Below, in pieces: positions 1 through 64,000 of a DNA stretch of 64,000 bases. The notes under the pieces are model-generated. The model saw nothing but the letters and a program-made list of their open reading frames with translations, had not been told where the DNA came from and made no database searches. The DNA is from Lophium mytilinum. Taxonomy: Eukaryota > Ascomycota > Dothideomycetes > Mytilinidiales > Mytilinidiaceae. The first letter of the stretch is position 1. Each line of letters opens with the position of its first letter. Position numbers and translations under genes: made by a program. The stretch spans positions 1,193,454 to 1,257,453 of the forward strand of contig MU004196.1 in assembly GCA_010093605.1 (NCBI GenBank). Reading direction: 5' to 3'.

Positions 1-1
1 G

Positions 2-232
2 CGCTTTCTCATCCCCTTCCCCGCGTACCTCGAAGACCTCGTTCTGTACAAACCGGCCGAGAAGCTACGGATTGAGAGCCTTTGGGCGAAGTTCGGCATC
101 CACGCTACTATTCGTAGAGATTATCTTGCCTGGGACAAGCTCAAGAGGCTCCAGCCGGCGCTGGATACTTGTCCGGTGGATGATGAGTGCATTACACGTG
201 TGGTTGAGGAGGCCGGGCTTTACATCGCATAA
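2..232 (+). CDS. 3' end of an unrecognised protein gene (partial)
   Basis: An open frame of 76 codons enters from the left edge and ends at the TAA at 230-232. The peptide is hydrophilic and mildly basic/acidic mixed, with a WAKFGIHATIRRDYLAWDKL stretch in the middle. No intron signal or known domain was recognised. The stop codon coincides with the start of the 162-bp repeat array that follows (TAAATTT here against TAGATTT in the repeat), so the last codons or the stop may have been donated by that repeat. Function unknown; the frame is credible because its composition is protein-like. Confidence 0.6.
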   Translation, partial: RFLIPFPAYLEDLVLYKPAEKLRIESLWAKFGIHATIRRDYLAWDKLKRLQPALDTCPVDDECITRVVEEAGLYIA

Positions 233-815
233 ATTTATTCTCGTATAGGCTAGAGGTGGCTCGACAGGGTGTATAGGTGCGCAAAACATTCATAGACTTG
301 ATGTAAAACACGATGTAATGCAAAACAGATGCGTGCTATACATCTTATTGTGGAGGACCTCATTTGTATCCTCACGATCTTGACATTGAAGATTTCAATT
401 CTGTGATAGGCCCAGGGGGGTCATCCTACTGCAACCGCATTGTCAAAACAGTAAGAAACTCGATGTAAAACACGATGTAATGCAAAACAGACGCGTGTAA
501 TACATCTTATTGTGAAGAACCTAATCTGTATCCTCAGGATCATGACATCGAAGATTTCAGTTCTGTGATAGGCCCAGGGGGGTCTTCCTATTGCAACCGC
601 ATTGTCAAAACAGTAACAAATTCAATGTAAAACACGATGTAATGCAAAATAGACGCGTGTTATACATCTTATCGTGAAGGCCCTAATCTGTATCCTCAGG
701 ATCTTGACATCGTAGATTTCAGTTCTGTGATAGGCCCAGGGGGGTCATCCTACTGCAACCGCATTGTCAAAACTATACATCAGCCCTGCTAATATGAGAC
801 CTACTGCGAAATGCA
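230..815 (+). repeat. 162-bp repeat family, array 1 (degenerate copy plus three units)
   Basis: Landmark words recur at exactly 162 bp: CCCAGGGGGG at 411, 573 and 735, and ATGTAAAACACGATGTAATG near 301, 463 and 625 (the third slightly altered). A more degenerate partial copy runs from the stop codon at 230 to about 298. The array ends with a tail (AAACTATACATCAGCCCTGC) that also ends the 18-kb and 23-kb copies. No coding potential, no terminal inverted repeats seen. Four other loci in the window carry the same family, each in sense orientation to the gene that ends beside it. Confidence 0.9.
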
Positions 816-998
816 TCTATATTCACCATGTCTCATTTCACACATTATAAATCACGCTCAATATCAAGTCACTTTTCCAGCTTCGTCAAGGTGTCAGAAT
901 CGATTCATTATGGCCTCATCATGGGCAGAAGTTTGGACAAAAGGAACTAATCTACAGTGCACAGCAAAGGAAACCACCATCCACCCCGCCCCCAGGGA

Positions 999-1090
999 GG
1001 GAACGTCCCCCAAGTTCTACAACTTGGAGTTCTTACTCGTACACGCCGAGCTCGAACTGTTCCAAGTTGTAGAACTTGGCGGACGTCCCC
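999..1090. repeat. Inverted repeat (30-bp arms, 32-bp loop) across the SPF45 stop codon
   Basis: Left arm 999-1028 and right arm 1061-1090 are reverse complements at 28 of 30 positions; the central 19 bp (CCAAGTTCTACAACTTGGA) are perfect. The right arm is the coding sequence for AKFYNLEQ near the C-terminus of the SPF45-like protein, the loop holds the stop codon at 1033-1035 and the left arm is 3'UTR. The transcript could form a stable hairpin just past the stop. It may also be a scar of a template-switch inverted duplication. Confidence 0.9.
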
Positions 1091-2515
1091 TTGCCCTGAA
1101 AGGCACCCGCTTTGGTCGGATCATTGAAATGATCCAGCGCCACGTGTGCGCCGATGTCGCTGCCGAACTTCACGAAGACTGGGGCCTGTGCGTGCCCAGT
1201 TCCCCAGACCGGGGAAACCTTCTCCAATATGCCGAACTACACGTACAATTAGCAGGTACACCACGTGAAAAAGGAGCAGGCTTACGTACGATCTTGCAGT
1301 AATCCCCGATCTCTTGCCGGATGCCTCCGTCATTCCTGGCCTCGTCGTCTCCGCGCGTCACGCCGTCTAGCAGTCCGAAGATCACGATGACCGGGCTAGG
1401 CTTGTCTCTGGGGTCATCTTCTTCTTCTTTCGCACGCCGGCCGCCCTTGATCACCGCAATTTGGGTACGATTTGCCCCCCCAAACTGTCCGCCCCGACCT
1501 CCTCGTCCACGCGACTTGTCCGTCTGGGTGTACAGACTCTCGATGATTCCCTTACCCTCCGGGCCGAGTCCCTGGCCCTTGACGTGGCCCATCTTCTCCA
1601 TCATGCGCTTGGCGAAACCCGCTTTGCCAGGAAGTTTCGACGACTGTGGCTGGGAGATGGACGCGTCGTGTTCGTTGTCAGTCATCTGAGCTGTGTGTGG
1701 CTGGATCTGTGGGAAGGTCGCGCCTAATCCGGCATGCATGGCCGGCTCTTCGCTCGACGACGTGGAGCGCTGGGTGGAGTGCGGGGTGATGGAGGCGCTG
1801 AGTCGCTGACGCTTCGCGGTTGGGTCATCGCTTGGGGTCTCCTCGGACGCCCGAGACTCGCTCGAGAAGCTCGTCGACTTCAACTTCTGCTTCCACTCGA
1901 AGACAGATCGGTACTTCTCTGAGCTAGTCTTCCACTGGTTCCACGATGTAGGCTGGCCCTGGACGTACACGGCATCCCAGTCAACATCCGTGGGTTCCTC
2001 CTCTTCCTCATACTGCGGCTTCGGCCACTTGCTCTTGTTCTTATTACGGCCTCCCCGGTGTCTCTTGCCTTGTGAGGGATTGTAGGAGTCGTCGTTGGCA
2101 GTGTTCTTCGTGAACTCAGAGAAGGTGGTGGTCTTCAGTCCCACGGGAGCTTCAGCGGTGGGCATCGCGGGAGAGCTCGAGAGGAAAGAGGTGATTTGAG
2201 ACGGCATGCGATGAGCTGTCTTGTGCTTGGCATTCTTCTGCTGCGGCTGCTGGGCCCGGTTGAGTACACGAGGCTGGAATGCATGGACTGTTAAGAAAAA
2301 GAGAAAACTGTGAGCAAGGTCTATCAAATGGTTGGAATCTTAGACGAATAGATACCAGGAGTGTTACGAGCGCTACCGGCTTGGTCGTACATGACCGGAG
2401 CACGGGTGATCGTCGTAGCTGGGTTTGCATTCTGCTGAAGCAGATGCGGGTAGAGGGCAGGCAGCTGCTTGCGCGGGCCCTGTTCCTGGCTCTGGTTGTT
2501 CTGATTAGATGCCAT
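1033..2515 (-). CDS. SPF45/RBM17-like splicing factor (G-patch plus UHM-type RRM)
   Basis: Three exons on the minus strand: 2515-2356, 2287-1290, 1236-1033 (453 aa). Introns are 68 and 53 nt with GTATCT/CAG and GTACGT/TAG borders, and the second has a TGCTAAT branch site. After a low-complexity Q/S-rich N-terminus come a G-patch (FAKRMMEKMGHVKGQGLG, with GKGIIESL following) and a C-terminal RRM of the U2AF-homology type (PVIVIFGLLDG, GDYCKIFGILEKV, VFVKF, SAKFYNLEQF). This order is that of SPF45 / plant DRT111, a spliceosome-associated factor that acts in alternative 3' splice-site choice and is linked to DNA-damage tolerance. Splicing the last intron restores the UHM, which supports the model. 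It is divergent from the CoA-ligase gene at 2963. Confidence 0.88.
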
Positions 2516-2962
2516 TCTGTTAGACGGTCAAGCAACGTTAGTTCCGGCACGGCAACGCAGGCGACTGCGACTTTGACGAAGGTTGTGTGGAGTGAACGGC
2601 AACGGCGACCAGCTTGAGGCGTGTTGTGGTGGTGACGAAGCTTGGAGGTCGGTGGTCGAGGCGCGGTCGGCGTTTTGTTTTGAAGTGGGGGCGCTAGCGG
2701 CGCGCTAGTGATGAGCCAATCGGCGAAATGTTCCTGCGGCCTCCGGGTTTCCGAGATGTCGTGATGGCGTCAATGCCAGGAGACGCATTCTCGGCAGATA
2801 GAAAGTAGAGCAGGTCTCTGGGTGTATTTGAGTCCATCGTTGCTTGAGATATCCATTGTAAGACTGCTGTTGCCCTTCCAATGTCATGAAGCTGACCATC
2901 TAGGAAAAACGCTCCCGAGATAGACATCAATTCGACTTATACAACCTACTATCGTCTTCACT
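2516..2962. promoter_or_regulatory. Divergent intergenic region, SPF45-like gene / CoA ligase
   Basis: This is 447 bp between two start codons facing away from each other, so it must hold both promoters. No clear TATA box or known operator was recognised, and no coding frame with family similarity. Confidence 0.5.
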
Positions 2963-4710
2963 ATGGCCGCAACCACTCTTGCCAATTCCTTTTCCAAGGA
3001 CTCGACAGCCACCGCCATCATCGTGCCCGGAACACCAGCGCTGACTGTCTCCTACCAGCGCCTGGCAGGTGATGTCAAAGCATTTCAGCTGAAGCTTGCG
3101 AAGCTTGGGATCAAACCCGAGTCTGCCGTATCCATAGCCCTTCCCAATTCGTATGAGTTTATTGTTTCGTTCATTGCTGCGTCCTGGCAACGGGCGATTG
3201 CTGCTCCGCTGAACTCGGCCTACAAGCAGTCGGAATTCGAATGTACGTAATACCGATTTAGTAGTAATGACTGCTACCTCTGACATCACTCCTCTAGTCT
3301 ACATCGACGATCTTAGCTCTGCGGTTGCTCTCGTTCCCAAAGGTTCCTTCGCACAGGATGGTGCTGCTGTCCGAGCAGCTCGTAAATACAAGGCAGCTAT
3401 AGCAGAGTGCTACTACAATGGTAGTGAAGTCGTGCTGGACATAAAAGACCAGGGAAAGCTGGCGGGGAATGGCAATGTGAAGGTTGAGCAAGCGCAGCCA
3501 GACGATGTTGCTCTCGTGCTCCATACCAGTGGAACAACAGGGCGACCAAAGGCTGTATGTGCTGCATTCCCAAGTATTGTGATGCGACTAACAGGATTAG
3601 GTGCCGCTCACGCACCGCAATTTGGCTCGGACTATGAGTATGTCCCCACATTGCACCGTATAACAATATGAGCTAACGAGGCACAGAGAACATCCAAGCC
3701 ACCTACAAGCTCACTCCCGAAGACCGCACCCTTCTCGTCATGCCGCTTTTCCATGTCCATGGGCTCCTCGCAGGTTTCCTGGCTCCTCTCGCGTCTGGCG
3801 GATCCGTGATTGTTCCTCAGAAATTCTCAGCTTCAGAGTTCTGGAAAGACTTCAATGAGCATAAAGCCAACTGGTACACCGCGGTGCCGACCATCCACCA
3901 GATCCTGCTCAAGAACCCGCCTCCAAACCCCAAGCCGAACATCAGGTTCATAAGATCATGTTCCTCACCGCTCTCCCCGAAAACCTTCCATGAGCTAGAG
4001 AAGACTTTTGACGCACCAGTGTTAGAAGCGTATGCCATGACCGAAGCAGCACATCAAATGACCTCGAACCCCCTGCCACCCAGCAAACGCATGCCGGGCA
4101 GCGTAGGCATCGGTCAAGGCGTAGAAGTCAAGATCCTCGACCAGGAAGGCAACGAGGTGCCACAGGGAAAGGAAGCCGAGATTTGTATTCGGGGAGAAAA
4201 CGTCACAAAGGGATACCTAAATAACCCAGAAGCAAACAAAACTTCGTTCACCAAGGGAGGCTTCTTCCGCACCGGAGATCAGGGCAAGCAAGACGAGGAT
4301 GGCTATGTGATCATCACGGGTCGTATCAAGGAGCTCATTAACAAGGGAGGGGAGAAGATCAGTCCTATCGAGCTGGACAACGTCATTGCTCAGCACCCCG
4401 CTGTCGCCGAAGCCGTTAGCTTTGCTTTGGAGGATGAGATGTTTGGACAGGATGTTGGCATTGCGGTGGTGTTGAAGGATGGCAAGAAACTGAGCGGAGA
4501 TGAGTTGAAGAAGTGGATGGCGGACAAAGTGGCGAAGTTCAAGCTCCCCAAGAAAGTAAGAGAGTGGTTACCCGTATGTTAAGATGTGTGACTAATAGTC
4601 TCCAGGTGTTCTTCACCGACCTCATGCCCAAGACTGCCACTGGCAAAGTTCAGAGAAGACTGGTCGCCGAAGCCATGCTTAAGAAAGAGCAGCCAAAGGC
4701 CAAACTATAG
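2963..4710 (+). CDS. Peroxisomal acyl/oxalyl-CoA synthetase (AMP-binding, Pcs60/FAT2 type)
   Basis: Five exons: 2963-3242, 3298-3554, 3601-3637, 3687-4555, 4606-4710 (515 aa, usual for Pcs60). All junctions keep the frame and rebuild family motifs, e.g. the 37-nt exon 3 encodes VPLTHRNLART. The ATP/AMP signature LHTSGTTGRPKA is at about residues 168-179. MPLFHVHGLLAGFL, the GYVIITGRIKELINKGGEK hinge region and the C-terminal PKTATGKVQRR lysine motif follow. The last three residues are AKL, a type-1 peroxisomal targeting signal. Known members ligate CoA to oxalate or medium-chain acids. The substrate here is inferred only. Confidence 0.92.
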
Positions 4711-5101
4711 ACGCACTCTTGTCCATATCAATTCTCGCTAGGATGTTGTAGGATACGAGTTGAAGTTGATTGTAGATATATACAGTAGAGCGTCAGCGGT
4801 ACACATAGTCAAACAGTACATTTAGAAAGGTGTCAACGACACCAACAAAATCCTGGAATCTGCAAGCCGAAGTGATATGAATAACGATCAAACCCCATCT
4901 CAAGTTCCACCGACCTCGGGGCAAACATAATTGCACCGAGTATGTCAAGCCTACTGCCCCTCAACCCCGCGCCGAATAGAACGGCATCGTTCCGCACTTC
5001 GGTGCGCCCTGTCCAACCTCCACCCGCTTCAACTACATGCGTACACGAGCCTCCCGTCAATAACATTAAAGAACTACCCACTTCCTCTCAACTCCCTCTG
5101 C

Positions 5102-5866
5102 ATGTTCCCCCGCTCCCTCCTCCGTACATCCCTCGCGACCCTCCAACCCCTCCAAACCGCCGCCTCACGCTTCCAACCCACCTTCAGACGCGCCATGGCC
5201 ACCACCCCGACGCAGGAATGGCTCGTAATAGTGCCCGACTACCCCGCGGCGCTGGAAAAGCGCATAAGCGTGCGCGGGAACCATCTCCAGGGACTAGGCG
5301 CTGACCCTGCGCATTTCTGGCAGTTCGGAGGTGCGTTGCCTGGTTTCTTTTGCCAGCTCATCCCATAGTTCTAGTCGTAGGCCACACGTCTGGGCATGGG
5401 CTCGCTCCAACTTGCCCACCCAACACCACTGTTGCGGGGAGCTTGGTTACTGAGCAGGCAATTAGTCGAGGGGCAGTCTGATCTGCACTGCTTGAAGCGT
5501 GACATCGCCCTTGAGTATGAGAAACCATGTGCGGGTGCCCCAAGCAGTGGCATACGGACTTGTGGCTTGTTACTGTCCCTCGTTATCTTCGTTTTGGCTC
5601 GTGGCTTCGATCTCTATACCGGCTGGGTGGTGAGTCAGGGTAAAGGACATGCATTGACTTATGCGACTGCAGGCGCTATGCTCGAAGAGCCGATCAAGGA
5701 AGGCGAGACACCGAAAATGAAGGGGTCGGCGATGCTGTGTGTGGCTACAACGCAGGAAGAGGTTTTGGAGAGGTTGAGGAGGGATATCTATGTCACGGAG
5801 GGCGTGTGGGATCTTGAGAAGATTCAGGTTATTCCGTTTAAGTCTGCGGTGAGGAAGGCGCTTTAG
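5102..5866 (+). CDS. YciI-like (dimeric alpha/beta barrel) protein, probably mitochondrial
   Basis: Two exons, 5102-5330 and 5673-5866 (140 aa). The N-terminus MFPRSLLRTSLATLQPLQ with further Arg and no acid looks like a mitochondrial presequence; a second Met (MATTPTQEW) could give a cytosolic form. The core (EWLVIVPDYPAALEKR, HFWQFGGAMLEEP, KMKGSAMLCVA, WDLEKIQVIPFKSAVRKAL) is the fungal YciI-like domain, a small fold of unclear enzymatic role. The intron is 342 nt, several times longer than others here. The exon-2 frame is open back to 5396 inside it, but entering from exon 1 meets a stop, and splicing reconstitutes the motif QFGGAML exactly. Confidence 0.85.
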
Positions 5867-6486
5867 GGGGTTGAGTGGAAGGGGGCAGTGGTAGGGCTGG
5901 GGCCTTAAGGGCTGTAACGGTACTTAAAGAGGGGCATCTTACTGGAAGGCTAGACTTAGATGTCGAGATCTGGCTGCGGTCTTTCAATGCTGTTCTTCGT
6001 TTTGCATCACTTGAGGATCCGATTTCTTCGCACCGGTGTCTACTATCTGAGACAAGAGCGACAGTCGTCCCATGATTGTGACTATATCATGAAGATTGCG
6101 CGTAACCTTTTAGCTTGGCTGTTTACCATGAAACCGTATACGGCCATTTGTAACTCGAAGGGATGGGTAAGCTCGCGAATTGCAGTTTGGGTGGTATGAA
6201 TTTGCCTTCCAGTTAGGGATGCTTCTTAGTCACTGCGTACCAGCCCAGCATCTATGAGCACTGGATGAGTGTTAATAAAAGCTCGTACCGATTCCAAAAT
6301 CGCAGTTTTGAGCTCTGGAAGAATAGGTTCACGTCGACAGTCATACGGCACCAAGCAGTGGTAAGCGAGTGTACGGTTTTCTATAGCGAGTCATTGTTGT
6401 ATCAGTTTTGAGAAAAGAGATGATGGAACTTGAATGAGACTGATGGGGAGTCTGCAGCTTCAAGAGTTCAATCTACCACGGCCCGT
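5867..6486. other. Intergenic, nothing recognised
   Basis: This is 620 bp between the convergent YciI-like and kinase-like genes. It presumably holds both 3'UTRs. No repeat or coding signal was seen. Confidence 0.5.
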
Positions 6487-7915
6487 TTACGCCTTGTCTA
6501 ATTCAGCGACAACGGCACTGCGGATCTCATCGTCACTAAGGCCAAGCGAACGGACAACGGTAACAACCGAGAGATGCCTCGCGATGTTCTCCTTTGCCTT
6601 CTGGGAAATCTTAGCACGTTCAGCTATGGCTGGGGCCTCGTACCGAGTAGTCATCTTATCCAGTACGCATTTTTGAGCATCAGACTGGCCCCTAGAACCA
6701 AAGCCGTATGCGCTATCTTCGAGAAGGGCAGTGAAGGTGTGCCAATCCCAGGAATCCTCTCTGTCAACGATACCCATGGAGAGCGCATACAGAATCTGAA
6801 AGAAGGCAGCGTTGTCGTCTTCGATGAGCAACTCAATCTTCTCAGCTGGTACCGCGGGCTTGGTGCGAAATGGGTTTCGCGCCTCCGTCTCGAAGTGGTT
6901 GGCTTGCCCGAAGTCGATTAGAACGACGTTGGGCAAACCAGGGAAGTCTTGCCTGGCCATATTGAGCATGACATTGCCATCATGGAGGTCATTGTGACTG
7001 ACGTTCATGCTATGGATGAAGCGTATAGCTGCTCCAAGCTGTAAGAAAACGTGCCATACGAATTCTTTGGGCATCCATTGAGAATCGAAACGTCCCATAT
7101 AGGAGTTCCAGAAGTGATCCAGTGTCGGTCCCATGACTGCTTCCATTGTGATGGTAGAAAGCCCAGTCGCTGGAATATTTGCCGCGAGCAGTCTGCTGAG
7201 ATGTCTACCGGGAAACTCATCTGCTTGTTGGATGTATTTGAGAATTTCCGCCTCTGCCCAGGCCTGCTCGACCATTGTCGTAGCACTGTGGACCTTGACT
7301 GCGCAGATTTGGGCCTTTAGGCTCCCTGGCAGTTTCTTCGTTGGCTGCTTTGCGATGTTAGGATAGTCTTCAAGAGCATCGCGAGGGATGCAATAGAACA
7401 CTTTTCCAAAGCTCCCAGAGCCGGCCGGCTTGATCGACAACAGTTCTTTTGGAATAGCATTTTCCCAGCAAACGACGGTGTCCATAACGACAGAGAACTC
7501 CGTGGGTTGCGATTCAGTCTCAGAATCGGAATCGGACTTATCGCTCTTGTCACTATCTTCAGCTGGTATTTCGACCATATCTTCTGGATTGGGGACAGGC
7601 CATCCACTCCCCAATTGAAATTGTCGATGAGAAGGAGCTAAGATGTTCTGGTGAGTCCCCAGCTTTTCAGCGTCGGATCCCCAGCGATCTTGGACATCGT
7701 TAACATCCATGTCGATGGTTAGCTGGTTTCTGTTTATGATACCTTGGATATTGTCAGCGTATGCCTGTGGTTGTGGCATTTAGTATGAGCTTCTTACCAC
7801 TTACATAGATGGGGTCCGTAGCCCAGCCCAGCACAATGTTGACTGGTATGTTCTGTAACAATGCGTTTGTGAAGTGAATTTTCATAGTAGCTGGAGCCAG
7901 CCACGAAAGAGACAT
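6487..7915 (-). CDS. Atypical protein kinase-like protein
   Basis: Two exons, 7915-7805 and 7764-6487 (462 aa), intron 40 nt (GTAAGT...CACAG) joining PIY to AYADNIQG in phase. After an acidic Ser/Asp-rich stretch the kinase fold starts with GSGSFGKVFY. The ATP lysine is in CAVKVHS, the catalytic loop is SHNDLHDGNVML (HND instead of HRD, His where Lys usually follows) and the metal loop is IDFGQA. The Asp residues needed for catalysis are present, so it may be active, but it lies outside classical families and resembles the expanded fungal-specific kinase-like proteins. No partner can be inferred; its 5' flank carries a 162-bp repeat copy that belongs to the MFS gene's 3' end. Confidence 0.75.
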
Positions 7916-8104
7916 TGTGTTAGAGCTGATGGTTTCGAATACGATCCGACTCGGAAGGAAACAAGGGAAAATTGGTCTATCAGATAGTTCAAGAGGAGCA
8001 GCCGTATAATGAGAAAGATTTTGGATTTGACGAGCGAATGAGGAAGACTTGATCAAGATAACCGAGAGGCTGGGGCAAGTGACTACCGTGTGGGGAACAA
8101 GCTG

Positions 8105-8207
8105 TATAACACGCGTCTGTTTTGCATTACATCGAGTTTTAATCGAGTTTGTTACTATTTTAACAATGCAGCCGCAATAGGAAGACCCCCCTGAACCTAT
8201 TAAGTTA
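8105..8207 (-). repeat. 162-bp repeat family, copy 2 (single, truncated)
   Basis: Reading the minus strand, AATAGGTTCAGGGGGGTCTT, ATTGCGGCTGCATTG, AGTAACAAACTCGAT and CAAAACAGACGCGTG match the array at 230-815 in order. The copy begins at the TAA stop (8207-8205) of the minus-strand MFS gene and is in that gene's orientation. Confidence 0.85.
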
Positions 8208-9726
8208 ATCGCTCCTCTGATACCTGCTCTTCTCCCGCAGCTTCGGACCATATCTAAAGAACGCCCACGGAATCGGAGCCATTGCGAGAGCACAAAACCC
8301 CAGCACACTTGAGGCCCAGCCGACACCAATACCCTGGTACATCTGCAGTGTGAATAGCGGAAATGCTGCAGCGAGAGAATACCGCGTCAGTGAATTGGCG
8401 CCGTTCGCAGACGCTCCGTACAGCGGGCCGTACGTGTCCATCATATACATTCCGGCCGAGAGGTAGATATTGAGACTACCGATCATGACGAGACACTGGG
8501 CCGCAATTGGACTGATCCAGTGTATGCTTGAGCGAGCGGTCCAGGCGAACCAGAAGAGGCCAGTGGGGAGACAAACGCTTCCAAACATGGCGCTGCATAG
8601 TCGGTACTCGGGCATTGCCTTTTCAGAGTTGCTTGTAGGCTGTAGCAGGAAACGAGAAAGACTTGATCCTTGCGCAAGCCTGTCTATGGCCATAGCGAAC
8701 ATCGGGGCAAGGAGACACCCAATAATGAGGCCGAGGAATGACAGGCTTTGTCCCGTGAGTGAAAAGTCGTACTGGGTGGAGTAGACCCATGGACTTGCAA
8801 TTACGAAGACGTAGAGGAGACCAAACTGGAACCCCATGTACATGCACAGTAAAGTGACTATAGGTTCTGTGAGGAGCATGTGGACCGGCCGGACGAGAGT
8901 CGTGCGAATAAATTTTGGAATTTGGTCTAAGCAGGCATTCCAGGATCTAGACGGCCGTGTTTCCTCTGCTGCCCTCGCTTTTCGTTGAAGGATGATCTTC
9001 TTATACGATTCTCGAGTGAGTGCGATTGGACTAAAGAGAGTGGTTGCGAAAAAAAGAGTGGTCCATTGGGTCCATCGCCAGCCTTTACTCTCAGCTACGA
9101 AACCACCCACTAAAGGACTGACACACTCTATCAGCTCAGATTTGCCGTAAAATATGGAGAGTTCATACACACCCCATTGCAGATCCGAGCACAGGACTAC
9201 TGTAATAAATGATCAGAGGCCTTGCCCTTTCAGAGGGTGCCCACATGTCGGCGACCGTAGCTGTCGCGATGCTGACCCCCGGACTAGCAAAGGCACCTGC
9301 AAAGAATCTACACACACATACGGCCGTGAAAGTATGACAGAATCCGGTAGCCAGGACGAATAGGCCAAATACAGGCAGCACGACGAGATACACCGCTCTG
9401 CGGCCAAACGTTTCGCTCAATGGCGATGCGATGGTAGGACCGAACGCCATGCCGAGGTTGTACAGAGACACTGGGAGAATAGAGATGATCTCCCCGATCC
9501 GAAACTCAGCGGCCGTTTCTTGCCTTCCAGGTGCGTAGATGGAGGAGGCTAGAGTGCAGACGAACCCGATGCCACTGACAGCCCCAGAAGTATAGATCTT
9601 CCTACTGATAGACCAATTTCGAGCATTCTCAGGGTCTCCATTCCACAGCTCTTCTTCCTCTTGGCCACGGCTTTCTTCTTCTATTGGCGCATGGGTTTGA
9701 AGTTCGATGTGCGCAGAATCTGTCAT
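8205..9726 (-). CDS. MFS transporter, DHA1 (drug:H+ antiporter, 12 TMS) type
   Basis: Two exons, 9726-9173 and 9117-8205 (488 aa); intron 55 nt (GTGTGT...CAG) restoring GSAMGPLVGGFVAE. The cytosolic N-terminus is acidic and ends in WNGDPENARNWS, a motif typical of fungal polyamine/multidrug DHA1 carriers. LSETFGRRAVYL is the loop 2-3 motif A, GAFASPGVSIATATVADMW is in TM4-5, and PRYSLAAAFPLF-like motifs occur in the C-half. It should be a plasma-membrane exporter; substrate unknown. The stop codon lies inside a 162-bp repeat copy. Confidence 0.88.
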
Positions 9727-10592
9727 CGTTCCGGCTGGAAGCGTATTCGTGCAAGGCTGATGGAGCCTTGACCTGTCATGGTATGTATGCGTTCTAGTCT
9801 GACTGAAAAAATATGTACTCTTGAAGCTATGGATATTGGGAGTGCGCTTTTAATGCCATTATTGAAAGATTTCAGGATCGAGTTTCCGCGGCACCATGTG
9901 GCCGGCTAGACGGCAAAAGCTAGTACTATGTAGGGCGTGCTAGGTGGACTCCCTCTGCGCTTCTAAACCCTTGAGGCAATAATCTCCGCATGAGGCATCT
10001 AGATTACTTATCATCAAATTTGGAGACGGATGTTGATTTGACATGCTAGGCAAGAAGAAAGGCAGAAGACAACGTGGAGAAGAGCTCAGATGAACCAATT
10101 ATGGGGATGTTTTAGAAGGGTTTAGCACGAACAAGACCCAATCTATCTGAATTGGGATGACAAGAATGGCGTAGGGCCGAGGAGCGCTTGAGCGTATAGG
10201 GTAAGTGCAACCGAGATATCTATCACAAGCAGCTTCTGAACTGTAAAACAGGTACTCTACAACAACACATCCAATAGGCTTCTAATTTGCAGTATATCGC
10301 ACTTTACAATAAGTTTGCTAATGCTTTGACGGTACAGCTGGGACCGGAAGACACCCCAGGACCTACTAAAGAATTAATTGTCAAATAGGGCCGCCTTACA
10401 GCGCGACTCCGGAGTCGATCAGCCGTTACACTGCTCCCCAACGTCTCGGAACAGCGTTTCCGCTTCATGGTTCGCCGTCTCCTCACAGCAACGACATAAA
10501 TGCGCCAGGTAAGTACGCGTCAGAAGAACAACACCAAAACTTCAATCATCTAGAAAAAAAAACCCCTATTTCAAAAGTCTATATTCTGAATC
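9727..10592. promoter_or_regulatory. Divergent intergenic region, MFS / NmrA-like gene
   Basis: 866 bp separate the two outward-facing start codons. No known operator was recognised; the first 300 bp near the MFS start are AT-rich. Confidence 0.45.
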
Positions 10593-11501
10593 ATGCGTGT
10601 TGTCGTCTTCGGAGCCTCAGGAGTGCAAGGTGCATCCCAAGTCCCCGTCCTCTCCCGCGCCGGCCACGATGTCGTCGCCGTCAGCCGCAGCCCCAACCCC
10701 CTAGAGATTGACGGGCGAAAAGTTGAGACGGCCGCTGCAGACTTCAACGACAAAGCTGCCATCAGCCGTGTTCTCGAAAGCGCAGAAATCATCTTTCTAA
10801 ACCTCCCGAGCACCTCCTTCCACCCCTCAGAGCCTATCATCGCCGCCGCCCAGGCAATCGGCGAAGCTGCAAAAGCCAGCGGTGTCTGTTTGATCGTCTT
10901 CAACACCAGCATGCCAGTCGCAGAGGTGTCGCAGGGCATCAAGGCGCAAGAGGACCGGCGGGAGATGCGCCGCGTGCTGCGCGCGTCGGGCGTGCCGGTC
11001 ATCAGCATTCAACCCGTCTGCTACATAGACAATCTCCTAGAGGGATGGGCTCTCCCGCCGATCCGCGACCGCAACACGTTGGTCTACTGCCACAAACCAT
11101 CGCTGCAGGCGTGCTGGATCTGCCACCACGACGTCGCGCAGCTCATGCTCGCCGCTGCGTTGCGGCCAGATCTGGCCGGGCGGGACATCCCAGTGGGAGG
11201 GCCGGAGGTGGTGCGGCTGCAGGAGTTGGCAGGGAAGCTATCGAACGCGTGGGGTAGGAAGCTGGAGTATGAGAATCAGACTGTTGCGGACTTTTGCGAG
11301 AAGATTTCGAAGACGATGCAGGGACGAGGTCTGGAGACGGAACGCATTGTCAGTCAGATGTTCAAGGCGTATACGTACTATAATGAGTCCCCTGACCACC
11401 CTTTCGTCATTGATATGGCACCAGTTCTGAAGGAGCTTTCTGTTAAGCTCACGCCGATTGAAGAGTGGGCGCGGACACATCCGGTGCCAGGTTGGACTTG
11501 A
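10593..11501 (+). CDS. NmrA-like NAD(P)-binding protein
   Basis: Single exon of 302 aa with no intron needed. It opens with the Rossmann motif MRVVVFGASGVQGASQVPVL (GxxGxxG), followed by VVAVSRSPN, which favours NADP(H) by its Ser-Arg. The central part has VISIQPVCYIDNLLEGWALP and the C-terminus ends in EEWARTHPVPGW, both usual in NmrA-like atypical short-chain dehydrogenases. The YxxxK catalytic pair is not evident. It may be a redox sensor or a quinone/aldehyde reductase. It converges on the CYP505 gene 210 bp away. Confidence 0.8.
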   Translation: MRVVVFGASGVQGASQVPVLSRAGHDVVAVSRSPNPLEIDGRKVETAAADFNDKAAISRVLESAEIIFLNLPSTSFHPSEPIIAAAQAIGEAAKASGVCLIVFNTSMPVAEVSQGIKAQEDRREMRRVLRASGVPVISIQPVCYIDNLLEGWALPPIRDRNTLVYCHKPSLQACWICHHDVAQLMLAAALRPDLAGRDIPVGGPEVVRLQELAGKLSNAWGRKLEYENQTVADFCEKISKTMQGRGLETERIVSQMFKAYTYYNESPDHPFVIDMAPVLKELSVKLTPIEEWARTHPVPGWT

Positions 11502-11529
11502 AAAGGGACGTACAGTGTCTAGACATGAA

Positions 11530-11670
11530 TCTAAGATATCCAATAAGTGTCTGTTTTGCTTTACACCGTGGTTTACATTGAAGTTGTTACCATTTTAACA
11601 GTATAGCTGCAACCGGAAGACGCCCCTAGACCTACCAGGAAGTAAATCTACAATGTCATAGACATATGGC
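11530..11670 (-). repeat. 162-bp repeat family, copy 3 (single)
   Basis: On the minus strand TGACATTGTAGATTTAC, CTAGGGGCGTCTTCC, GCAGCTATACTG, ATGGTAACAACTTCAATG and GCAAAACAGACACTTAT follow the family order. It starts about 42 bp beyond the CYP505 stop codon, in the CYP505 orientation, and separates that gene from the convergent NmrA-like gene. Confidence 0.75.
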
Positions 11671-11711
11671 TGTGAACTAGACGCCTATACACCACCATGC
11701 GAAATAACCCT

Positions 11712-14700
11712 TCACGCAAACACGTCCACACTGATACGTTCATTTCTCAGCCCCTTCAGCCAAGCCTCTGCCTCCTCCCTCGTAGCCTCCAGGCCCTCCT
11801 GGGCCTTGCTTTCTTTCATCAGTTGGAATGCGCCTCCTCGCACGCCCTCCACCATACCCGGACTGCCGCATAGGAATACCTTAGCACCCTGGTCCCAGAG
11901 GTCCACCAAGTCCTCTTTGTCTTTAAGCATGCGGTCCTGGACGTATTTGCAACCCTCCGACGCGTCTGATTCCCGAGAGAAGGCATACCTCAAATCCACC
12001 GCCCCGGCCTCCGCCCATTTATCGAACTCCTCGCCATACAGTCGGTCTGCAGTGCGAGAACGGCAGCCAACAAAAAGCAGCGCAGGCGCAAGTTGGCGAC
12101 CAGTCGACAGGAGGCTGGCGCGCTCCTGCACGAAGCCTCGAAACGGGGCCAGGCCTGTGCCGGCAGCGAACATAATGAGCGGCGTGTCCGTGTCCGAGGG
12201 TAAATGGAAGCTCTTGTTGCTTTTGCGCACGCTGACTTGGATCTGGTCGCCTTTGCGTAGGCTGCTTAGGTAGCTGCCGGCGACGCCGACGAAGCGGCCT
12301 TGGCCGGAGAGGGAGTCTGCGTCGATCACGCCGTACGTGATGATGCATGTGCTTGGGTTGCACAGCGGGGAGGACGATATGGAGTAGTGGCGGAGACGCA
12401 TGGGTGGCAGCATGGCTAGAAACTCGGCGAATGGCAGGTTTATACTTGGGTATTGATCCAGTAGGTCCAGAACGCTGACGCGTTGGTCGATGATTGTGTG
12501 GTATTCCGAACCTGAAAGGGAGGAGAGCGTTGATTTGGTGCCTTCTTGGTTTGTATAGTTCATGCACGCTTCGATATTCTAAGTTTAAGAGTTAGCGTAA
12601 GTACTTCGTATAATGGTCGAGCAGCCATCAAGATTACCTTCCTCGTCGCAGGCATCGAGAGCTCTACAAAGCCCTCCAAAAGCTTGAATGCGGACATTGG
12701 GGTGTTCTCCGGTAGATTCACTGGTCCCCCTGATTTAACAGTAACGGTGGCATCCCATGGCAGGGCATATCGCGCGAGGACTCGCTTCACGCTCTCATCT
12801 GGATTTAAAGGTAGGACAGCGAGGTAGTCCCCGGCTTCGTACTCAGTCCCCTTTGGTAATTCAACCTCAAGATGTCGCTTTTCTGGCTCGCTTGGGGACG
12901 TCAAGATCTTTGCAGACACCACCGTGCCTTGTTGCACGTTTTGCTGGAGCTGCGAAGAGCGCATGTTTGTCGAGATCTCCATCTCTACTTTCGGTTCTGG
13001 TGGTGCGGCATCTCCGTTGCTGACAATGCTTCCGAAGGTTGAAAGCAGGGAGGGCCAGAATGTGTGGTCCGCCCAAGCATCAAAATCACTGAATATGTCG
13101 CCTTGCGCAGCATTCGCGCAGCCACGGTCGGCATATTTGGTGCCCCCATGGCTCTCCAGAAGAGACTCGATGAGCGTCGGTATTCTCTGGTAGGTTGCAG
13201 TCCAATCACCTAACTCAAGTCAGATCGTGGGACAGGAATGGATAAGAAATATCATACTATGCCCGCATCCAAATACTGCAAAGTCAACACCGTCGAATTT
13301 CTTATCACCCGTCACCGATTGGAGCCACGCAAAGAAGTACGCGGCGTTATCTGTCGGCTCTCCTTCGTATGAAGCTGTAAGAATAACCACAGGCTGGTCT
13401 TTGGGTAGCCTGTCCACGGCAGAGTCCAGATCTGCAACGGTGGCTTCGTATCCGTGCTGGCGAGCGTCCGAGGTCAACCTTTGAGCCAGTGCTTGGCATG
13501 TTCCAGTGTTGGACCCATATAGAATGGTTAACTTCCTACCGGCCTGCTTTGGCTCTTTATTTTCAAGCGCTTCCGGTGAGTCTCTAGCTTTCGTCTCGTC
13601 CGAGGGGGCTGATAACGACTGCTGAAGACTCGTAGGCGTGATCCCCGGTCGAAGTGTTGCTCTCATGTAGAAGTCTTTCGGCTTGATAGTCAGGGTTGAC
13701 TTGATCTGCAACTCATAACTAGGGTCGTCCATTGTGATGTTAAATTTTTGCAGCAAGATGGCCACGACGAGCAAAGCTTCTTGCCATGCAAAAGGCCTGC
13801 CTATGCATCCTCGCAGTCCGGTTCCAAATGGCTTCAAAGGCTCAGTAACATTTCAAAAAGGTGATTTGATTGAAACATACCTTCCAAGCGGATTTGGGTA
13901 GCTTCTCAAATGCTTCGTCCAACATTCTCTCAGGACGGAAATCATTGGCATCTTCTCCGTAAACTTTTGGATCTTTCTGGATCTTGCTGAGTAGGCAGAG
14001 CACCGAAGCATCCTTATCCAAGACGTAGTCTCCTTTTCCAATTGTGACTGGGTGTTCTTTATTCTCGTCTCGCGGGCGCCGTGTAAACCCTGGAGCGGTA
14101 GGAGTAAGTCGCAAGGTCTCTCGTAATACCGCGTTGATGTAGTGCAAGTCTTTGAGATGGTCTACGGTTATTCTTCCTTTGCCAATCACTCTATCGACTT
14201 CTTGTTGAGCTTTGAAATAGGTGTCGGGATTCTTGAGTAGGTTGTAGAATGCGAACGACAATAGGCCAGATGTAGTTTCATGCCCTTTGATTAAAGTGTC
14301 AGCGAGTTTCCTGTCTAACCACTGCCTCGCCACCAATCTGTGCTGAAATCATCTTACCTGCGATCAGAAATGTAACCATGTTCGCTGCGATCAGCTCATC
14401 CCTCATGCCCTCACCCGTTTTGGGGTCTTTCCCAAATATCATAGTATTGAGCAAGTCCTTCTTCGAAGTCGGATTCTGCCGCCTATGTTGAACCATCTCG
14501 ACTGCCAGTCCCGTTTGAAATTCAGTGTCTTTGCGCATTTGTTCGTTCGCAGAGAACATAAACATCTGAACTATGTTTGGGGTGCGCGTTCGAGCTTGAC
14601 CAGCCGCCAGGGTCCGTGACATTGCCTCCACGAAGGGATGGGTTCCGTCGGTGTAGAAGCTGTTGAAGCGGAAGTCCATAGCGCATAGTGCAATTGTATC

Positions 14701-15257
14701 CAGCGTCAACCTGGTGAAGTCATCCGTCACTGGAATTTTGTACTCAGGCCCTAGCCGAGCGAACTTCAGTACAAGCTGTTCGGCAATATCGAGCATCTCT
14801 GTCTCAAGTTAGCATGCGGTACCGCGATTTAGATCCTCAGACGCACCATCGAACATGCTTAGGACAGAGAGAGGGCCAAAGGCGGGCATGAGAATCCTAT
14901 GGGCTTGGGTCCAGTCTGGGTGTTTTTCCTGTAGAATAGAGCGATTAGCCCAAAGAGAGAAAACCAGTGATCGTCAAGAATTACATCGGGGGCAGTGAAC
15001 AGTCCTTTGGGGCCGCCCGAGCCCAGGGCGGCAAGTCCTCCTCCGGTTGCTTTGCAGAACCTTGTTTCATCGCAGAGTTCCTCGAACAACTCATGGTTTG
15101 CGACGATGATCCGCTCTCGGCCAAGGGTACAGAGCTTGAAGATCGGGCCATACTGGTCTGCGAGTCTTTCTAAGGCACGCGTTGGTACCTCATCGTTAAG
15201 ATCAAACAGATTGCCAACGAAAGGCAGTCCCTTGGGAGAGGGTATCGGTTTGGCCAT
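11712..15257 (-). CDS. CYP505-type self-sufficient cytochrome P450 / CPR fusion (P450foxy-like)
   Basis: Seven exons: 15257-14985, 14928-14847, 14798-14358, 14284-13881, 13831-13258, 13209-12638, 12578-11712 (1070 aa, standard for CYP505). All six introns (48-73 nt) preserve frame. P450 half: I-helix AGHETTSG (about 265), ExxR in RETLRL, heme loop FGTGLRGCIG (402-411, Cys ligand). Reductase half: flavodoxin FMN loop YGSNTGTCQALA (about 505), FAD motif RLRHYSISSSP (about 845), NADPH region FAAGTGLAPFRGF. Known members hydroxylate fatty acids at subterminal positions with no separate reductase. It is divergent from a Zn2Cys6 regulator at 15908, a likely local regulator. Confidence 0.95.
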
Positions 15258-15907
15258 GGTAGGGCCTTATCGGCTACTACCAGGAGACAAAAAATAGAGA
15301 AAGGGAGAGCAGCGCTGAGATATTTAGAAGCAAATCCAGAAATATAAAATTGGAAAGAATAAAAGACTGGGAGATTGGGAGAAAGGAGGAAGGGAAGAAT
15401 GCTGGGGACAACGCAGCCAAGCTCGGGAACTGAGCATCTCGATCCTTAAATGCATACGCTCTCGCCTGATACGCAAAGCCATGATGTGTATATCGAACGT
15501 CGCTCTCTTCGCCAAATGCGGCCATCATTGCGATGTGATTACCTGGCGCGTCGCCCCCGGAGGCCGGAAAACCCCAGCACTAGGTATTACTGCGGGGGGT
15601 TTCAGCCACTCAGCCCTACGAACTGGTTGCCGCATCCATCAACCATGCGCCACCAGGCGAAGTTCGTCAAGGCATTGAGTTCAGCTTCAGCAGCTCGCGG
15701 AGTAGAGAGCGAAGGGCACAGCCACGTCGACTTCGCGGCGGCTCACAAGAGTGGGGTTTGGAAAGCGACGCTTGACGCGTGCATGGCGTGCTGACTTAGA
15801 AATACAGTCGGCAGCTCATCATCTCCTACATAGAACAACCTCTCCATCACCATAAGTATAGCCGTTGCTCCTCATTACAGCATCCTCATTTTGGAGACAT
15901 CGGAGCG
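15258..15907. promoter_or_regulatory. Shared divergent promoter, CYP505 / Zn2Cys6 regulator
   Basis: 650 bp lie between the two start codons. An A-rich/purine run at 15290-15390 lies next to the CYP505 start. I could not pick out a convincing inverted CGG pair as the regulator's site. Confidence 0.55.
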
Positions 15908-18022
15908 ATGTCGTATCGTGGACGCCCCAGCAAAGGATGCCAGATGTGCAGGTTAGGCCCCCGCTCTCTTACCCACTTCTTCTCTCACACTAGCTGATAT
16001 CTACCCAGATCCCGCAAAGTGAAAGTAAGTCCGTGCCAAGCCGACGTGCATGTTCTCCACTCTCCATCGACTTCGTGCATGCCCCGTTGTGGAAAGCCTC
16101 TCGATTCTCGCGTACGCGTCGATCAAGGAAATCCATCTCGCGCAACTTCTAATATCTCCCTTGTGCCTGCGCGATGCTGACAAGAGCAGTGTGATGAGGC
16201 CAAGCCAAGCTGTTCGAGATGCGAGAAGACTGGGCACGAGTGCCTGTATAGAGACCAGTCCGACCTTCTCTTCCGGAACCAAACAGCCATTGCCGCCCAG
16301 AAGGCTGAAGATGGCTGGCGCAAGCGGGCGACCAAGTCCGGCACTCGCAGCTCCAAATCAAGCGAATCGCCACCAGCAGCAGTCGACCCAATCTCGAGTT
16401 TGACATCAGTGGCCGAGCATCTCAGTCTCACCAGACAACCGAGCAACGATCTCCAAGATCTCGCGTACTCCCGTTGGATCTATGATTTTGTAGTCCCGAA
16501 CTCCAGCACCGATCCAGGCATTATCGCAGATGGCGTCTTAGACTTTCTACCTATGTACGAGAACGCAGCTCCAGATTCGTGTCTAAGAGCTGCGACGCTG
16601 GCTACTTGCTACGCGAACTTTGATGGCCGCTTCAAGTCTGCGGAAGCTAAACTGCGGTCCTCCGAGTACTGTGGGAAAGCTCTCAAGCTCATGCAAGCCG
16701 CAATCAAAGACCCAGTCGAATCCAAGTCGGATGGAACGCTTCTCACTGTCTATCTGCTTGGCATATGGGAGGTAAGGTCTCTTTCGTTATCTCAATAGCA
16801 AATCATAGATCTAAAATAGCAAGAATCGGATACTGACGTATTGAGTTGCAGAATCTTACAGCTGATACATACAATGGCCACTGGTTGGTTCACAAAAGCG
16901 GTGCAGTAGCTATCTTGAGATTCCGGAGCCCTGAAGAATACCATACTCCCGTTGCCTCGCGGCTTTTCGACCTAGGTGAGCCCTGATTTCAATATGACCA
17001 TTGTCTTCGAACGCAGACTGAATTGGACACAGTTTATGCACAGATGGTCAGTGGAATCATGACTCTGTTGAGATCTATCATCGTTGTCTCTGCTCGCAAA
17101 CTGACTCTGTTCGATCTAGCTGATGGGTAATCTCAACACCTGTGAAGAGCCGCCAGACGGGATAGACCATTGGGCAGACTCAGTACACACCTTCAAGATG
17201 CGTACCACGGGGATAACTCACTCAACAGTCCGACTATCCAAAGTCATCCACTCAGTCGTCTCAATCTGGTCCAAGTGGCGTAGACACGTCGCCGGCACCA
17301 TCAGCGACCCGATTGACCCGATGAAGCTTTTAATGGAGGCGAACGAACTCGACATCGCGTTTCAGACCTGGGAAGAGGAGAATCTGCCCGACAACTGGAA
17401 ATTCCAAGTCCTCGAAAACAGGGCCTCGATATGGGGAGCATACGACACGAAGTGGGTGGACATGCTTCTAAAAAGTGAAGGGGCCCCGAAAGAAGTCCAC
17501 GTATATGATTCTATCAAGATAATGTATTTGCCTCCAGCATGATAGCTTTTCATATCCGCTGACACGTGAACTAGCTTTGGATGGAACCTCTACCGCACCG
17601 CGAGGCTCTTCCTCAACATAGCCATGCATGGAATGATGGGCATGCTAATGCTCTACTCGCCGCCAGGCAACTCTTCACCCATCGACCCAGTCCTTCTAGA
17701 CCGGAGCCACATCGAATGCCAGATGTCGAGAATGGTGGAAGACATCTGCGCGTCCGTCCTGTCTCAATTCACGGTAATTATCAGAACAAAAGAGGACTCC
17801 AGCTCCGCGTCCAATGTCTGTGGGCTTCGAGGATACTACCTCCTCTGGCCGCTTGCCGTCACATCTCAGGTTTTAATGTCGGAGGCGATAGTGGGTATAG
17901 ACGACAAGCGACTGGGCTGGATCCAGAACGTGTTGATATATCTAAAGAATGACTTGGGAATCGCGAAAGCAGCAGCCGCCGTGAAGGCGATAAGCCGGTA
18001 TTCAGAACGTGGTCCTCAATGA
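15908..18022 (+). CDS. Zn(II)2Cys6 transcription factor
   Basis: Seven exons: 15908-15951, 16009-16024, 16190-16771, 16852-16975, 17033-17046, 17120-17523, 17575-18022 (543 aa). The tiny exons 1, 2 and 5 are each required to keep frame. The binuclear cluster is CQMCRSRKVKCDEAKPSC then SRCEKTGHEC, i.e. Cys 11, 14, 21, 28, 31 and 38, rebuilt only after two introns are removed. The rest is the fungal-specific middle homology region without a clear linker coiled coil (DLAYSRWIYDFVVP, TLLTVYLLGIWE, IFGWNLYRTARLFLN). Its start faces the CYP505 start, so regulation of that gene is a fair inference. The TGA stop coincides with the first bases of a 162-bp repeat array. Confidence 0.88.
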
Positions 18023-18450
18023 CGTCGTGGATTCCATGACAGGTTCAGGGGGGTCTTCCTATTGCTGCTGTATTGTCAAAACAGTAACAAACTCGATGTA
18101 AAACACGATGTAATGCAAAACAGACGCGTGTTACACATCCTATTGCAAGGTACCTAATCTTTATCCTCATAATCTTGACATCGTAGATTTCAATTCTATG
18201 ACAGGTCCCAGGGGTGCCTTCCAGTTGCAGCTATACTATCGAAACAGTAACAAACTCAAATGTAAAATGCGGTTCGATGCAGAACAGACACTTAACTTAC
18301 ATCTTTTCGCAGGGTACCTGGTTTACGCCCCCACAATCTTGACAGTGTAGAATTCAATTCCATGGTACGCCCAGGGGTGTCTTCGTATTGCGGCCGTATT
18401 GTCGAAACTATACATCAACCGTGCTAATTTGAGGCCCACTGCGAATCAAA
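18018..18450 (+). repeat. 162-bp repeat family, array 4 (about 2.5 units)
   Basis: The GGG-core recurs at about 18045, 18207 and 18370 (162-163 bp apart). The array starts at the stop codon of the Zn2Cys6 gene (TGACGTCGTGGATT against TGACATCGTAGATT in the family) and ends with AAACTATACATCAACCGTGC, as in array 1. Units 2 and 3 are more diverged than unit 1. Confidence 0.88.
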
Positions 18451-18715
18451 TCCATGTTCACGGCTCGCATATCACCACTATGAGAATATTGGGAAGTATA
18501 GACTAGGTATTGTAATGACGAGATCTAAGGATGATTTCCCCATAAGGGCCTGTACCCAGATTGAACAATAAAGAAAAGTACCGCGCCGCGCAGAGAACCC
18601 CAGAGTTCCAGATACCATCCCGCGCAGGCAATGTGACAACAAAAATTGACTTCGGCAGAACGATGTGGAGCCGAGAGCTCGGGTATCTTCTCATTCTGCA
18701 CTTTCTCCCTCAAGC

Positions 18716-20124
18716 CTAAACCTCCTGGATACGTCCAACCATGGCCGGCTCTTTTGATTCTTCCTCTGACGATGAACCCACTGACTTGTCGCTGTTCTCC
18801 GAATTGAACGAGTCCACAGTGGCAGATGCTCGCCTGTCGTACCGGGTATCCCACACCTTAAGCGTCCCGCTCTTCGGGAGAGCGATCTGAGGAGTCGGCT
18901 TCGTCCTGAAGGGGAATACGGCAATGACCTTGTATCGGAACCAAACACCTGAAACAATATCCCAAACGTTGAAGACGTCTTTAAGGGCGTGCCATGTGCT
19001 ATACCGCTTGTGGTATTGCTGCTTGGTGTGGCCAGGAAGGTACGGCTTCGGGCTGAAGGGCCACACGAATCCGATGGAAAAGATGAGCATCTCGCAGCAG
19101 GTCATGAACGCCGGAGTTCCGGTCTGCAAGTCGCGGAAGCTGGCCGTCTTGGATGGCTTTAGGGTTCCAGCTGATGAAAAGGCGGAGAATAGTGCGTTCT
19201 GGATGAGCGTGACGGCAATGACGCACTTGAAGACGAGGAGCTTGGTCATGGCGCCGTGCGGCTTGAGGGTCGGCCTCAAACGGTGGTAAAAGGTGAGGAC
19301 AGCGAACAGTCCGATAATGGTGGATGCAGATTGGACAGACACGACGGCGAGCTTGGGGTTCTTTTGATTGAGGGGGCAGATAACGCCCTGGATGACCTCC
19401 GATGCTGTGGTGGTGATGATTCGAACGGGGAGAAGCTGGAAGACGCAGAGCCAGATCACCTAGTAGCTAACTGTTAGGCTTTGGCGATGGAGAATGCGAT
19501 GTTGATCACTTACGTAGAACCACTTCAAACTCCCATTGTCATGTTTCTTCTGTCCCTTCTTCCACCTTGACTGGCGTTCCAGAGAGTGGAAGAACTCTAG
19601 CCGGGTTTCCTCGTGAGGGGCGACATAAGCAAGGAAGAGTAGGAAGATGGAGCAGAGTGCAAAACATTCGTAAAGTTGCGCGATTGGTTCCAAAAACCCG
19701 GCCTGGTCATAGTCTCGGGCAGACCAGAAGTTGAAGATGGCGTAAATTGGCGTAGTAATAATGATACGAATCATCCTATGTCTGTGAGTTTCCTACTTTA
19801 GAAAAGATAGGCTTAATGCTACGTACTGCTTTTGCTCCCCAGGATTGACATAGTTGGTCAGATGAAAGTATGCATGACTTAAAGAAATAGCAAGCGTTAT
19901 GAGCGCGCATACACCAGAAACGATGGTGATGATCTTGTGGTAGGTAAAGTCCCCACTGATTGGCTCAGCATAGCCTTCAAAAGAGTTAGCACATAAATTG
20001 GAGGTATGAGTAGGACTTACTTACTTAGGAAATAAGGCAATGTGCATGTCTCTTCAGCTTTCTTGTAAGCCTGGAGGAGGGCCTGCATGGCCGCATCCTT
20101 GGCTTTTTGTTCTGCTGTTGACAT
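18716..20124 (-). CDS. Tmem184 / organic solute transporter Ost-alpha family membrane protein
   Basis: Four exons: 20124-20025, 19974-19827, 19775-19514, 19459-18716 (417 aa), introns 50-54 nt with phase-matched joins (FLS-YAEP, KQ-MIRI, FYV-IWLC). Hydrophobic segments include TIVSGVCALITLAISLSHAY, IIITTPIYAIFNFW, ECFALCSIFLLFLAYVA, QSASTIIGLFAVLTFYHRL, VFKCVIAVTLIQNALFSAFS and FMTCCEMLIFSIGFVWPF, about seven TMs, the Ost-alpha/Tmem184 pattern. The cytosolic tail is Ser/Glu-rich. Fungal members are poorly characterised; transport function is inferred from animals only. Confidence 0.85.
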
Positions 20125-22005
20125 CTTGTCGATTGAACGGTATGATGTCCAAAGATAGGAAGGATCCAATGCAGATGCACCCGCTAGAATCGGGAGGATT
20201 TAGAACTCTCAGTCAAGTTAGACTGATTTCTTTCTCTGTAGCGAAGGTCGAGGTGTTCGAGAATGTGATGGACCTTTGAGACGGTGTGGATTCAGTGTTT
20301 ATGAACGAACTACGACGGCCTTCGGACTTTCTGGAGCCTGAGCACTCGACAGATGCGCAGCTTGGCATCAAGGCTCGCACCATGGTTGCGGGGAGGATGC
20401 TGAGGTGGGTTTCAGGAAGATGTCCGTGCGACTGAGGAGCATCATCGTGCATTCGGACTCCGCTACAAAATCTAAGAAACTCCCAATGCGTTTGCTGAGG
20501 CTGGCCATAACGTACAGCCTCTAGCGAGTTTCTGGGGGTCGATAGTCGAAGTGTCGGTGGTTGGGAAGTAGAAGCGCCGCGATGTCGTCAAGCAAGTCCG
20601 ACGAGGCGGAGAACGGACCTCGACATTCTACTAACTACGGAGTGCTTGGCACTGGTAACGGGTTTGACCTACGTTTTGGTGTTCATAACATCGTGAACTA
20701 AGATTTCTGGTAGGTCCGGACCGTATGTCGTATCATAGTCATAGAGTCTTGTCAAACTCCGAATATCCTCATACAATTCATAGTACTCGTTGATTTTCGA
20801 TCCTCATCTCATTCTTTTTGCAGTCTAAACTACAACGTCGTATCTATGGTATAGTGGAAACCTGGATGCTAGTCGGCCTCAGAGTATCTCCATAAGGTAG
20901 TTTCATAGTTGGTGTACGACAATAGCATCTTCAAGACATGCTGGGTATTGTGATTCCCTCCTAAGCCTTGCACTGGCTAGATGGGGTCCACCTACGAATG
21001 CTGAGTCAATCAATGCGCTGTACACTGCAGGAATGATGACTGGATGAAAGTTTTAGGCGGTGTGGGCTTTGCTCACTCATCTCTGAGGTCGTACTCCGTA
21101 CTCCGACAGATCCACTAGCGCCTCTTATTTTAGTCAGTTCTCACCTCGCTAGCTTGTTCATGTAGACTGTTACCACTCCACTAATGTGTCCACCCTCGAA
21201 ATATGGCATGACAACCGAGCGCTTTACCTATATTCCCTCGCTGTCTCCGAGAATTAGGAAGGTGTCGATGTTTGGGGTATTAACGATTTGGCTAAGTGTG
21301 GTCCAACATCCTCGCCGGCGTTGACCAAAAGCTTGTGGAAACGGAGTGCGACGACATTGATCAGACATCTTGTAGTATCGGTGCGCGTTTCGAGCACATT
21401 ACGCTTTCAAGGCGGAGTGGGCAAATTGCAGAAGAGTATGAAGAAAGTAATCTAGCCGTGTAAAGCACTCGAAGCGTGTTCTGGGGCTTAACCAATCATG
21501 TTTCGATAAATATGTTTATCGCAGTTGCAGGGGATAAAGATATATGAAAAATAAACAAAAAGTGAGAGCAACTTCGAGACTATAAGACGAGAGAGCGCTC
21601 ACATCTATAAATTTATGGGAAGTGTAGTACAGGATTACACCGTTCCGGTGGGTATTTTTCAAACCCCAGTTACACGTCGGAAATGTGCAGCTCCCACCGG
21701 CGTCTTTTGTGGGAAAGCTACCAGCATGCGTTGTTTTTGACGCAGGTACACATCATTAATAGCAGGGATGGCCAACATATAAATGCTTCCAGAATGAACA
21801 TCGATAACGTGATCAGGTGTTCACGCGTTCCAAATTAACTTTTGGGTGTTGACTCGCGCTAGTTCCATACTTTCTCACCGCCACTTGCAGCCTCGACAGT
21901 TGTCCTTCTCAGCGGATCCACGCATCAAGTTGCCCGTGCTGCCCAACAAAATGGCTGAAGCAAACTTTGCACTCCCGCAAGCTGTACTCTCCATCTGCAG
22001 CAGCA
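20125..22005. other. Long intergenic region, nothing recognised
   Basis: 1.9 kb between two outward-facing genes. Only short, composition-poor frames exist. No similarity to the repeat families of this window was seen by eye. Confidence 0.45.
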
Positions 22006-23428
22006 ATGCGGCACTTCGACCCGGTTATGGCGAGTGAAGACAACGCCCTTAGGGCTGCATCTCTTCGGGACGAGGGGAATGGCTTCTACAAGATCGGTAA
22101 CATGGTCCAAGGTACGCCCGAGAAGAGCACACGCTCCATGCTTTTGCTGATGAGATATTTGTAGCCGTCAAGTCCTATAGCGAGTCCACAACACTTGCCC
22201 CCGACGATGCTAAGCCTCTCTCAAACCTCTCCGCTGCCTACTTCGAGATGGGAAGATACACCGATGCTGTCAAATATGCCGAATGTGCTTTACGAAAGCT
22301 TCCTGGCGACGAGTTTGCTCTCAGGCGTCGATGCCGGCTTCGGATCATGAAGGCTCACATCCATAACAAACGCCATAGCCTTGCGTGGGGCACTATGAGG
22401 CAATTGACCAAGGATAGACATTTTGTGAAGGATGACGAATGGCGAATCCTGAACAGCGCCCTGGAGCAAGCGCACGACTTCAGCGAGTCTCACGATGCGA
22501 ATCGTGCTCTGTACGTTCAGACTTACTGCCGTGTTTCCTACTTCGGACGACTTATTCTGACAACACTAGGCGAGATGAAGCTGCGTACTCCGACATGGAC
22601 CACGACGGGACATGTCCTGATTTCGATGTCCCTCTCAATGGAGGGCGGCCACATTTCAGCGGTCTCGTTGAACGAGATGAGCTCGAGACCTCGCTATACG
22701 GCCTATTTCTGAAGCTAGCGTTGCCAACACGATGCCCCCATCGCGATCCCACCCTCGTATACACGCCGTTTGATATGACGATGATGTTCAGAACGGTGAC
22801 ACAACTTCATGAACTCGAATACCCCGCACATTGGCTTTCTACCGTCCTTCACAATCTTGCCCACGGCACCATGATTACGTCCGCCCGAGCCCCGCCAGCA
22901 TACCCGGTTATACGCAAAGACTCGTGTGTCATAGAGCATAATAGAAAGAGGAAGATCTCTGTGAAACCATTTGCAGCAGAATTCAGCACACTCACAACGC
23001 TGTTCACCTCTGATCTACCCTTCGGCGTGATCAGCCCTGTACTCCCTTGTATATCAAACGTGCACAGGTATTCCATCGTTTTTCCAATCCTTGAGACGAC
23101 AGAAAGTAGAGATACCAGTTTGATACTAGTGTTTCTCAACACAGCCCTCCCTTCATTCTCCCGATTCGCGGATCTCAGACATGCGTTGCTGGACGATGAC
23201 AAGGGCGACAGTAGTGCCGACGCTAAACGGCTTCGGGAGGAGGGAGTTGTAATTGTTACGAGCCTCAACTGGACTATGCCAGAGCGGAGAGCTGAGTTTT
23301 GGATGAGAAAAGATGAGGTTGAAAGGTGGTGTGACGGAGGGAACTGGGAGGTGAGTGTATGGCAGATGGATGATTGGACTGCCGTGAGTAGTGGCGTGGC
23401 CGTGAATGAGGCATTATCGGCGTATTAG
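22006..23428 (+). CDS. TPR-domain protein with fungal-specific C-terminal region
   Basis: Three exons: 22006-22111, 22165-22510, 22570-23428 (436 aa); both introns (53 and 59 nt) end in TAG and keep frame. The N-terminus carries TPR-like helices (RDEGNGFYKIGNMVQAVKSY, PLSNLSAAYFEMGRYTDAVK). The rest is a globular region with an acidic Asp/Arg-rich turn and a C-terminal WEVSVWQMDDWTAVSS, which I do not recognise. Start at 22006 is chosen as the first in-frame ATG; an ATG 21 bp downstream is an alternative. Function unknown. Confidence 0.72.
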
Positions 23429-23464
23429 ACCGCGGAGTCTTGGGCGTTATCTATAGATGGAAAA

Positions 23465-23725
23465 TTACGATTTTAGAATAGGTCTAGGGGGTTCTTCCTA
23501 TTGCAACTATATTGTCAGAAGTACATATCAACCCTGTTGCTTTAAAACCCACTTGTAAATTGCATCGTTATCATATATCTTATAGCAGGGTACCTAACTT
23601 ACACTCTAAGAAAACTTGATATTATAGATTTCAATTCCAAGTAAGTCCAGGGGCGTCTACCCATTGCGAACGTACTGTCAAAACTATACATCAGCCCTCC
23701 TAATCTGAGACCTTCTGTAGCATAC
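23465..23725 (+). repeat. 162-bp repeat family, copy 5 (two decayed partial units)
   Basis: TCTAGGGGGTTCTTCCTATT, TACATATCAACCCTG, CATCGTTATCATATATCTTA, TTATAGATTTCAATTCC and AAACTATACATCAGCCCTCC follow the family order. It lies about 40 bp after the TPR-protein stop, in sense. It is AT-richer than arrays 1 and 4, as expected of C-to-T decay (possibly RIP). Confidence 0.8.
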
Positions 23726-24136
23726 CTAGGTAGAGTAGTAGAACTAGTCGTAATTGTTGGACTCTTTAATAAGCCATATAGCTCTAACATAGTTTCCCTC
23801 GAGGGCAGGTTTGAAGTCAATAATTCTTTCATGGTACTAATTCTCTCCAGACCCTAATATTTAAATCATGCAGTTATTAGTGTTAGGCGAGGAGCATCAG
23901 GTTAGGACAGAACCAGGACGACTAGGACGAGATCCGTGCACGAGCTAACGAACTTCGACCCCAACTGCGACCCCAACTTTAGCCTTGCGGCCTCGCGGCT
24001 ATGGTCTGATCGTGAACAATTGCCACCTCCACTCAGGAGCTTGCTTCCCTCCGCATATCATAAGCGCTCTCTCCACAGAGCCTGTCCGTCTTGAACGTGG
24101 AGGTCTGTGTCCTTCTACCCCTCACGACCATGAAGG

Positions 24137-27100
24137 ATGAACCCGCCGTCATTCTCCAGTCCGAGCGAGCGACTGAGTACCTTCTTTTCAGCTCAGCACG
24201 AGGGTAGAGCATATACCGACTTGGAGATTCAGCAAATATCCCATCTTCTCGTTCACCTCCAGGAGTCTTGGAGCAGATATCCTCGCACTTACATCGTACT
24301 GCGCACCATCAGAGAGCTAGCCTTACTGAACCAGCTTATAGACCTGGGCTTCACCGATCACTGGTTCCCCGTCGAGGTCCGGAGCCTTCCTCAAAGCCTC
24401 AGCCCATCTATTCGATCCGCCTTCGTCAAAGCACAATCGTTGGTGCTCACAAAGTCGATAGACCTGGAGAAGGGCGAGTCTGGGCGGCATGGACACTTTA
24501 GCAAGGACGAACCCTTGCCTTTCGAAATAAAAGGGAAGCTTGGAAGCGGAGGATTTTCCCAGGTGGACAGAGTGCTCAGTCTCATCAGCTACAAGGAGTA
24601 TGCCCTCAAGAGGACTCGTCGAAGGGTTGCTTTCGGCAATGACACCCGGGAAGCGTTCAAGCGTTTCAAGGCCGAAGTTGAGATTATCAAATATCTCAAG
24701 CACCGCCATATGATCGAGTTTGTCGGCAGCTATACAGATCCCGTATTTCTCGGCATCCTCATGTCTCCAGTGGCAGACACGGACCTTGCGAAATATCTGA
24801 AAGGAATTGCAAGCTCAACCTTCGCTGGGTTACCACCTGTGGAAGATCTTACGAATCTCCGGTCCTATTTTGGCTGCCTAGCTAATGCTCTTCAATATCT
24901 CCACGAGCAATCAATCAGACACAAGGACATTAAACCCCAGAATATTCTTATTGAAAGTGGCAACGTCCTCTTCACCGATTTCGGGCTGTCGCGAAACTTC
25001 CAAGATGCGACCGGTAGCACGACATCAGGAATGACCTACATGACACCGCGATACTCTGCTCCCGAAGTAGCTGCTTATGATGCGCGCAATACGTCTGCCG
25101 ACATCTGGTCTCTCGGCTGCGTCTTCTTAGAGATGACGTTGACTCTCAAAGGGCTCGATTTAAGTTACATGAACGAATTTTTTGAAAGCACTGGATCTCG
25201 CGATCCTTACGTTAATTGCAACCCGGAAGCAACTGCCAAGTTGATTGCGCAGCTTTCAGTTACCGAACCACTCCTTGATAACGAACCACTAGATTGGATC
25301 AAGAGTATGCTTATTCGAGATCGCCACCTACGGCCAACTGCAGCACAAGTCTTTACTTCTATCGTTGATCGACATCACTTCAATGGCCTAAGCACTACGT
25401 TCTGCGGAATATGTTGTCTTGCTACCGACGAGTCGGATTCTCACGACAGTCTATACGAAGAGTTCAATACAGATTCGAACGGAACGGGAAGTAGCTTTCC
25501 AGCTATCAGCTCTCACAGTGCAGAGGAGACGGTGCAACCTTCAACCTATCAACAAGGCCCAGCATCTAATTCCCGTCAAAAAGAGCACAAACGGTCAAGC
25601 ACTATCAGTGAAATGCTTGGAAACGAATCCCTATTCAGCCGCAAGCCGGCCGCTAAGGACCAAGGTCATGAGGAGCAACAGTCTTCATACCCTCCGTCTA
25701 GTGGATTTACAGATGCCGTTCTACGTACCTTGAACGAAGCTCCTACCAAAGAGCCAGATGGCGTGAAAGTCGACCCTCAGTCAACTTCTCTAAAGAGTAA
25801 AGAAGAGCATAATGATCCATCTCCTTTCACAGCGATATCGACTCCACCACCACCGGGCAATATGCCCCCTTCCCCACCCTTGAATGAGAAGACCCCGGAC
25901 GCTAAGTCTACTTTTACGAGCGAAGTATCCTCAAAACGGCCTTCCATACCTCTGCAGCTGAATACTGACGAATCTGGCCACGATCAAGAGAGTGACAAAT
26001 TAAGGGAAGAGACTATTAGCGGTATGAGACCGCCCAGAGAAGCATTGCCCTTGCCAAGTGAATTTGACAGCTATTGGGCTGACTTCGCTGCCAATACGCA
26101 CCCACAAGAGAAGAAAAGGGAGTGTGCAATATGCGCAGAAAGCTGTCCGATTCCGGATCTGCCCTCTCTCATGAATTGTGAGCACGAGCCACAGGTTTGT
26201 AGCGATTGTTACCAACGCTGGATTGCTTCGGAACTAAACAGCAAGAGTTGGAAAGAGATCAAATGCCCAGAAGAGGGTTGCAAACAGATATTATGCCACG
26301 CGGAGGTGCAAGAGTATGCTACATCGGAAGTATACGCGAAGTGAGCATCATTCCCATCCCTTTATGACTTTGCTCGATTCTGATGGCATCTTCTAGATTC
26401 GACGCTCTCTCCGCCCGCGAAGCACTTAACAAGTTATCCAAGGTCGACCCTGATACTGGTGCGGATAACATGATGTCGGCATTTCTGCGAACCCGCACTC
26501 CGTCGCCGCCCGGTGGATACAAAAGCACTATTGTTAGATCAACATCTAATGCTAGTGCTAGCGCCGACAGTGTCAGAAAATTTGGAGGCATCAGGAGGAA
26601 TGTGTCTGTCTCATCAAAGTTTTCATCACGCCCATCTAGTCCGGTGGCGTCCTCGTTCGCCACGCCGTCGGCACCACCTGCAATTCACAGGAGTAACACT
26701 GTTCCATCAAAACGATCTCCTGCCAACAATCTCTTCAGCCGGAATCAGCAAGCCTCAGTACCTGCACCAGTACTGGTGCAATCGGTGGCAACTCAGCGGC
26801 CGCCAGAGACAGCCGAAGAAACACCGTCGCCTGATAGAGCATTTCAAACTGTCAAAGTGCCGAGAAAACCAGTCAAGCGCTATCAATTGAGTGATACACT
26901 GGATGAGGGTAGAAACACTTATTACGACAACTGGGAGTTGGAGAGCCGCTATCGATTAAGTGATTCGAAGGGGAGCAGTAGTGGCATGCTCCAGTACACC
27001 GAATTGGAGAGCCCAAGCCAATCTCAATGGACTCTTCCCGTTGTATCGAACCCCACTTCGTCGGCCTCGGATGTAAATCCTTTCTCCGAACCCAAGAGCT

Positions 27101-28033
27101 CTAAACCGAAGAGTAAGAAGAAAGACAACCGCCTGCTTCGACTTTTTTCCCCCAAGCCTAGGGGCGAAAAGCCCGTGTCTCCACAGCAAACTCCGGAAAC
27201 ACCTCGTCGCGATCTTGCATCATGGTGGAAAACTTTTGAGAAAAGACCTGACGCTAAAAGTACCGAGGGAAGGGTGTTTGGGGTCCCTCTGAGGACAATG
27301 ATTCCTTATGCCAACGTGGCTATCTCACTATGTAACGAAGACGGGGAGAGCTTCATTTACGGCTACGTTCCTATAGTTCTTGCAAAGTGTGGGGTGTTTC
27401 TCAAGGAGAAAGGTATATACCCTCTCTGACAACTCCCACTCACATTGCTAATTCGTTGCTCTAGCCACAGATGTAGAGGGCATATTCGTCACGCCTGGTT
27501 CGCCTAAGCGCATTGCAGAGCTGAAAGTTATATTTGACAGTCCAGACAGGTATGGAAAAGGCCTCGACTGGACCGGGTACACTATCCACGATGCCGTTGG
27601 TATACTCATCCTCTTTCTGCAATGTCTGCCGGAACCTGTTGTTCCGTACGATCTGTACGACGCCTTCGCCGCGGTGGATATCTACGAGAAAGAGGATATC
27701 AGTAAGCTCGTGAAGGAGTACCAGTCGCTTGTCAAGCAGCTTCCCCCCTTGAATAGGCAGCTGCTCTTGTATCTGCTGGACTTCTTTGCGGTTTTCGCAT
27801 CTAAGAGCGAGCTGAATGGGGCGACTAGCGATGTCTTAGCATCGATTTTTCACACCAACATCCTTCGGAGGTACAACTCGCTTGACGAGGACATCGCACC
27901 GGAGGATTTGATATTCAGCAAGGAAACTCTCGTGTTTCTTATCGAGAACCAAGACCACTTCCTCATCGGAATGGAATCATCCTCGGACACTGCTGAAGAT
28001 AGCGGAACCACGCCCAAAGAAGTGCCGGACTGA
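24137..28033 (+). CDS. Chimeric Ser/Thr kinase - RBR RING1 - RhoGAP (degenerate GAP) protein
   Basis: Best single model: 24137-26340, 26397-27412, 27465-28033 (1262 aa). The kinase spans about 130-420: GSGGFSQVDRV, Lys158, RHKDIKPQNIL with Asp264, DFG 281-283, SAPEVA. A Ser/Pro-rich linker leads to an RBR-type RING1 near 663-720 (ECAICAESC, MNCEHEPQVCSDCYQRW, KCPEEGCKQILC). A 56-nt intron (GTGAGC...CTAG) joins VYAK to FDALSAREALNKL, which reads as the usual RING1-IBR linker; IBR and RING2 are absent. After 300 disordered residues comes a Sac7-like RhoGAP (VFGVPL, NVAISLCNEDGESFIYGYVP, RYGKGLDWTGYTIHDA, LPPLNRQLLLYLLD), but GIFRLSG is GIFVTPG: the arginine finger is Val (about 1082). Alternative: two genes, kinase-RING ending at 26343 and GAP starting at 26383. 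Confidence 0.72.
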
Positions 28034-28554
28034 GAGACCAGGATCGTTTGTCTATCATGACCGATGCGCTGAAGATCTCGTCTTGAGATCTCTCGGAGAC
28101 AGAGCCTCCTCATTATTCTCGCTGAAGATGGAATCCGAAGAGCACGCTCGGACGACGTCAAGAGTATGAAACAGCAATTCGTATATATCGTGTGCGGAAC
28201 TACTACGCTACCATCCCTACGAAATACCACCTTCACCGATATCACAAGCGGCGGTTCCGACGGCAACCCCGTCGATTTCGGTGTCCGGCTTCGATGTCAA
28301 AGTCGAATTTGTGAAAGAAATTTAGTGGCAAGAGGATAACTGGAACGTAGGAGATAATAAAAAGAGCGTCGTTGTGTATAGTAGGCATCAAAACCATGGA
28401 ATAGTATATAATGGCAGTTCCATACATCATGTGTACAAACTCCTAGTCACGTGCTCCCTTTTCTGTGTTCACCGTGAATGCAGGCGACTACTCCTTCGAC
28501 GAAGATGCAAGTTCAGATATCGGACACAATCAATTCTGTAACTTCTAGTAACTA
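28034..28554. other. Intergenic, nothing recognised
   Basis: 3' flank of the kinase-RhoGAP gene before the 178-bp tandem repeat. No coding or RNA signal seen. Confidence 0.4.
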
Positions 28555-29345
28555 GCCCTCGTCCACGTAGCGCTTACCGCTCGTGCCCTCTGCGTCTACC
28601 AAAATCGATTCTACGCGGTCAAACCTGTAAATACTTGCAACAAAAGTGGACAAAGCCTCTGCGGAAGTGCCTCGGCTTGCTTGCTTGCCTATAGAGTCGT
28701 GGGCCTGATTTTAATGGGTTGTTTTAGAGGTAAGAAGGGACTACAGCGCGGTCACGCTGCGTACCCCTCCGCGTCTATCAAAATCGATTTCATGCGGTCA
28801 AATCTGTAAATCTTTGTAACAAATCAGGACAATGCGTGTATATAAGCACCTCAGCGTGTTCTAACATGCATAGAGATAGACACATGATTTGAAGTCGACA
28901 GTTGGGAGATGAAACAGGACTACGAAAAGCTCACGCCGCGTACCCTCTACGTTCACCAAAATCGAACTTCCGCGGTTAGATTTGTTGATTCTTGTACTAA
29001 AAAAGGCTGTTGCGTGGGCAGAGGCGCCTCGGCGTGCTTTTGAAACACTGGGGATATAGGCTGGTTTTGGATCGATGCTTGTCGAATCAAAACGAAGTAC
29101 ACTATAGCCACGCGGCGTACCTCCCCCTCTCTCAATTTCAATCTCACACGGTTAATTCCGTAAAACTTTGTAACAAAATGTACCTTTTCCTGGCCTGAAG
29201 CCACTCAGCGTGTTTTCCTAACCCTACAAACATGAGCCCGATTTCGTATCGATACTTAGCGGATAGGAAGGGACTACGAAGGGTGCACGCCGCGTCTACG
29301 AAACTCAGAGTCATGCGGTTTATTCGGTTACTTCTTGCAACTACG
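28555..29345. repeat. Degenerate tandem repeat, period about 178 bp, about 4.5 units
   Basis: A landmark (GCGTCTACCAAAATCGATT and variants, followed by GCGGTCAAA/GCGGTTAGA) recurs at 28592, 28771, 28949, 29126 and 29292, spacings 179, 178, 177 and 166. Other parts of the unit also recur in order: TTGCAACAAAAGT / TTGTAACAAATCAG, GCCTCGGCGTGCTTT / CTCAGCGTGTTCT, and GGAAGGGACTACGAAG. Units are roughly 60-75 percent alike by eye. No protein frame spans them. Confidence 0.85.
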
Positions 29346-29454
29346 CTGGGTGGTTCTTGGTGGGAGGACTTCAAAGAAATGTAAAGGGATCCAAAGAGGT
29401 CGGGTTCATGGTCTGAGTTATGAGACATGTCAATAATAAGCTAAAAGCGAGTTC

Positions 29455-29600
29455 AGATCCCACGGACTGGCTCCCGGTTATACGTCTTAACAGTGCCAAA
29501 ACGGACCTAATTCCAAGGTCTGATTTCAAAGGCATGCCAATAACGTGCCAAAATGTAATTCAAATTGCACAGACTGGCTCCCGTTAGTACATCTCAACGC
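29455..29600. repeat. Dispersed repeat 3 (two diverged units), related to 43975-44170
   Basis: CACGGACTGGCTCCC at 29461 recurs as CACAGACTGGCTCCC at 29568, each followed by TTA-TACGTCTTAACAGTGCC or GTACATCTCAACGCTGGC. The reverse complement, GGGAGCCAGTCCGTG with ATGTATAA before it, is at about 44000-44022, so the family is dispersed. Confidence 0.75.
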
Positions 29601-29720
29601 TGGCAAATTTGACTCAGTCCTCAGATCCAATGCAGAGTCTCCTATCTATCAGCATATTAAACGTATTTGAAACCACAGCAGTCTCAACATTAGTGAATTT
29701 CGTACAGTATTCTACATGCC

Positions 29721-31875
29721 TCAAACAAAATCAAAGGTATCTCCATTGGTGTCTTTCAGCATCCCCGCCACCCGCTTTGATCCAACGACCCTCTCAAGCC
29801 TAAACCCATCCCACTTCGAGAAAATGACTCTCACAGCAGCCTCAGAAGCATCGATCTTCCCTTCTGAAATGGTAGTACCCAGATACCCGCTGACAAGCTC
29901 CTGGTAGAATATGGGATTCTCAGGCAACGCGTACATGATCACCCGCTTCACGCCCCTGACCTGGTATCTTCGGAAATGATGCGCGCGACCGGTGTACAGA
30001 AGCACGGAGTGTCGACCGGTCAGGAAATGCGAGCGTGCGCGGCGAACGTCGGGGACGTTGACGTACTCGGATATAGCGCCAAAGGAGATATTCTGCGTGG
30101 CTGTTGAGTTGGCGAAGTAGTTCCGGATGCGGACGAAGTCGAGGTATGAAGGTATGAAGATGACTATTCCTTGAGCACCATCTGGGGGCTTGGGGTATTT
30201 AGTCAAAGCGGGTACGATGGTGCTGGTGAAGAATTTGAATCGCGCATCTGGGTCGTTGGCGGCAGATGGAGAGTCATAGCGCGAGAAAGTTTGTTTGATC
30301 TGGAGACCAATAGTGGTGATGGCGCCATCATAACTGGGGCTGTACTTCATCCTTCCGGCGACATTTCGCATGTGTTTGGAGAACAGGCTGTTGAGTTCTG
30401 GAGTTAGATAAGCAGATAGGACGATCGTTTGGCGTATATGTGCTGCTGTTCCTTCGTCGAGGTACCACTTGCGGACTCGGCTGATATCGCAACCGTGGAG
30501 GTCTTTCGGTCGTAGGTTGAGCTCGTCGAAGACGTACTCCACATGCTCCCAGTTTTGCATAAGCATAGCATCCGCTTGATCTGCGATGACAACCTCAATA
30601 GAACTAAGGAAGTCGGAGTCTTTCTGTTTTGGCCCTCCATTTTCAATGGCCCTTCGTAGTCCTAGGGGGCTGGCAAATATGATGTCGGAATTGTAAAACT
30701 TCGAGAAGAACTTTGCAGTCTTCCGAGTAAATTTCATTCCGATACGGAACTCGTTATCATCGTTCCCCTCGAAGAGTTCCCTGAAATCTTCTGGCTTGTC
30801 GTCTGAGAATTTCTCTTCAGTTTGGGAGTATTCGTCCACGAAGCGCTTCTTGTTCTCTTGCTGCTCGATTTCGCACAAGGATATAATAGTCTCAACGTAT
30901 CTTACGCAAGCTTGTCTAGTTTCTACGAGTATGAGTACTTTAGGGCGAGTGAAGCCTTGATCACGACATTCTAGTTCCTCGTCTTTGACTAGGCGGGCGT
31001 TGTTCTTCACGACTCGATCTCGGGTCTTGAAGATATGATTTAACGCATGTAGGCAGGTGATTTGACGGAGGCGGGTGGCATTGCGTACAGTCCTGGCTCC
31101 GAACAAGAGGTCCTGGTAGTCAAATATATGCGGGACGAGGTCTCGTTCGAGGGCATTGAAGTCCGAGAGAACTTCTAGAGCCGGTGTTTGAAGCTTCTGC
31201 TTCAGTTTCAGATCTTTCGGTGACCGTATTCTGTGCTTGGAAGGGACTTGTTCCGTTCCAGGAAAGGATATCAAGCACTTTGCAAAATCTGCTGCTGCTG
31301 CCTTTCGGGTAGGCCATAGGTTTTCGTTGATGGCCTTCAATCGTAGTGACAGTTCATTATCATCTGGGTTCGCGAAGTGTGCCTCGAAGGGATCCTCGTC
31401 GTCCTCATCCGAGTCTTCGTCGATGATAGCTTCCACCTCCTCTTCCTCCTCTTCGCCAGTCTCAGACTCAGACACGACTTCTTCTGAGGCTTCTCGGATA
31501 TCTTCCTCCTGACGTGACTCATCCCCAAGTTTCCTTCTCTTATTCCGGTGCTTTCCCTGCTTAGTCGAGTCCTGGAAAGATTGGAGCAGGGCGCTGTAGG
31601 GTTTCACGACAGTCTCGGTTTCTTCTTCTTCTGAAGACTCCTCCTCTTCACTAGAATGTGTGTCTAGGATCCCGCCATCTGAATCGGACCCGTCTCTGTT
31701 AATGTTAGCATGTAAATTAGCAATGCGTAAGAATCACTGACTCCACCGGATCTTCAATTCTAGCTTTGGTGAACGTATCTCTCCGCCCACCTCTACCACG
31801 ACCTCCGCGACCACGTCCTCTGCCTCTGGGAGCTCCGCTGCCTCTAGAGCCTCCTCTTCCGCGAAAAGGTGCCAT
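29721..31875 (-). CDS. UTP25: U3 snoRNP-associated protein Utp25 (DEAD-like, SSU processome)
   Basis: Two exons, 31875-31742 and 31695-29721 (702 aa), intron 46 nt (GTCAGT...AACAG). The N-terminus is an RGG box (MAPFRGRGGSRGSGAPRGRG) followed by long acidic Ser/Glu runs, then the UTP25 fold: NALERDLVPHIFDYQDLLFG, RPKVLILVETRQACVRYVE, DIIFASPLGLRRAIE, VVIADQADAMLMQNWEHVEY, RQTIVLSAYLTPELNSLFSK, VLLYTGRAHHFRRYQVRGVK, ENPIFYQELV. This helicase-like protein lacks classical Walker/DEAD residues and works in 18S pre-rRNA processing in the nucleolus. It is divergent from eIF3f with 219 bp between starts. Confidence 0.93.
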
Positions 31876-32094
31876 AATGTTGTTTTGACGTCGAACGCAG
31901 AGGCCGAACTTTTTCTTTACTAGCAACGAAAGCGGTGAGGTTTGGTGGGGCAGAACTTTGAATTTGGAAAATTGGCGAAGCACAACCAACACCAAAGGAA
32001 TATCACGGCCCATTCCTTTGACCTCGACTGCACGCCCTCCTCCACCACCTCCCACCTCCACTCAGCGCCCTCACATCCGCACGCGCCGCCCACC
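31876..32094. promoter_or_regulatory. Compact bidirectional promoter, UTP25 / eIF3f
   Basis: 219 bp between outward-facing starts of a ribosome-biogenesis gene and a translation-initiation gene. Coordinated growth-regulated expression is inferred from the arrangement. Confidence 0.6.
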
Positions 32095-33261
32095 ATGGGA
32101 GACACCGAATCCTTCCTCCACCTCGCCCGCCCGCTCGGCCCAGCGCCCGTAGGAGCGCAGCCCTCGACAGCCCCACTAAGCGTCGTGATACAACCACAAG
32201 TACAATGCCCCCTCCACCCTTCCTACACACGTACTCATAGCATACCCAGGCCGTCTTCTCCATCCTCGACCACTCCCTCCGCCGGCCCGCCGACCAAGAC
32301 CGCGTCATCGGCACGCTCCTCGGCACGCGCACCGAAGACGGCACCGAAGTCGAGATCCGCAACTGCTATGCCGTGCCGCACACCGAGACAGCCGAGCAGG
32401 TCGAGGTCGACATGGACTACCAGAAGCAGATGCTGGCGCTGCACCTACGCGCCAACCCGCGCGAGGTGCTCGTCGGCTGGTACGCCACCAGCTCCGAGCT
32501 CAACACCTTCTCTGCCCTGATCCAGAACTTCTACTCGCAGCAGGGCGACGGCACGTTCCCGCACCCGGCCGTGCATCTGACCGTCAGCACGGTGCCCGGC
32601 AAGGACATCGAGGCGCGGACGTACATCAGCGCGCCGATTGGGGTGACCGCGGAGCGTGCGGCGGATAGCTGTTTGTTCATTCCTGTGCCGCACGAGATCA
32701 AGTACGGCGAGGCGGAGAAGAGCGGGCTGGAGCTCATCTCAGGCGCCAAGGACCGCGAGGACCGCTCGCAGGGGATCTTAACGGATATCGAGGCGCTGGA
32801 GCGTGCGGTGCAGCATGTGCTGGATATGCTGGAGCGCGTCTCGAATTACGTGAATAATGTGCTGGATGAGGAGGCGACGCCGAGCTCGGCCCTGGGCCAG
32901 TTCTTGATGAATGCTTTGAGTTTGGCGCCGAAGGTGGATCCGCAGGATATTGAGAGGGATTTGTATGTCTTGGAATTATACTTTATGCACGCATTTTTGG
33001 CTAACATATCACAGCAACAACCACATCCAGGACGTCCTAGTTGTTTCCTACCTCGCCAACACAATCCGCACCCAAATCGACCTTTCCAACCGCCTCGCAA
33101 CAGCCGCCCTCACCATGGGCACCGGTGATCCACTGGGCGGTGCTGCCGGCGACGGCGAGCGAAAGGAGGGTGGCGGCGGCAGGGGACGAGGAGGAAGGGG
33201 GCGTGGTGGTGGAAACCGGGGCGACCGGAACAACAACAGGGACAGAGACAACGAGCAGTAG
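32095..33261 (+). CDS. Eukaryotic translation initiation factor 3 subunit F
   Basis: Three exons: 32095-32199, 32250-32962, 33015-33261 (354 aa). ACCATGG gives a good start context. The MPN domain is clear: [70 protein letters not shown]. As in eIF3f, the JAMM metal-binding set is incomplete. The C-terminal helical part ([20 protein letters not shown]) is rebuilt by splicing, and the protein ends in a Gly/Arg-rich tail ([17 protein letters not shown]). It is a cytosolic subunit of the eIF3 complex. Confidence 0.95.
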
Positions 33262-33924
33262 ACCGTGTCCGTCTTCCCTGAATTCAAACCTCCCAATCTT
33301 GGCTTGTGGGCTCTTAGTGTGATTGCATTTCTTGTGCGGCAAAAAGGGCGTTTGGTTGGTCTGTCTCTGTCCAGGATTGGAGGCTGGCATGGGATGTGGG
33401 CTTGATCGATCGATAGAACCATGATGATGAGCATGGATGGGATTACAGATTTGATCTGTATTATGTGGCAACCTTATGAGCCACGCTGAGCATGCAAAAC
33501 TCGTCTTTTGCGGTCATGTGTACAATTATGTGCCACTGCTTGGAGTGCTTCAACAAGTTTCGAGATAGCCCAAAGCTAACAGGTTTTACCTCTTTTACAT
33601 TTCAAAAGATGTCTTGAAGCACCCCAAACAGCGGCAGGCAAGTGTATAGGAGGCAGAGTGCGGCGTGAGTGTGCTACCTTTTTCATACTCCGCGTGTGAA
33701 CTCCACCTGTCCGCTAGGACGAGAGAAAAGAAATAGAAAAGACATACACTTCCATCCCATTTGATTGACCGCATGCTAAAGCTTTCTGGCTTCCGCCGCT
33801 CTCCTGCTTTCGCTATAATTCGACGCCAGACTCCTGCCATGCCCGCTCGAATAACCTCGATATAAAACCAACAGCAAACTGAATCGTACACTCCTATCCC
33901 GCCTCACCCCCCTCCCCATCCCCC
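33262..33924. other. Intergenic between convergent eIF3f and TAF13 genes, nothing recognised
   Basis: 663 bp holding both 3'UTRs. Only short unsupported frames. Confidence 0.4.
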
Positions 33925-34528
33925 TCACTTCCCCCTCCTCCCCCCTGCCACACTCCCCTCCCCAACCTTCCTCTTCTTCTTCCTCCCCTTCCCTTTCCCC
34001 CCATCCACCCCACTAACCCCACTCACCGCACTCTCCCCATCCCCCACGGCCTCCTCCTCCTCCCCCGCCCGCTTCTTCGCCCCCTTCTTCTCCTCCCCCT
34101 TCGGCCCCCCCTTCACCACCGCCCCCTCATCCGTATTAAACGCCTTCCGCTGCGCCTTCATCTCCTTATCCTTCGCAATCAGCTCGCTGATCCGGCCCAA
34201 CTTCGCCGCATCCCGCCGCAGCATGAATTTGAAGTCGTCGACTTTGATCTTCGCGCGCCGCGAGTGTTGGGCGGCGGCGGCGGCTTCGTGGCAGGATTCG
34301 ATGATGAAGTCGGTGATGATTTCGTCGAGGACGGTGATGGTGGTGGGGAGGGGGGGGATGGCGTCGCCGAAGGCGATGAGGTAGGCTTCTACTGTTGGAG
34401 CGGGGGGTTAGTTGGGGCGTAATGGCGAGGGGGGAATTGTTGCAGTGGAACGAAGGTAGTGGAGGCGTACGGTCGGTTGTAGGGAACTGCTGGCCTTTCT
34501 GGCGCAGGCGCATCCGCGGTTCTGTCAT
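33925..34528 (-). CDS. TAF13: TFIID subunit TAF13 (histone fold)
   Basis: Two exons, 34528-34471 and 34391-33925 (174 aa); the 79-nt intron (GTACGC...AACAG) rebuilds TTDLEAYLIAFGD. The histone fold runs through TVLDEIITDFIIESCHEAA, HSRRAKIKVDDFKFMLRRD and KLGRISELIAKDKE, as in TAF13, which pairs with TAF11. The C-terminus is a long Lys/Glu/Gly-rich tail (GKGKGRKKKRKVGEG) encoded by an almost pure purine strand. Confidence 0.92.
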
Positions 34529-34999
34529 TCTGCTATGGAAAGCGGGTGTGGTATCGGCCTCGCGATCGGGTTTGCTGCACAGAGGTTCGCGACGTCCGGG
34601 GGTGGCGGGCTTGGAGCGCTGGTGGTGGTGAGGGAGTTGGTTGCGGCGAGTGAATGGGTCGGCGCAGCTAGCCGGGAGGTGTCGCGAACCTGCGCGAAGT
34701 CGAAGGGAAAGCGTGGGATCTAGACGATGACCTCGAGTTTTGGGCTATTGGGAAGCGCGTTGAAGCACTCCAAGCATTGGCGGGCTGGTGTACACACGAC
34801 CGCAAAAGCTGAGGTCGCGATCGCCGTCATCCGCAGATCTCGGCGCGCACGTTTCTCCACCCCCGACCCGTTCACGGCTTTGACACCTCTCCCAACTTTC
34901 CCCAACCTCACTGATCCGATTCGCGAATAAACAACCCCCAAACTTCGCAACCTATAACCTCTGAAGCACCCCGAAATCCTACCCTCAAACAACCTCACA
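34529..34999. promoter_or_regulatory. Divergent promoter region, TAF13 / KSH1
   Basis: 471 bp between outward-facing starts. A frame on the minus strand covering it is a shadow without family features. Confidence 0.5.
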
Positions 35000-35325
35000 A
35001 TGGTACCCCTCTCCCCTACCCTCCCCCTCAAAACCCCCCCAGCTAACCCCCCCCAACAGACCGCCCTCTTCAACTTCCAATCCCTCCTGCTCGTAATCCT
35101 GCTCCTAATCTGCACGTCCACGTATCTGCACCACGTGTTCCCCGGCCCGATGGACCGCAACAAGGACGGCGTGTTGGGGGTGTTCTGGAAAGGCGCGAGG
35201 ATTGGGGAGCGGTTGAGTCCGTATGTTAGTGTGGCGTGTGTGATTATGGCGGTGAGTTGATTTCGTTGATTGGGGGAAGGAAGGGGCTAATATATGGGTA
35301 GGCGAGCATTTTCATTGGGACGTGA
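35000..35325 (+). CDS. KSH1: Kish/TMEM167-family secretory pathway membrane protein
   Basis: Three exons: 35000-35002, 35060-35251, 35302-35325 (72 aa, the family length). Exon 1 holds only the ATG; the next base starts a GTACCC donor and a 57-nt intron ends in AACAG before ACCGCC. The product opens [20 protein letters not shown], then [29 protein letters not shown] and [13 protein letters not shown], all hallmarks of Kish, a small two-TM protein of the early secretory pathway. Reading through the first intron gives a longer Pro-rich start that the family does not have. Confidence 0.93.
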
Positions 35326-36324
35326 GCGATGTGCGAAAGCGAGGGAACTGTGGGGGATGGGATGGAGTGTGGAAGGGGGAGAAACGGCGCATGGATGAGT
35401 TCTGTAACCTCGCTGTTGATGGCGTGGGCGGGTTTGGAGAGGTATCGCGACGAGGATCAGAGGATGGGAGTGGGGAATGGACGGTGGAATGGGGTTGTTT
35501 TAGCACGGAGTTTGGCGTTTGGGCGGGAGCATCGGCGGATATGGTTCCATCACGATTATGGCGGAAAGTGATCATCAAAAGAATATCATAAGAAAGATAA
35601 ATATCAATTCAAAGTCACATACCAATGTACTATCAACATGGAAGCGGTACTCTACGAATCGACAACCAACAAACTTACATCACACAAATCACCCAAGCCG
35701 AAGCAGTTCGTTGAACTTGTTTTCATAGATTATAACCATACTACCATCATCCCCTAGCCCACCCGGCCAACACCTCCACCCACGAACTATTATATACAGA
35801 ATTTTCCTCCCTCATCTCCGCTTTTCGCTCCCCCTCGCCGCTAAGTCGCACCAGATCCTCCAAGTCTCCACGATCCAAACCAGATAGCCAAGATACATCT
35901 CTAAGTGTACAGTACAGCCCACCCGCACGCCGCCACCCAGCCGGCGCGAAAGCAGAGAAGAAGAGAAGAGAGTTTGGAGTTTAGAGAGTTTTTCCCGATT
36001 TCAGTCGGCTGTATCGATCCAGCCAGCTGAACACACGCGCACACACACTGTCCAGGTACCCGCAGTACCCCGAGTGCGTATCCCCACCATGACGCAAAGA
36101 AAACAGAGACTGGAACCGACACACGCAAGCCTCCCGATTTTCTAGTACGCACATCCGAACCAAGCCGTTACAGACCGACATTTAGGAGAGGGAAAGGAGA
36201 GGAAAAGAAAAATGACTAAAGTAGGAGACTAATTAAAGTCTACCACTCATAAGGAGGTAAAAACACAATCTTGAAGAAAAGAAGGAGACAGACAGGACCC
36301 GCTCCTCAACTCTTTAAGGCTTCA
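35326..36324. other. Intergenic between convergent KSH1 and AHC1-like genes
   Basis: About 1 kb, presumably the two 3'UTRs. No supported gene. A purine-rich stretch lies at 36180-36260. Confidence 0.4.
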
Positions 36325-38286
36325 CTACCTCTTCCTCGTTCCACTTCCGCCGCTCTTGCTGTTCTCAAACCCGCCCAGCCCCTTCCGCGACTGCCTCTCG
36401 GCCTCGCCTTCGCTCGCGTACTCGACAACCACTGCGTCGTCCATCACGTAGTCTCCTTCCCGGTCGATCTGAGGGACACTTCTTGCATCCGCGTCATCAT
36501 CCTCGTCATCATCCTCGTGATCGGAGACTAGGCCAGGATTAGACTCGACTGCATTGGGACTCAATTCGACAGGGGAGTCTGGGAGGCTGCGGTCATGCGA
36601 CTGACTTGCACTACTCACGCCAACACGAGGAAGACGCGGCGGCTCAGCACGGCCATGACCTTTTTGACTGCCGGTAGGACGAGCAGGGGCTTTGCCGTTT
36701 GCGGATGCGGAGTGGCTGTTGCTGGCAGGTAAACGGGCGAGCTGAGGCGTGGGCGCAACCTTGGAGATTGGAGTTTGCAGGGCCGAATCGGTGGTCAGCT
36801 CGTCATCTGAAGCCTCGAAGCTGGAGACATCGATTCGAGTACGGGCGGTGTCGACTAGGTTCTTGAGATCGCCTGGGAAGCCGCGTTTTAGGAGCAAGGC
36901 GTTCATCCAGGGGGTTTGAGGCGAGGGGACGAAGGGGGGTTGAGATCCGGGAGAGATAGCAGGAGAGGAAACGGGGGGGACCGAGGCTGAAGGAACAAGC
37001 CTAGGCAGAACACTGCGAGCATTGTTGGGTGCATTTGACCGAATTAATGGGTGAATGAAGCCGTTGCTCGCAGAGCCGACAAAGCCTACCGCCGGAGTGG
37101 GCGGCACGGACTGAGAGGGTTCCGAGGGCGGGATAATTGAGCCAAGTTCGTCAGTCTCAACAGGAACACCGCATGCCACGGCAGCAGCATCGTGACTCTT
37201 GTAGATTTGGTTGTGCTTGATGCGGCAGTGGTTGAGGAAACCCTGAGTGTTGGAGAATTGGCCACTCTGGCAAATGGCGCAGTACAACCGCACCCACTGA
37301 CCGTCGGTCGACCGTTTGTGCAAGAGAGGGTCTACTTTCGGTACAGGCGCTGGATTTTCACCGAGCGACTGGAACCGCATTGCTCCGGTCGATGTCCGTG
37401 AGTTTCGGGACTTCCCGGTAGTCGGGACTTCCGCAAAGCTGCCACGGGTCGCACGTCCTTCACCAAGTCCGAAGTACCCATGTGATTGCAACAAGCCTGT
37501 TTCCGGAATGGAGTCAAACTTCGGGTCTGGGATCAACCACTTGGCATAGTGTCGAGAGTATGGTCCATCAGTGACTCCCCACGGGGCAGCATGGACTGGC
37601 TCCGTGTATCCGCGTCGAGGTTGCAGTGCTGGACCCACGCCACCGCTGACATTTTCAGACAGCGATTGCGAGCCCGGGTAAGGCACTAGCTGACACCGCC
37701 GTAGTTGCTCCAACGCGACCTGACACTTTCCCAGCTCCTGTTCGATAAGGCGCAGTTCGTTGTGCTTGAGGAGGATCTCGTAGTTGAACTGGGCTTCGAT
37801 GGCCTGCTGAGTTGGCGTGAGGCTCGAGTCCATATCCAGAGCGTTCTTTTCGGTGGATTCGATTGACGATGCCGGCACAGCAGGAGGCTGCGAGATGTTG
37901 ACCTTTGACTTGGCGACGCCTTCCTCTTTCGATGCGCTTCCTGCACTCAGATCAACGGGTTTGACGGGCGCAGTGGCCGGGCTCTTGGCTTGAGGCTTGG
38001 AATTCCCGTGCGACACGACGATGCCGTCAAGCATTGGTTCACGGTCCTGTGCACCCATGTTGAACACGGCACGCTTCACCTCGCCGGCCGTGCACTTCTG
38101 CTTCTTGACAAGATGCACGCTGGTCGCTGTCGACACCTCGGGGCTATCGGTGCGCTTGCGCTTGAAGGTGCTCAACAGCGGGATATCGACGACGGGCATG
38201 TTGCGCGGCTTGTGCAGGGCCGACTTCTCCATAATCTTGTCGCCGGGAGAGTCGGAGCTCCACGGAAGGCGGAACATGGACTGCAT
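36325..38286 (-). CDS. AHC1-like C2H2 zinc-finger protein (ADA histone acetyltransferase component)
   Basis: Single exon, 653 aa from the ATG at 38286. The frame is open upstream to 38475, but the extension is low-complexity and I prefer MQSMFRLPWSS. Features: nuclear-type basic patch FKRKRTDSP, a predicted coiled coil (FNYEILLKHNELRLIEQELG), and a single zinc finger LYCAICQSGQFSNTQGFLNH followed by CRIKHNQIYKSHDAAAVACG, typical of AHC1-type proteins. The rest is Ser/Pro-rich with an acidic patch (DHEDDDEDDDAD). Yeast Ahc1 is specific to the ADA complex; the same role here is by family only. Confidence 0.8.
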   Translation of the reverse strand: MQSMFRLPWSSDSPGDKIMEKSALHKPRNMPVVDIPLLSTFKRKRTDSPEVSTATSVHLVKKQKCTAGEVKRAVFNMGAQDREPMLDGIVVSHGNSKPQAKSPATAPVKPVDLSAGSASKEEGVAKSKVNISQPPAVPASSIESTEKNALDMDSSLTPTQQAIEAQFNYEILLKHNELRLIEQELGKCQVALEQLRRCQLVPYPGSQSLSENVSGGVGPALQPRRGYTEPVHAAPWGVTDGPYSRHYAKWLIPDPKFDSIPETGLLQSHGYFGLGEGRATRGSFAEVPTTGKSRNSRTSTGAMRFQSLGENPAPVPKVDPLLHKRSTDGQWVRLYCAICQSGQFSNTQGFLNHCRIKHNQIYKSHDAAAVACGVPVETDELGSIIPPSEPSQSVPPTPAVGFVGSASNGFIHPLIRSNAPNNARSVLPRLVPSASVPPVSSPAISPGSQPPFVPSPQTPWMNALLLKRGFPGDLKNLVDTARTRIDVSSFEASDDELTTDSALQTPISKVAPTPQLARLPASNSHSASANGKAPARPTGSQKGHGRAEPPRLPRVGVSSASQSHDRSLPDSPVELSPNAVESNPGLVSDHEDDDEDDDADARSVPQIDREGDYVMDDAVVVEYASEGEAERQSRKGLGGFENSKSGGSGTRKR

Positions 38287-40514
38287 CGTGGCGAGGGTGG
38301 TTGCCTGGACGGAGCGACGGTCATCTGTGGTCGTGAGTGCGGCGGCGCAACGACGTGTGGGTGGTGTGGCGCGTCTTGGTGACGTATCAGGAGAGCTCCG
38401 GTAACGGTCGCGTTGGGAGCGAGGTGCGAGTAGAGGGAAGAAGAGTGAATTAAGTAGCAAACAAGGCGGGTGCAAAGGAGTGCAAGAAGAAGAGGGCCGT
38501 CACGAGGCTCGAGGCAGCCGTCTGCAGTTGGGACGAAATGGTGGAGCTGGAGGCGGGCAAGATAAGGCCAGAAGCACGGCACGCAGCGGGAAAAAAGATG
38601 TTAAAAGTCGTGAATAGGGAAGTCAGAGGGGCACTGCAGCTCGCAGGCAGAAAAGGTGCCGGTCGGAGGCTGTGGTGGGGGGGATCCGTGGTGTGGGCGT
38701 GGTGTTGGTACGTGGTGGGTGAGGTTGTGAGGTTGAGGGCGAAGGGGTTGCGCACGGCGGCGAGGGACGGCTGCGAAAGCTGCGCTATGCCAAATATACC
38801 CTCACGGCGCACGCTCCACCGGCGATGCAGTGCTTGATTGGATGGACGGATGGGCGGGACAGCGCCGGCGTCGATTGTTATGCCATTCTCGAACCGCGAC
38901 GGAATGTTAATCCACTCACCACGGCATCATTGACTCAGCGCTCTCTCGACACCATGAATGTGCATCGTCATGAGTGTGGCTATATAGCCATCCCTCTTGT
39001 GCGCCACCGCTCTTTGTTCTCTCCGATCGAAGGCTCGCTGCCGTATTCCCGGCTCGCACATGCTTCCAAGCTACAAAACCTTGCTTCCGAGCCCGATGGC
39101 GGCCAGCTGCTGTCTCAAGCGTGTCAGGTCAGGCCGTCTGCCCTCCAGGCTGCCTCGTTGTCTGTTCCAGGGCCCCCACCATCCTCAACACCAGGCGACG
39201 TATCATGTCCATCGCTGCTGGCAATCCTCCAATCAGCGTGACCCCTCCTGCGCAAGTGCTAACAAGCGCATCGCGATGTTCCACCAGCTTCCACGGATCG
39301 CTCGCGGGTTAGGGCCCTCGGCGCCGGCTCCGCTTGCCTGGAGATTACGTCGACAGCCACAACACCACCAATCCCGCCGTGAAACATCGCCAACTCACCC
39401 TTTCCCTAACCACGTGACTTTTTGACAGAGCAGAGCTTTCTCTCATCTTGGTTCGCTCACATCAGGCTGCTCGGGCGTCGGTGACGCTGTGTCCTGATGA
39501 TTCAGCTAGTAGAGCCACCCTCCGGGCTCTTATGTTAACGGTTACGACTAACTAACAGCGTAGAAGGTATTCTACTTTCGTCTCTTTATGAGGTAGTTCT
39601 CAACGTCGCGGGCCCTGCTCATAGGAATGATTGACGACCGGTCCTTCCGTGCCCGTGACTTCGTGTAGTCCCTAGATCTGCTGATTCTCATTGCCTGGAT
39701 TACCCTCCCCAGGCCATCCGGCACATCGCAAAGAAACATGGAACTGGCGGGCGAAAACAGGGCATGGTGAGGGTCGACCACAGATGAGTGAAAAGCACAA
39801 CCTTCCAAGGACGGGCCTTGGTCGTATAGGCATTGTGGTGGGTGATCAAAGGACACAAAGATCAGGCTGAGAAGATGAGCCGCTGCTCCGATCAATCTCA
39901 TCTCGTCTTTCATGTTCCAACAACCCAATGTGCACCCCCACACCCCTACCCGACCACCTCTGCTCACGTGACCCGATGCATGCTGTTGAGTACAGCTCAA
40001 GTCCAGCTCAGCTTCAGCTTAGGTCTCGTTCAATTGACGATCGGTGGATACAGTTGCCGCAAAAGGGTGTGTCGATGTAATAATAGCACCTGATGCGAGA
40101 CTTCCAACAACCCGGCTGGCACACGAAGCAGTTAGAGCTTCGTCCAAACCGCCCCGTTCATGAGTAGGCGGACTCCATGTTAATCATCTACCAGTCGATG
40201 ATCGAGGTAGGCTTGCTTACGGCGTTAAGGTGCGTCCCATTCAAAATACCGTCCAATCCAAAAGCTAAGCTAACAAGGCAAATGCTTAGCCAACAAGGCT
40301 GCGGCAGCCCGCTGGCACAGGTCTGCCTTTGAATCTTCTCCTGCAGAATGGGGCTCAGAGGCAAAGCGCCTAGGGGCCAAGGAAGGCCATGATATATATT
40401 AGCATTCTGTTGTGCTTCATATTCGAATTTCCTCCTCGTCTTTATATTACGGGTCCTGGTCACGCGACTTACTTTCCAAAATCGACCTCTTTCCACGTTC
40501 ACACGCATATAACC
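38287..40514. other. Long intergenic region, nothing recognised
   Basis: 2.2 kb. It holds the AHC1-like promoter and a purine/pyrimidine-biased stretch at 38550-38780. A minus-strand frame of 142 codons at 39572-40000 shows no family features and was not accepted. Confidence 0.4.
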
Positions 40515-41739
40515 ATGCTCTTCGGTTGGAATAACAGGGGCTTTTCTTTCGACGTCGAGGCCGATTGCAATAAATCGAACGCGTCGATAGACTGCAGCGT
40601 TTCGTTCCGTAATGGCTCAAACATCGTCTCAGCATTTGGACATAGAGATCAGATCACCCCCGACCCAGATATCGCGGGGAAAGGGGTAAGGCGTCTCATT
40701 CTCTCTTCCCCGTTCACCTCTGGCGCTCGTTTCTCTGACACTACCTTCCACAATCAGGTTTTCATCGCCCTCGCCGTCTAGGTCCTCCTCATCTGGGGAA
40801 TGGCATTGATCTTGATGCATCTTGATTTCAGAGGCTCCAACCGAAAATGGCACTACGTCATGCTCTTCTCGCTCTCGGACATCATGGGCGTATCAAGCTA
40901 TCGTGTACATAGCCAACTTCATCAGCACGGGAAAGTGTAATTTGACAACCTACCACTACTACGTCGCGCTGGACTCTGTTCTCGTCGCATGCTCGACCCT
41001 GGTCCTAATATTTATCTCCGCACGCCACCACTACCGTACGACCGTCGCTAGCCTCGTCAGATTCTCCGCCACGGTAGTCATTTTTAGCTTACTGGGGATC
41101 TTCATAGTCTACCTAGCCCACAAGAACAGGCAAGAACAGTTCCCAGAACTATTTCCGCCTCGCTCCCGAAACGACAGCGCCATCCTGCTCCCCGTCTCTT
41201 GCTTCATCGACAAGGACCTGATCCACCTCAAAACCCCATTTGCCACCGACGTCAATCCACCCCTCCTCACTACAGAGCAGCAGGCCCGCATGGGGCGTCC
41301 CATCAAGACTGGGTACCTCCCGGAAATTATACTCTACCTGTTCCTCATGGCGTACTTGTTTCTGGGCATGTGCGCGCAGCTCTGGGACGTGTTCTGCAAA
41401 GACTCAAGGAGAGCGCACGTCGCGAAACGTACAAGTTTCGTCCTCAAAGCTTTCTGGTCCACGACGTTCCTGCTCTGCTTGGGCACCGACATCTACTGCA
41501 TTGCTCATATCGGGTGGCTAAAGGGCTGGGCCGCCTCTTCAGGGTGGATGAAGGATGGTCGGGAGGGCGACCTGTCCACCATTGGGCAAATAATGGCTAT
41601 TGCGACGCCGGGACTGTTTTTAGTGGCATGTTGCGACAAAGTGAAGTTTAGAAAGGGTCCGGAGAAGAACATGGACCACGAGGAGCGGTTGCCTTTGACG
41701 CAGCAAGGGTATAGTAGTGTTCCACAGCCGCGCCGATAA
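40515..41739 (+). CDS. Multi-pass fungal membrane protein, 5' part with frame conflict
   Basis: The firm part is 40822-41739, with hydrophobic segments VALDSVLVACSTLVLIFISA, FSATVVIFSLLGIFIVYLA, ILYLFLMAYLFLGMCAQLW, LKAFWSTTFLLCLGTDIY and IMAIATPGLFLVACC. A likely first exon is 40515-40685 (starts MLFGWNNRGFSFDVEADC, ends PDPDIAGKG), joined over a 96-nt intron to 40782 (VLLIWGMALILMHLDF). PDPDIAG before a first TM, then SLSD and YQAIVYIANF, follows the order of a common uncharacterised fungal membrane-protein family. But SLSD and YQAIVY lie in different frames near 40885-40900 with no room for a normal intron, so either an indel broke the gene or the model is wrong. Confidence 0.6.
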
Positions 41740-42318
41740 GGCAAAGGATTGGTTGTGTAGTTGGTTTGGAGTTCTGTTAGTTCGATCACTGATGACGAGG
41801 TGGCCTAGAACATCACCTGGAGCGGTTATCTGAGTCTCATTCAGCTTCTTTTAATATTTACACAACATCTCTGGGGGAGTTCTAGCGATATCGCAAGTAT
41901 TCAGACGCCCCAAGCTTCTTTCTCTTTAGACTTAATCAATTTTGAGCTTCTATTTGCTTTTCACGTTCTGCTTTAAGACTTCCATTTCTCTCATCTGGAA
42001 ATACATTCAACATTTCGGCCAGGGTTCACTTTTACACAATCCTAACACCTTTCAATCCTACATCCAAGACGTCTACGGTCTCTTCCTACTTTTAGCATCT
42101 TTATGCCGCGAGCAAGTCCGGAGTCACAGTACAGTCATTAGACCAGTGCCCTTCATGATCTTCCGTCATTTTGACAGCGTACATGACGGCTTTGTCTGCA
42201 TCTCGGCATGAATGGGCATTCGGCAGCCATAATATATTTCTCCAGCCAGCAGTCCTATCGCGCTAACAAAGAAAGGAGTTGACCTTCGTTTCCGGCTCGA
42301 CGTAAGCTCGCCAACAGC
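41740..42318. other. Intergenic, nothing recognised
   Basis: 580 bp between convergent genes; no supported coding signal. Confidence 0.4.
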
Positions 42319-42951
42319 TTAGAACCAATCGAACCAAATAATGGGAAATACTTCGAGACTTTCACTGTACCCAGACCTACAATACTCCATCACTTTCCGG
42401 TCCGTCTCCGTCAATACTCCCTTGCCAAGCCTTTTCAGCCCGTTATCAGCCTCCAGGCACCTCAAGATAGCAGATAAAGAAGCTTCCGCACTCGTTTCAT
42501 CCCTTCGAACCTCAAGCGTCTTCGACTCTTCCTGAATCACAAGCACCGCTTTCAGCATATAAGCTAGCAAACGTGCTTCCCGAATTCCTTCAATGAAGGC
42601 GCGCACACGCCCGAAGAATGAACTCGGTCTTTCCACCTGCTGTTTCCTCTCGTTTTGCAGCCGCAGGTCGATTTCTTTCGCCAAAACCGGCACGCGGCGA
42701 ATGAAATAAGTCAACGGCGAATTTTCTTTTGGTCTCTGAGGAGCTTGGTTCGGGTGCTTGGTTTTCAGGGCCGGCGTCTTGTTTATCGTAGGGTGGCGAT
42801 CCATTGGGACTACTAAGCCCTGTGTCACCCCGCGTCTATTGGCTTGGCTTCGTAGCGAGGTGTGAAAAGCTCGATTGAGAAGTGGATAAGACGCAAGAGG
42901 GACAAATGCGTTAACCGATGGGAAACCCGGTGCTGGCAACCGGAGAGGCAT
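42319..42951 (-). CDS. Small hypothetical protein with mitochondrial-type presequence (duplicate 1)
   Basis: 210 aa from the ATG at 42951; an in-frame ATG at 42999 gives 226 aa. The N-terminus MPLRLPAPGFPSV...LLNRAFHTSLRSQANRRG is basic, lacks acids and has an RAFHTS motif like fungal matrix-protease cleavage sites. The C-half is helical (FIEGIREARLLAYMLKAVLV) and ends with RLGKGVLTETDRKVMEY, which resembles the C-terminus of the next gene (GMGRGVLTGKERESLL). Function unknown. Confidence 0.6.
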   Translation of the reverse strand: MPLRLPAPGFPSVNAFVPLASYPLLNRAFHTSLRSQANRRGVTQGLVVPMDRHPTINKTPALKTKHPNQAPQRPKENSPLTYFIRRVPVLAKEIDLRLQNERKQQVERPSSFFGRVRAFIEGIREARLLAYMLKAVLVIQEESKTLEVRRDETSAEASLSAILRCLEADNGLKRLGKGVLTETDRKVMEYCRSGYSESLEVFPIIWFDWF

Positions 42952-43101
42952 GATGAAGAGCTGCCCGAATCCTACAGAAACCGAGCTGGGCGGACGCACT
43001 CTTAAGGTACCTCTGCCGAACGTTGCACAACTTCAACTATGGTGGCACAGCATCTAGGCACCAGCATTCCTCAACCCGTCCCCAGATCCCCATCTCCTCT
43101 C

Positions 43102-43623
43102 TCAAAGACACAATAAACTCTCCCTCTCTTTCCCCGTCAAAACCCCCCTCCCCATCCCCCTCAACGCCTCGTCCACCAGCAAAAACCTCGTCGCTGCCGC
43201 CACCGTCGCCAGCTCCTCCAACTCGACCCAGAAGCCCCGCTCTGCTCCCATCATCTCTCTCACCGCGCCGCGTAGACATCCTAGTAACTCCTCCTCTGCT
43301 TCCCGCCCATTCGTCTGCGCGTCGGCCTGTCGCGCGTCTATTCTCTGTCGGATGGCGGGGAGACGGCTGTCTAGGTAATCTTGCGCTAGCACCGATCGGG
43401 CGGGTGGCTGCCAGTTGGGGCTCCGTACGCCTAGGGGTTCTGGAGAAGCGCGCAGTGTCATGTGGCTTTTTAGTAAGGGGAGTGGCTGGGGCGGCGAGCT
43501 GGTATGGCTGGGTGGGACTACGGTTGGGGGCGGTTGGGTTGCGCGGGGGAAGGAGGCGGAGAAAGAGCGGTCGTGGGGTGGTTTGGGGAGTTGAGGGAGG
43601 GAGGGACGCCGGGGGTGGGGCAT
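43102..43623 (-). CDS. Small hypothetical protein with mitochondrial-type presequence (duplicate 2)
   Basis: 173 aa from MPHPRRPSLPQL at 43623; an upstream in-frame ATG at 43710 is possible. Like its neighbour it has a basic start and an RSFSAS motif, then a proline-rich part and a helical C-terminus ending GMGRGVLTGKERESLLCL. The pair lies in tandem, same strand, 150 bp apart. I infer divergent duplication; similarity is confined to the two ends. A rival longer frame on the same strand at 43037-43738 is low-complexity. Confidence 0.5.
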   Translation of the reverse strand: MPHPRRPSLPQLPKPPHDRSFSASFPRATQPPPTVVPPSHTSSPPQPLPLLKSHMTLRASPEPLGVRSPNWQPPARSVLAQDYLDSRLPAIRQRIDARQADAQTNGREAEEELLGCLRGAVREMMGAERGFWVELEELATVAAATRFLLVDEALRGMGRGVLTGKERESLLCL

Positions 43624-43974
43624 TGCGGTTGAGTGGTGCTGTTGGAGAGGTTTGATGGTATTCGCGAGGGTGCAAGTGGCGGGCTGATGTCGGTTGGATA
43701 CTTCGCGCACTGGTTGTAAAACGGATGGGCATCCACATTTAGCGGGACGGTGGGAAATGCTTATTAGAGAATGAGTTGGAGGCTGTTGGTAGGTTGTTGT
43801 TCATGTTGTTGTTGTTGTGGGGATCGCCATAATTGGAGGTGGTTGGGGTGGCTGGGGGTGCGACCACCAGCGTGATATCTCACCACATCGCCCCCCAATT
43901 GAATTCCATGAGCTCTGGTTCGTGTGAAGTTGATGTACTCAAGAACCGGAACCTTGGTATTAGAGCCCAGAACT

Positions 43975-44170
43975 AAGTGAGAGTTTGCACTGGCAAGATG
44001 TATAAGCGGGAGCCAGTCCGTGCGATTTGGAGTGGATCTGGGTTTACTATTGTTAAGACTTCTAAATCAGACCTCGGAGTTACGTTCCTTTTCCATCGTT
44101 GGGAAGCATCAATTGGAGCGGGTTCGTGCAATATGAATTGATTCGGGCTTGTCATTGGCACGACTTGTCG
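43975..44170. repeat. Dispersed repeat 3, second locus (inverted relative to 29455-29600)
   Basis: TTGCACTGGCAAGATGTATA, GGGAGCCAGTCCGTG and TCTAAATCAGACCTCGGAGT match, in reverse complement, the units at 29.5 kb. A second decayed unit follows (GGTTCGTGCAATATGAATTG, CATTGGCACGACTTGTCG). Confidence 0.7.
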
Positions 44171-44671
44171 TTGAGGTTACGGAACGAGGTCTCATACTAT
44201 CACAGGTTGGTCAAAAAGCACTGGTAGACCTGACAGAGTCATTACTAGGTCTGACTAAATTACTAGCTGAACAGTTGCTAGAGGACAGTACTAGGGCACA
44301 GGTTTGGCCAGCTATCTCTTTTATTTGATACTGATTCATGATAAGGTTTCACAGAACCTCGAACAGGGCAAGCCCGCTAATGGCCAGCTTATGGAATTCC
44401 TCTAATTCAAGCTCTTAGGGAATGAAACAAATTAAGCGCGTCGAGGCACCCTCAACGGTGGTGAGTAAGGGTGTATTGGAATTTGTCAAGGTACTGTAAG
44501 TAGACCTGGCCACGTTATGTACCGATACTATTAGGTCTCCGTAACAAGGAGAGAAGAAAAACTCTAAACCTACCCTTCGACGTTGTATACTTCTTAGCTA
44601 GAAGCCTATTTAGCGAACCTCTATTTCGTATGCAGTTTTTGCTCGTTAGCATCGTTATTTGAAAGATTTAA

Positions 44672-44775
44672 GGCCAATGTCTATTTTCAAGCAGTGTAGA
44701 TTAGACTGCCTCTTGACTAAATAACAGCTTAGCAGCTAGGCTGCCCCCTGCAGTGGTATCGAGCGAAAGTTAGAA
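44672..44775 (+). repeat. Direct repeat flanking family-A gene 1, left copy
   Basis: GCCAATGTCTA, then TTAGACTGCCTC, GCAGCTAGGCTGCC and GTGGTATCGAGCGA, matches the copy at 45697-45800 in order, about 1025 bp away, roughly 70-75 percent alike by eye. The two copies bracket the gene at 44770-45610. Confidence 0.75.
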
Positions 44776-45610
44776 CCAAGATGGCCTAATGAAACCGGGT
44801 AATATACTCTTAAACACCGTCACCAAATCCTCCACACTTTCGCCCGTTACGCGCCCTACTAGACTCGCCGTTGTCTTATAACCCGCTACAACGGGCCCTA
44901 TTACGTGCACGACCGACGTCTCCCGCAGCTTAAACGCATGATCGCCCCGTACTACTAGCGAATGATAGGGCGTTTCATTGACATAGCTCCTATCCCCCTC
45001 CGCCCTAATTCCCATATACTGCTCGCGTACCTCCCGTGATTTCATGCCGATGCCCCGCCCTGTGTGCGAAGTTAGCGGACACGCGATCATGTGCTGCGGA
45101 AAAACTGCCAGAACCACCATATAGCGCATTTTAGTGGAAATGGGGCCAATGGTGCTTTCAGTGCGTGCTTCGCTGGTGGTTGAGACGCTGTGGTCGCCGA
45201 GCGGCGCGAAGTGCGGCGTGCAGAATATCGAGCCGGGGGCTAGCTCTGCGATCTCTTCGCGGGTCAGAGTCCTTGAGGGAGCTTTGGAGTTCGCGGTGGC
45301 GAGGGTGAGGCTGGATAGGCTAGGGGTGGAGCAGGCGGAAACAGAGGGACATAGCGCCAGAGCTGGCGGTGCTGCTTTGGCCGCCCATGCGGAGATTCTT
45401 GATTCGGGGGTTGAGCGAGGGGGGAAGTGAGGCAGCATTGCTGGTTGGTCTTGGGGGAAGGGGGTAGGCTAATGTTTGGGAACCTCCCTGCTGAGGGAGA
45501 GATTGTGCACCATTTCCTGAGCCTGAGGTTACCAGCTTCGACTTCGGATAGGGTTGGTAACGAGAGCTAGAAGAGGCTCTACTTACTTGTGAGCCTGATT
45601 GTTCGACCAT
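44770..45610 (-). CDS. Family A, copy 1: DUF6590-like domain protein
   Basis: Two exons, 45610-45533 and 45468-44770 (258 aa, matching copies 2 and 4 at 263 and 283). After a Ser/Pro-rich disordered start, the domain runs FCTPHFAPLGD, ARTESTIGPISTKMRYMVVL, FPQHMIACPLTSHTGRGIG, EVREQYMGIR, NETPYHSLVVR, HVIGPVVAGYK, VGRVTGESVEDLVTVFKSI. The order of a beta strand before H-x-x-x-x-PL-x-(S/T)H-x-GRG and a C-terminal G-x-(V/L)-x-x-x-S helix is that of fungal DUF6590, whose role is unknown. An upstream GTAAGT donor could splice to the same acceptor in frame (241 aa). Head-to-head with the family-B gene at 46314. Confidence 0.72.
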
Positions 45611-45696
45611 TTTATTGATCTGTACAGTGTCAGGTGACCCTGGGCACACTTCTTCGCCACTGCTTCCAGTACTCTCAACGAATTTCGAGAATCAAC

Positions 45697-45800
45697 AGCC
45701 GATGTCTACTTACGAGCTGTGCAAATTAGACTGCCTCCCGACTGACTACCTACTGAGTAGCTAGACTACCTCTTACCGTGGCACCGAGCGAGCAAGATTT
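45697..45800 (+). repeat. Direct repeat flanking family-A gene 1, right copy
   Basis: GCCGATGTCTA, AATTAGACTGCCTCCCGACT, GTAGCTAGACTACC and GTGGCACCGAGCGAG pair with the left copy at 44672-44775 in the same orientation. Confidence 0.75.
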
Positions 45801-46313
45801 GGGCCAGACGACGATAGATCCCTAGGCAGGCCTATAAAATAGTACTGTACTAGTGATCTGGTAAGGTAGGTTGTTTCTGTGATAGAGGTTAAATGTCAGA
45901 AGGAGTTTTGTTTACTGACTTCTGATACAGTAGGCTCGAGTTATATTTGAATTTTACCGTCCTTAAACAGTTCCAGGAATAGCTTAGAGACCGAGGAGAA
46001 TCGTAGAGAGGAGGTGTTTACGGATATTCGATAGATAACGAGCTGATAGATTTAAAGTATGCTGAGCGGTAACCGCAATATGAAGACAAAGCCATTGTCT
46101 CTTAACGGCCATAAAAACGTCGGTAAAACTTCAGCTATGGATGTAGAAAGCTTCACAAGGTCTTTTTCGACCAACGAAGTCCTTTGTTTATGCTGAGACA
46201 CCCTTGAACAAAGAGATCTTCCTTATGCTTGATAAAGCTCCCCAACCTCATATACTTAGTCTGCAGCATATTCTACACAGATTTGATTTGCTCAATTTGA
46301 TACACTGAAAATC

Positions 46314-47453
46314 ATGTCGACTCTCGGTTCGAGATGCAGTGAAGTCGTCAAGCAAGGTCTCGAGTCACTTAGAAGCCTTTTTGCAGAAGAAGATGCTCTC
46401 CCCGTCGCGCAACACGACGCCCATCCGCGAAGTGAAACCTCTAGCCCGATAGAGACCATCTCTTCGCCACAAGCAGCGCAAGAGCAAGATACTCCGCAGT
46501 CAAGTCCAAAGCTTTCAGTACCTCACAACGGGAGATGGATCTTTGCTGTAGAAGAAGAAACCGATTACACATTCGGACCCGCGCGGATGATCGAGGCATT
46601 TGATCACGGCCACTCTTGCGCCGCCATGCTTCTATCATTCGGGCTCTCACAAAAAATAAAAGCGGCCCTGAATGATCGCCGATCATTGCAAGATTGGCAT
46701 ATCCAAGTCCAGCTACAACGAGAGCATATCGCGGCTCGCGATGGCGAACTGAACGCGAGCTTCTTCCGACAAGACATTCAACTTGAAAAGCTGGAGATCG
46801 CGGCTCGGAAGATGGGCGACGACGTTTCAGCTGAACTCCAACAGAAGATGAAAGAGCTTCAGGCTTCAAGGAGAGATATTACAGTGCAGCGAGCTAAGCT
46901 GGAGGAGGAGGAGAAGCGAATAGACGACCGTTGGCAAATGGCCCTCTCTCAACAACGAGTGCTTCGTGAAGAGGTAGACGTCATACTCGAAGACGTTTTC
47001 GTGAACTGTCAGCTACTGCAAGAGCCCCAGGATCCTTCATTTGGGCAGCACAATGCATATCCGCCAGTTGCACGGCGATCATGCGTCCAAGGTGACGATG
47101 ACAGTGATTACTTGGCTCCGGGGGACATCACCTATCCAGAAGATACCGGAAAAGCAGTTCTCTATCCAGAGAATACTAGAGAGGCAGCTCGCTATCCAGA
47201 GAATACTAGAGAGACCGAAGATAGTCCAACTGCACACCTGGAGCGCGACGGCGCTAACCCGTCTCGCAAGCGGATACACGATTGGCTGGATAACTCTGGT
47301 GGCGAAAGCATAAGTCCGCCTCCACCATCGGAGCCTGAGATGGATCATTGGTCGGTTGATTCAGACAAGCGGTTTGAAAGTGTAAGTGTGCTTGCTGAAG
47401 AGCCTCTTAGAAAGAAAATCGACTGGTGGAGACAGAAGACTCGTCAAGACTAG
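46314..47453 (+). CDS. Family B, copy 1: coiled-coil protein, shortened middle
   Basis: Single exon, 379 aa. Shared family marks: acidic start to DYTFGPARM, then LSFGLSQKI, a long charged coiled coil (about 120-220) closing with REEVDVILEDVFVNCQLL, and the C-terminal block EPEMDHWSVDSDKRFESVSV then RKKIDWWRQKT. It lacks the 100-residue middle block of copies 2 and 3 (NLEH...RAQR...NRP...EHDLLHLQ); in its place is a short tandem peptide repeat of the YPENTRE type. No signal peptide or membrane segment. Function unknown. Confidence 0.78.
   Translation: MSTLGSRCSEVVKQGLESLRSLFAEEDALPVAQHDAHPRSETSSPIETISSPQAAQEQDTPQSSPKLSVPHNGRWIFAVEEETDYTFGPARMIEAFDHGHSCAAMLLSFGLSQKIKAALNDRRSLQDWHIQVQLQREHIAARDGELNASFFRQDIQLEKLEIAARKMGDDVSAELQQKMKELQASRRDITVQRAKLEEEEKRIDDRWQMALSQQRVLREEVDVILEDVFVNCQLLQEPQDPSFGQHNAYPPVARRSCVQGDDDSDYLAPGDITYPEDTGKAVLYPENTREAARYPENTRETEDSPTAHLERDGANPSRKRIHDWLDNSGGESISPPPPSEPEMDHWSVDSDKRFESVSVLAEEPLRKKIDWWRQKTRQD
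47131..47218 (+). repeat. 30-bp minisatellite inside family-B gene 1 (three copies)
   Basis: TATCCAGA(A/G)(A/G)ATAC begins at 47133, 47163 and 47193, an exact 30-bp period. The encoded 10-residue unit is YPE(D/N)T(G/R)(K/E)A plus two. Period divisible by 3 keeps the gene open. Confidence 0.9.
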
Positions 47454-48194
47454 GTAATCGGAATTGACCAAAGTCGTTTCTCTCCTTTCTCTTGACGGTC
47501 TTTCTTCACATGTGTTCGACGTGATCTTTGCATTGAAGCGTACAAGTTAGTCCTGAATACAAAAGTTCACCAACCTTCTATTCTGACACATTACCAGTTC
47601 CAAATGCTCGTGATTTTGTCGTGACTTGCCAAATTGCCAGTGCTCTTTCGATTCCGAACACAGAACTTGAGATGGATATCTCTCTGAAAAGGGAAGTCCA
47701 TGGATATCAAGTCTAATCCAGACCCAATGTCCACCTCTGGATTCCGTCAATCCACTCTTTAGGCTCTTTGAATCTTTCCCTCGCTAGTCTGTGAAAGTAT
47801 AGTCGGTTAGTAGTGAAGGGTGTACGTTAAAATTAGAGCCGCGTTCTTGGTTTACTGTCTTACTTTTCAAGATGAAGTGTTGTGCCTAGGACCAACAGCT
47901 TCGGTGGCAAATGCGCCGACCCCGCTCTACCCTAGGAACGACCTGACCTGAGCAGCTAGCTTCATAACCCTATGTACCACCACCTTTCGCAATTGACGTC
48001 AACACCCACGGCAAGATTGCTGTCGGCGTGGGATGATGCGCACTGCCCGCTTCCGGCCGCGGACCGCTTCATCTGACAACGCCCAGTAGTTGAACTATTT
48101 GAATCCCCGATTACATCTCGACGACACCAATCCAAACCCGCTTGAAATTCAATAGCTGTGAAATCGATCTTCACAACTAAAAAAGGGTACCAAA
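47454..48194. other. Intergenic, nothing recognised
   Basis: 740 bp between family-B copy 1 and the GST gene; no supported coding signal. Confidence 0.4.
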
Positions 48195-49077
48195 ATGTCG
48201 CAGATCATTTTATTCGACCTACCCTCCAAAGATCGCTGTGCCTGCTGGTCTTACAACCCTTGGAAAAGTATATCTCGTGATTTCCTTTCTCATACAAAGT
48301 ATCAGACTAACACCAATTTCTAGCTCGACTCACTCTCAATTTCAAGGGTGTAGACTATACGACGGAATGGCTCGAGTATCCCGACATAGCAGCTAGGCTG
48401 AAGTCTTTGTCAGTGTACTATTTCTCTCATCAAAAGCTATTGCGTCTAACACGTTATGTCCAGCGACATCCCTCCAAACAAGAAAGGAGCAGAGTACACT
48501 ATCCCTGCAGTGCGTCTCGCAGATGGAACCTATCTGATGGACTCCTTCCCGATCGCGGAAGCTCTCGAGAAGGCCTACCCAGCCCCGTCCCTACATCTTG
48601 ACTGGGAGAAATTGCCAGAGGTGATCGAGAAAATAAACCAACTCTCGGAAGCCACCACGCCGTGGTGGAAGGCGAAGGTTCCACGCAATCTCCTCTTGCC
48701 ACGGTCAGCAGAGTACTTTTCTCGGACGAGGGGGCAGAGGTACAATATGCCTCTGGAACAGCTCGAGAAGGAGCTTGCCACCGAGGAGAAGTGGGTGGAG
48801 GTGAAGCCGATTTCTGGAGATTTGTGTGCTCTTTTGAAGGCGAGTGGAGGCCCTTACTATAAAGGAACTACTCGTAAGTTTCAAACTTTATGATCCAAAG
48901 CGGCATGGAGGCTTATGTAGAGATTTAGCATCTTATGCGGATTTTGTGACGGTGGGATTTCTGCAGTGCGTGAAGAGAGCTGATGAGAGTGTTTTTGAGA
49001 AGCTTGTGGGTCTGGAACAAGAGCTGAAAAAGCTTTATGATGCGTGCGGAAAGTGGTTAGAGAGGGATGACCATTAA
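48195..49077 (+). CDS. Glutathione S-transferase-like protein
   Basis: Four exons: 48195-48267, 48324-48408, 48464-48873, 48929-49077 (238 aa). Every junction is phase-consistent (WK-TRLTLNFKG, KS-FDIPPNKKG, TT-PSYADFVTVGF). The thioredoxin-like N-domain has IILFDLPSKDRCACWSYNPW, GAEYTIPAVRLADGTYLMDS (cis-Pro and the ES/DS glutathione contact). The helical C-domain has the N-capping-like PSYADFVTVGFLQ. It resembles fungal GSTs of the UstS type with a C-A-C-W active-site region. It sits between two A/B cassettes and is not itself duplicated here. Confidence 0.85.
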
Positions 49078-49406
49078 GAACAACAGGAAACGGTAGGAAG
49101 ACTAGATTCATCGAACTCTGAGGTCATGATGTTTGTGAGCCTTGCGTACTTTGCAAGGGAGATCATCGTTTATCTAGCATTCTGAACACGAAGTATCAGT
49201 TTCATTTTCAAACGCGCCTAGTCATAGCCCTTGGCTCCTTGTCACTTTCTGCCTCTAATGGTCTCGAAATTTTGCAACCGTGCTATCATTCTATGTTCTA
49301 TCAGTATGGTAGTTCTGTGATATCATTCTTGAAATAGAAAGTCTACACAAACGCACTCAACCTTACTTTTTCGTTACCTTCGTCCATTCATCGCTAATTA
49401 TGTCAT
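49078..49406. other. Intergenic between convergent GST and family-A copy 2
   Basis: 329 bp, nothing recognised. Confidence 0.4.
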
Positions 49407-50198
49407 CTAGTCAAGAGATTCTTCGATAGCCTTCTCCATAAGATTCTTGAAGGTCTCTGCCAACAGCTCACAGCTCTCCACAGTAAGCTGACCTGAGATA
49501 TCATTGACCTTACTATAGCTTACCGCAACGAGCGCCATGAGATGGACATTGCTCGTACTTTTTAGCGTAAAATTGTTCCACGCGTAACGCACTTCCAGCG
49601 GCTCATACGGCGTTTGATTATCGCCGCCGCCCGATGCGTCGTTCTGCATCTTCATCGCCATGTAGTTAGCGCGTACGTCAGCAGGCTTGTGCCCAATTCC
49701 ACGGCCAGAGTGGCTGTAAAGAGGTAAGGCCAGCAAATGGTCCGGAAATTTCGCGATTACAATCATGTATCGATTCTTCGTAGATGCAGGACCTATGGTG
49801 GACTCTGTACGAGCTGAGTGGCCGACAGGAATGGTTGGGTCACCGAGAGGCTCGAAATGTGGTGCGTTTATGATATCCCCAGTCGTGCTTTTGGCATAGC
49901 TCACGATGACAGGGCCGGTGGAGCGCCCAAATCCTGTGTTGCGTGATGTGGTAGAAGCGTTAGAGCCTAATGTCATCCTCTGCATTCCGGTGCTGATGTT
50001 CGAAGGGTTGGCGGTGGTCCTCCATTGTCCGCCCATTGGATTATTGCTGACATGTGATGCGTTAGAAGCAGCGTAGGGAGCGCGTCTAGCATTGCTTGCA
50101 GCACTTACTTGGGATGTATTCCAGTTTGAACGAGCAGCCCCTGCTTGACTTGATCGCCAGACGCCGCCATTGGCAGTGGGAGCATTTTTTAAAACCAT
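49407..50198 (-). CDS. Family A, copy 2: DUF6590-like domain protein
   Basis: Single exon, 263 aa. The N-terminal third is Asn/Ser/Ala-rich and disordered with the SQVSAAS motif. The domain follows: INAPHFEPLGDPTIPVG, ARTESTIGPASTKNRYMIVI, FPDHLLALPLYSHSGRGIG, ADVRANYMAMK, QTPYEPLEVRYAW, NVHLMALVAVSYSK, SGQLTVESCELLAETFKNLM. SQVS is encoded by CCCAAGTAAGT, a consensus 5' splice site, and a CTAAC...CAG acceptor lies 62 nt on. Splicing there would fit only a start at a second ATG in another frame; I kept the unspliced frame because it aligns with copy 4. Head-to-head with family B copy 2. Confidence 0.75.
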   Translation of the reverse strand: MVLKNAPTANGGVWRSSQAGAARSNWNTSQVSAASNARRAPYAASNASHVSNNPMGGQWRTTANPSNISTGMQRMTLGSNASTTSRNTGFGRSTGPVIVSYAKSTTGDIINAPHFEPLGDPTIPVGHSARTESTIGPASTKNRYMIVIAKFPDHLLALPLYSHSGRGIGHKPADVRANYMAMKMQNDASGGGDNQTPYEPLEVRYAWNNFTLKSTSNVHLMALVAVSYSKVNDISGQLTVESCELLAETFKNLMEKAIEESLD

Positions 50199-50687
50199 TC
50201 TGAGTTTGATCGCGCGGATGGTGTGACTGACGGTAGGAATTTGGTGTATCTTGACTGTAGCCAGATCGCGAGGCTACCTTGTAACTCGAGATTTGATGAT
50301 GTTAACCTTTTGAGTGATTTGAAGAAATACCTGCAAAGGTGATGACGAAATACCAAAAGGCGAGTAAGAATGGTTGGTAGATCGAAAGGACCTTGATGAG
50401 AGTGAGCATATCAATCATCTTTAAGGTCGAACGGGACCGGAACAATAACATTGTATTATTTCCTGCGAGGGTTAAAGTGGGAAGGATGAACAAGACTTTG
50501 TATAGGTGATGTCGAATTTTCTGATCATTCTTTGTTCGATTACGCATCGTTGACAAACAAAGCTACGTTGCTGAAGCCGAGAAAAGAGAATAAAGACTCG
50601 CAGGCCCTCATCGACCACAAAATAAAATTGCTGTCCCTCAGAGAACCTACTTACTTGAAACCACAGAATTAGGTTGAAAATTGCGCC
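50199..50687. promoter_or_regulatory. Shared divergent promoter, A/B cassette 2
   Basis: 489 bp between the starts of family-A copy 2 and family-B copy 2. By eye it has no clear similarity to the matching spacer of cassette 3 (54144-54535), so the cassettes are old or their promoters diverged quickly. Confidence 0.6.
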
Positions 50688-52049
50688 ATGGCTGTCACCG
50701 ACTTCGTTAAGCAAACATTGCAATTTGTTGCGGGCAGATATCATGCCCTCACGCGCATGGCAGACGAGTCGACCACATCGCTGGCAATAAGAGCGGAAGA
50801 AGACGCGATTCCTGAGGAGACTGCTCCACTGACGGTAGAAGAGGCCATGTTTCCACCAGCTGTTGGTTGCTTTTTTGGGGAAGAGGAGGAGAACGACTAC
50901 ACTTCTGGCCCTGCAAAGATGGTAGTAGTGAACGATGGGGCTAACGCGTCTGCTGCTCTCCTTCTTTCATACGATCTTTCAAAGAAGATCCAAGACGCTG
51001 TAATGGGCGATCGCGTACTCCAAGAGCTAGGGCTTCAAATCGATCAACAACGCAGCAATATCAATGCTCGCGAACAGGATCTACGCTACACTATTCTACG
51101 AATTGATCGTAAAATCGAGAGGCTCGAACTCAAGTTCAAGAAAGCTAGTAAGCTCACAGATGAACAGGTTCGCGAAACGGAGGAGCATAGAGCGGCCATC
51201 AGCGACCTAGAAAAGCAACGGGCAGACCTCGAGCTAGAAGATCATGATCTTCGGGAACGTTGGGAAGCAGCTCAGCAACGACAGCAGATGCTTCAAAGAG
51301 AAGTGAACGTCATCATGGAAGACGTCTTTGTCAAATGCCAACTTTTGCCACCACAAGAGTCATTCGATGGCTCTCAGATGGAGCCATTCGATGGCGAGGG
51401 TTCAGATCAGTTTCCTGATGCCCCGGAAGGACTCGAATTCGAGAACCACCTTGGCGAAATTCCTCAGGCCCAGAATGTGACGGATGACTATCAAGATGTC
51501 GCTATGCAGGCGAGCACAAATCTGGAGCACCGCAAAGGTGATTTGATCCGGGCCCAGCGGAGTTTCGACACTTACCAAACCGGGTATGATGCTTCCCTTC
51601 AACAATATCTCTCCACTCAAATTAACCGCCCAATCATTGACTCACAAACAGAACATGATCTACTCCATCTACAACGTGGGCGCACCCTTACGCGGCGCCT
51701 AATTGATGCCGAAGAGGCTCTCGAGGCCGCGGAGATAGCTGCCAAAGCCGCGAGATGCCCTACCAATTACTTCCAAGAGTCTCATTTCGGGGACGGCACT
51801 GATGATGGGTATCGCGAGAGTCAAGAGGCCGCAATAGCTGCCCAGGTTGACCGTAAGAAAATCGAGGCGTGGCTGGCGAAGGAACCCGCAAACGGAGATA
51901 TGAGGAGGCCGAGTGAGGCTAAAACGGAGCCGGAGGTTGATGAGTGGAGCGTGGATGAGGAGAAGCCGTTTGATAGTGTAAGTGTCCTGGCGGAGGGGTC
52001 GCGGAGGAAGAAGATTGATAAGTGGCGGCGCCGGACCGGTGCATATTGA
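50688..52049 (+). CDS. Family B, copy 2: coiled-coil protein
   Basis: Single exon, 453 aa. Order of blocks: EENDYTSGPAKMVVV; SYDLSKKIQDAVMGDRVLQ; coiled coil about 110-225; REVNVIMEDVFVKCQLLPP; NLEHRKGDLIRAQRSFDTYQ, QYLSTQINRP, EHDLLHLQRGRTLTRRLIDA; FQESHFGDGTDDGYRESQE; VDRKKIEAWL; C-terminal EPEVDEWSVDEEKPFDSVSV with RRKKIDKWRRRTG. It is an acidic, soluble, helical protein with no membrane segment or recognised enzyme motif. The terminal 36 residues are the most conserved part of the family, so probably a binding module. Confidence 0.8.
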   Translation: MAVTDFVKQTLQFVAGRYHALTRMADESTTSLAIRAEEDAIPEETAPLTVEEAMFPPAVGCFFGEEEENDYTSGPAKMVVVNDGANASAALLLSYDLSKKIQDAVMGDRVLQELGLQIDQQRSNINAREQDLRYTILRIDRKIERLELKFKKASKLTDEQVRETEEHRAAISDLEKQRADLELEDHDLRERWEAAQQRQQMLQREVNVIMEDVFVKCQLLPPQESFDGSQMEPFDGEGSDQFPDAPEGLEFENHLGEIPQAQNVTDDYQDVAMQASTNLEHRKGDLIRAQRSFDTYQTGYDASLQQYLSTQINRPIIDSQTEHDLLHLQRGRTLTRRLIDAEEALEAAEIAAKAARCPTNYFQESHFGDGTDDGYRESQEAAIAAQVDRKKIEAWLAKEPANGDMRRPSEAKTEPEVDEWSVDEEKPFDSVSVLAEGSRRKKIDKWRRRTGAY

Positions 52050-52796
52050 CTTTTTTCTTCTAGCTCTTCTTTGCTTTGCAATCAAGCGAGCATTCTCGCC
52101 ACTTTATAGAGAGCCTGTTTTCATAGCTTGACAGAATTTCATTACCGCAGTACCATTATCAGACTTTTCCTGCCTGTTGAGCTTAAAGAAGAAGGTTTAA
52201 ATCTAAACCTAAGACCCCCTTGAGTATTCGTTGAAGAAGTAGTCAGCAATTCTTACATATTAAACAAAACTTCTCCCCGAGTCCTAGTGCGAATTCAGAT
52301 CCGCCCTCAAACGCTTATTATTCTTTGTGAAATGACTGATCCGTTAGTGACACCTTGAAAGCCCTTTACTCAAGAAAATATCGTATCTATGAAGAAGCAA
52401 CCTATTACGTTAATGCTGGACAGGGAATTTACTAGGTACGGCTTCAAGTGATGGCGCAATCTGCCCTTCATAATGCAATTCTAGGCGCTCTTCCGATGAG
52501 GGATGCTAAACTGTGTGTTACCGAACTTCTAGACCATTGGCTGAGCTTCGTAGCAGAATTTATCGTCACGTATCAAGTTCATTTGGAGCGAGAGAGTATG
52601 GGGGAGGGATTGCATTGTACTTACTAACATTGTGTCATTGGGGTTTGTCACCTTGTCAAGTCTTCAATAGAGTTGCTGGATAGATGACCACGTTGGCGGC
52701 CATCCGAGAAAACCATCGGGAAAGCGCATGCACTGCGATCTCGATCATTCTTTAGTCTTTCTAGTTGCTGGCTCGATATCATCCCGGCTAGAAGAC
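52050..52796. other. Intergenic between convergent family-B copy 2 and family-A copy 3
   Basis: 747 bp, nothing recognised beyond short frames. Confidence 0.4.
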
Positions 52797-53288
52797 TTAT
52801 TTAGCAGATTTCGCAATGAGATCCTGAAGGGTCTTTAGCATAGCTTTACGACTCTGGACAGTGAGCTTACCAGCCACACAATTCGCCTTCCCGTAGCTGA
52901 TCACACACGGCGCCATCAGGTGCACATTATATGTGCTCCTGAACGGTCCATATCTGATGTCTAGCGGTGGGTATGGAGTGTGATTATCACACTCCTCTAT
53001 TGGGGCTGTGTCGAGCTTCAGTGACATGAGCTCTGAATGCACCTCTTCAGGCTTATGCCCGATACCGCGACCGCTGTGAGTGTAGAGAGGGATAACGATC
53101 ATGTGTTGCAGTAGCTTGATAAGCACAATCAGATACCGCATTTTCGTTGATACTGCTCCGACGGTGCTCTCAGAACGGGCGGCACTGCCGAGGGGAACGC
53201 TCATATCGGCGAGGGGCGCGACGTGAGGTACGTTGATGATTGTTAGTAGCTGTACAGGGCATACGTAACCAGACCTACCCTTGCTCAT
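52797..53288 (-). CDS. Family A, copy 3: short DUF6590-like protein without the disordered start
   Basis: 163 aa covering only the domain: VPHVAPLADMSVPLG, ARSESTVGAVSTKMRYLIVL, LQHMIVIPLYTHSGRGIGHK, EEVHSELMSLK, HTPYPPLDIRYG, NVHLMAPCVISYGK, AGKLTVQSRKAMLKTLQDL. Its ATG follows the stop of copy 4 by only 3 nt on the same strand, so it may lack its own promoter. It may be a decaying tandem duplicate, or the second half of a double-domain gene joined by an intron I could not define (a TGTACAG acceptor lies within its first codons). Confidence 0.6.
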   Translation of the reverse strand: MSKGRSGYVCPVQLLTIINVPHVAPLADMSVPLGSAARSESTVGAVSTKMRYLIVLIKLLQHMIVIPLYTHSGRGIGHKPEEVHSELMSLKLDTAPIEECDNHTPYPPLDIRYGPFRSTYNVHLMAPCVISYGKANCVAGKLTVQSRKAMLKTLQDLIAKSAK

Positions 53289-53291
53289 GCT

Positions 53292-54143
53292 TCAAGCATC
53301 CTCAAGCCCCCTTGTCATAAGCTGCTTGAACGTCTGAGTAATCCCGACAATGCTCCGCGCCCCAATCTGTCCAACCACTGCTTTCACACTCTTGTAGTTG
53401 ATGACCACCGGCGCTATCACGTGGGCGTTAGTTGAATCCTTCAGTCTAAACTTGGAGGAGTCCGCGTATCTCACCTCCAGCGCTGGATGTGGCGTCTCGT
53501 TAGTATGATCCTCTTCTTTGACGTCATGTGCCCTCAATGCCATATACTCTGCCCTAATATGTGCTGGCTTGAACCCGATACCGCGTCCAGTGTGTGAGAA
53601 GAGCGGACATGCGATCATGTGTTGAGGAAATTTAGCTAGCACAATCATGTAGCGGTACTTTGTGGAGAGAGGACCAATCGTACTTTCAGTTCGACTTGGA
53701 TCGCCAACGGGCACGTTAGGGTCGGCTAAGGATGCGGCGTGTGGTGCGCAGACGATGTCTCCGCGTTCGACGTCGTTGTATGTGAGAGGGACAAGAGCGC
53801 CGGGCAGGCTAATGTTGCCGGAGGTTGAGAAAGCTGAGGCGCGGGAATTAGTGCTCAGTTGTGACTGGCCAGTGCCAGAGGCATTGGCCCTCCATTGAGG
53901 GGTGCTTTGGCCAGGAGCATTAGAAGGTATGTTTTGGGGACCGGCAGTTGTCCGCCATGCTCCGTTCGGCCTCGATGCGTTTGTGCTCGCAGCAGTAGTG
54001 CCTGCGCGAGGCATTTGGTTGCCGTATATCGATTGTCGCGAGCTGGAGGCTGCGCTTACCTGGGAATTGGCGTAGAGATTTGAACCGGCTCTCGAGGCTG
54101 GTCCTAGAGCGTGACCGGCTGGCAAGTTGGCTCCCCTCGGCAT
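53292..54143 (-). CDS. Family A, copy 4: DUF6590-like domain protein
   Basis: Single exon, 283 aa. A Ser/Ala/Asn-rich disordered start (with NSQVSAASSSR) precedes the domain: VCAPHAASLADPNVPVG, SRTESTIGPLSTKYRYMIVL, FPQHMIACPLFSHTGRGIG, AHIRAEYMALR, NETPHPALEVRYAD, NAHVIAPVVINYK, GQIGARSIVGITQTFKQLM. It is head-to-head with family-B copy 3 (393 bp between starts) and tail-to-head with copy 3 of its own family. Soluble; role unknown. Confidence 0.75.
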   Translation of the reverse strand: MPRGANLPAGHALGPASRAGSNLYANSQVSAASSSRQSIYGNQMPRAGTTAASTNASRPNGAWRTTAGPQNIPSNAPGQSTPQWRANASGTGQSQLSTNSRASAFSTSGNISLPGALVPLTYNDVERGDIVCAPHAASLADPNVPVGDPSRTESTIGPLSTKYRYMIVLAKFPQHMIACPLFSHTGRGIGFKPAHIRAEYMALRAHDVKEEDHTNETPHPALEVRYADSSKFRLKDSTNAHVIAPVVINYKSVKAVVGQIGARSIVGITQTFKQLMTRGLEDA

Positions 54144-54535
54144 CGTGCTTGATCAGAAATTTGATTGAATATCTTTGGTGGAAGGATATGCTGAATGGTA
54201 TGGTCCGATACAAGTTTGGATGAAGCAATTGCAGCGATATTCTGATATCTGGGGGCAGTGTTTCTGAGGGTAACATGAAAAGCTCGTCTGTAATAAGAAG
54301 AACGGAAACAAGCATTGTAAGGCCTACCAAGAAAGAAGAGAAAACAATGTTGCAACACGTCAGAGATCAAATTAATCAATGTTCTTTCAAAAAGGGTATT
54401 AACTTCTTTGTTGATGCTGACACTTCCTCCATAAAGAACGTTGTGTAGAACACATCAATGATGATAAGCCCGCGATTCTTCAATAAATGTCCGAACTAAC
54501 AGTCCTCTCTCTGCAAACTCCACTTACACACGAAC
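54144..54535. promoter_or_regulatory. Shared divergent promoter, A/B cassette 3
   Basis: 392 bp between family-A copy 4 and family-B copy 3. AT-rich, no recognised operator. Confidence 0.6.
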
Positions 54536-55951
54536 ATGAATCTGACAAAGAAGCCAAATCTTGGTATGTTGGATTTTAGTTACCTCTGGCAAAATAGCGT
54601 CGATGGTCTTAAGACCCTCTGGACCCGCAAGCCTACGTTTGAGGTCGAAGACAGATCCTCGCAAACGACAAGTGCAACGACAAGCTCGGCGGATGAACCG
54701 ATGCAGGATGTAAGCATTGCTGGGAATGATATTGAAGAAGGACCGAGCACACCGCCCGATGTCGACTGGGTCTTCGCCGGAGAAACGGAAGACGATTACA
54801 CTGCCGGACCAGCAAAAATGGTTGAAGCCAGTGATGGAACCAAGGCCTGTGCTGCAGTCGCGCTCTCTTTCGACCTGTCAAAGAAGATCCAGGATTCTCT
54901 GATGGGTAGGCGTATGCTCCAACAGCTGAGTTTCGAGATCGAGCAACAGCGCGATGAAATAGCGGCCGAAGAGCAGAAGCTGACGATTTTCATCCTGAGA
55001 CAAGATCGCAAGGTTGAGACAATCGAGATCGAGGTGGAAGAAGCCGGCGGCGAGCCTACAGCTCAGCAACAGGACAAGATGCAAGAGCACCGGGCCGCTA
55101 TTAGAGAGACCGAGAAGCAACGTGCGATGCTGAAGGAGAACGACGAGTTACTCGTGCAGCGATGGGAAGGCGCTAGGCAACAGCAAGAGATGCTGCAGAA
55201 TGAGGTCAACGTCATTCTTGAAGATGTCTTCGTGACGTGCAATCTTTTGCCGCCAGTGATGTACAATGAGCCTTCCTTGGAGCAGCATGAAGGATTCTAC
55301 GATGAGGAAGAACAACCCTCCTTCGATGATGCGAACGTGTTCGAGGCTCCTACGCTTGGTAATACGACGGTCGCTGGTCAGAACGTTCTTCGAGTAGGCG
55401 ATAATGCCCAGAACGCTGCCATTCAAGCAGGCACAAACCTCGAACATAGCCGTGGCGACCTGCTTCGGGCCCAGCGCAACTTCGATGCCTATCAATGCGG
55501 GTACAACCAAGACCTCCAAGCCTACCTCTCCTCACAAGTCAACCGTCCTTACGATGATGTAAAGCTAGAGCATGATCTGCTACATCTCCAAAAAGGCCGA
55601 CGTCTCACGGGAGAGCTCATACAAGCCGAGAAGCGATTTGAAGACGCCGAGATCGAAGCCAAAGCAGCCGGCGTCTTTCCAGGCTATTACCAGGAGTCCA
55701 ACTTCGCCGATTGCCCAGATGACGGATATCGCGAGGGCCAAGAACTCGAGATCGCAGCGCGTGTAGACCGCAAGCGGATCGAGGAATGGTTAGAGAATGC
55801 TGAAGGCGATGGCATGAGTCCGCCGCCGGAGCCGGAGATGGATCAGTGGTCCGTTGACTCGGATAAGCCGTTTGATAGCATCAGCGTGCTTGCGGAAGGC
55901 CCTAACCGAAAGCAGATCGATCGGTGGCGGCAGGAGACTGGCCATTGTTGA
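54536..55951 (+). CDS. Family B, copy 3: coiled-coil protein
   Basis: Single exon, 471 aa, the longest copy. Blocks in order: ETEDDYTAGPAKMVEA; SFDLSKKIQDSLMGRRMLQQ; coiled coil about 130-240; NEVNVILEDVFVTCNLLPP; NLEHSRGDLLRAQRNFDAYQ, AYLSSQVNRP, EHDLLHLQKGRRLTGELIQA; YQESNFADCPDDGYREGQE; VDRKRIEEWLENAEGDG; EPEMDQWSVDSDKPFDSISV with RKQIDRWRQETG. Closely parallel to copy 2 along its full length. Confidence 0.8.
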   Translation: MNLTKKPNLGMLDFSYLWQNSVDGLKTLWTRKPTFEVEDRSSQTTSATTSSADEPMQDVSIAGNDIEEGPSTPPDVDWVFAGETEDDYTAGPAKMVEASDGTKACAAVALSFDLSKKIQDSLMGRRMLQQLSFEIEQQRDEIAAEEQKLTIFILRQDRKVETIEIEVEEAGGEPTAQQQDKMQEHRAAIRETEKQRAMLKENDELLVQRWEGARQQQEMLQNEVNVILEDVFVTCNLLPPVMYNEPSLEQHEGFYDEEEQPSFDDANVFEAPTLGNTTVAGQNVLRVGDNAQNAAIQAGTNLEHSRGDLLRAQRNFDAYQCGYNQDLQAYLSSQVNRPYDDVKLEHDLLHLQKGRRLTGELIQAEKRFEDAEIEAKAAGVFPGYYQESNFADCPDDGYREGQELEIAARVDRKRIEEWLENAEGDGMSPPPEPEMDQWSVDSDKPFDSISVLAEGPNRKQIDRWRQETGHC

Positions 55952-56281
55952 TTGACTTCCGCTTTCGAGCGAGGCTCCCAGCTTCTTATTGATGTCGTAG
56001 CGTTTTAGCGTCTTTGCGTTTGGGTTGAAAGCAAAAGCGCATTTATATTACCAGTTCAATCTGATCAACACTGATATCCCAATACTGAAACCCCGAAATG
56101 CGTCGCTTAGTGATCGAATGGATATCGACATGTGAATTCGTGGTAAAGCAGAGTGCTTAGTGTCGCCGTGATAGCCGCGCAAGTACTTTTCGGGGGTGTA
56201 GTTCTGGAGCGAGAGGCTCATTGGAATTGAGAAAATAGGCCATAAAGCGAAAAGTGATAGCGAAAAGGGTGAGACTACCTT
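55952..56281. other. Intergenic between convergent family-B copy 3 and HET gene
   Basis: 330 bp, nothing recognised. Confidence 0.4.
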
Positions 56282-58327
56282 TCAAACAAGAACAATATCC
56301 TCTGACACTAGCTGGCCGGATTTCCAGACCTCAATGATCTCGCCGCTCATCATATCACGGACATAGCACTCGCCCACCAGTTGGTATTGGCTACTAGCTC
56401 CGTGGTATTCATAGTCCTGAAAAGCCGTGCGCAGGACAAATGGAGTTTCACCACCTAGCAATATGGCGACACGATCGCCAACTTCCAGCGCTTCTGGTCC
56501 TAATCCCATGTATCCTTCTTCTGTAATGAACAAGCGACGGCGGTGGCAGAACGCCAGTACGGTATTGAACATTCTAATGAATGAATCCGTAGAGAATTTC
56601 GCAGTATGAATCTCTCTCCAAATTTCATCAAACGAGAGAGCGGGATCGTGTTGTCGAGTCAGACTACAGAAGAAGTTGCACTTCGTTTCAAATTCCGTAT
56701 CCATAACCGGTAAGTGCCTCGTAGTAGAAACGTTTGCCGTCATCACTCGAACGATTACGTTTTCTAGAGATTCATGGTCGTCATGAGTTTAGACGCTACG
56801 TATGGACGATAGGAAGTCTCGGATTGCTGCGAACAACTGAACCACACCAGAATCGTGTTCGACGTCTCTGTCCATGAACTGACTGCGCATCAATACTTGC
56901 GATACTATAACTCCATGCAGCCTGAGACTCGTATTATCAGGGCCGGGAAGCAATCTGAATGCTTCATCGCCAGAAGCACCATAGAATTTTCTCTGTTTTT
57001 CGGATGACGAATTTATCGGTTCGAAATAAGGATCTCCAGGCCATGAACGAACCCAAGTAGATACACTCCTCCGAGAGAGCGCTAATCCATGATTGACGAG
57101 TCCTAAAAATACTAAATCTCGCTTGATCTCTATGAATTGCTGAATTGTAGCTCGGAAAGCGTGTAGTGGATCAATCGAGTAGTCTGGCTCAATGTTTAGC
57201 TCTGGAAACAAGTCTAATATGCTGTATACCCGGTCGATGGGAAGTGCGCATTTGAACACGAAGTCTGAGGTGAAATAGTTCCAGATGTCTCTGTGGCTCT
57301 TGGTTGTATGGATCACATAGGCGGCATGCAGGCGTTGCATAGTCCTCGATCTATTTCCAAGATGCAACATACCGTATTTCAAGGCTGCAGTGACAAGTTC
57401 CCGACGGCAGAGCCATGACGCAGCTGCCCCCACTATATCCCAAGGAATCTCCAGTTCACCGAGCAATACAAGTGCTTTAGTAGCCAAGACTACCTCTTGA
57501 ATCACCCAGATTCTCTCGAACCACACTTTATCAAAGAAGTTCAGAAGGGCGACCCACCGCCTATCGATGTAAGGGGGGTATCCCCATGGCGCTTCACTTG
57601 GATCATCCAACCTCGGATATGGATTATCGCTGAAATTAGGGTCCGCTTGTTCCTCTAAAGCTGCTGAAAGAATTGGCAACGCTTGCAACTCATTGCTAAC
57701 GATCTCGCCGAGCCAAATGAGTACCGTCTGCGCCCTTTTGTAAATTGAACCCATCATCTTTACTTGGTGCGACTTTTCCTCGTTGTTTTTCTGATCGATA
57801 CACACAGCGTCGATCCAAAATATGCGCTCGGTGTTGATCCTGCCGTGGGTCCACCGGTCTCTTTTCTGGCATATTGGATAGCGAGTAATCATTTCATCTA
57901 TCTCGTGGGATGTTTCTTGCTCGGCTTGGGGTGTCTCTTCCTCGGCCTCTCGCGAGGACATTTCCCCTCGCGATCGATATCGCCGCCACATCTTTGCAAT
58001 GGGACGTGAGCCTTTCGCAAGACTTCTTCGTAGAATGGAGCGTTCTTTGATAGGAGCATCGGGTAGTTGGGGTGACGGATTCAAAAAACGAAGACCTCGG
58101 AGTGCATCGAAGAGGTTGACACCAACGAAGACCTCGTGCCCGTTCAAGTTGATTGATTTTTTAGGTTCTGGGGCACCCCAAACGTAGGATAGAGCCTCGT
58201 ACTCTGGCGCTGAATCGAAAGGAAAGACTTTGAGCTCGCCGACAATGTCGTCCTGGTCAGCTCCGGCATAAAGATAAAGCAATCGAAACGAGCCCTTCGG
58301 CAAGGGGGTTTGGTAGAACCCGGCCAT
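56282..58327 (-). CDS. HET-domain (heterokaryon incompatibility-type) protein
   Basis: Two frames, 58327-56800 and 56763-56282, fit one gene of 669 aa if a 36-nt intron (GTAGCG...CTCTAG) removes the stop between them; 36 nt is unusually short, so two separate frames or a broken gene remain possible. HET motifs: YEALSYVWGAPEPKKSI, ERIFWIDAVCIDQKNNEEKS, QVKMMGSIYKRAQTVLIWLG, FFDKVWFERIWVIQEV. The distal frame has the usual C-terminal module RRLFITEEGYMGLGP, VGDRVAILLGG, PFVLR, YQLVGECYVRDMMSGE. HET proteins act in fungal self/non-self recognition; partner specificity cannot be read from sequence. Confidence 0.85.
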
Positions 58328-59315
58328 ATCATCGGGTCAATGAATTCTTGGGTCGGATGAGTTTAGGACGATGGAAAAAGGCGGGGCGTCTGAACTTACC
58401 TATGCTCTTATTGATGCGTCACAAGACTGAACCGTCAGGCTGAAATGTGAAGATGCTGCGCCCCAAAAAGCCAAGATCGTCCAAGATTTAGAACCAATCG
58501 CATATCAGCTGAGCCTTCTCCGAACAGCGACAGCCTGAGCCTCTATCTTTTATTTGAGGAAGGCTGGATTTGATGCATATACGGAGGTTTTGGTGTGGTG
58601 GGAGGCACCAGCTGCGGAGACACCCATGTTGTATGTACGGACGCCGGAGGACTATTCTGACGGAGAATTGGAGATCGTCTTGAAGATCTGCGGTCTAAGC
58701 GTGCGAGAAAAAGAGAGATGATGTTTAGAGTTGGCTGACGTGGAGAATGCAGAGTGGAGGGTAGAAGGGCATTTAATACTCGGAGCTTTGGCACACTTGC
58801 TTGTCAAACCTTCACCACTTGGTTCTCCTATTAAAACACTAACCATAGTTTAAAGAACTTGCCTACGTATGCAATAGAGCTAATTATATCCCTCAGCATT
58901 TTCTTAGGGTCTATGTACATTGTCTTGTCGCCAAACCTCAAGAAGTGGCACGTCCTTATGTTTAAGAATTACCATGCCACCTCGTAAAAGATGTCCGACA
59001 TGGTCCGATCGTAAAATTACTCAAGAATCACACCACCACCGCCCTCCAGGAAGCATCATCCACGCGCCCATTATGTTCACGGCCTCCAGCGCTGCCAATG
59101 CGCGGGAGGAAGCGGCATATAAGAGCTGCCAATGTCCCGTCATGTGCACCCTCCGTATTCTTCCTTCCGGCCATCAACCTTCACAGCAGCCTCCCTGAGC
59201 TCTACTTGTCTTAGATTTTGCGAATTATATCTTGCATTAAATCTTATACCCATCAAACCGAGTGTTTATCTTTCTCTTGTGAAGATTTGAGCCTTTGGCC
59301 CGCCAATCAGCCACC
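58328..59315. other. Divergent intergenic region, HET / protoglobin
   Basis: About 1 kb between outward-facing starts. Short plus-strand frames at 58920-59200 have no family features. Confidence 0.45.
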
Positions 59316-60546
59316 ATGGCCCCTCCACAACGGCGTATCATGCAGCACATTGACCGCAAGGAACTGTATACGAACCTCGAGACAAGAATACACTATTTGC
59401 ACTCGTTCTTGGACTTCAGTTCTAGTACGATTAAATGGTCCATCCTTGCTGACAACAAAATTGCTAACCATAATGAAAGACGATATCGAAGCCCTCATCG
59501 GTGGTGCCAAATACATCAAAGCCCTCATCCCCGCCATCGTCAACATCGTTTACAAAAAGCTCCTCCAATATGACATTACCGCGCGTGCCTTCGAAACCCG
59601 CAGCACATCCTACGAAGGGCCGGTCGATCTGAGTCTGACCGAGGACTCGCCCCAGATACTGTACCGGAAGATGTTTCTACGTGGATACTTGAACAAACTA
59701 TGCTCCGATCCCAGCAGGATGGAGTTCTGGGAGTATCTGGATAAAGTCGGGTAAGAGGAATTTTTCAGTTTTGCTGCGACCCCATGGAGTCCTCCAAAGC
59801 ACCATACACGCCTGCAGAAACCACATACAGCTCGTTCGATTCACAGCGTAGCCTGCTTCAAAACCATACTCCAATCCACGCCCCTAGAACCTTGACATTC
59901 TCTCCTCTAAATCCTAGTTAGCCCTGGGGCGTCTTCCACAGCCATCCAACCCCGCAGCACCCATACAAACCGCTTCCAATCCACAGTCCCACTAACATTT
60001 CCCAGAATGATGCACGTCGGCCGCGGCCGCACCCACCCTTTGCACATCGAATACGTCCACATCGGCGTCACCCTCTCCTTCATCCAAGACGTGCTCACCG
60101 AAGCCCTCCTCTCACACCCGCGGCTGCAAATGTCACGAAAGATCGCTTTAGTAAAGGCGCTGGGCAAGGTCATCTGGATCCAGAACGACCTTTTCGCGAA
60201 ATGGTACGTACGCGACGGCGACGAGTTCGCGGACGACATGCACGCGCCTGAGGTGGAGAAAGAGGGGTACCTGCACGGAAAGAAGGTGATTCATGACGGA
60301 AGTGAGAGCGAGAGCGAGGCGGAGTCTGAGACGGGCGGTGGGTGCCCCTTCAAGGGGATGGGGACGATGAATATTTCAGGCGATCCGCCTGCGAGGAGGC
60401 CTAAAGATAGTCCACCGCCGGTACCGGAAAAGGGGCCAGAAATGGCGGTCGCTTCGCCAGAAGCGCAGCTACCGGCTAGTCCGTCAACACCGACGCCGAA
60501 TGCAAAACGGCTCTCTGTTGGGAGCGCGATTCCGAGGCCTGTTTAG
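59316..60546 (+). CDS. Protoglobin-domain protein
   Basis: Three exons: 59316-59424, 59480-59750, 60006-60546 (306 aa); introns 55 and 255 nt. CACCATGG start. The globin-sensor fold reads HIDRKELYTNLETRIHYLHS, DIEALIGGAKYIKALIPAIV, YKKLLQYDITARAF, YRKMFLRGYLNKLCSDP, MEFWEYLDKVGMMHVG, HPLHIEYVHIGVTLSFIQDV, LVKALGKVIWIQNDLFAKWY. HPLHIEYVH carries the expected proximal-heme histidine region. The C-terminus is a Ser/Glu/Pro-rich tail with GGGCPFKGM. Heme and gas binding is inferred from the family; fungal members have no settled function. Confidence 0.88.
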
Positions 60547-60721
60547 CTGCTGTTTGGCGTGCTTTGGTACGGTAATGGGTTGGTTATTTGGTTATTCACA
60601 CATGTCAGAATGTCATTCTCAGACTTCAGCTTCCGCTTGGGCACGTGATTCGCATTCTTCTATTCTATGTATCTTACAAGACCCTCCAAACCGCCTCCAG
60701 CCCACTGTCGTTCTACCACAC

Positions 60722-62629
60722 TCAAACTTTGTTCTCACCGTCCTCGAATTGTTCAACACCTTCGCCATTAGTGGCGGCTTCCGGTGCAATTGGTGCTTTC
60801 ACGCGCGTATCGACCCATTGGAGACCGAAACAAATCACGAAAGCTCCAATCCCTCCCGCCAGTTCAAGCCACTGTAACAACCGCTGTTAGTCCTCAAAAG
60901 GCCTACAAAGGGTCAGAACAGCTTACGAAAGTCTCCGTAATGGCCCCACTATAGGCCCTCAGAACCGCCCTCAGCTTGTCCGGGAAATACTGTCCCACCA
61001 CGCTGCGTATCTCCACATTGCCCGCCGTCAGTAGTTGACTAATTTGCACCGCGTCTAGACTCGCCCCTATCCGCAGGTTCTTGACCACCCCATTGTGGTA
61101 AAGTGCTGCGGCGATGGCCTGGAAGATCGCGTTCCCGAAGAACTGCCCAAACATGATCAATGAGATGGCGAGCGGGATGTCGGCTGGCTTGTCTTTGAGG
61201 ATAGACGGGATCAAGAGCATGGGCATCTGCAGCGCGGAGCCCATGCCGAGGCCTTGGAGGACCTGGAAGGTGGCCCAGCGGTTGGCGTTGGTCCCGAAAG
61301 CGGTGAGGAGGGTGAAGAGACCGCTGGCGAGGCAGACGACGGCGGTGCCGAAGATCATGATGGGGTTTAGGTACTTTAGAAATCGGGCTGGGTGGGTTAG
61401 CGTTCGACAGTGTCTACAAGCGGTTGGGGGGACTACGAACCTAGGATCCCGGTGGTTATCATGGCGATTGTTTGCATGCCGACGGTAGGGAGCATCCGAA
61501 TGCCGCTGGCGGTGGGACCGACTCCTTTGACGACTTGAAACCATTCGGGGAGATAGTAGGTAGGTACGACGTTTGTGCCGCCAAGGAAGACGATGTAGAA
61601 GAAGCAGACGTAGATGGAGCGCCGCTTCATCAGCGAGAAGGGGATCATAGCCGTGTCCCCCCGATACTTCTCCCAGGCGAAGAACAGCACCGCAACGACC
61701 GCAAACCCAACGAACAGCCCAATGATCGTCGCAGAACCCCAGGCATACTCATTCCCACCCCACTGCAACGCCAGAAACAGCATAACCATCGACCCAGCGA
61801 AGAGCACGCACCCGCCCAAATCCAGCAACTGAATCTTCTGCACCACCGACCGCCCCTGCGGCAGCTCTTCCCTCGGCGGATGCAGAAACACAAGGAGCAC
61901 CGCAATCGTGACCGCCCCCGTCGGCAGATTGATATAAAAACACCACCGCCAGCTCACGTGCTCCGTCAACGCGCCCCCGATAATCGGCGACACGACCAGC
62001 CCAATCGACATCACGCTCATCACCATGCCCATGAAGAGCGCGCGCAGCGCCGGCGGCGACACGATGGTCACGATGGACATGCCACCGGACGCGATGCCCG
62101 CGGAGCCGATGCCCGCGATGGCGCGCCCGACGATGAACATGCTGGAGCTGGTCGCGGCGCCGCAGATCAGCGAGCCGAGGAGGAAGGTGGTGAAGAAGGC
62201 TTGGAAGACCCAGCGCAGGGGGAAGATGGTGGCGAGTTTGCCGGTAAGGGGTTGCAGTGCGCAGGTGCTGAGGGGGTAGGCGGCGCCGTACCAGCCGATG
62301 TCGGCGGTGGTGTGGAAGTGGGAGGTTATGGAGGGGATGGCCTGGGGGTGGGAGGTTAGCGACGGGATTAGGAGGGTTTGTTTTGCTGTCTTTTGGGTAT
62401 GGCTGGGCGATGTTGGATGGGTTTGAATGCGAGGTTTGGAGGGGAGAGGGCTTACTGTTGCGATGACGGCGATGTCGAGGCAGGAAAGGAAGCCCGCGAG
62501 GCAGACTGCGGCTACGACGCTGTAGAGCTTGACGCTTGTCAGGTATTGGGGCTCGCCTTTCATCTTGACTTCGATAGCAGTTGCCGTTGCAGTGCCATCT
62601 GACGCCGTGCTTTCTTTGGAGTCGTCCAT
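60722..62629 (-). CDS. MFS transporter, DHA2 (14-TMS drug exporter) type
   Basis: Four exons: 62629-62456, 62341-61441, 61387-60927, 60871-60722 (561 aa). The last intron (GTAAGC...TTACAG) matters: it adds the 14th membrane segment LELAGGIGAFVICFGLQWVD and a charged tail. Motifs: LAGFLSCLDIAVIAT in TM1, TTADIGWYGAAYPLSTCALQ, GSLICGAATSSSMFIVGRAI, motif C-like LVVSPIIGGALTEHVSWRWC, YINLPTGAV, KGVGPTASGIRMLP. This order is typical of fungal DHA2 mycotoxin/drug efflux pumps at the plasma membrane; substrate unknown. Very high GC makes long shadow frames on both strands. Confidence 0.92.
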
Positions 62630-63790
62630 GGAGGATAGACAGGTCGAATGCGCGGAGCAGAGAAAAGAGAGCGATGGAATCGAGATAGAAGACCTGCGAG
62701 AGGAAAATACGCGCTATACACAAAGTCAATTCTGAGTCTGCCAATTTAGCATCAGGATGGAGCTGTGTTTACCTTTTCGAATACTCGCGTCTAGTCAGTG
62801 TAGTTGCCGTCTAGGCGATCATGGTCGGCGCTGGTGTGTGAATTGAGTCCGAGGGGCTGCAAACAGAAGCATCAATATTTGTCCTACGAATTGAAGTGAG
62901 AGAATGTTGTTGTTGTCGTCCATACATACATAGTACGTTGAACGACTGCCTGATAAAAGAAAGGGTTGCCGACTCCGACTCCGAGTCCTAGTCAATGCTT
63001 CCACAACATTGCAAGCCTCGTTTTAGCGAACCAAACAGAGCGCACAGAAAATATCCTGGCTCCATTATTTTGCCGGGAACTTGGGGCTAAATCCGCCGCA
63101 CTGGGAGATTTGTATGCTGGACGCTCTTGGCTTGCAGATCTTGTGGCATCGATTAGGCAGACATGTTGAGAAAAAGCATGTCAGATTTCCGAAAACGAAA
63201 GTTGAGGCATGGTTGAAGGAATGCAAGATCTTAGAACGGATGCAAACGAACGAGCTGTTAGGTTAGGTCTACCGTCCAAGGACTGAGCCTTGAGGCAAAA
63301 TCGATTCTACTTGTACTTCATACCTGTACCTTGCATTACGCTACTGTCAATTAATACTAGTCAGTTTACAGCTCCCCGGTTACTCGAGTTTCAGGGGTTC
63401 GTCTCTCAAGTCCCAGGGCTGGAGTGTCACCCTCTCCAGAAATTTATCTCGTCAAGCAAAAGTTGATCAGGTAGGTCCTAGAAGATATTGAAGAAGGAAT
63501 GACGTGAAAGCATAAACTTTATCCGAGATACTCTTTGCAGTCAGCGTTGCGCTCCATAAAAGACGGTATACTCGACTTATCAAGTCCAACAGAGGCGTTT
63601 TGACGCATGCAAAAGATGGTTGGAGATCTTGTCTTGAGGCAGGCATCTTGTGGATGATCTTCCACCTTCCTATCAATAGCCAGTTCCCCGTCAACACGAC
63701 AGCTTTAGGCACCACACCTGGCCTTGATTGCTGTTCCTTCCTAGCTCTGGTATCAAGGGTAGCTATATTTCGTGGCGCTAGTACAGATTC
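62630..63790. promoter_or_regulatory. Divergent intergenic region, DHA2 MFS / Zn2Cys6 regulator
   Basis: 1.16 kb between outward-facing starts. No repeat or coding signal accepted. The regulator could control the transporter, by position only. Confidence 0.4.
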
Positions 63791-64000
63791 ATGCTAGTCG
63801 ATTCACAAGCGCTCGCTTACTCGCCTGTTACCTCCCTCCAGAGCTCCGACTCCGTCTCCGATACGTCCACACCATCGCGCTACACCCCTTCGGCGACAAC
63901 GGCGACAATGAACAGGGCTTCGCGGCGGAGAGTATGCAACCGGTGCGGCGAGCTGAAAGTCAGATGCACACTTCCAGAGGGTAGTGATACCTGCGAGCGG
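63791..64000 (+). CDS. Zn(II)2Cys6 transcription factor, 5' end (partial)
   Basis: 70 codons from the ATG at 63791 run off the right edge with no stop. After a Ser/Thr-rich leader, NRASRRRVCNRCGELKVRCT carries Cys 49, 52 and 59 (C-x2-C-x6-C with basic residues between), then Cys 68 in SDTCER at the edge; the last two cysteines should lie outside. An alternative start is the ATG at 63908. Confidence 0.8.
   Translation, partial: MLVDSQALAYSPVTSLQSSDSVSDTSTPSRYTPSATTATMNRASRRRVCNRCGELKVRCTLPEGSDTCER

Follow-up and report, generated by a model that had tools for sequence, protein, structure and literature searches.

In the genome of Lophium mytilinum, genes of two families, here termed A and B, form an old two-gene module whose members are placed head to head. 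The window analyzed here, a stretch of 64,000 nt of contig MU004196.1, holds three such pairs, and contig C10 harbors two more clusters with the divergent unit. An A gene lies directly upstream, on the opposite strand, of every full-length B gene found (7/7, four of them on C10), and all seven pairs are divergent. Six of these A genes are intact and one is decayed, although its partner, B7, is intact. Decayed and truncated copies are present among the A and B genes, and four of the ten intact A genes have no divergent B. The original prediction of a retained two-component unit is backed by the two C10 clusters and by this pairing. The unit is considered old because every full-length B gene has its A neighbor, the trees of the two families are in agreement, no clear motif is common to the spacers, and no third family is repeated alongside.

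The seven ORFs predicted in the window are all present at their positions and on their strands (Table 1), and the divergent spacers, predicted at 392 to 703 bp, measure 703, 489, and 392 bp. For A1, the uninterrupted ORF spans only 44770-45438, and the predicted end at 45610 holds only with an intron. A single intron model was found, in which a 24-base first exon is followed by a 118-base GT-AG intron to give a protein of 240 aa. A3 starts 3 bases past the A4 stop and may be either a separate gene or a further part of A4. B1 is without most of the later block common to B2 and B3 and keeps the C-terminal motif. The neighboring HET-domain gene lies outside the repeated A-B unit and is a possible functional neighbor.

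Table 1. Features of the A-B cluster in the window (positions of the 64,000-nt stretch)
Feature	Position	Strand	Basis or remark
A1, DUF6590-related	44770..45610	-	ORF, PF20233 32.6 bits, intron model
A1 exons	exon 1 45610-45587, exon 2 45468-44770	-	inferred
Pair 1 divergent spacer	45611..46313	.	703 bp
B1, 379 aa	46314..47453	+	ORF, alignments
A2, 263 aa	49407..50198	-	ORF, PF20233 30.0 bits; gene-model N-terminus uncertain
Pair 2 divergent spacer	50199..50687	.	489 bp
B2, 453 aa	50688..52049	+	ORF, alignments
A3, additional A copy of 163 aa, restricted to the domain	52797..53288	-	ORF; PF20233 16.7 bits, under cut-off
A4, 283 aa	53292..54143	-	ORF; PF20233 19.9 bits, under cut-off
Pair 3 divergent spacer	54144..54535	.	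392 bp
B3, 471 aa	54536..55951	+	ORF, alignments
HET-domain gene, neighbor	56789..58327	-	PF06985, E 2.9e-29

Paralogy within both families is far beyond chance: A2 and A4 share 41% identity over 260 aa (E 3e-64), B2 and B3 share 53% over 408 aa (E 1e-133), and B1 and B3 share 43% over 184 aa and 61% over 64 aa. The A proteins have a low-complexity N-terminus followed by a DUF6590-type domain. The predicted motifs RTESTIGP and SH(S/T)GRGIG are found in the alignments, with A3 carrying the variants RSESTVGA and THSGRGIG. The string SQVSAAS, common to the A N-termini, is probably the beginning of an intron (GTAAGT/GTAAGC), because the annotated relatives P0024 and P0025 are without it.

With the DUF6590 family (Pfam PF20233) cut-off set at a whole-protein score of at least 27 bits, the predicted DUF6590 likeness is borne out for A1 and A2, while A3 and A4 fall under the cut-off, as do A6 (22.4 bits) and A5 (13.5 bits). 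Three C10 copies gave no match at all among the five of six intact C10 copies scanned (all but L045). Copies under the cut-off were joined to A1 and A2 by alignment and profile, and family A as a whole is judged from its sequence to be a divergent branch of DUF6590. An Arg, a Thr/Ser, and an R-G loop are common to A and the canonical copies of the Lophium genome; in contrast, the residue after the Ser/Thr is His in 9/10 A proteins and Tyr in the seven canonical genes. A PDB sequence search returned no relatives for A or for one canonical DUF6590 piece, and none of the papers searched names DUF6590 or PF20233; no function on record was found.

Family B remains unrecognized, as predicted: no Pfam family fits the window B proteins (best E 0.026), and no function on record was found for the family. 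The B proteins are 379-496 aa long and coiled-coil-like, and a PDB sequence search with B listed 28 rows, of which most are coiled-coil proteins and the best has an E of 0.017. The motifs predicted for B are seen in the alignments with variants, such as IMEDVFV in B2 and WSVDSDKRFES in B1. A C-terminal motif, acidic-aromatic plus basic, is present in 28/28 sequences examined. No B relative was found in viral contigs among 57 pattern matches. A candidate membrane-binding N-terminal helix in B was rejected, with a mean z of 0.54 vs 0.50 for internal stretches in 27 sequences (all but P0007).

The A and B trees have the same order of pairs and match between clusters, the topology expected from the original prediction. 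Identity between clusters is 15-34%. In the paralog dN/dS comparisons, dS is saturated in two of six and above 2 in the other four; synonymous sites are at or near saturation, and the protein sequence is under strong constraint, i.e., purifying selection. The spacers are no longer alike, as had been noted, and no clear common motif was found in the six pairs with an intact A gene. Words of 6-10 bases occur near chance in these six, apart from slightly more 6-base words than expected in all six (4 vs 1.3) and slightly more 8-base words than expected in three spacers (9 vs 4.9). No third family is co-repeated beside the clusters when window ORFs of at least 50 aa are compared with about 74 kb of C10, a comparison that also gave two matches of ORFs antisense to B. 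A lone weak match, between the ORF at 15174-15344 of the window and an ankyrin ORF (45 aa, E 2.7e-4), was rejected as a third component; it lies 29 kb from the cluster.

Our preferred reading, held tentatively, is that an old A-B module was duplicated as a unit with its partners kept together, and that the products would act as a complex. A would be a MazF/CcdB-fold effector, perhaps an RNase, acting via its invariant Arg and Ser/Thr, and B would be its cognate scaffold or inhibitor, restraining A until the partner is lost, changed, or foreign and A is freed. The repeated divergent pairing, the trees that match between clusters, and the strong constraint on the protein sequence are observations; the complex, the inhibition, the catalysis, and the effect on the cell are inferred.

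Passive linkage, in which one segment with both genes was duplicated and no joint action of A and B is necessary, appears somewhat unlikely. It would account for the tandem clustering within each locus, where A and B are neighbors anyway, and for the unpaired A copies. However, even with near-saturated synonymous sites and such low identity between clusters, every full-length B still has an A gene diverging from it, and no co-duplication is seen for other neighbors. The extra A genes show that single-gene duplication happens, so that separation was possible.

The effector role assigned to A in the preferred reading comes from an AlphaFold model of A2, which is of low confidence (mean pLDDT 43.7). 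Among the 50 structure matches listed for the model, only bacterial MazF-type and CcdB toxins appear. The Arg and the Ser/Thr (each invariant, 10/10 A) fall at the positions of the MazF catalytic pair, as placed by strand order only. A PemK/MazF sequence profile gave no match up to E 1 in the nine of ten A proteins scanned, and hhalign of A against E. coli MazF and ChpB gave a probability of 0.3-0.4%, so that A is not assigned to the MazF/PemK family. The model thus suggests a MazF/CcdB fold as a lead and not a result, because the profile comparison with these two MazF-family proteins is empty; A may instead have a fold that is not represented among the matches listed. A broader proposal, which we consider unlikely, is a nuclear multi-copy toxin–antitoxin-like module of filamentous fungi. 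DUF6590 proteins would be eukaryotic MazF/CcdB-fold effectors, each head to head with its own B inhibitor, whose C-terminal motif would block the active groove, and the diversification of cognate pairs would serve either the recognition of self and non-self or selfish inheritance.

It is quite unlikely that the clusters are allorecognition (heterokaryon incompatibility) loci in which A and B act with the adjoining HET-domain gene. One HET gene is found 0.8 kb from the cluster in the window and another about 3 kb away from one of the clusters on C10, and fungal incompatibility by adjacent gene pairs is known from het-S/NWD2 (PMC3321046) and het-B Bh/Bp (PMC10890737). However, having a HET gene close to two of the three clusters is only slightly out of the ordinary (2-5%, estimated by hand and post hoc) because the 43 Mb contain at least 152 HET matches, with 150 of the 274 candidates scored. 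Around the third cluster, no HET match is listed within about 75 kb; the two cluster-adjacent HET genes show no mutual match at E 1e-3, and none of the A or B proteins scanned matches the HET domain (PF06985).

The reverse assignment, with B as the harmful or signaling part and A as its restraining partner, would explain why an orphan A is tolerated (4/10 intact A without a divergent B) and an orphan B is not (0/7 full-length B without an upstream A). We regard it as very unlikely, as the numbers are small, B7 is intact beside a decayed A, and the fold lead, if correct, marks A as the effector.

Relatives in other species were sought by protein searches. P0025 of Mytilinidion resinicola is 77% identical to A2, and B homologs occur in Glonium stellatum, Xylographa, and further sources among the matches listed, which include no M. 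resinicola B and no Glonium or Xylographa A. These missing partners are slight evidence against obligate pairing, but the search with B cannot decide the matter because Lophium's own B1 and the four full-length C10 B are also absent from the matches listed. No literature on the L. mytilinum genome was found. A housekeeping or regulatory pair, e.g., an RNA- or protein-binding A (a non-catalytic SH3-like barrel) on a coiled-coil scaffold B, fits the purifying selection and the B homologs in six named Xylographa species (one each among the matches listed, like an ordinary conserved gene), yet is the least likely of all given the copy-number growth in Lophium, the decayed and truncated copies, and the strong paralog divergence.

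Because A and B travel together, DUF6590 and the B family each gain a partner and thereby a hypothesis that can be tested. Should the MazF-like fold be correct, fungi would hold a domain related in shape to bacterial growth-arrest toxins, with its controller built in, and their genomes are already well stocked with self/non-self genes. Without the fold lead, a two-gene unit that has stayed divergent in three clusters up to near-saturation would still offer a clean case in which to study how paired proteins remain matched.

Among fungal systems, het-S/NWD2 of Podospora anserina is an adjacent gene pair that is divergent in P. anserina and conserved between species (PMC3321046); A-B is likewise adjacent and divergently transcribed. 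In contrast, the A and B proteins scanned have no HET-S or STAND match and no motif common to the partners. A prion-like motif common to A and B is not supported, with local alignments within shuffled scores in 5/6 pairs; the alignment of pair p8 (62 vs a shuffled maximum of 50) involves low-complexity sequence absent from other pairs. The het-B locus of P. anserina consists of the adjacent, fast-diverging genes Bh (HET-lectin protein) and Bp (PII-like protein), which act together (PMC10890737). A-B likewise comprises two adjacent, fast-diverging genes, but no A or B protein scanned has a Pfam match to those two families.

A 2008 survey reports no eukaryotic sequence that satisfied all its toxin criteria (PMC2446400). 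With type II toxin–antitoxin systems, A-B has in common the adjacency of a retained gene pair but not the co-directional operon. A differs from MazF/PemK and CcdB in having no demonstrated sequence-level relation, a long low-complexity N-terminus, and a divergent gene arrangement. The MazE and CcdA antitoxins are small, unlike the coiled-coil-like B. The likeness would lie in the structure matches listed for the A model, in an Arg and a Ser/Thr that strand order places at matching strand ends, and in the two adjacent genes. If A has the MazF shape, A-B may thus be what a toxin with its controller would look like in a fungus.

Genes of family A (DUF6590-related) and family B are paired, divergent, repeated, concordant between clusters, and constrained. 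An ORF check finds all seven originally predicted ORFs in place in the window, where they make up three divergent pairs, A reading from the minus and B from the plus strand, together with an extra copy, A3. The spacers are 703, 489, and 392 bp for pairs 1, 2, and 3, respectively. In protein alignments, B2 and B3 share 53% identity over 408 aa, A2 and A4 share 41%, and B1 aligns to B3 in two main blocks. By Pfam scan, the predicted DUF6590-like label holds for A1 and A2, but A3 and A4 fall below the cut-off. Family B had not been recognised from any known family, and the window B proteins indeed match none in Pfam (best E 0.026); across 24 B-family proteins, the scan returned 18 weak matches (best E 0.0028), each in a single member only.

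The A2 protein is the annotated BU16DRAFT_621783 of Lophium mytilinum. The A1 gene model, the sole one found, requires a single intron of 118 bases. Close to the A N-terminus, the string SQVSAAS probably marks a splice site and not protein, because two annotated relatives, P0024 and P0025 (the latter from Mytilinidion resinicola), skip it. A3 begins three bases past the A4 stop (window 52797-54143); possibly both belong to a single two-domain gene joined via an unseen intron.

A dispersed repeat of ~100 bases lies on both sides of A1 (window 44673-44766 and 45698-45791). The two copies are 74% identical, and the repeat has at least 43 matches genome-wide including the first copy itself (40 of 155 candidates scored), some as close pairs. 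Indices resembling repeat-induced point mutation occur beside A1 (window 44500-45000 and 45500-46000) and adjoining a decayed A on contig C10 (500-1000 of stretch L026), with TA/AT of 1.69, 1.62, and 1.93 and (CA+TG)/(AC+GT) of 0.69, 0.84, and 0.66, respectively. The adjoining minus-strand ORFs at window 42319-42999 and 43102-43710 have a similar C-terminal string (GKGVLT/GRGVLT) and are possibly a diverged tandem pair.

A search of the whole 43.18 Mb genome with A and B proteins located two clusters beyond the window, which is part of contig C16; both are on C10.

A and B genes in the two C10 clusters
Feature	Position on C10	Strand	Cluster	Remarks
Truncated B	650429-651190	minus	C10-650	lacks C-terminal motif
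B5	652134-653384	minus	C10-650	partner A5
A5	654212-655087	plus	C10-650	partner B5
B6	656784-658274	minus	C10-650	partner A6
A6	658940-659761	plus	C10-650	partner B6
A gene	261985-262545	plus	C10-262	
B7	264374-265801	minus	C10-262	partner is decayed A
Decayed A	~266.9-267.4 kb	plus	C10-262	several in-frame stops
B8	268379-269590	minus	C10-262	partner A8
A8	270203-271483	plus	C10-262	partner B8
Further A gene	272608-273651		C10-262	beyond A8
Further A gene	275139-276407		C10-262	beyond A8

The C10 spacers are ~827, 665, and 612 bp (A5/B5, A6/B6, and A8/B8), approximate values taken from ORF starts, some not ATG. The decayed A was detected at E 4.6e-4 by a profile built without it. No A was found between the truncated B and B5. 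All seven full-length B genes have a divergent A directly upstream (six intact, one decayed); six of ten intact A genes are paired with a divergent B and four are unpaired. With seven protein queries against the genome, A and B were located in the three clusters only, and these counts are lower bounds. The 1.5 kb flanks of the canonical DUF6590 copies outside the clusters (ten matches, seven genes, on C13, C2, C5, and C7) contain no B. Four of these genes form a separate cluster in 20 kb of C13 (1157282-1176693; stretches L001, L002, L004, L005, and L008), with no B genes ≤1.5 kb from each.

Between clusters, the A proteins are ~15-34% identical and the B proteins ~21-34%. In maximum-likelihood trees of ten A and seven B sequences, the between-cluster splits are concordant, as predicted for a co-duplicating pair (support 89-99 in the A tree, 92-100 in the B tree): the window-contig pairs group together, then A6/B6, then A5/B5 with the A8/B8 group. 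Branching order within the window contig is poorly resolved (support 62-84). Pairs 5 and 6 adjoin in one cluster yet are not closest relatives in either tree. The A and B identity matrices of six pairs correlate at 0.83. Two of 720 relabelings reach this value, and one of these is the true labelling, which is also the best of the 12 that keep clusters; those 12 differ little (0.83 to 0.64). Words in the spacers occur at about chance level with a slight excess of short words, and six comparisons give pS of 0.70-0.82 and pN of 0.32-0.44. Beside the clusters, no other repeated gene family was found except one weak ankyrin-type match far from the window cluster. On the basis of recurrence, tree concordance, pS/pN, and the lack of a co-repeating family, the pair is inherited as a unit with both proteins under constraint. 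Given how many times the pairing occurs and over what time depth, we infer that selection keeps A and B together; passive linkage, by which the two would simply have travelled side by side, is a plausible rival account of the same pattern.

The middle region of B is charged and weakly matches coiled-coil proteins. Its C-terminal motif, D/E-x-W/F ... S/D/E-S-I/V/L-S/G ... R-x-R/K/Q-I-D, is found by pattern in 24 of 28 full-length sequences (truncated B excluded) and by eye, with one change each, in the other four. The family extends to Glonium, Xylographa (Lecanoromycetes), and several further sources by protein search. Antitoxin tails bind a groove of their partner, and by analogy the B tail, short acidic-aromatic and then basic at its end, would suit such binding. 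The N-terminal part of A8 (L026 4204-5484) aligns with that of its partner B8 (L026 2380-3591), scoring 62 against a shuffled maximum of 50; local alignment against shuffles gave no such likeness in other A-B pairs.

A predicted MazF/CcdB-like fold is suggested for family A. The A and B products may form a complex in which B would hold A inactive; an unmatched partner could free A, which might stop growth or kill the cell, perhaps by acting on RNA. Two of the three clusters have HET genes beside them, which fits a role in self/non-self recognition, but they are common in the genome (at least 152 matches, 150 of 274 candidates scored), and a hand estimate places such proximity at ~2-5% of cases by chance.

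Within the literature collection searched, no mention of DUF6590 or PF20233, its Pfam identifier, was found. Were the MazF/CcdB-like fold of A confirmed, a claim larger than a conserved fungal gene pair might be possible. The known fungal gene pairs het-S/NWD2 (PMC3321046) and het-B (PMC10890737) have a layout similar to that of A/B but are built from other protein families.
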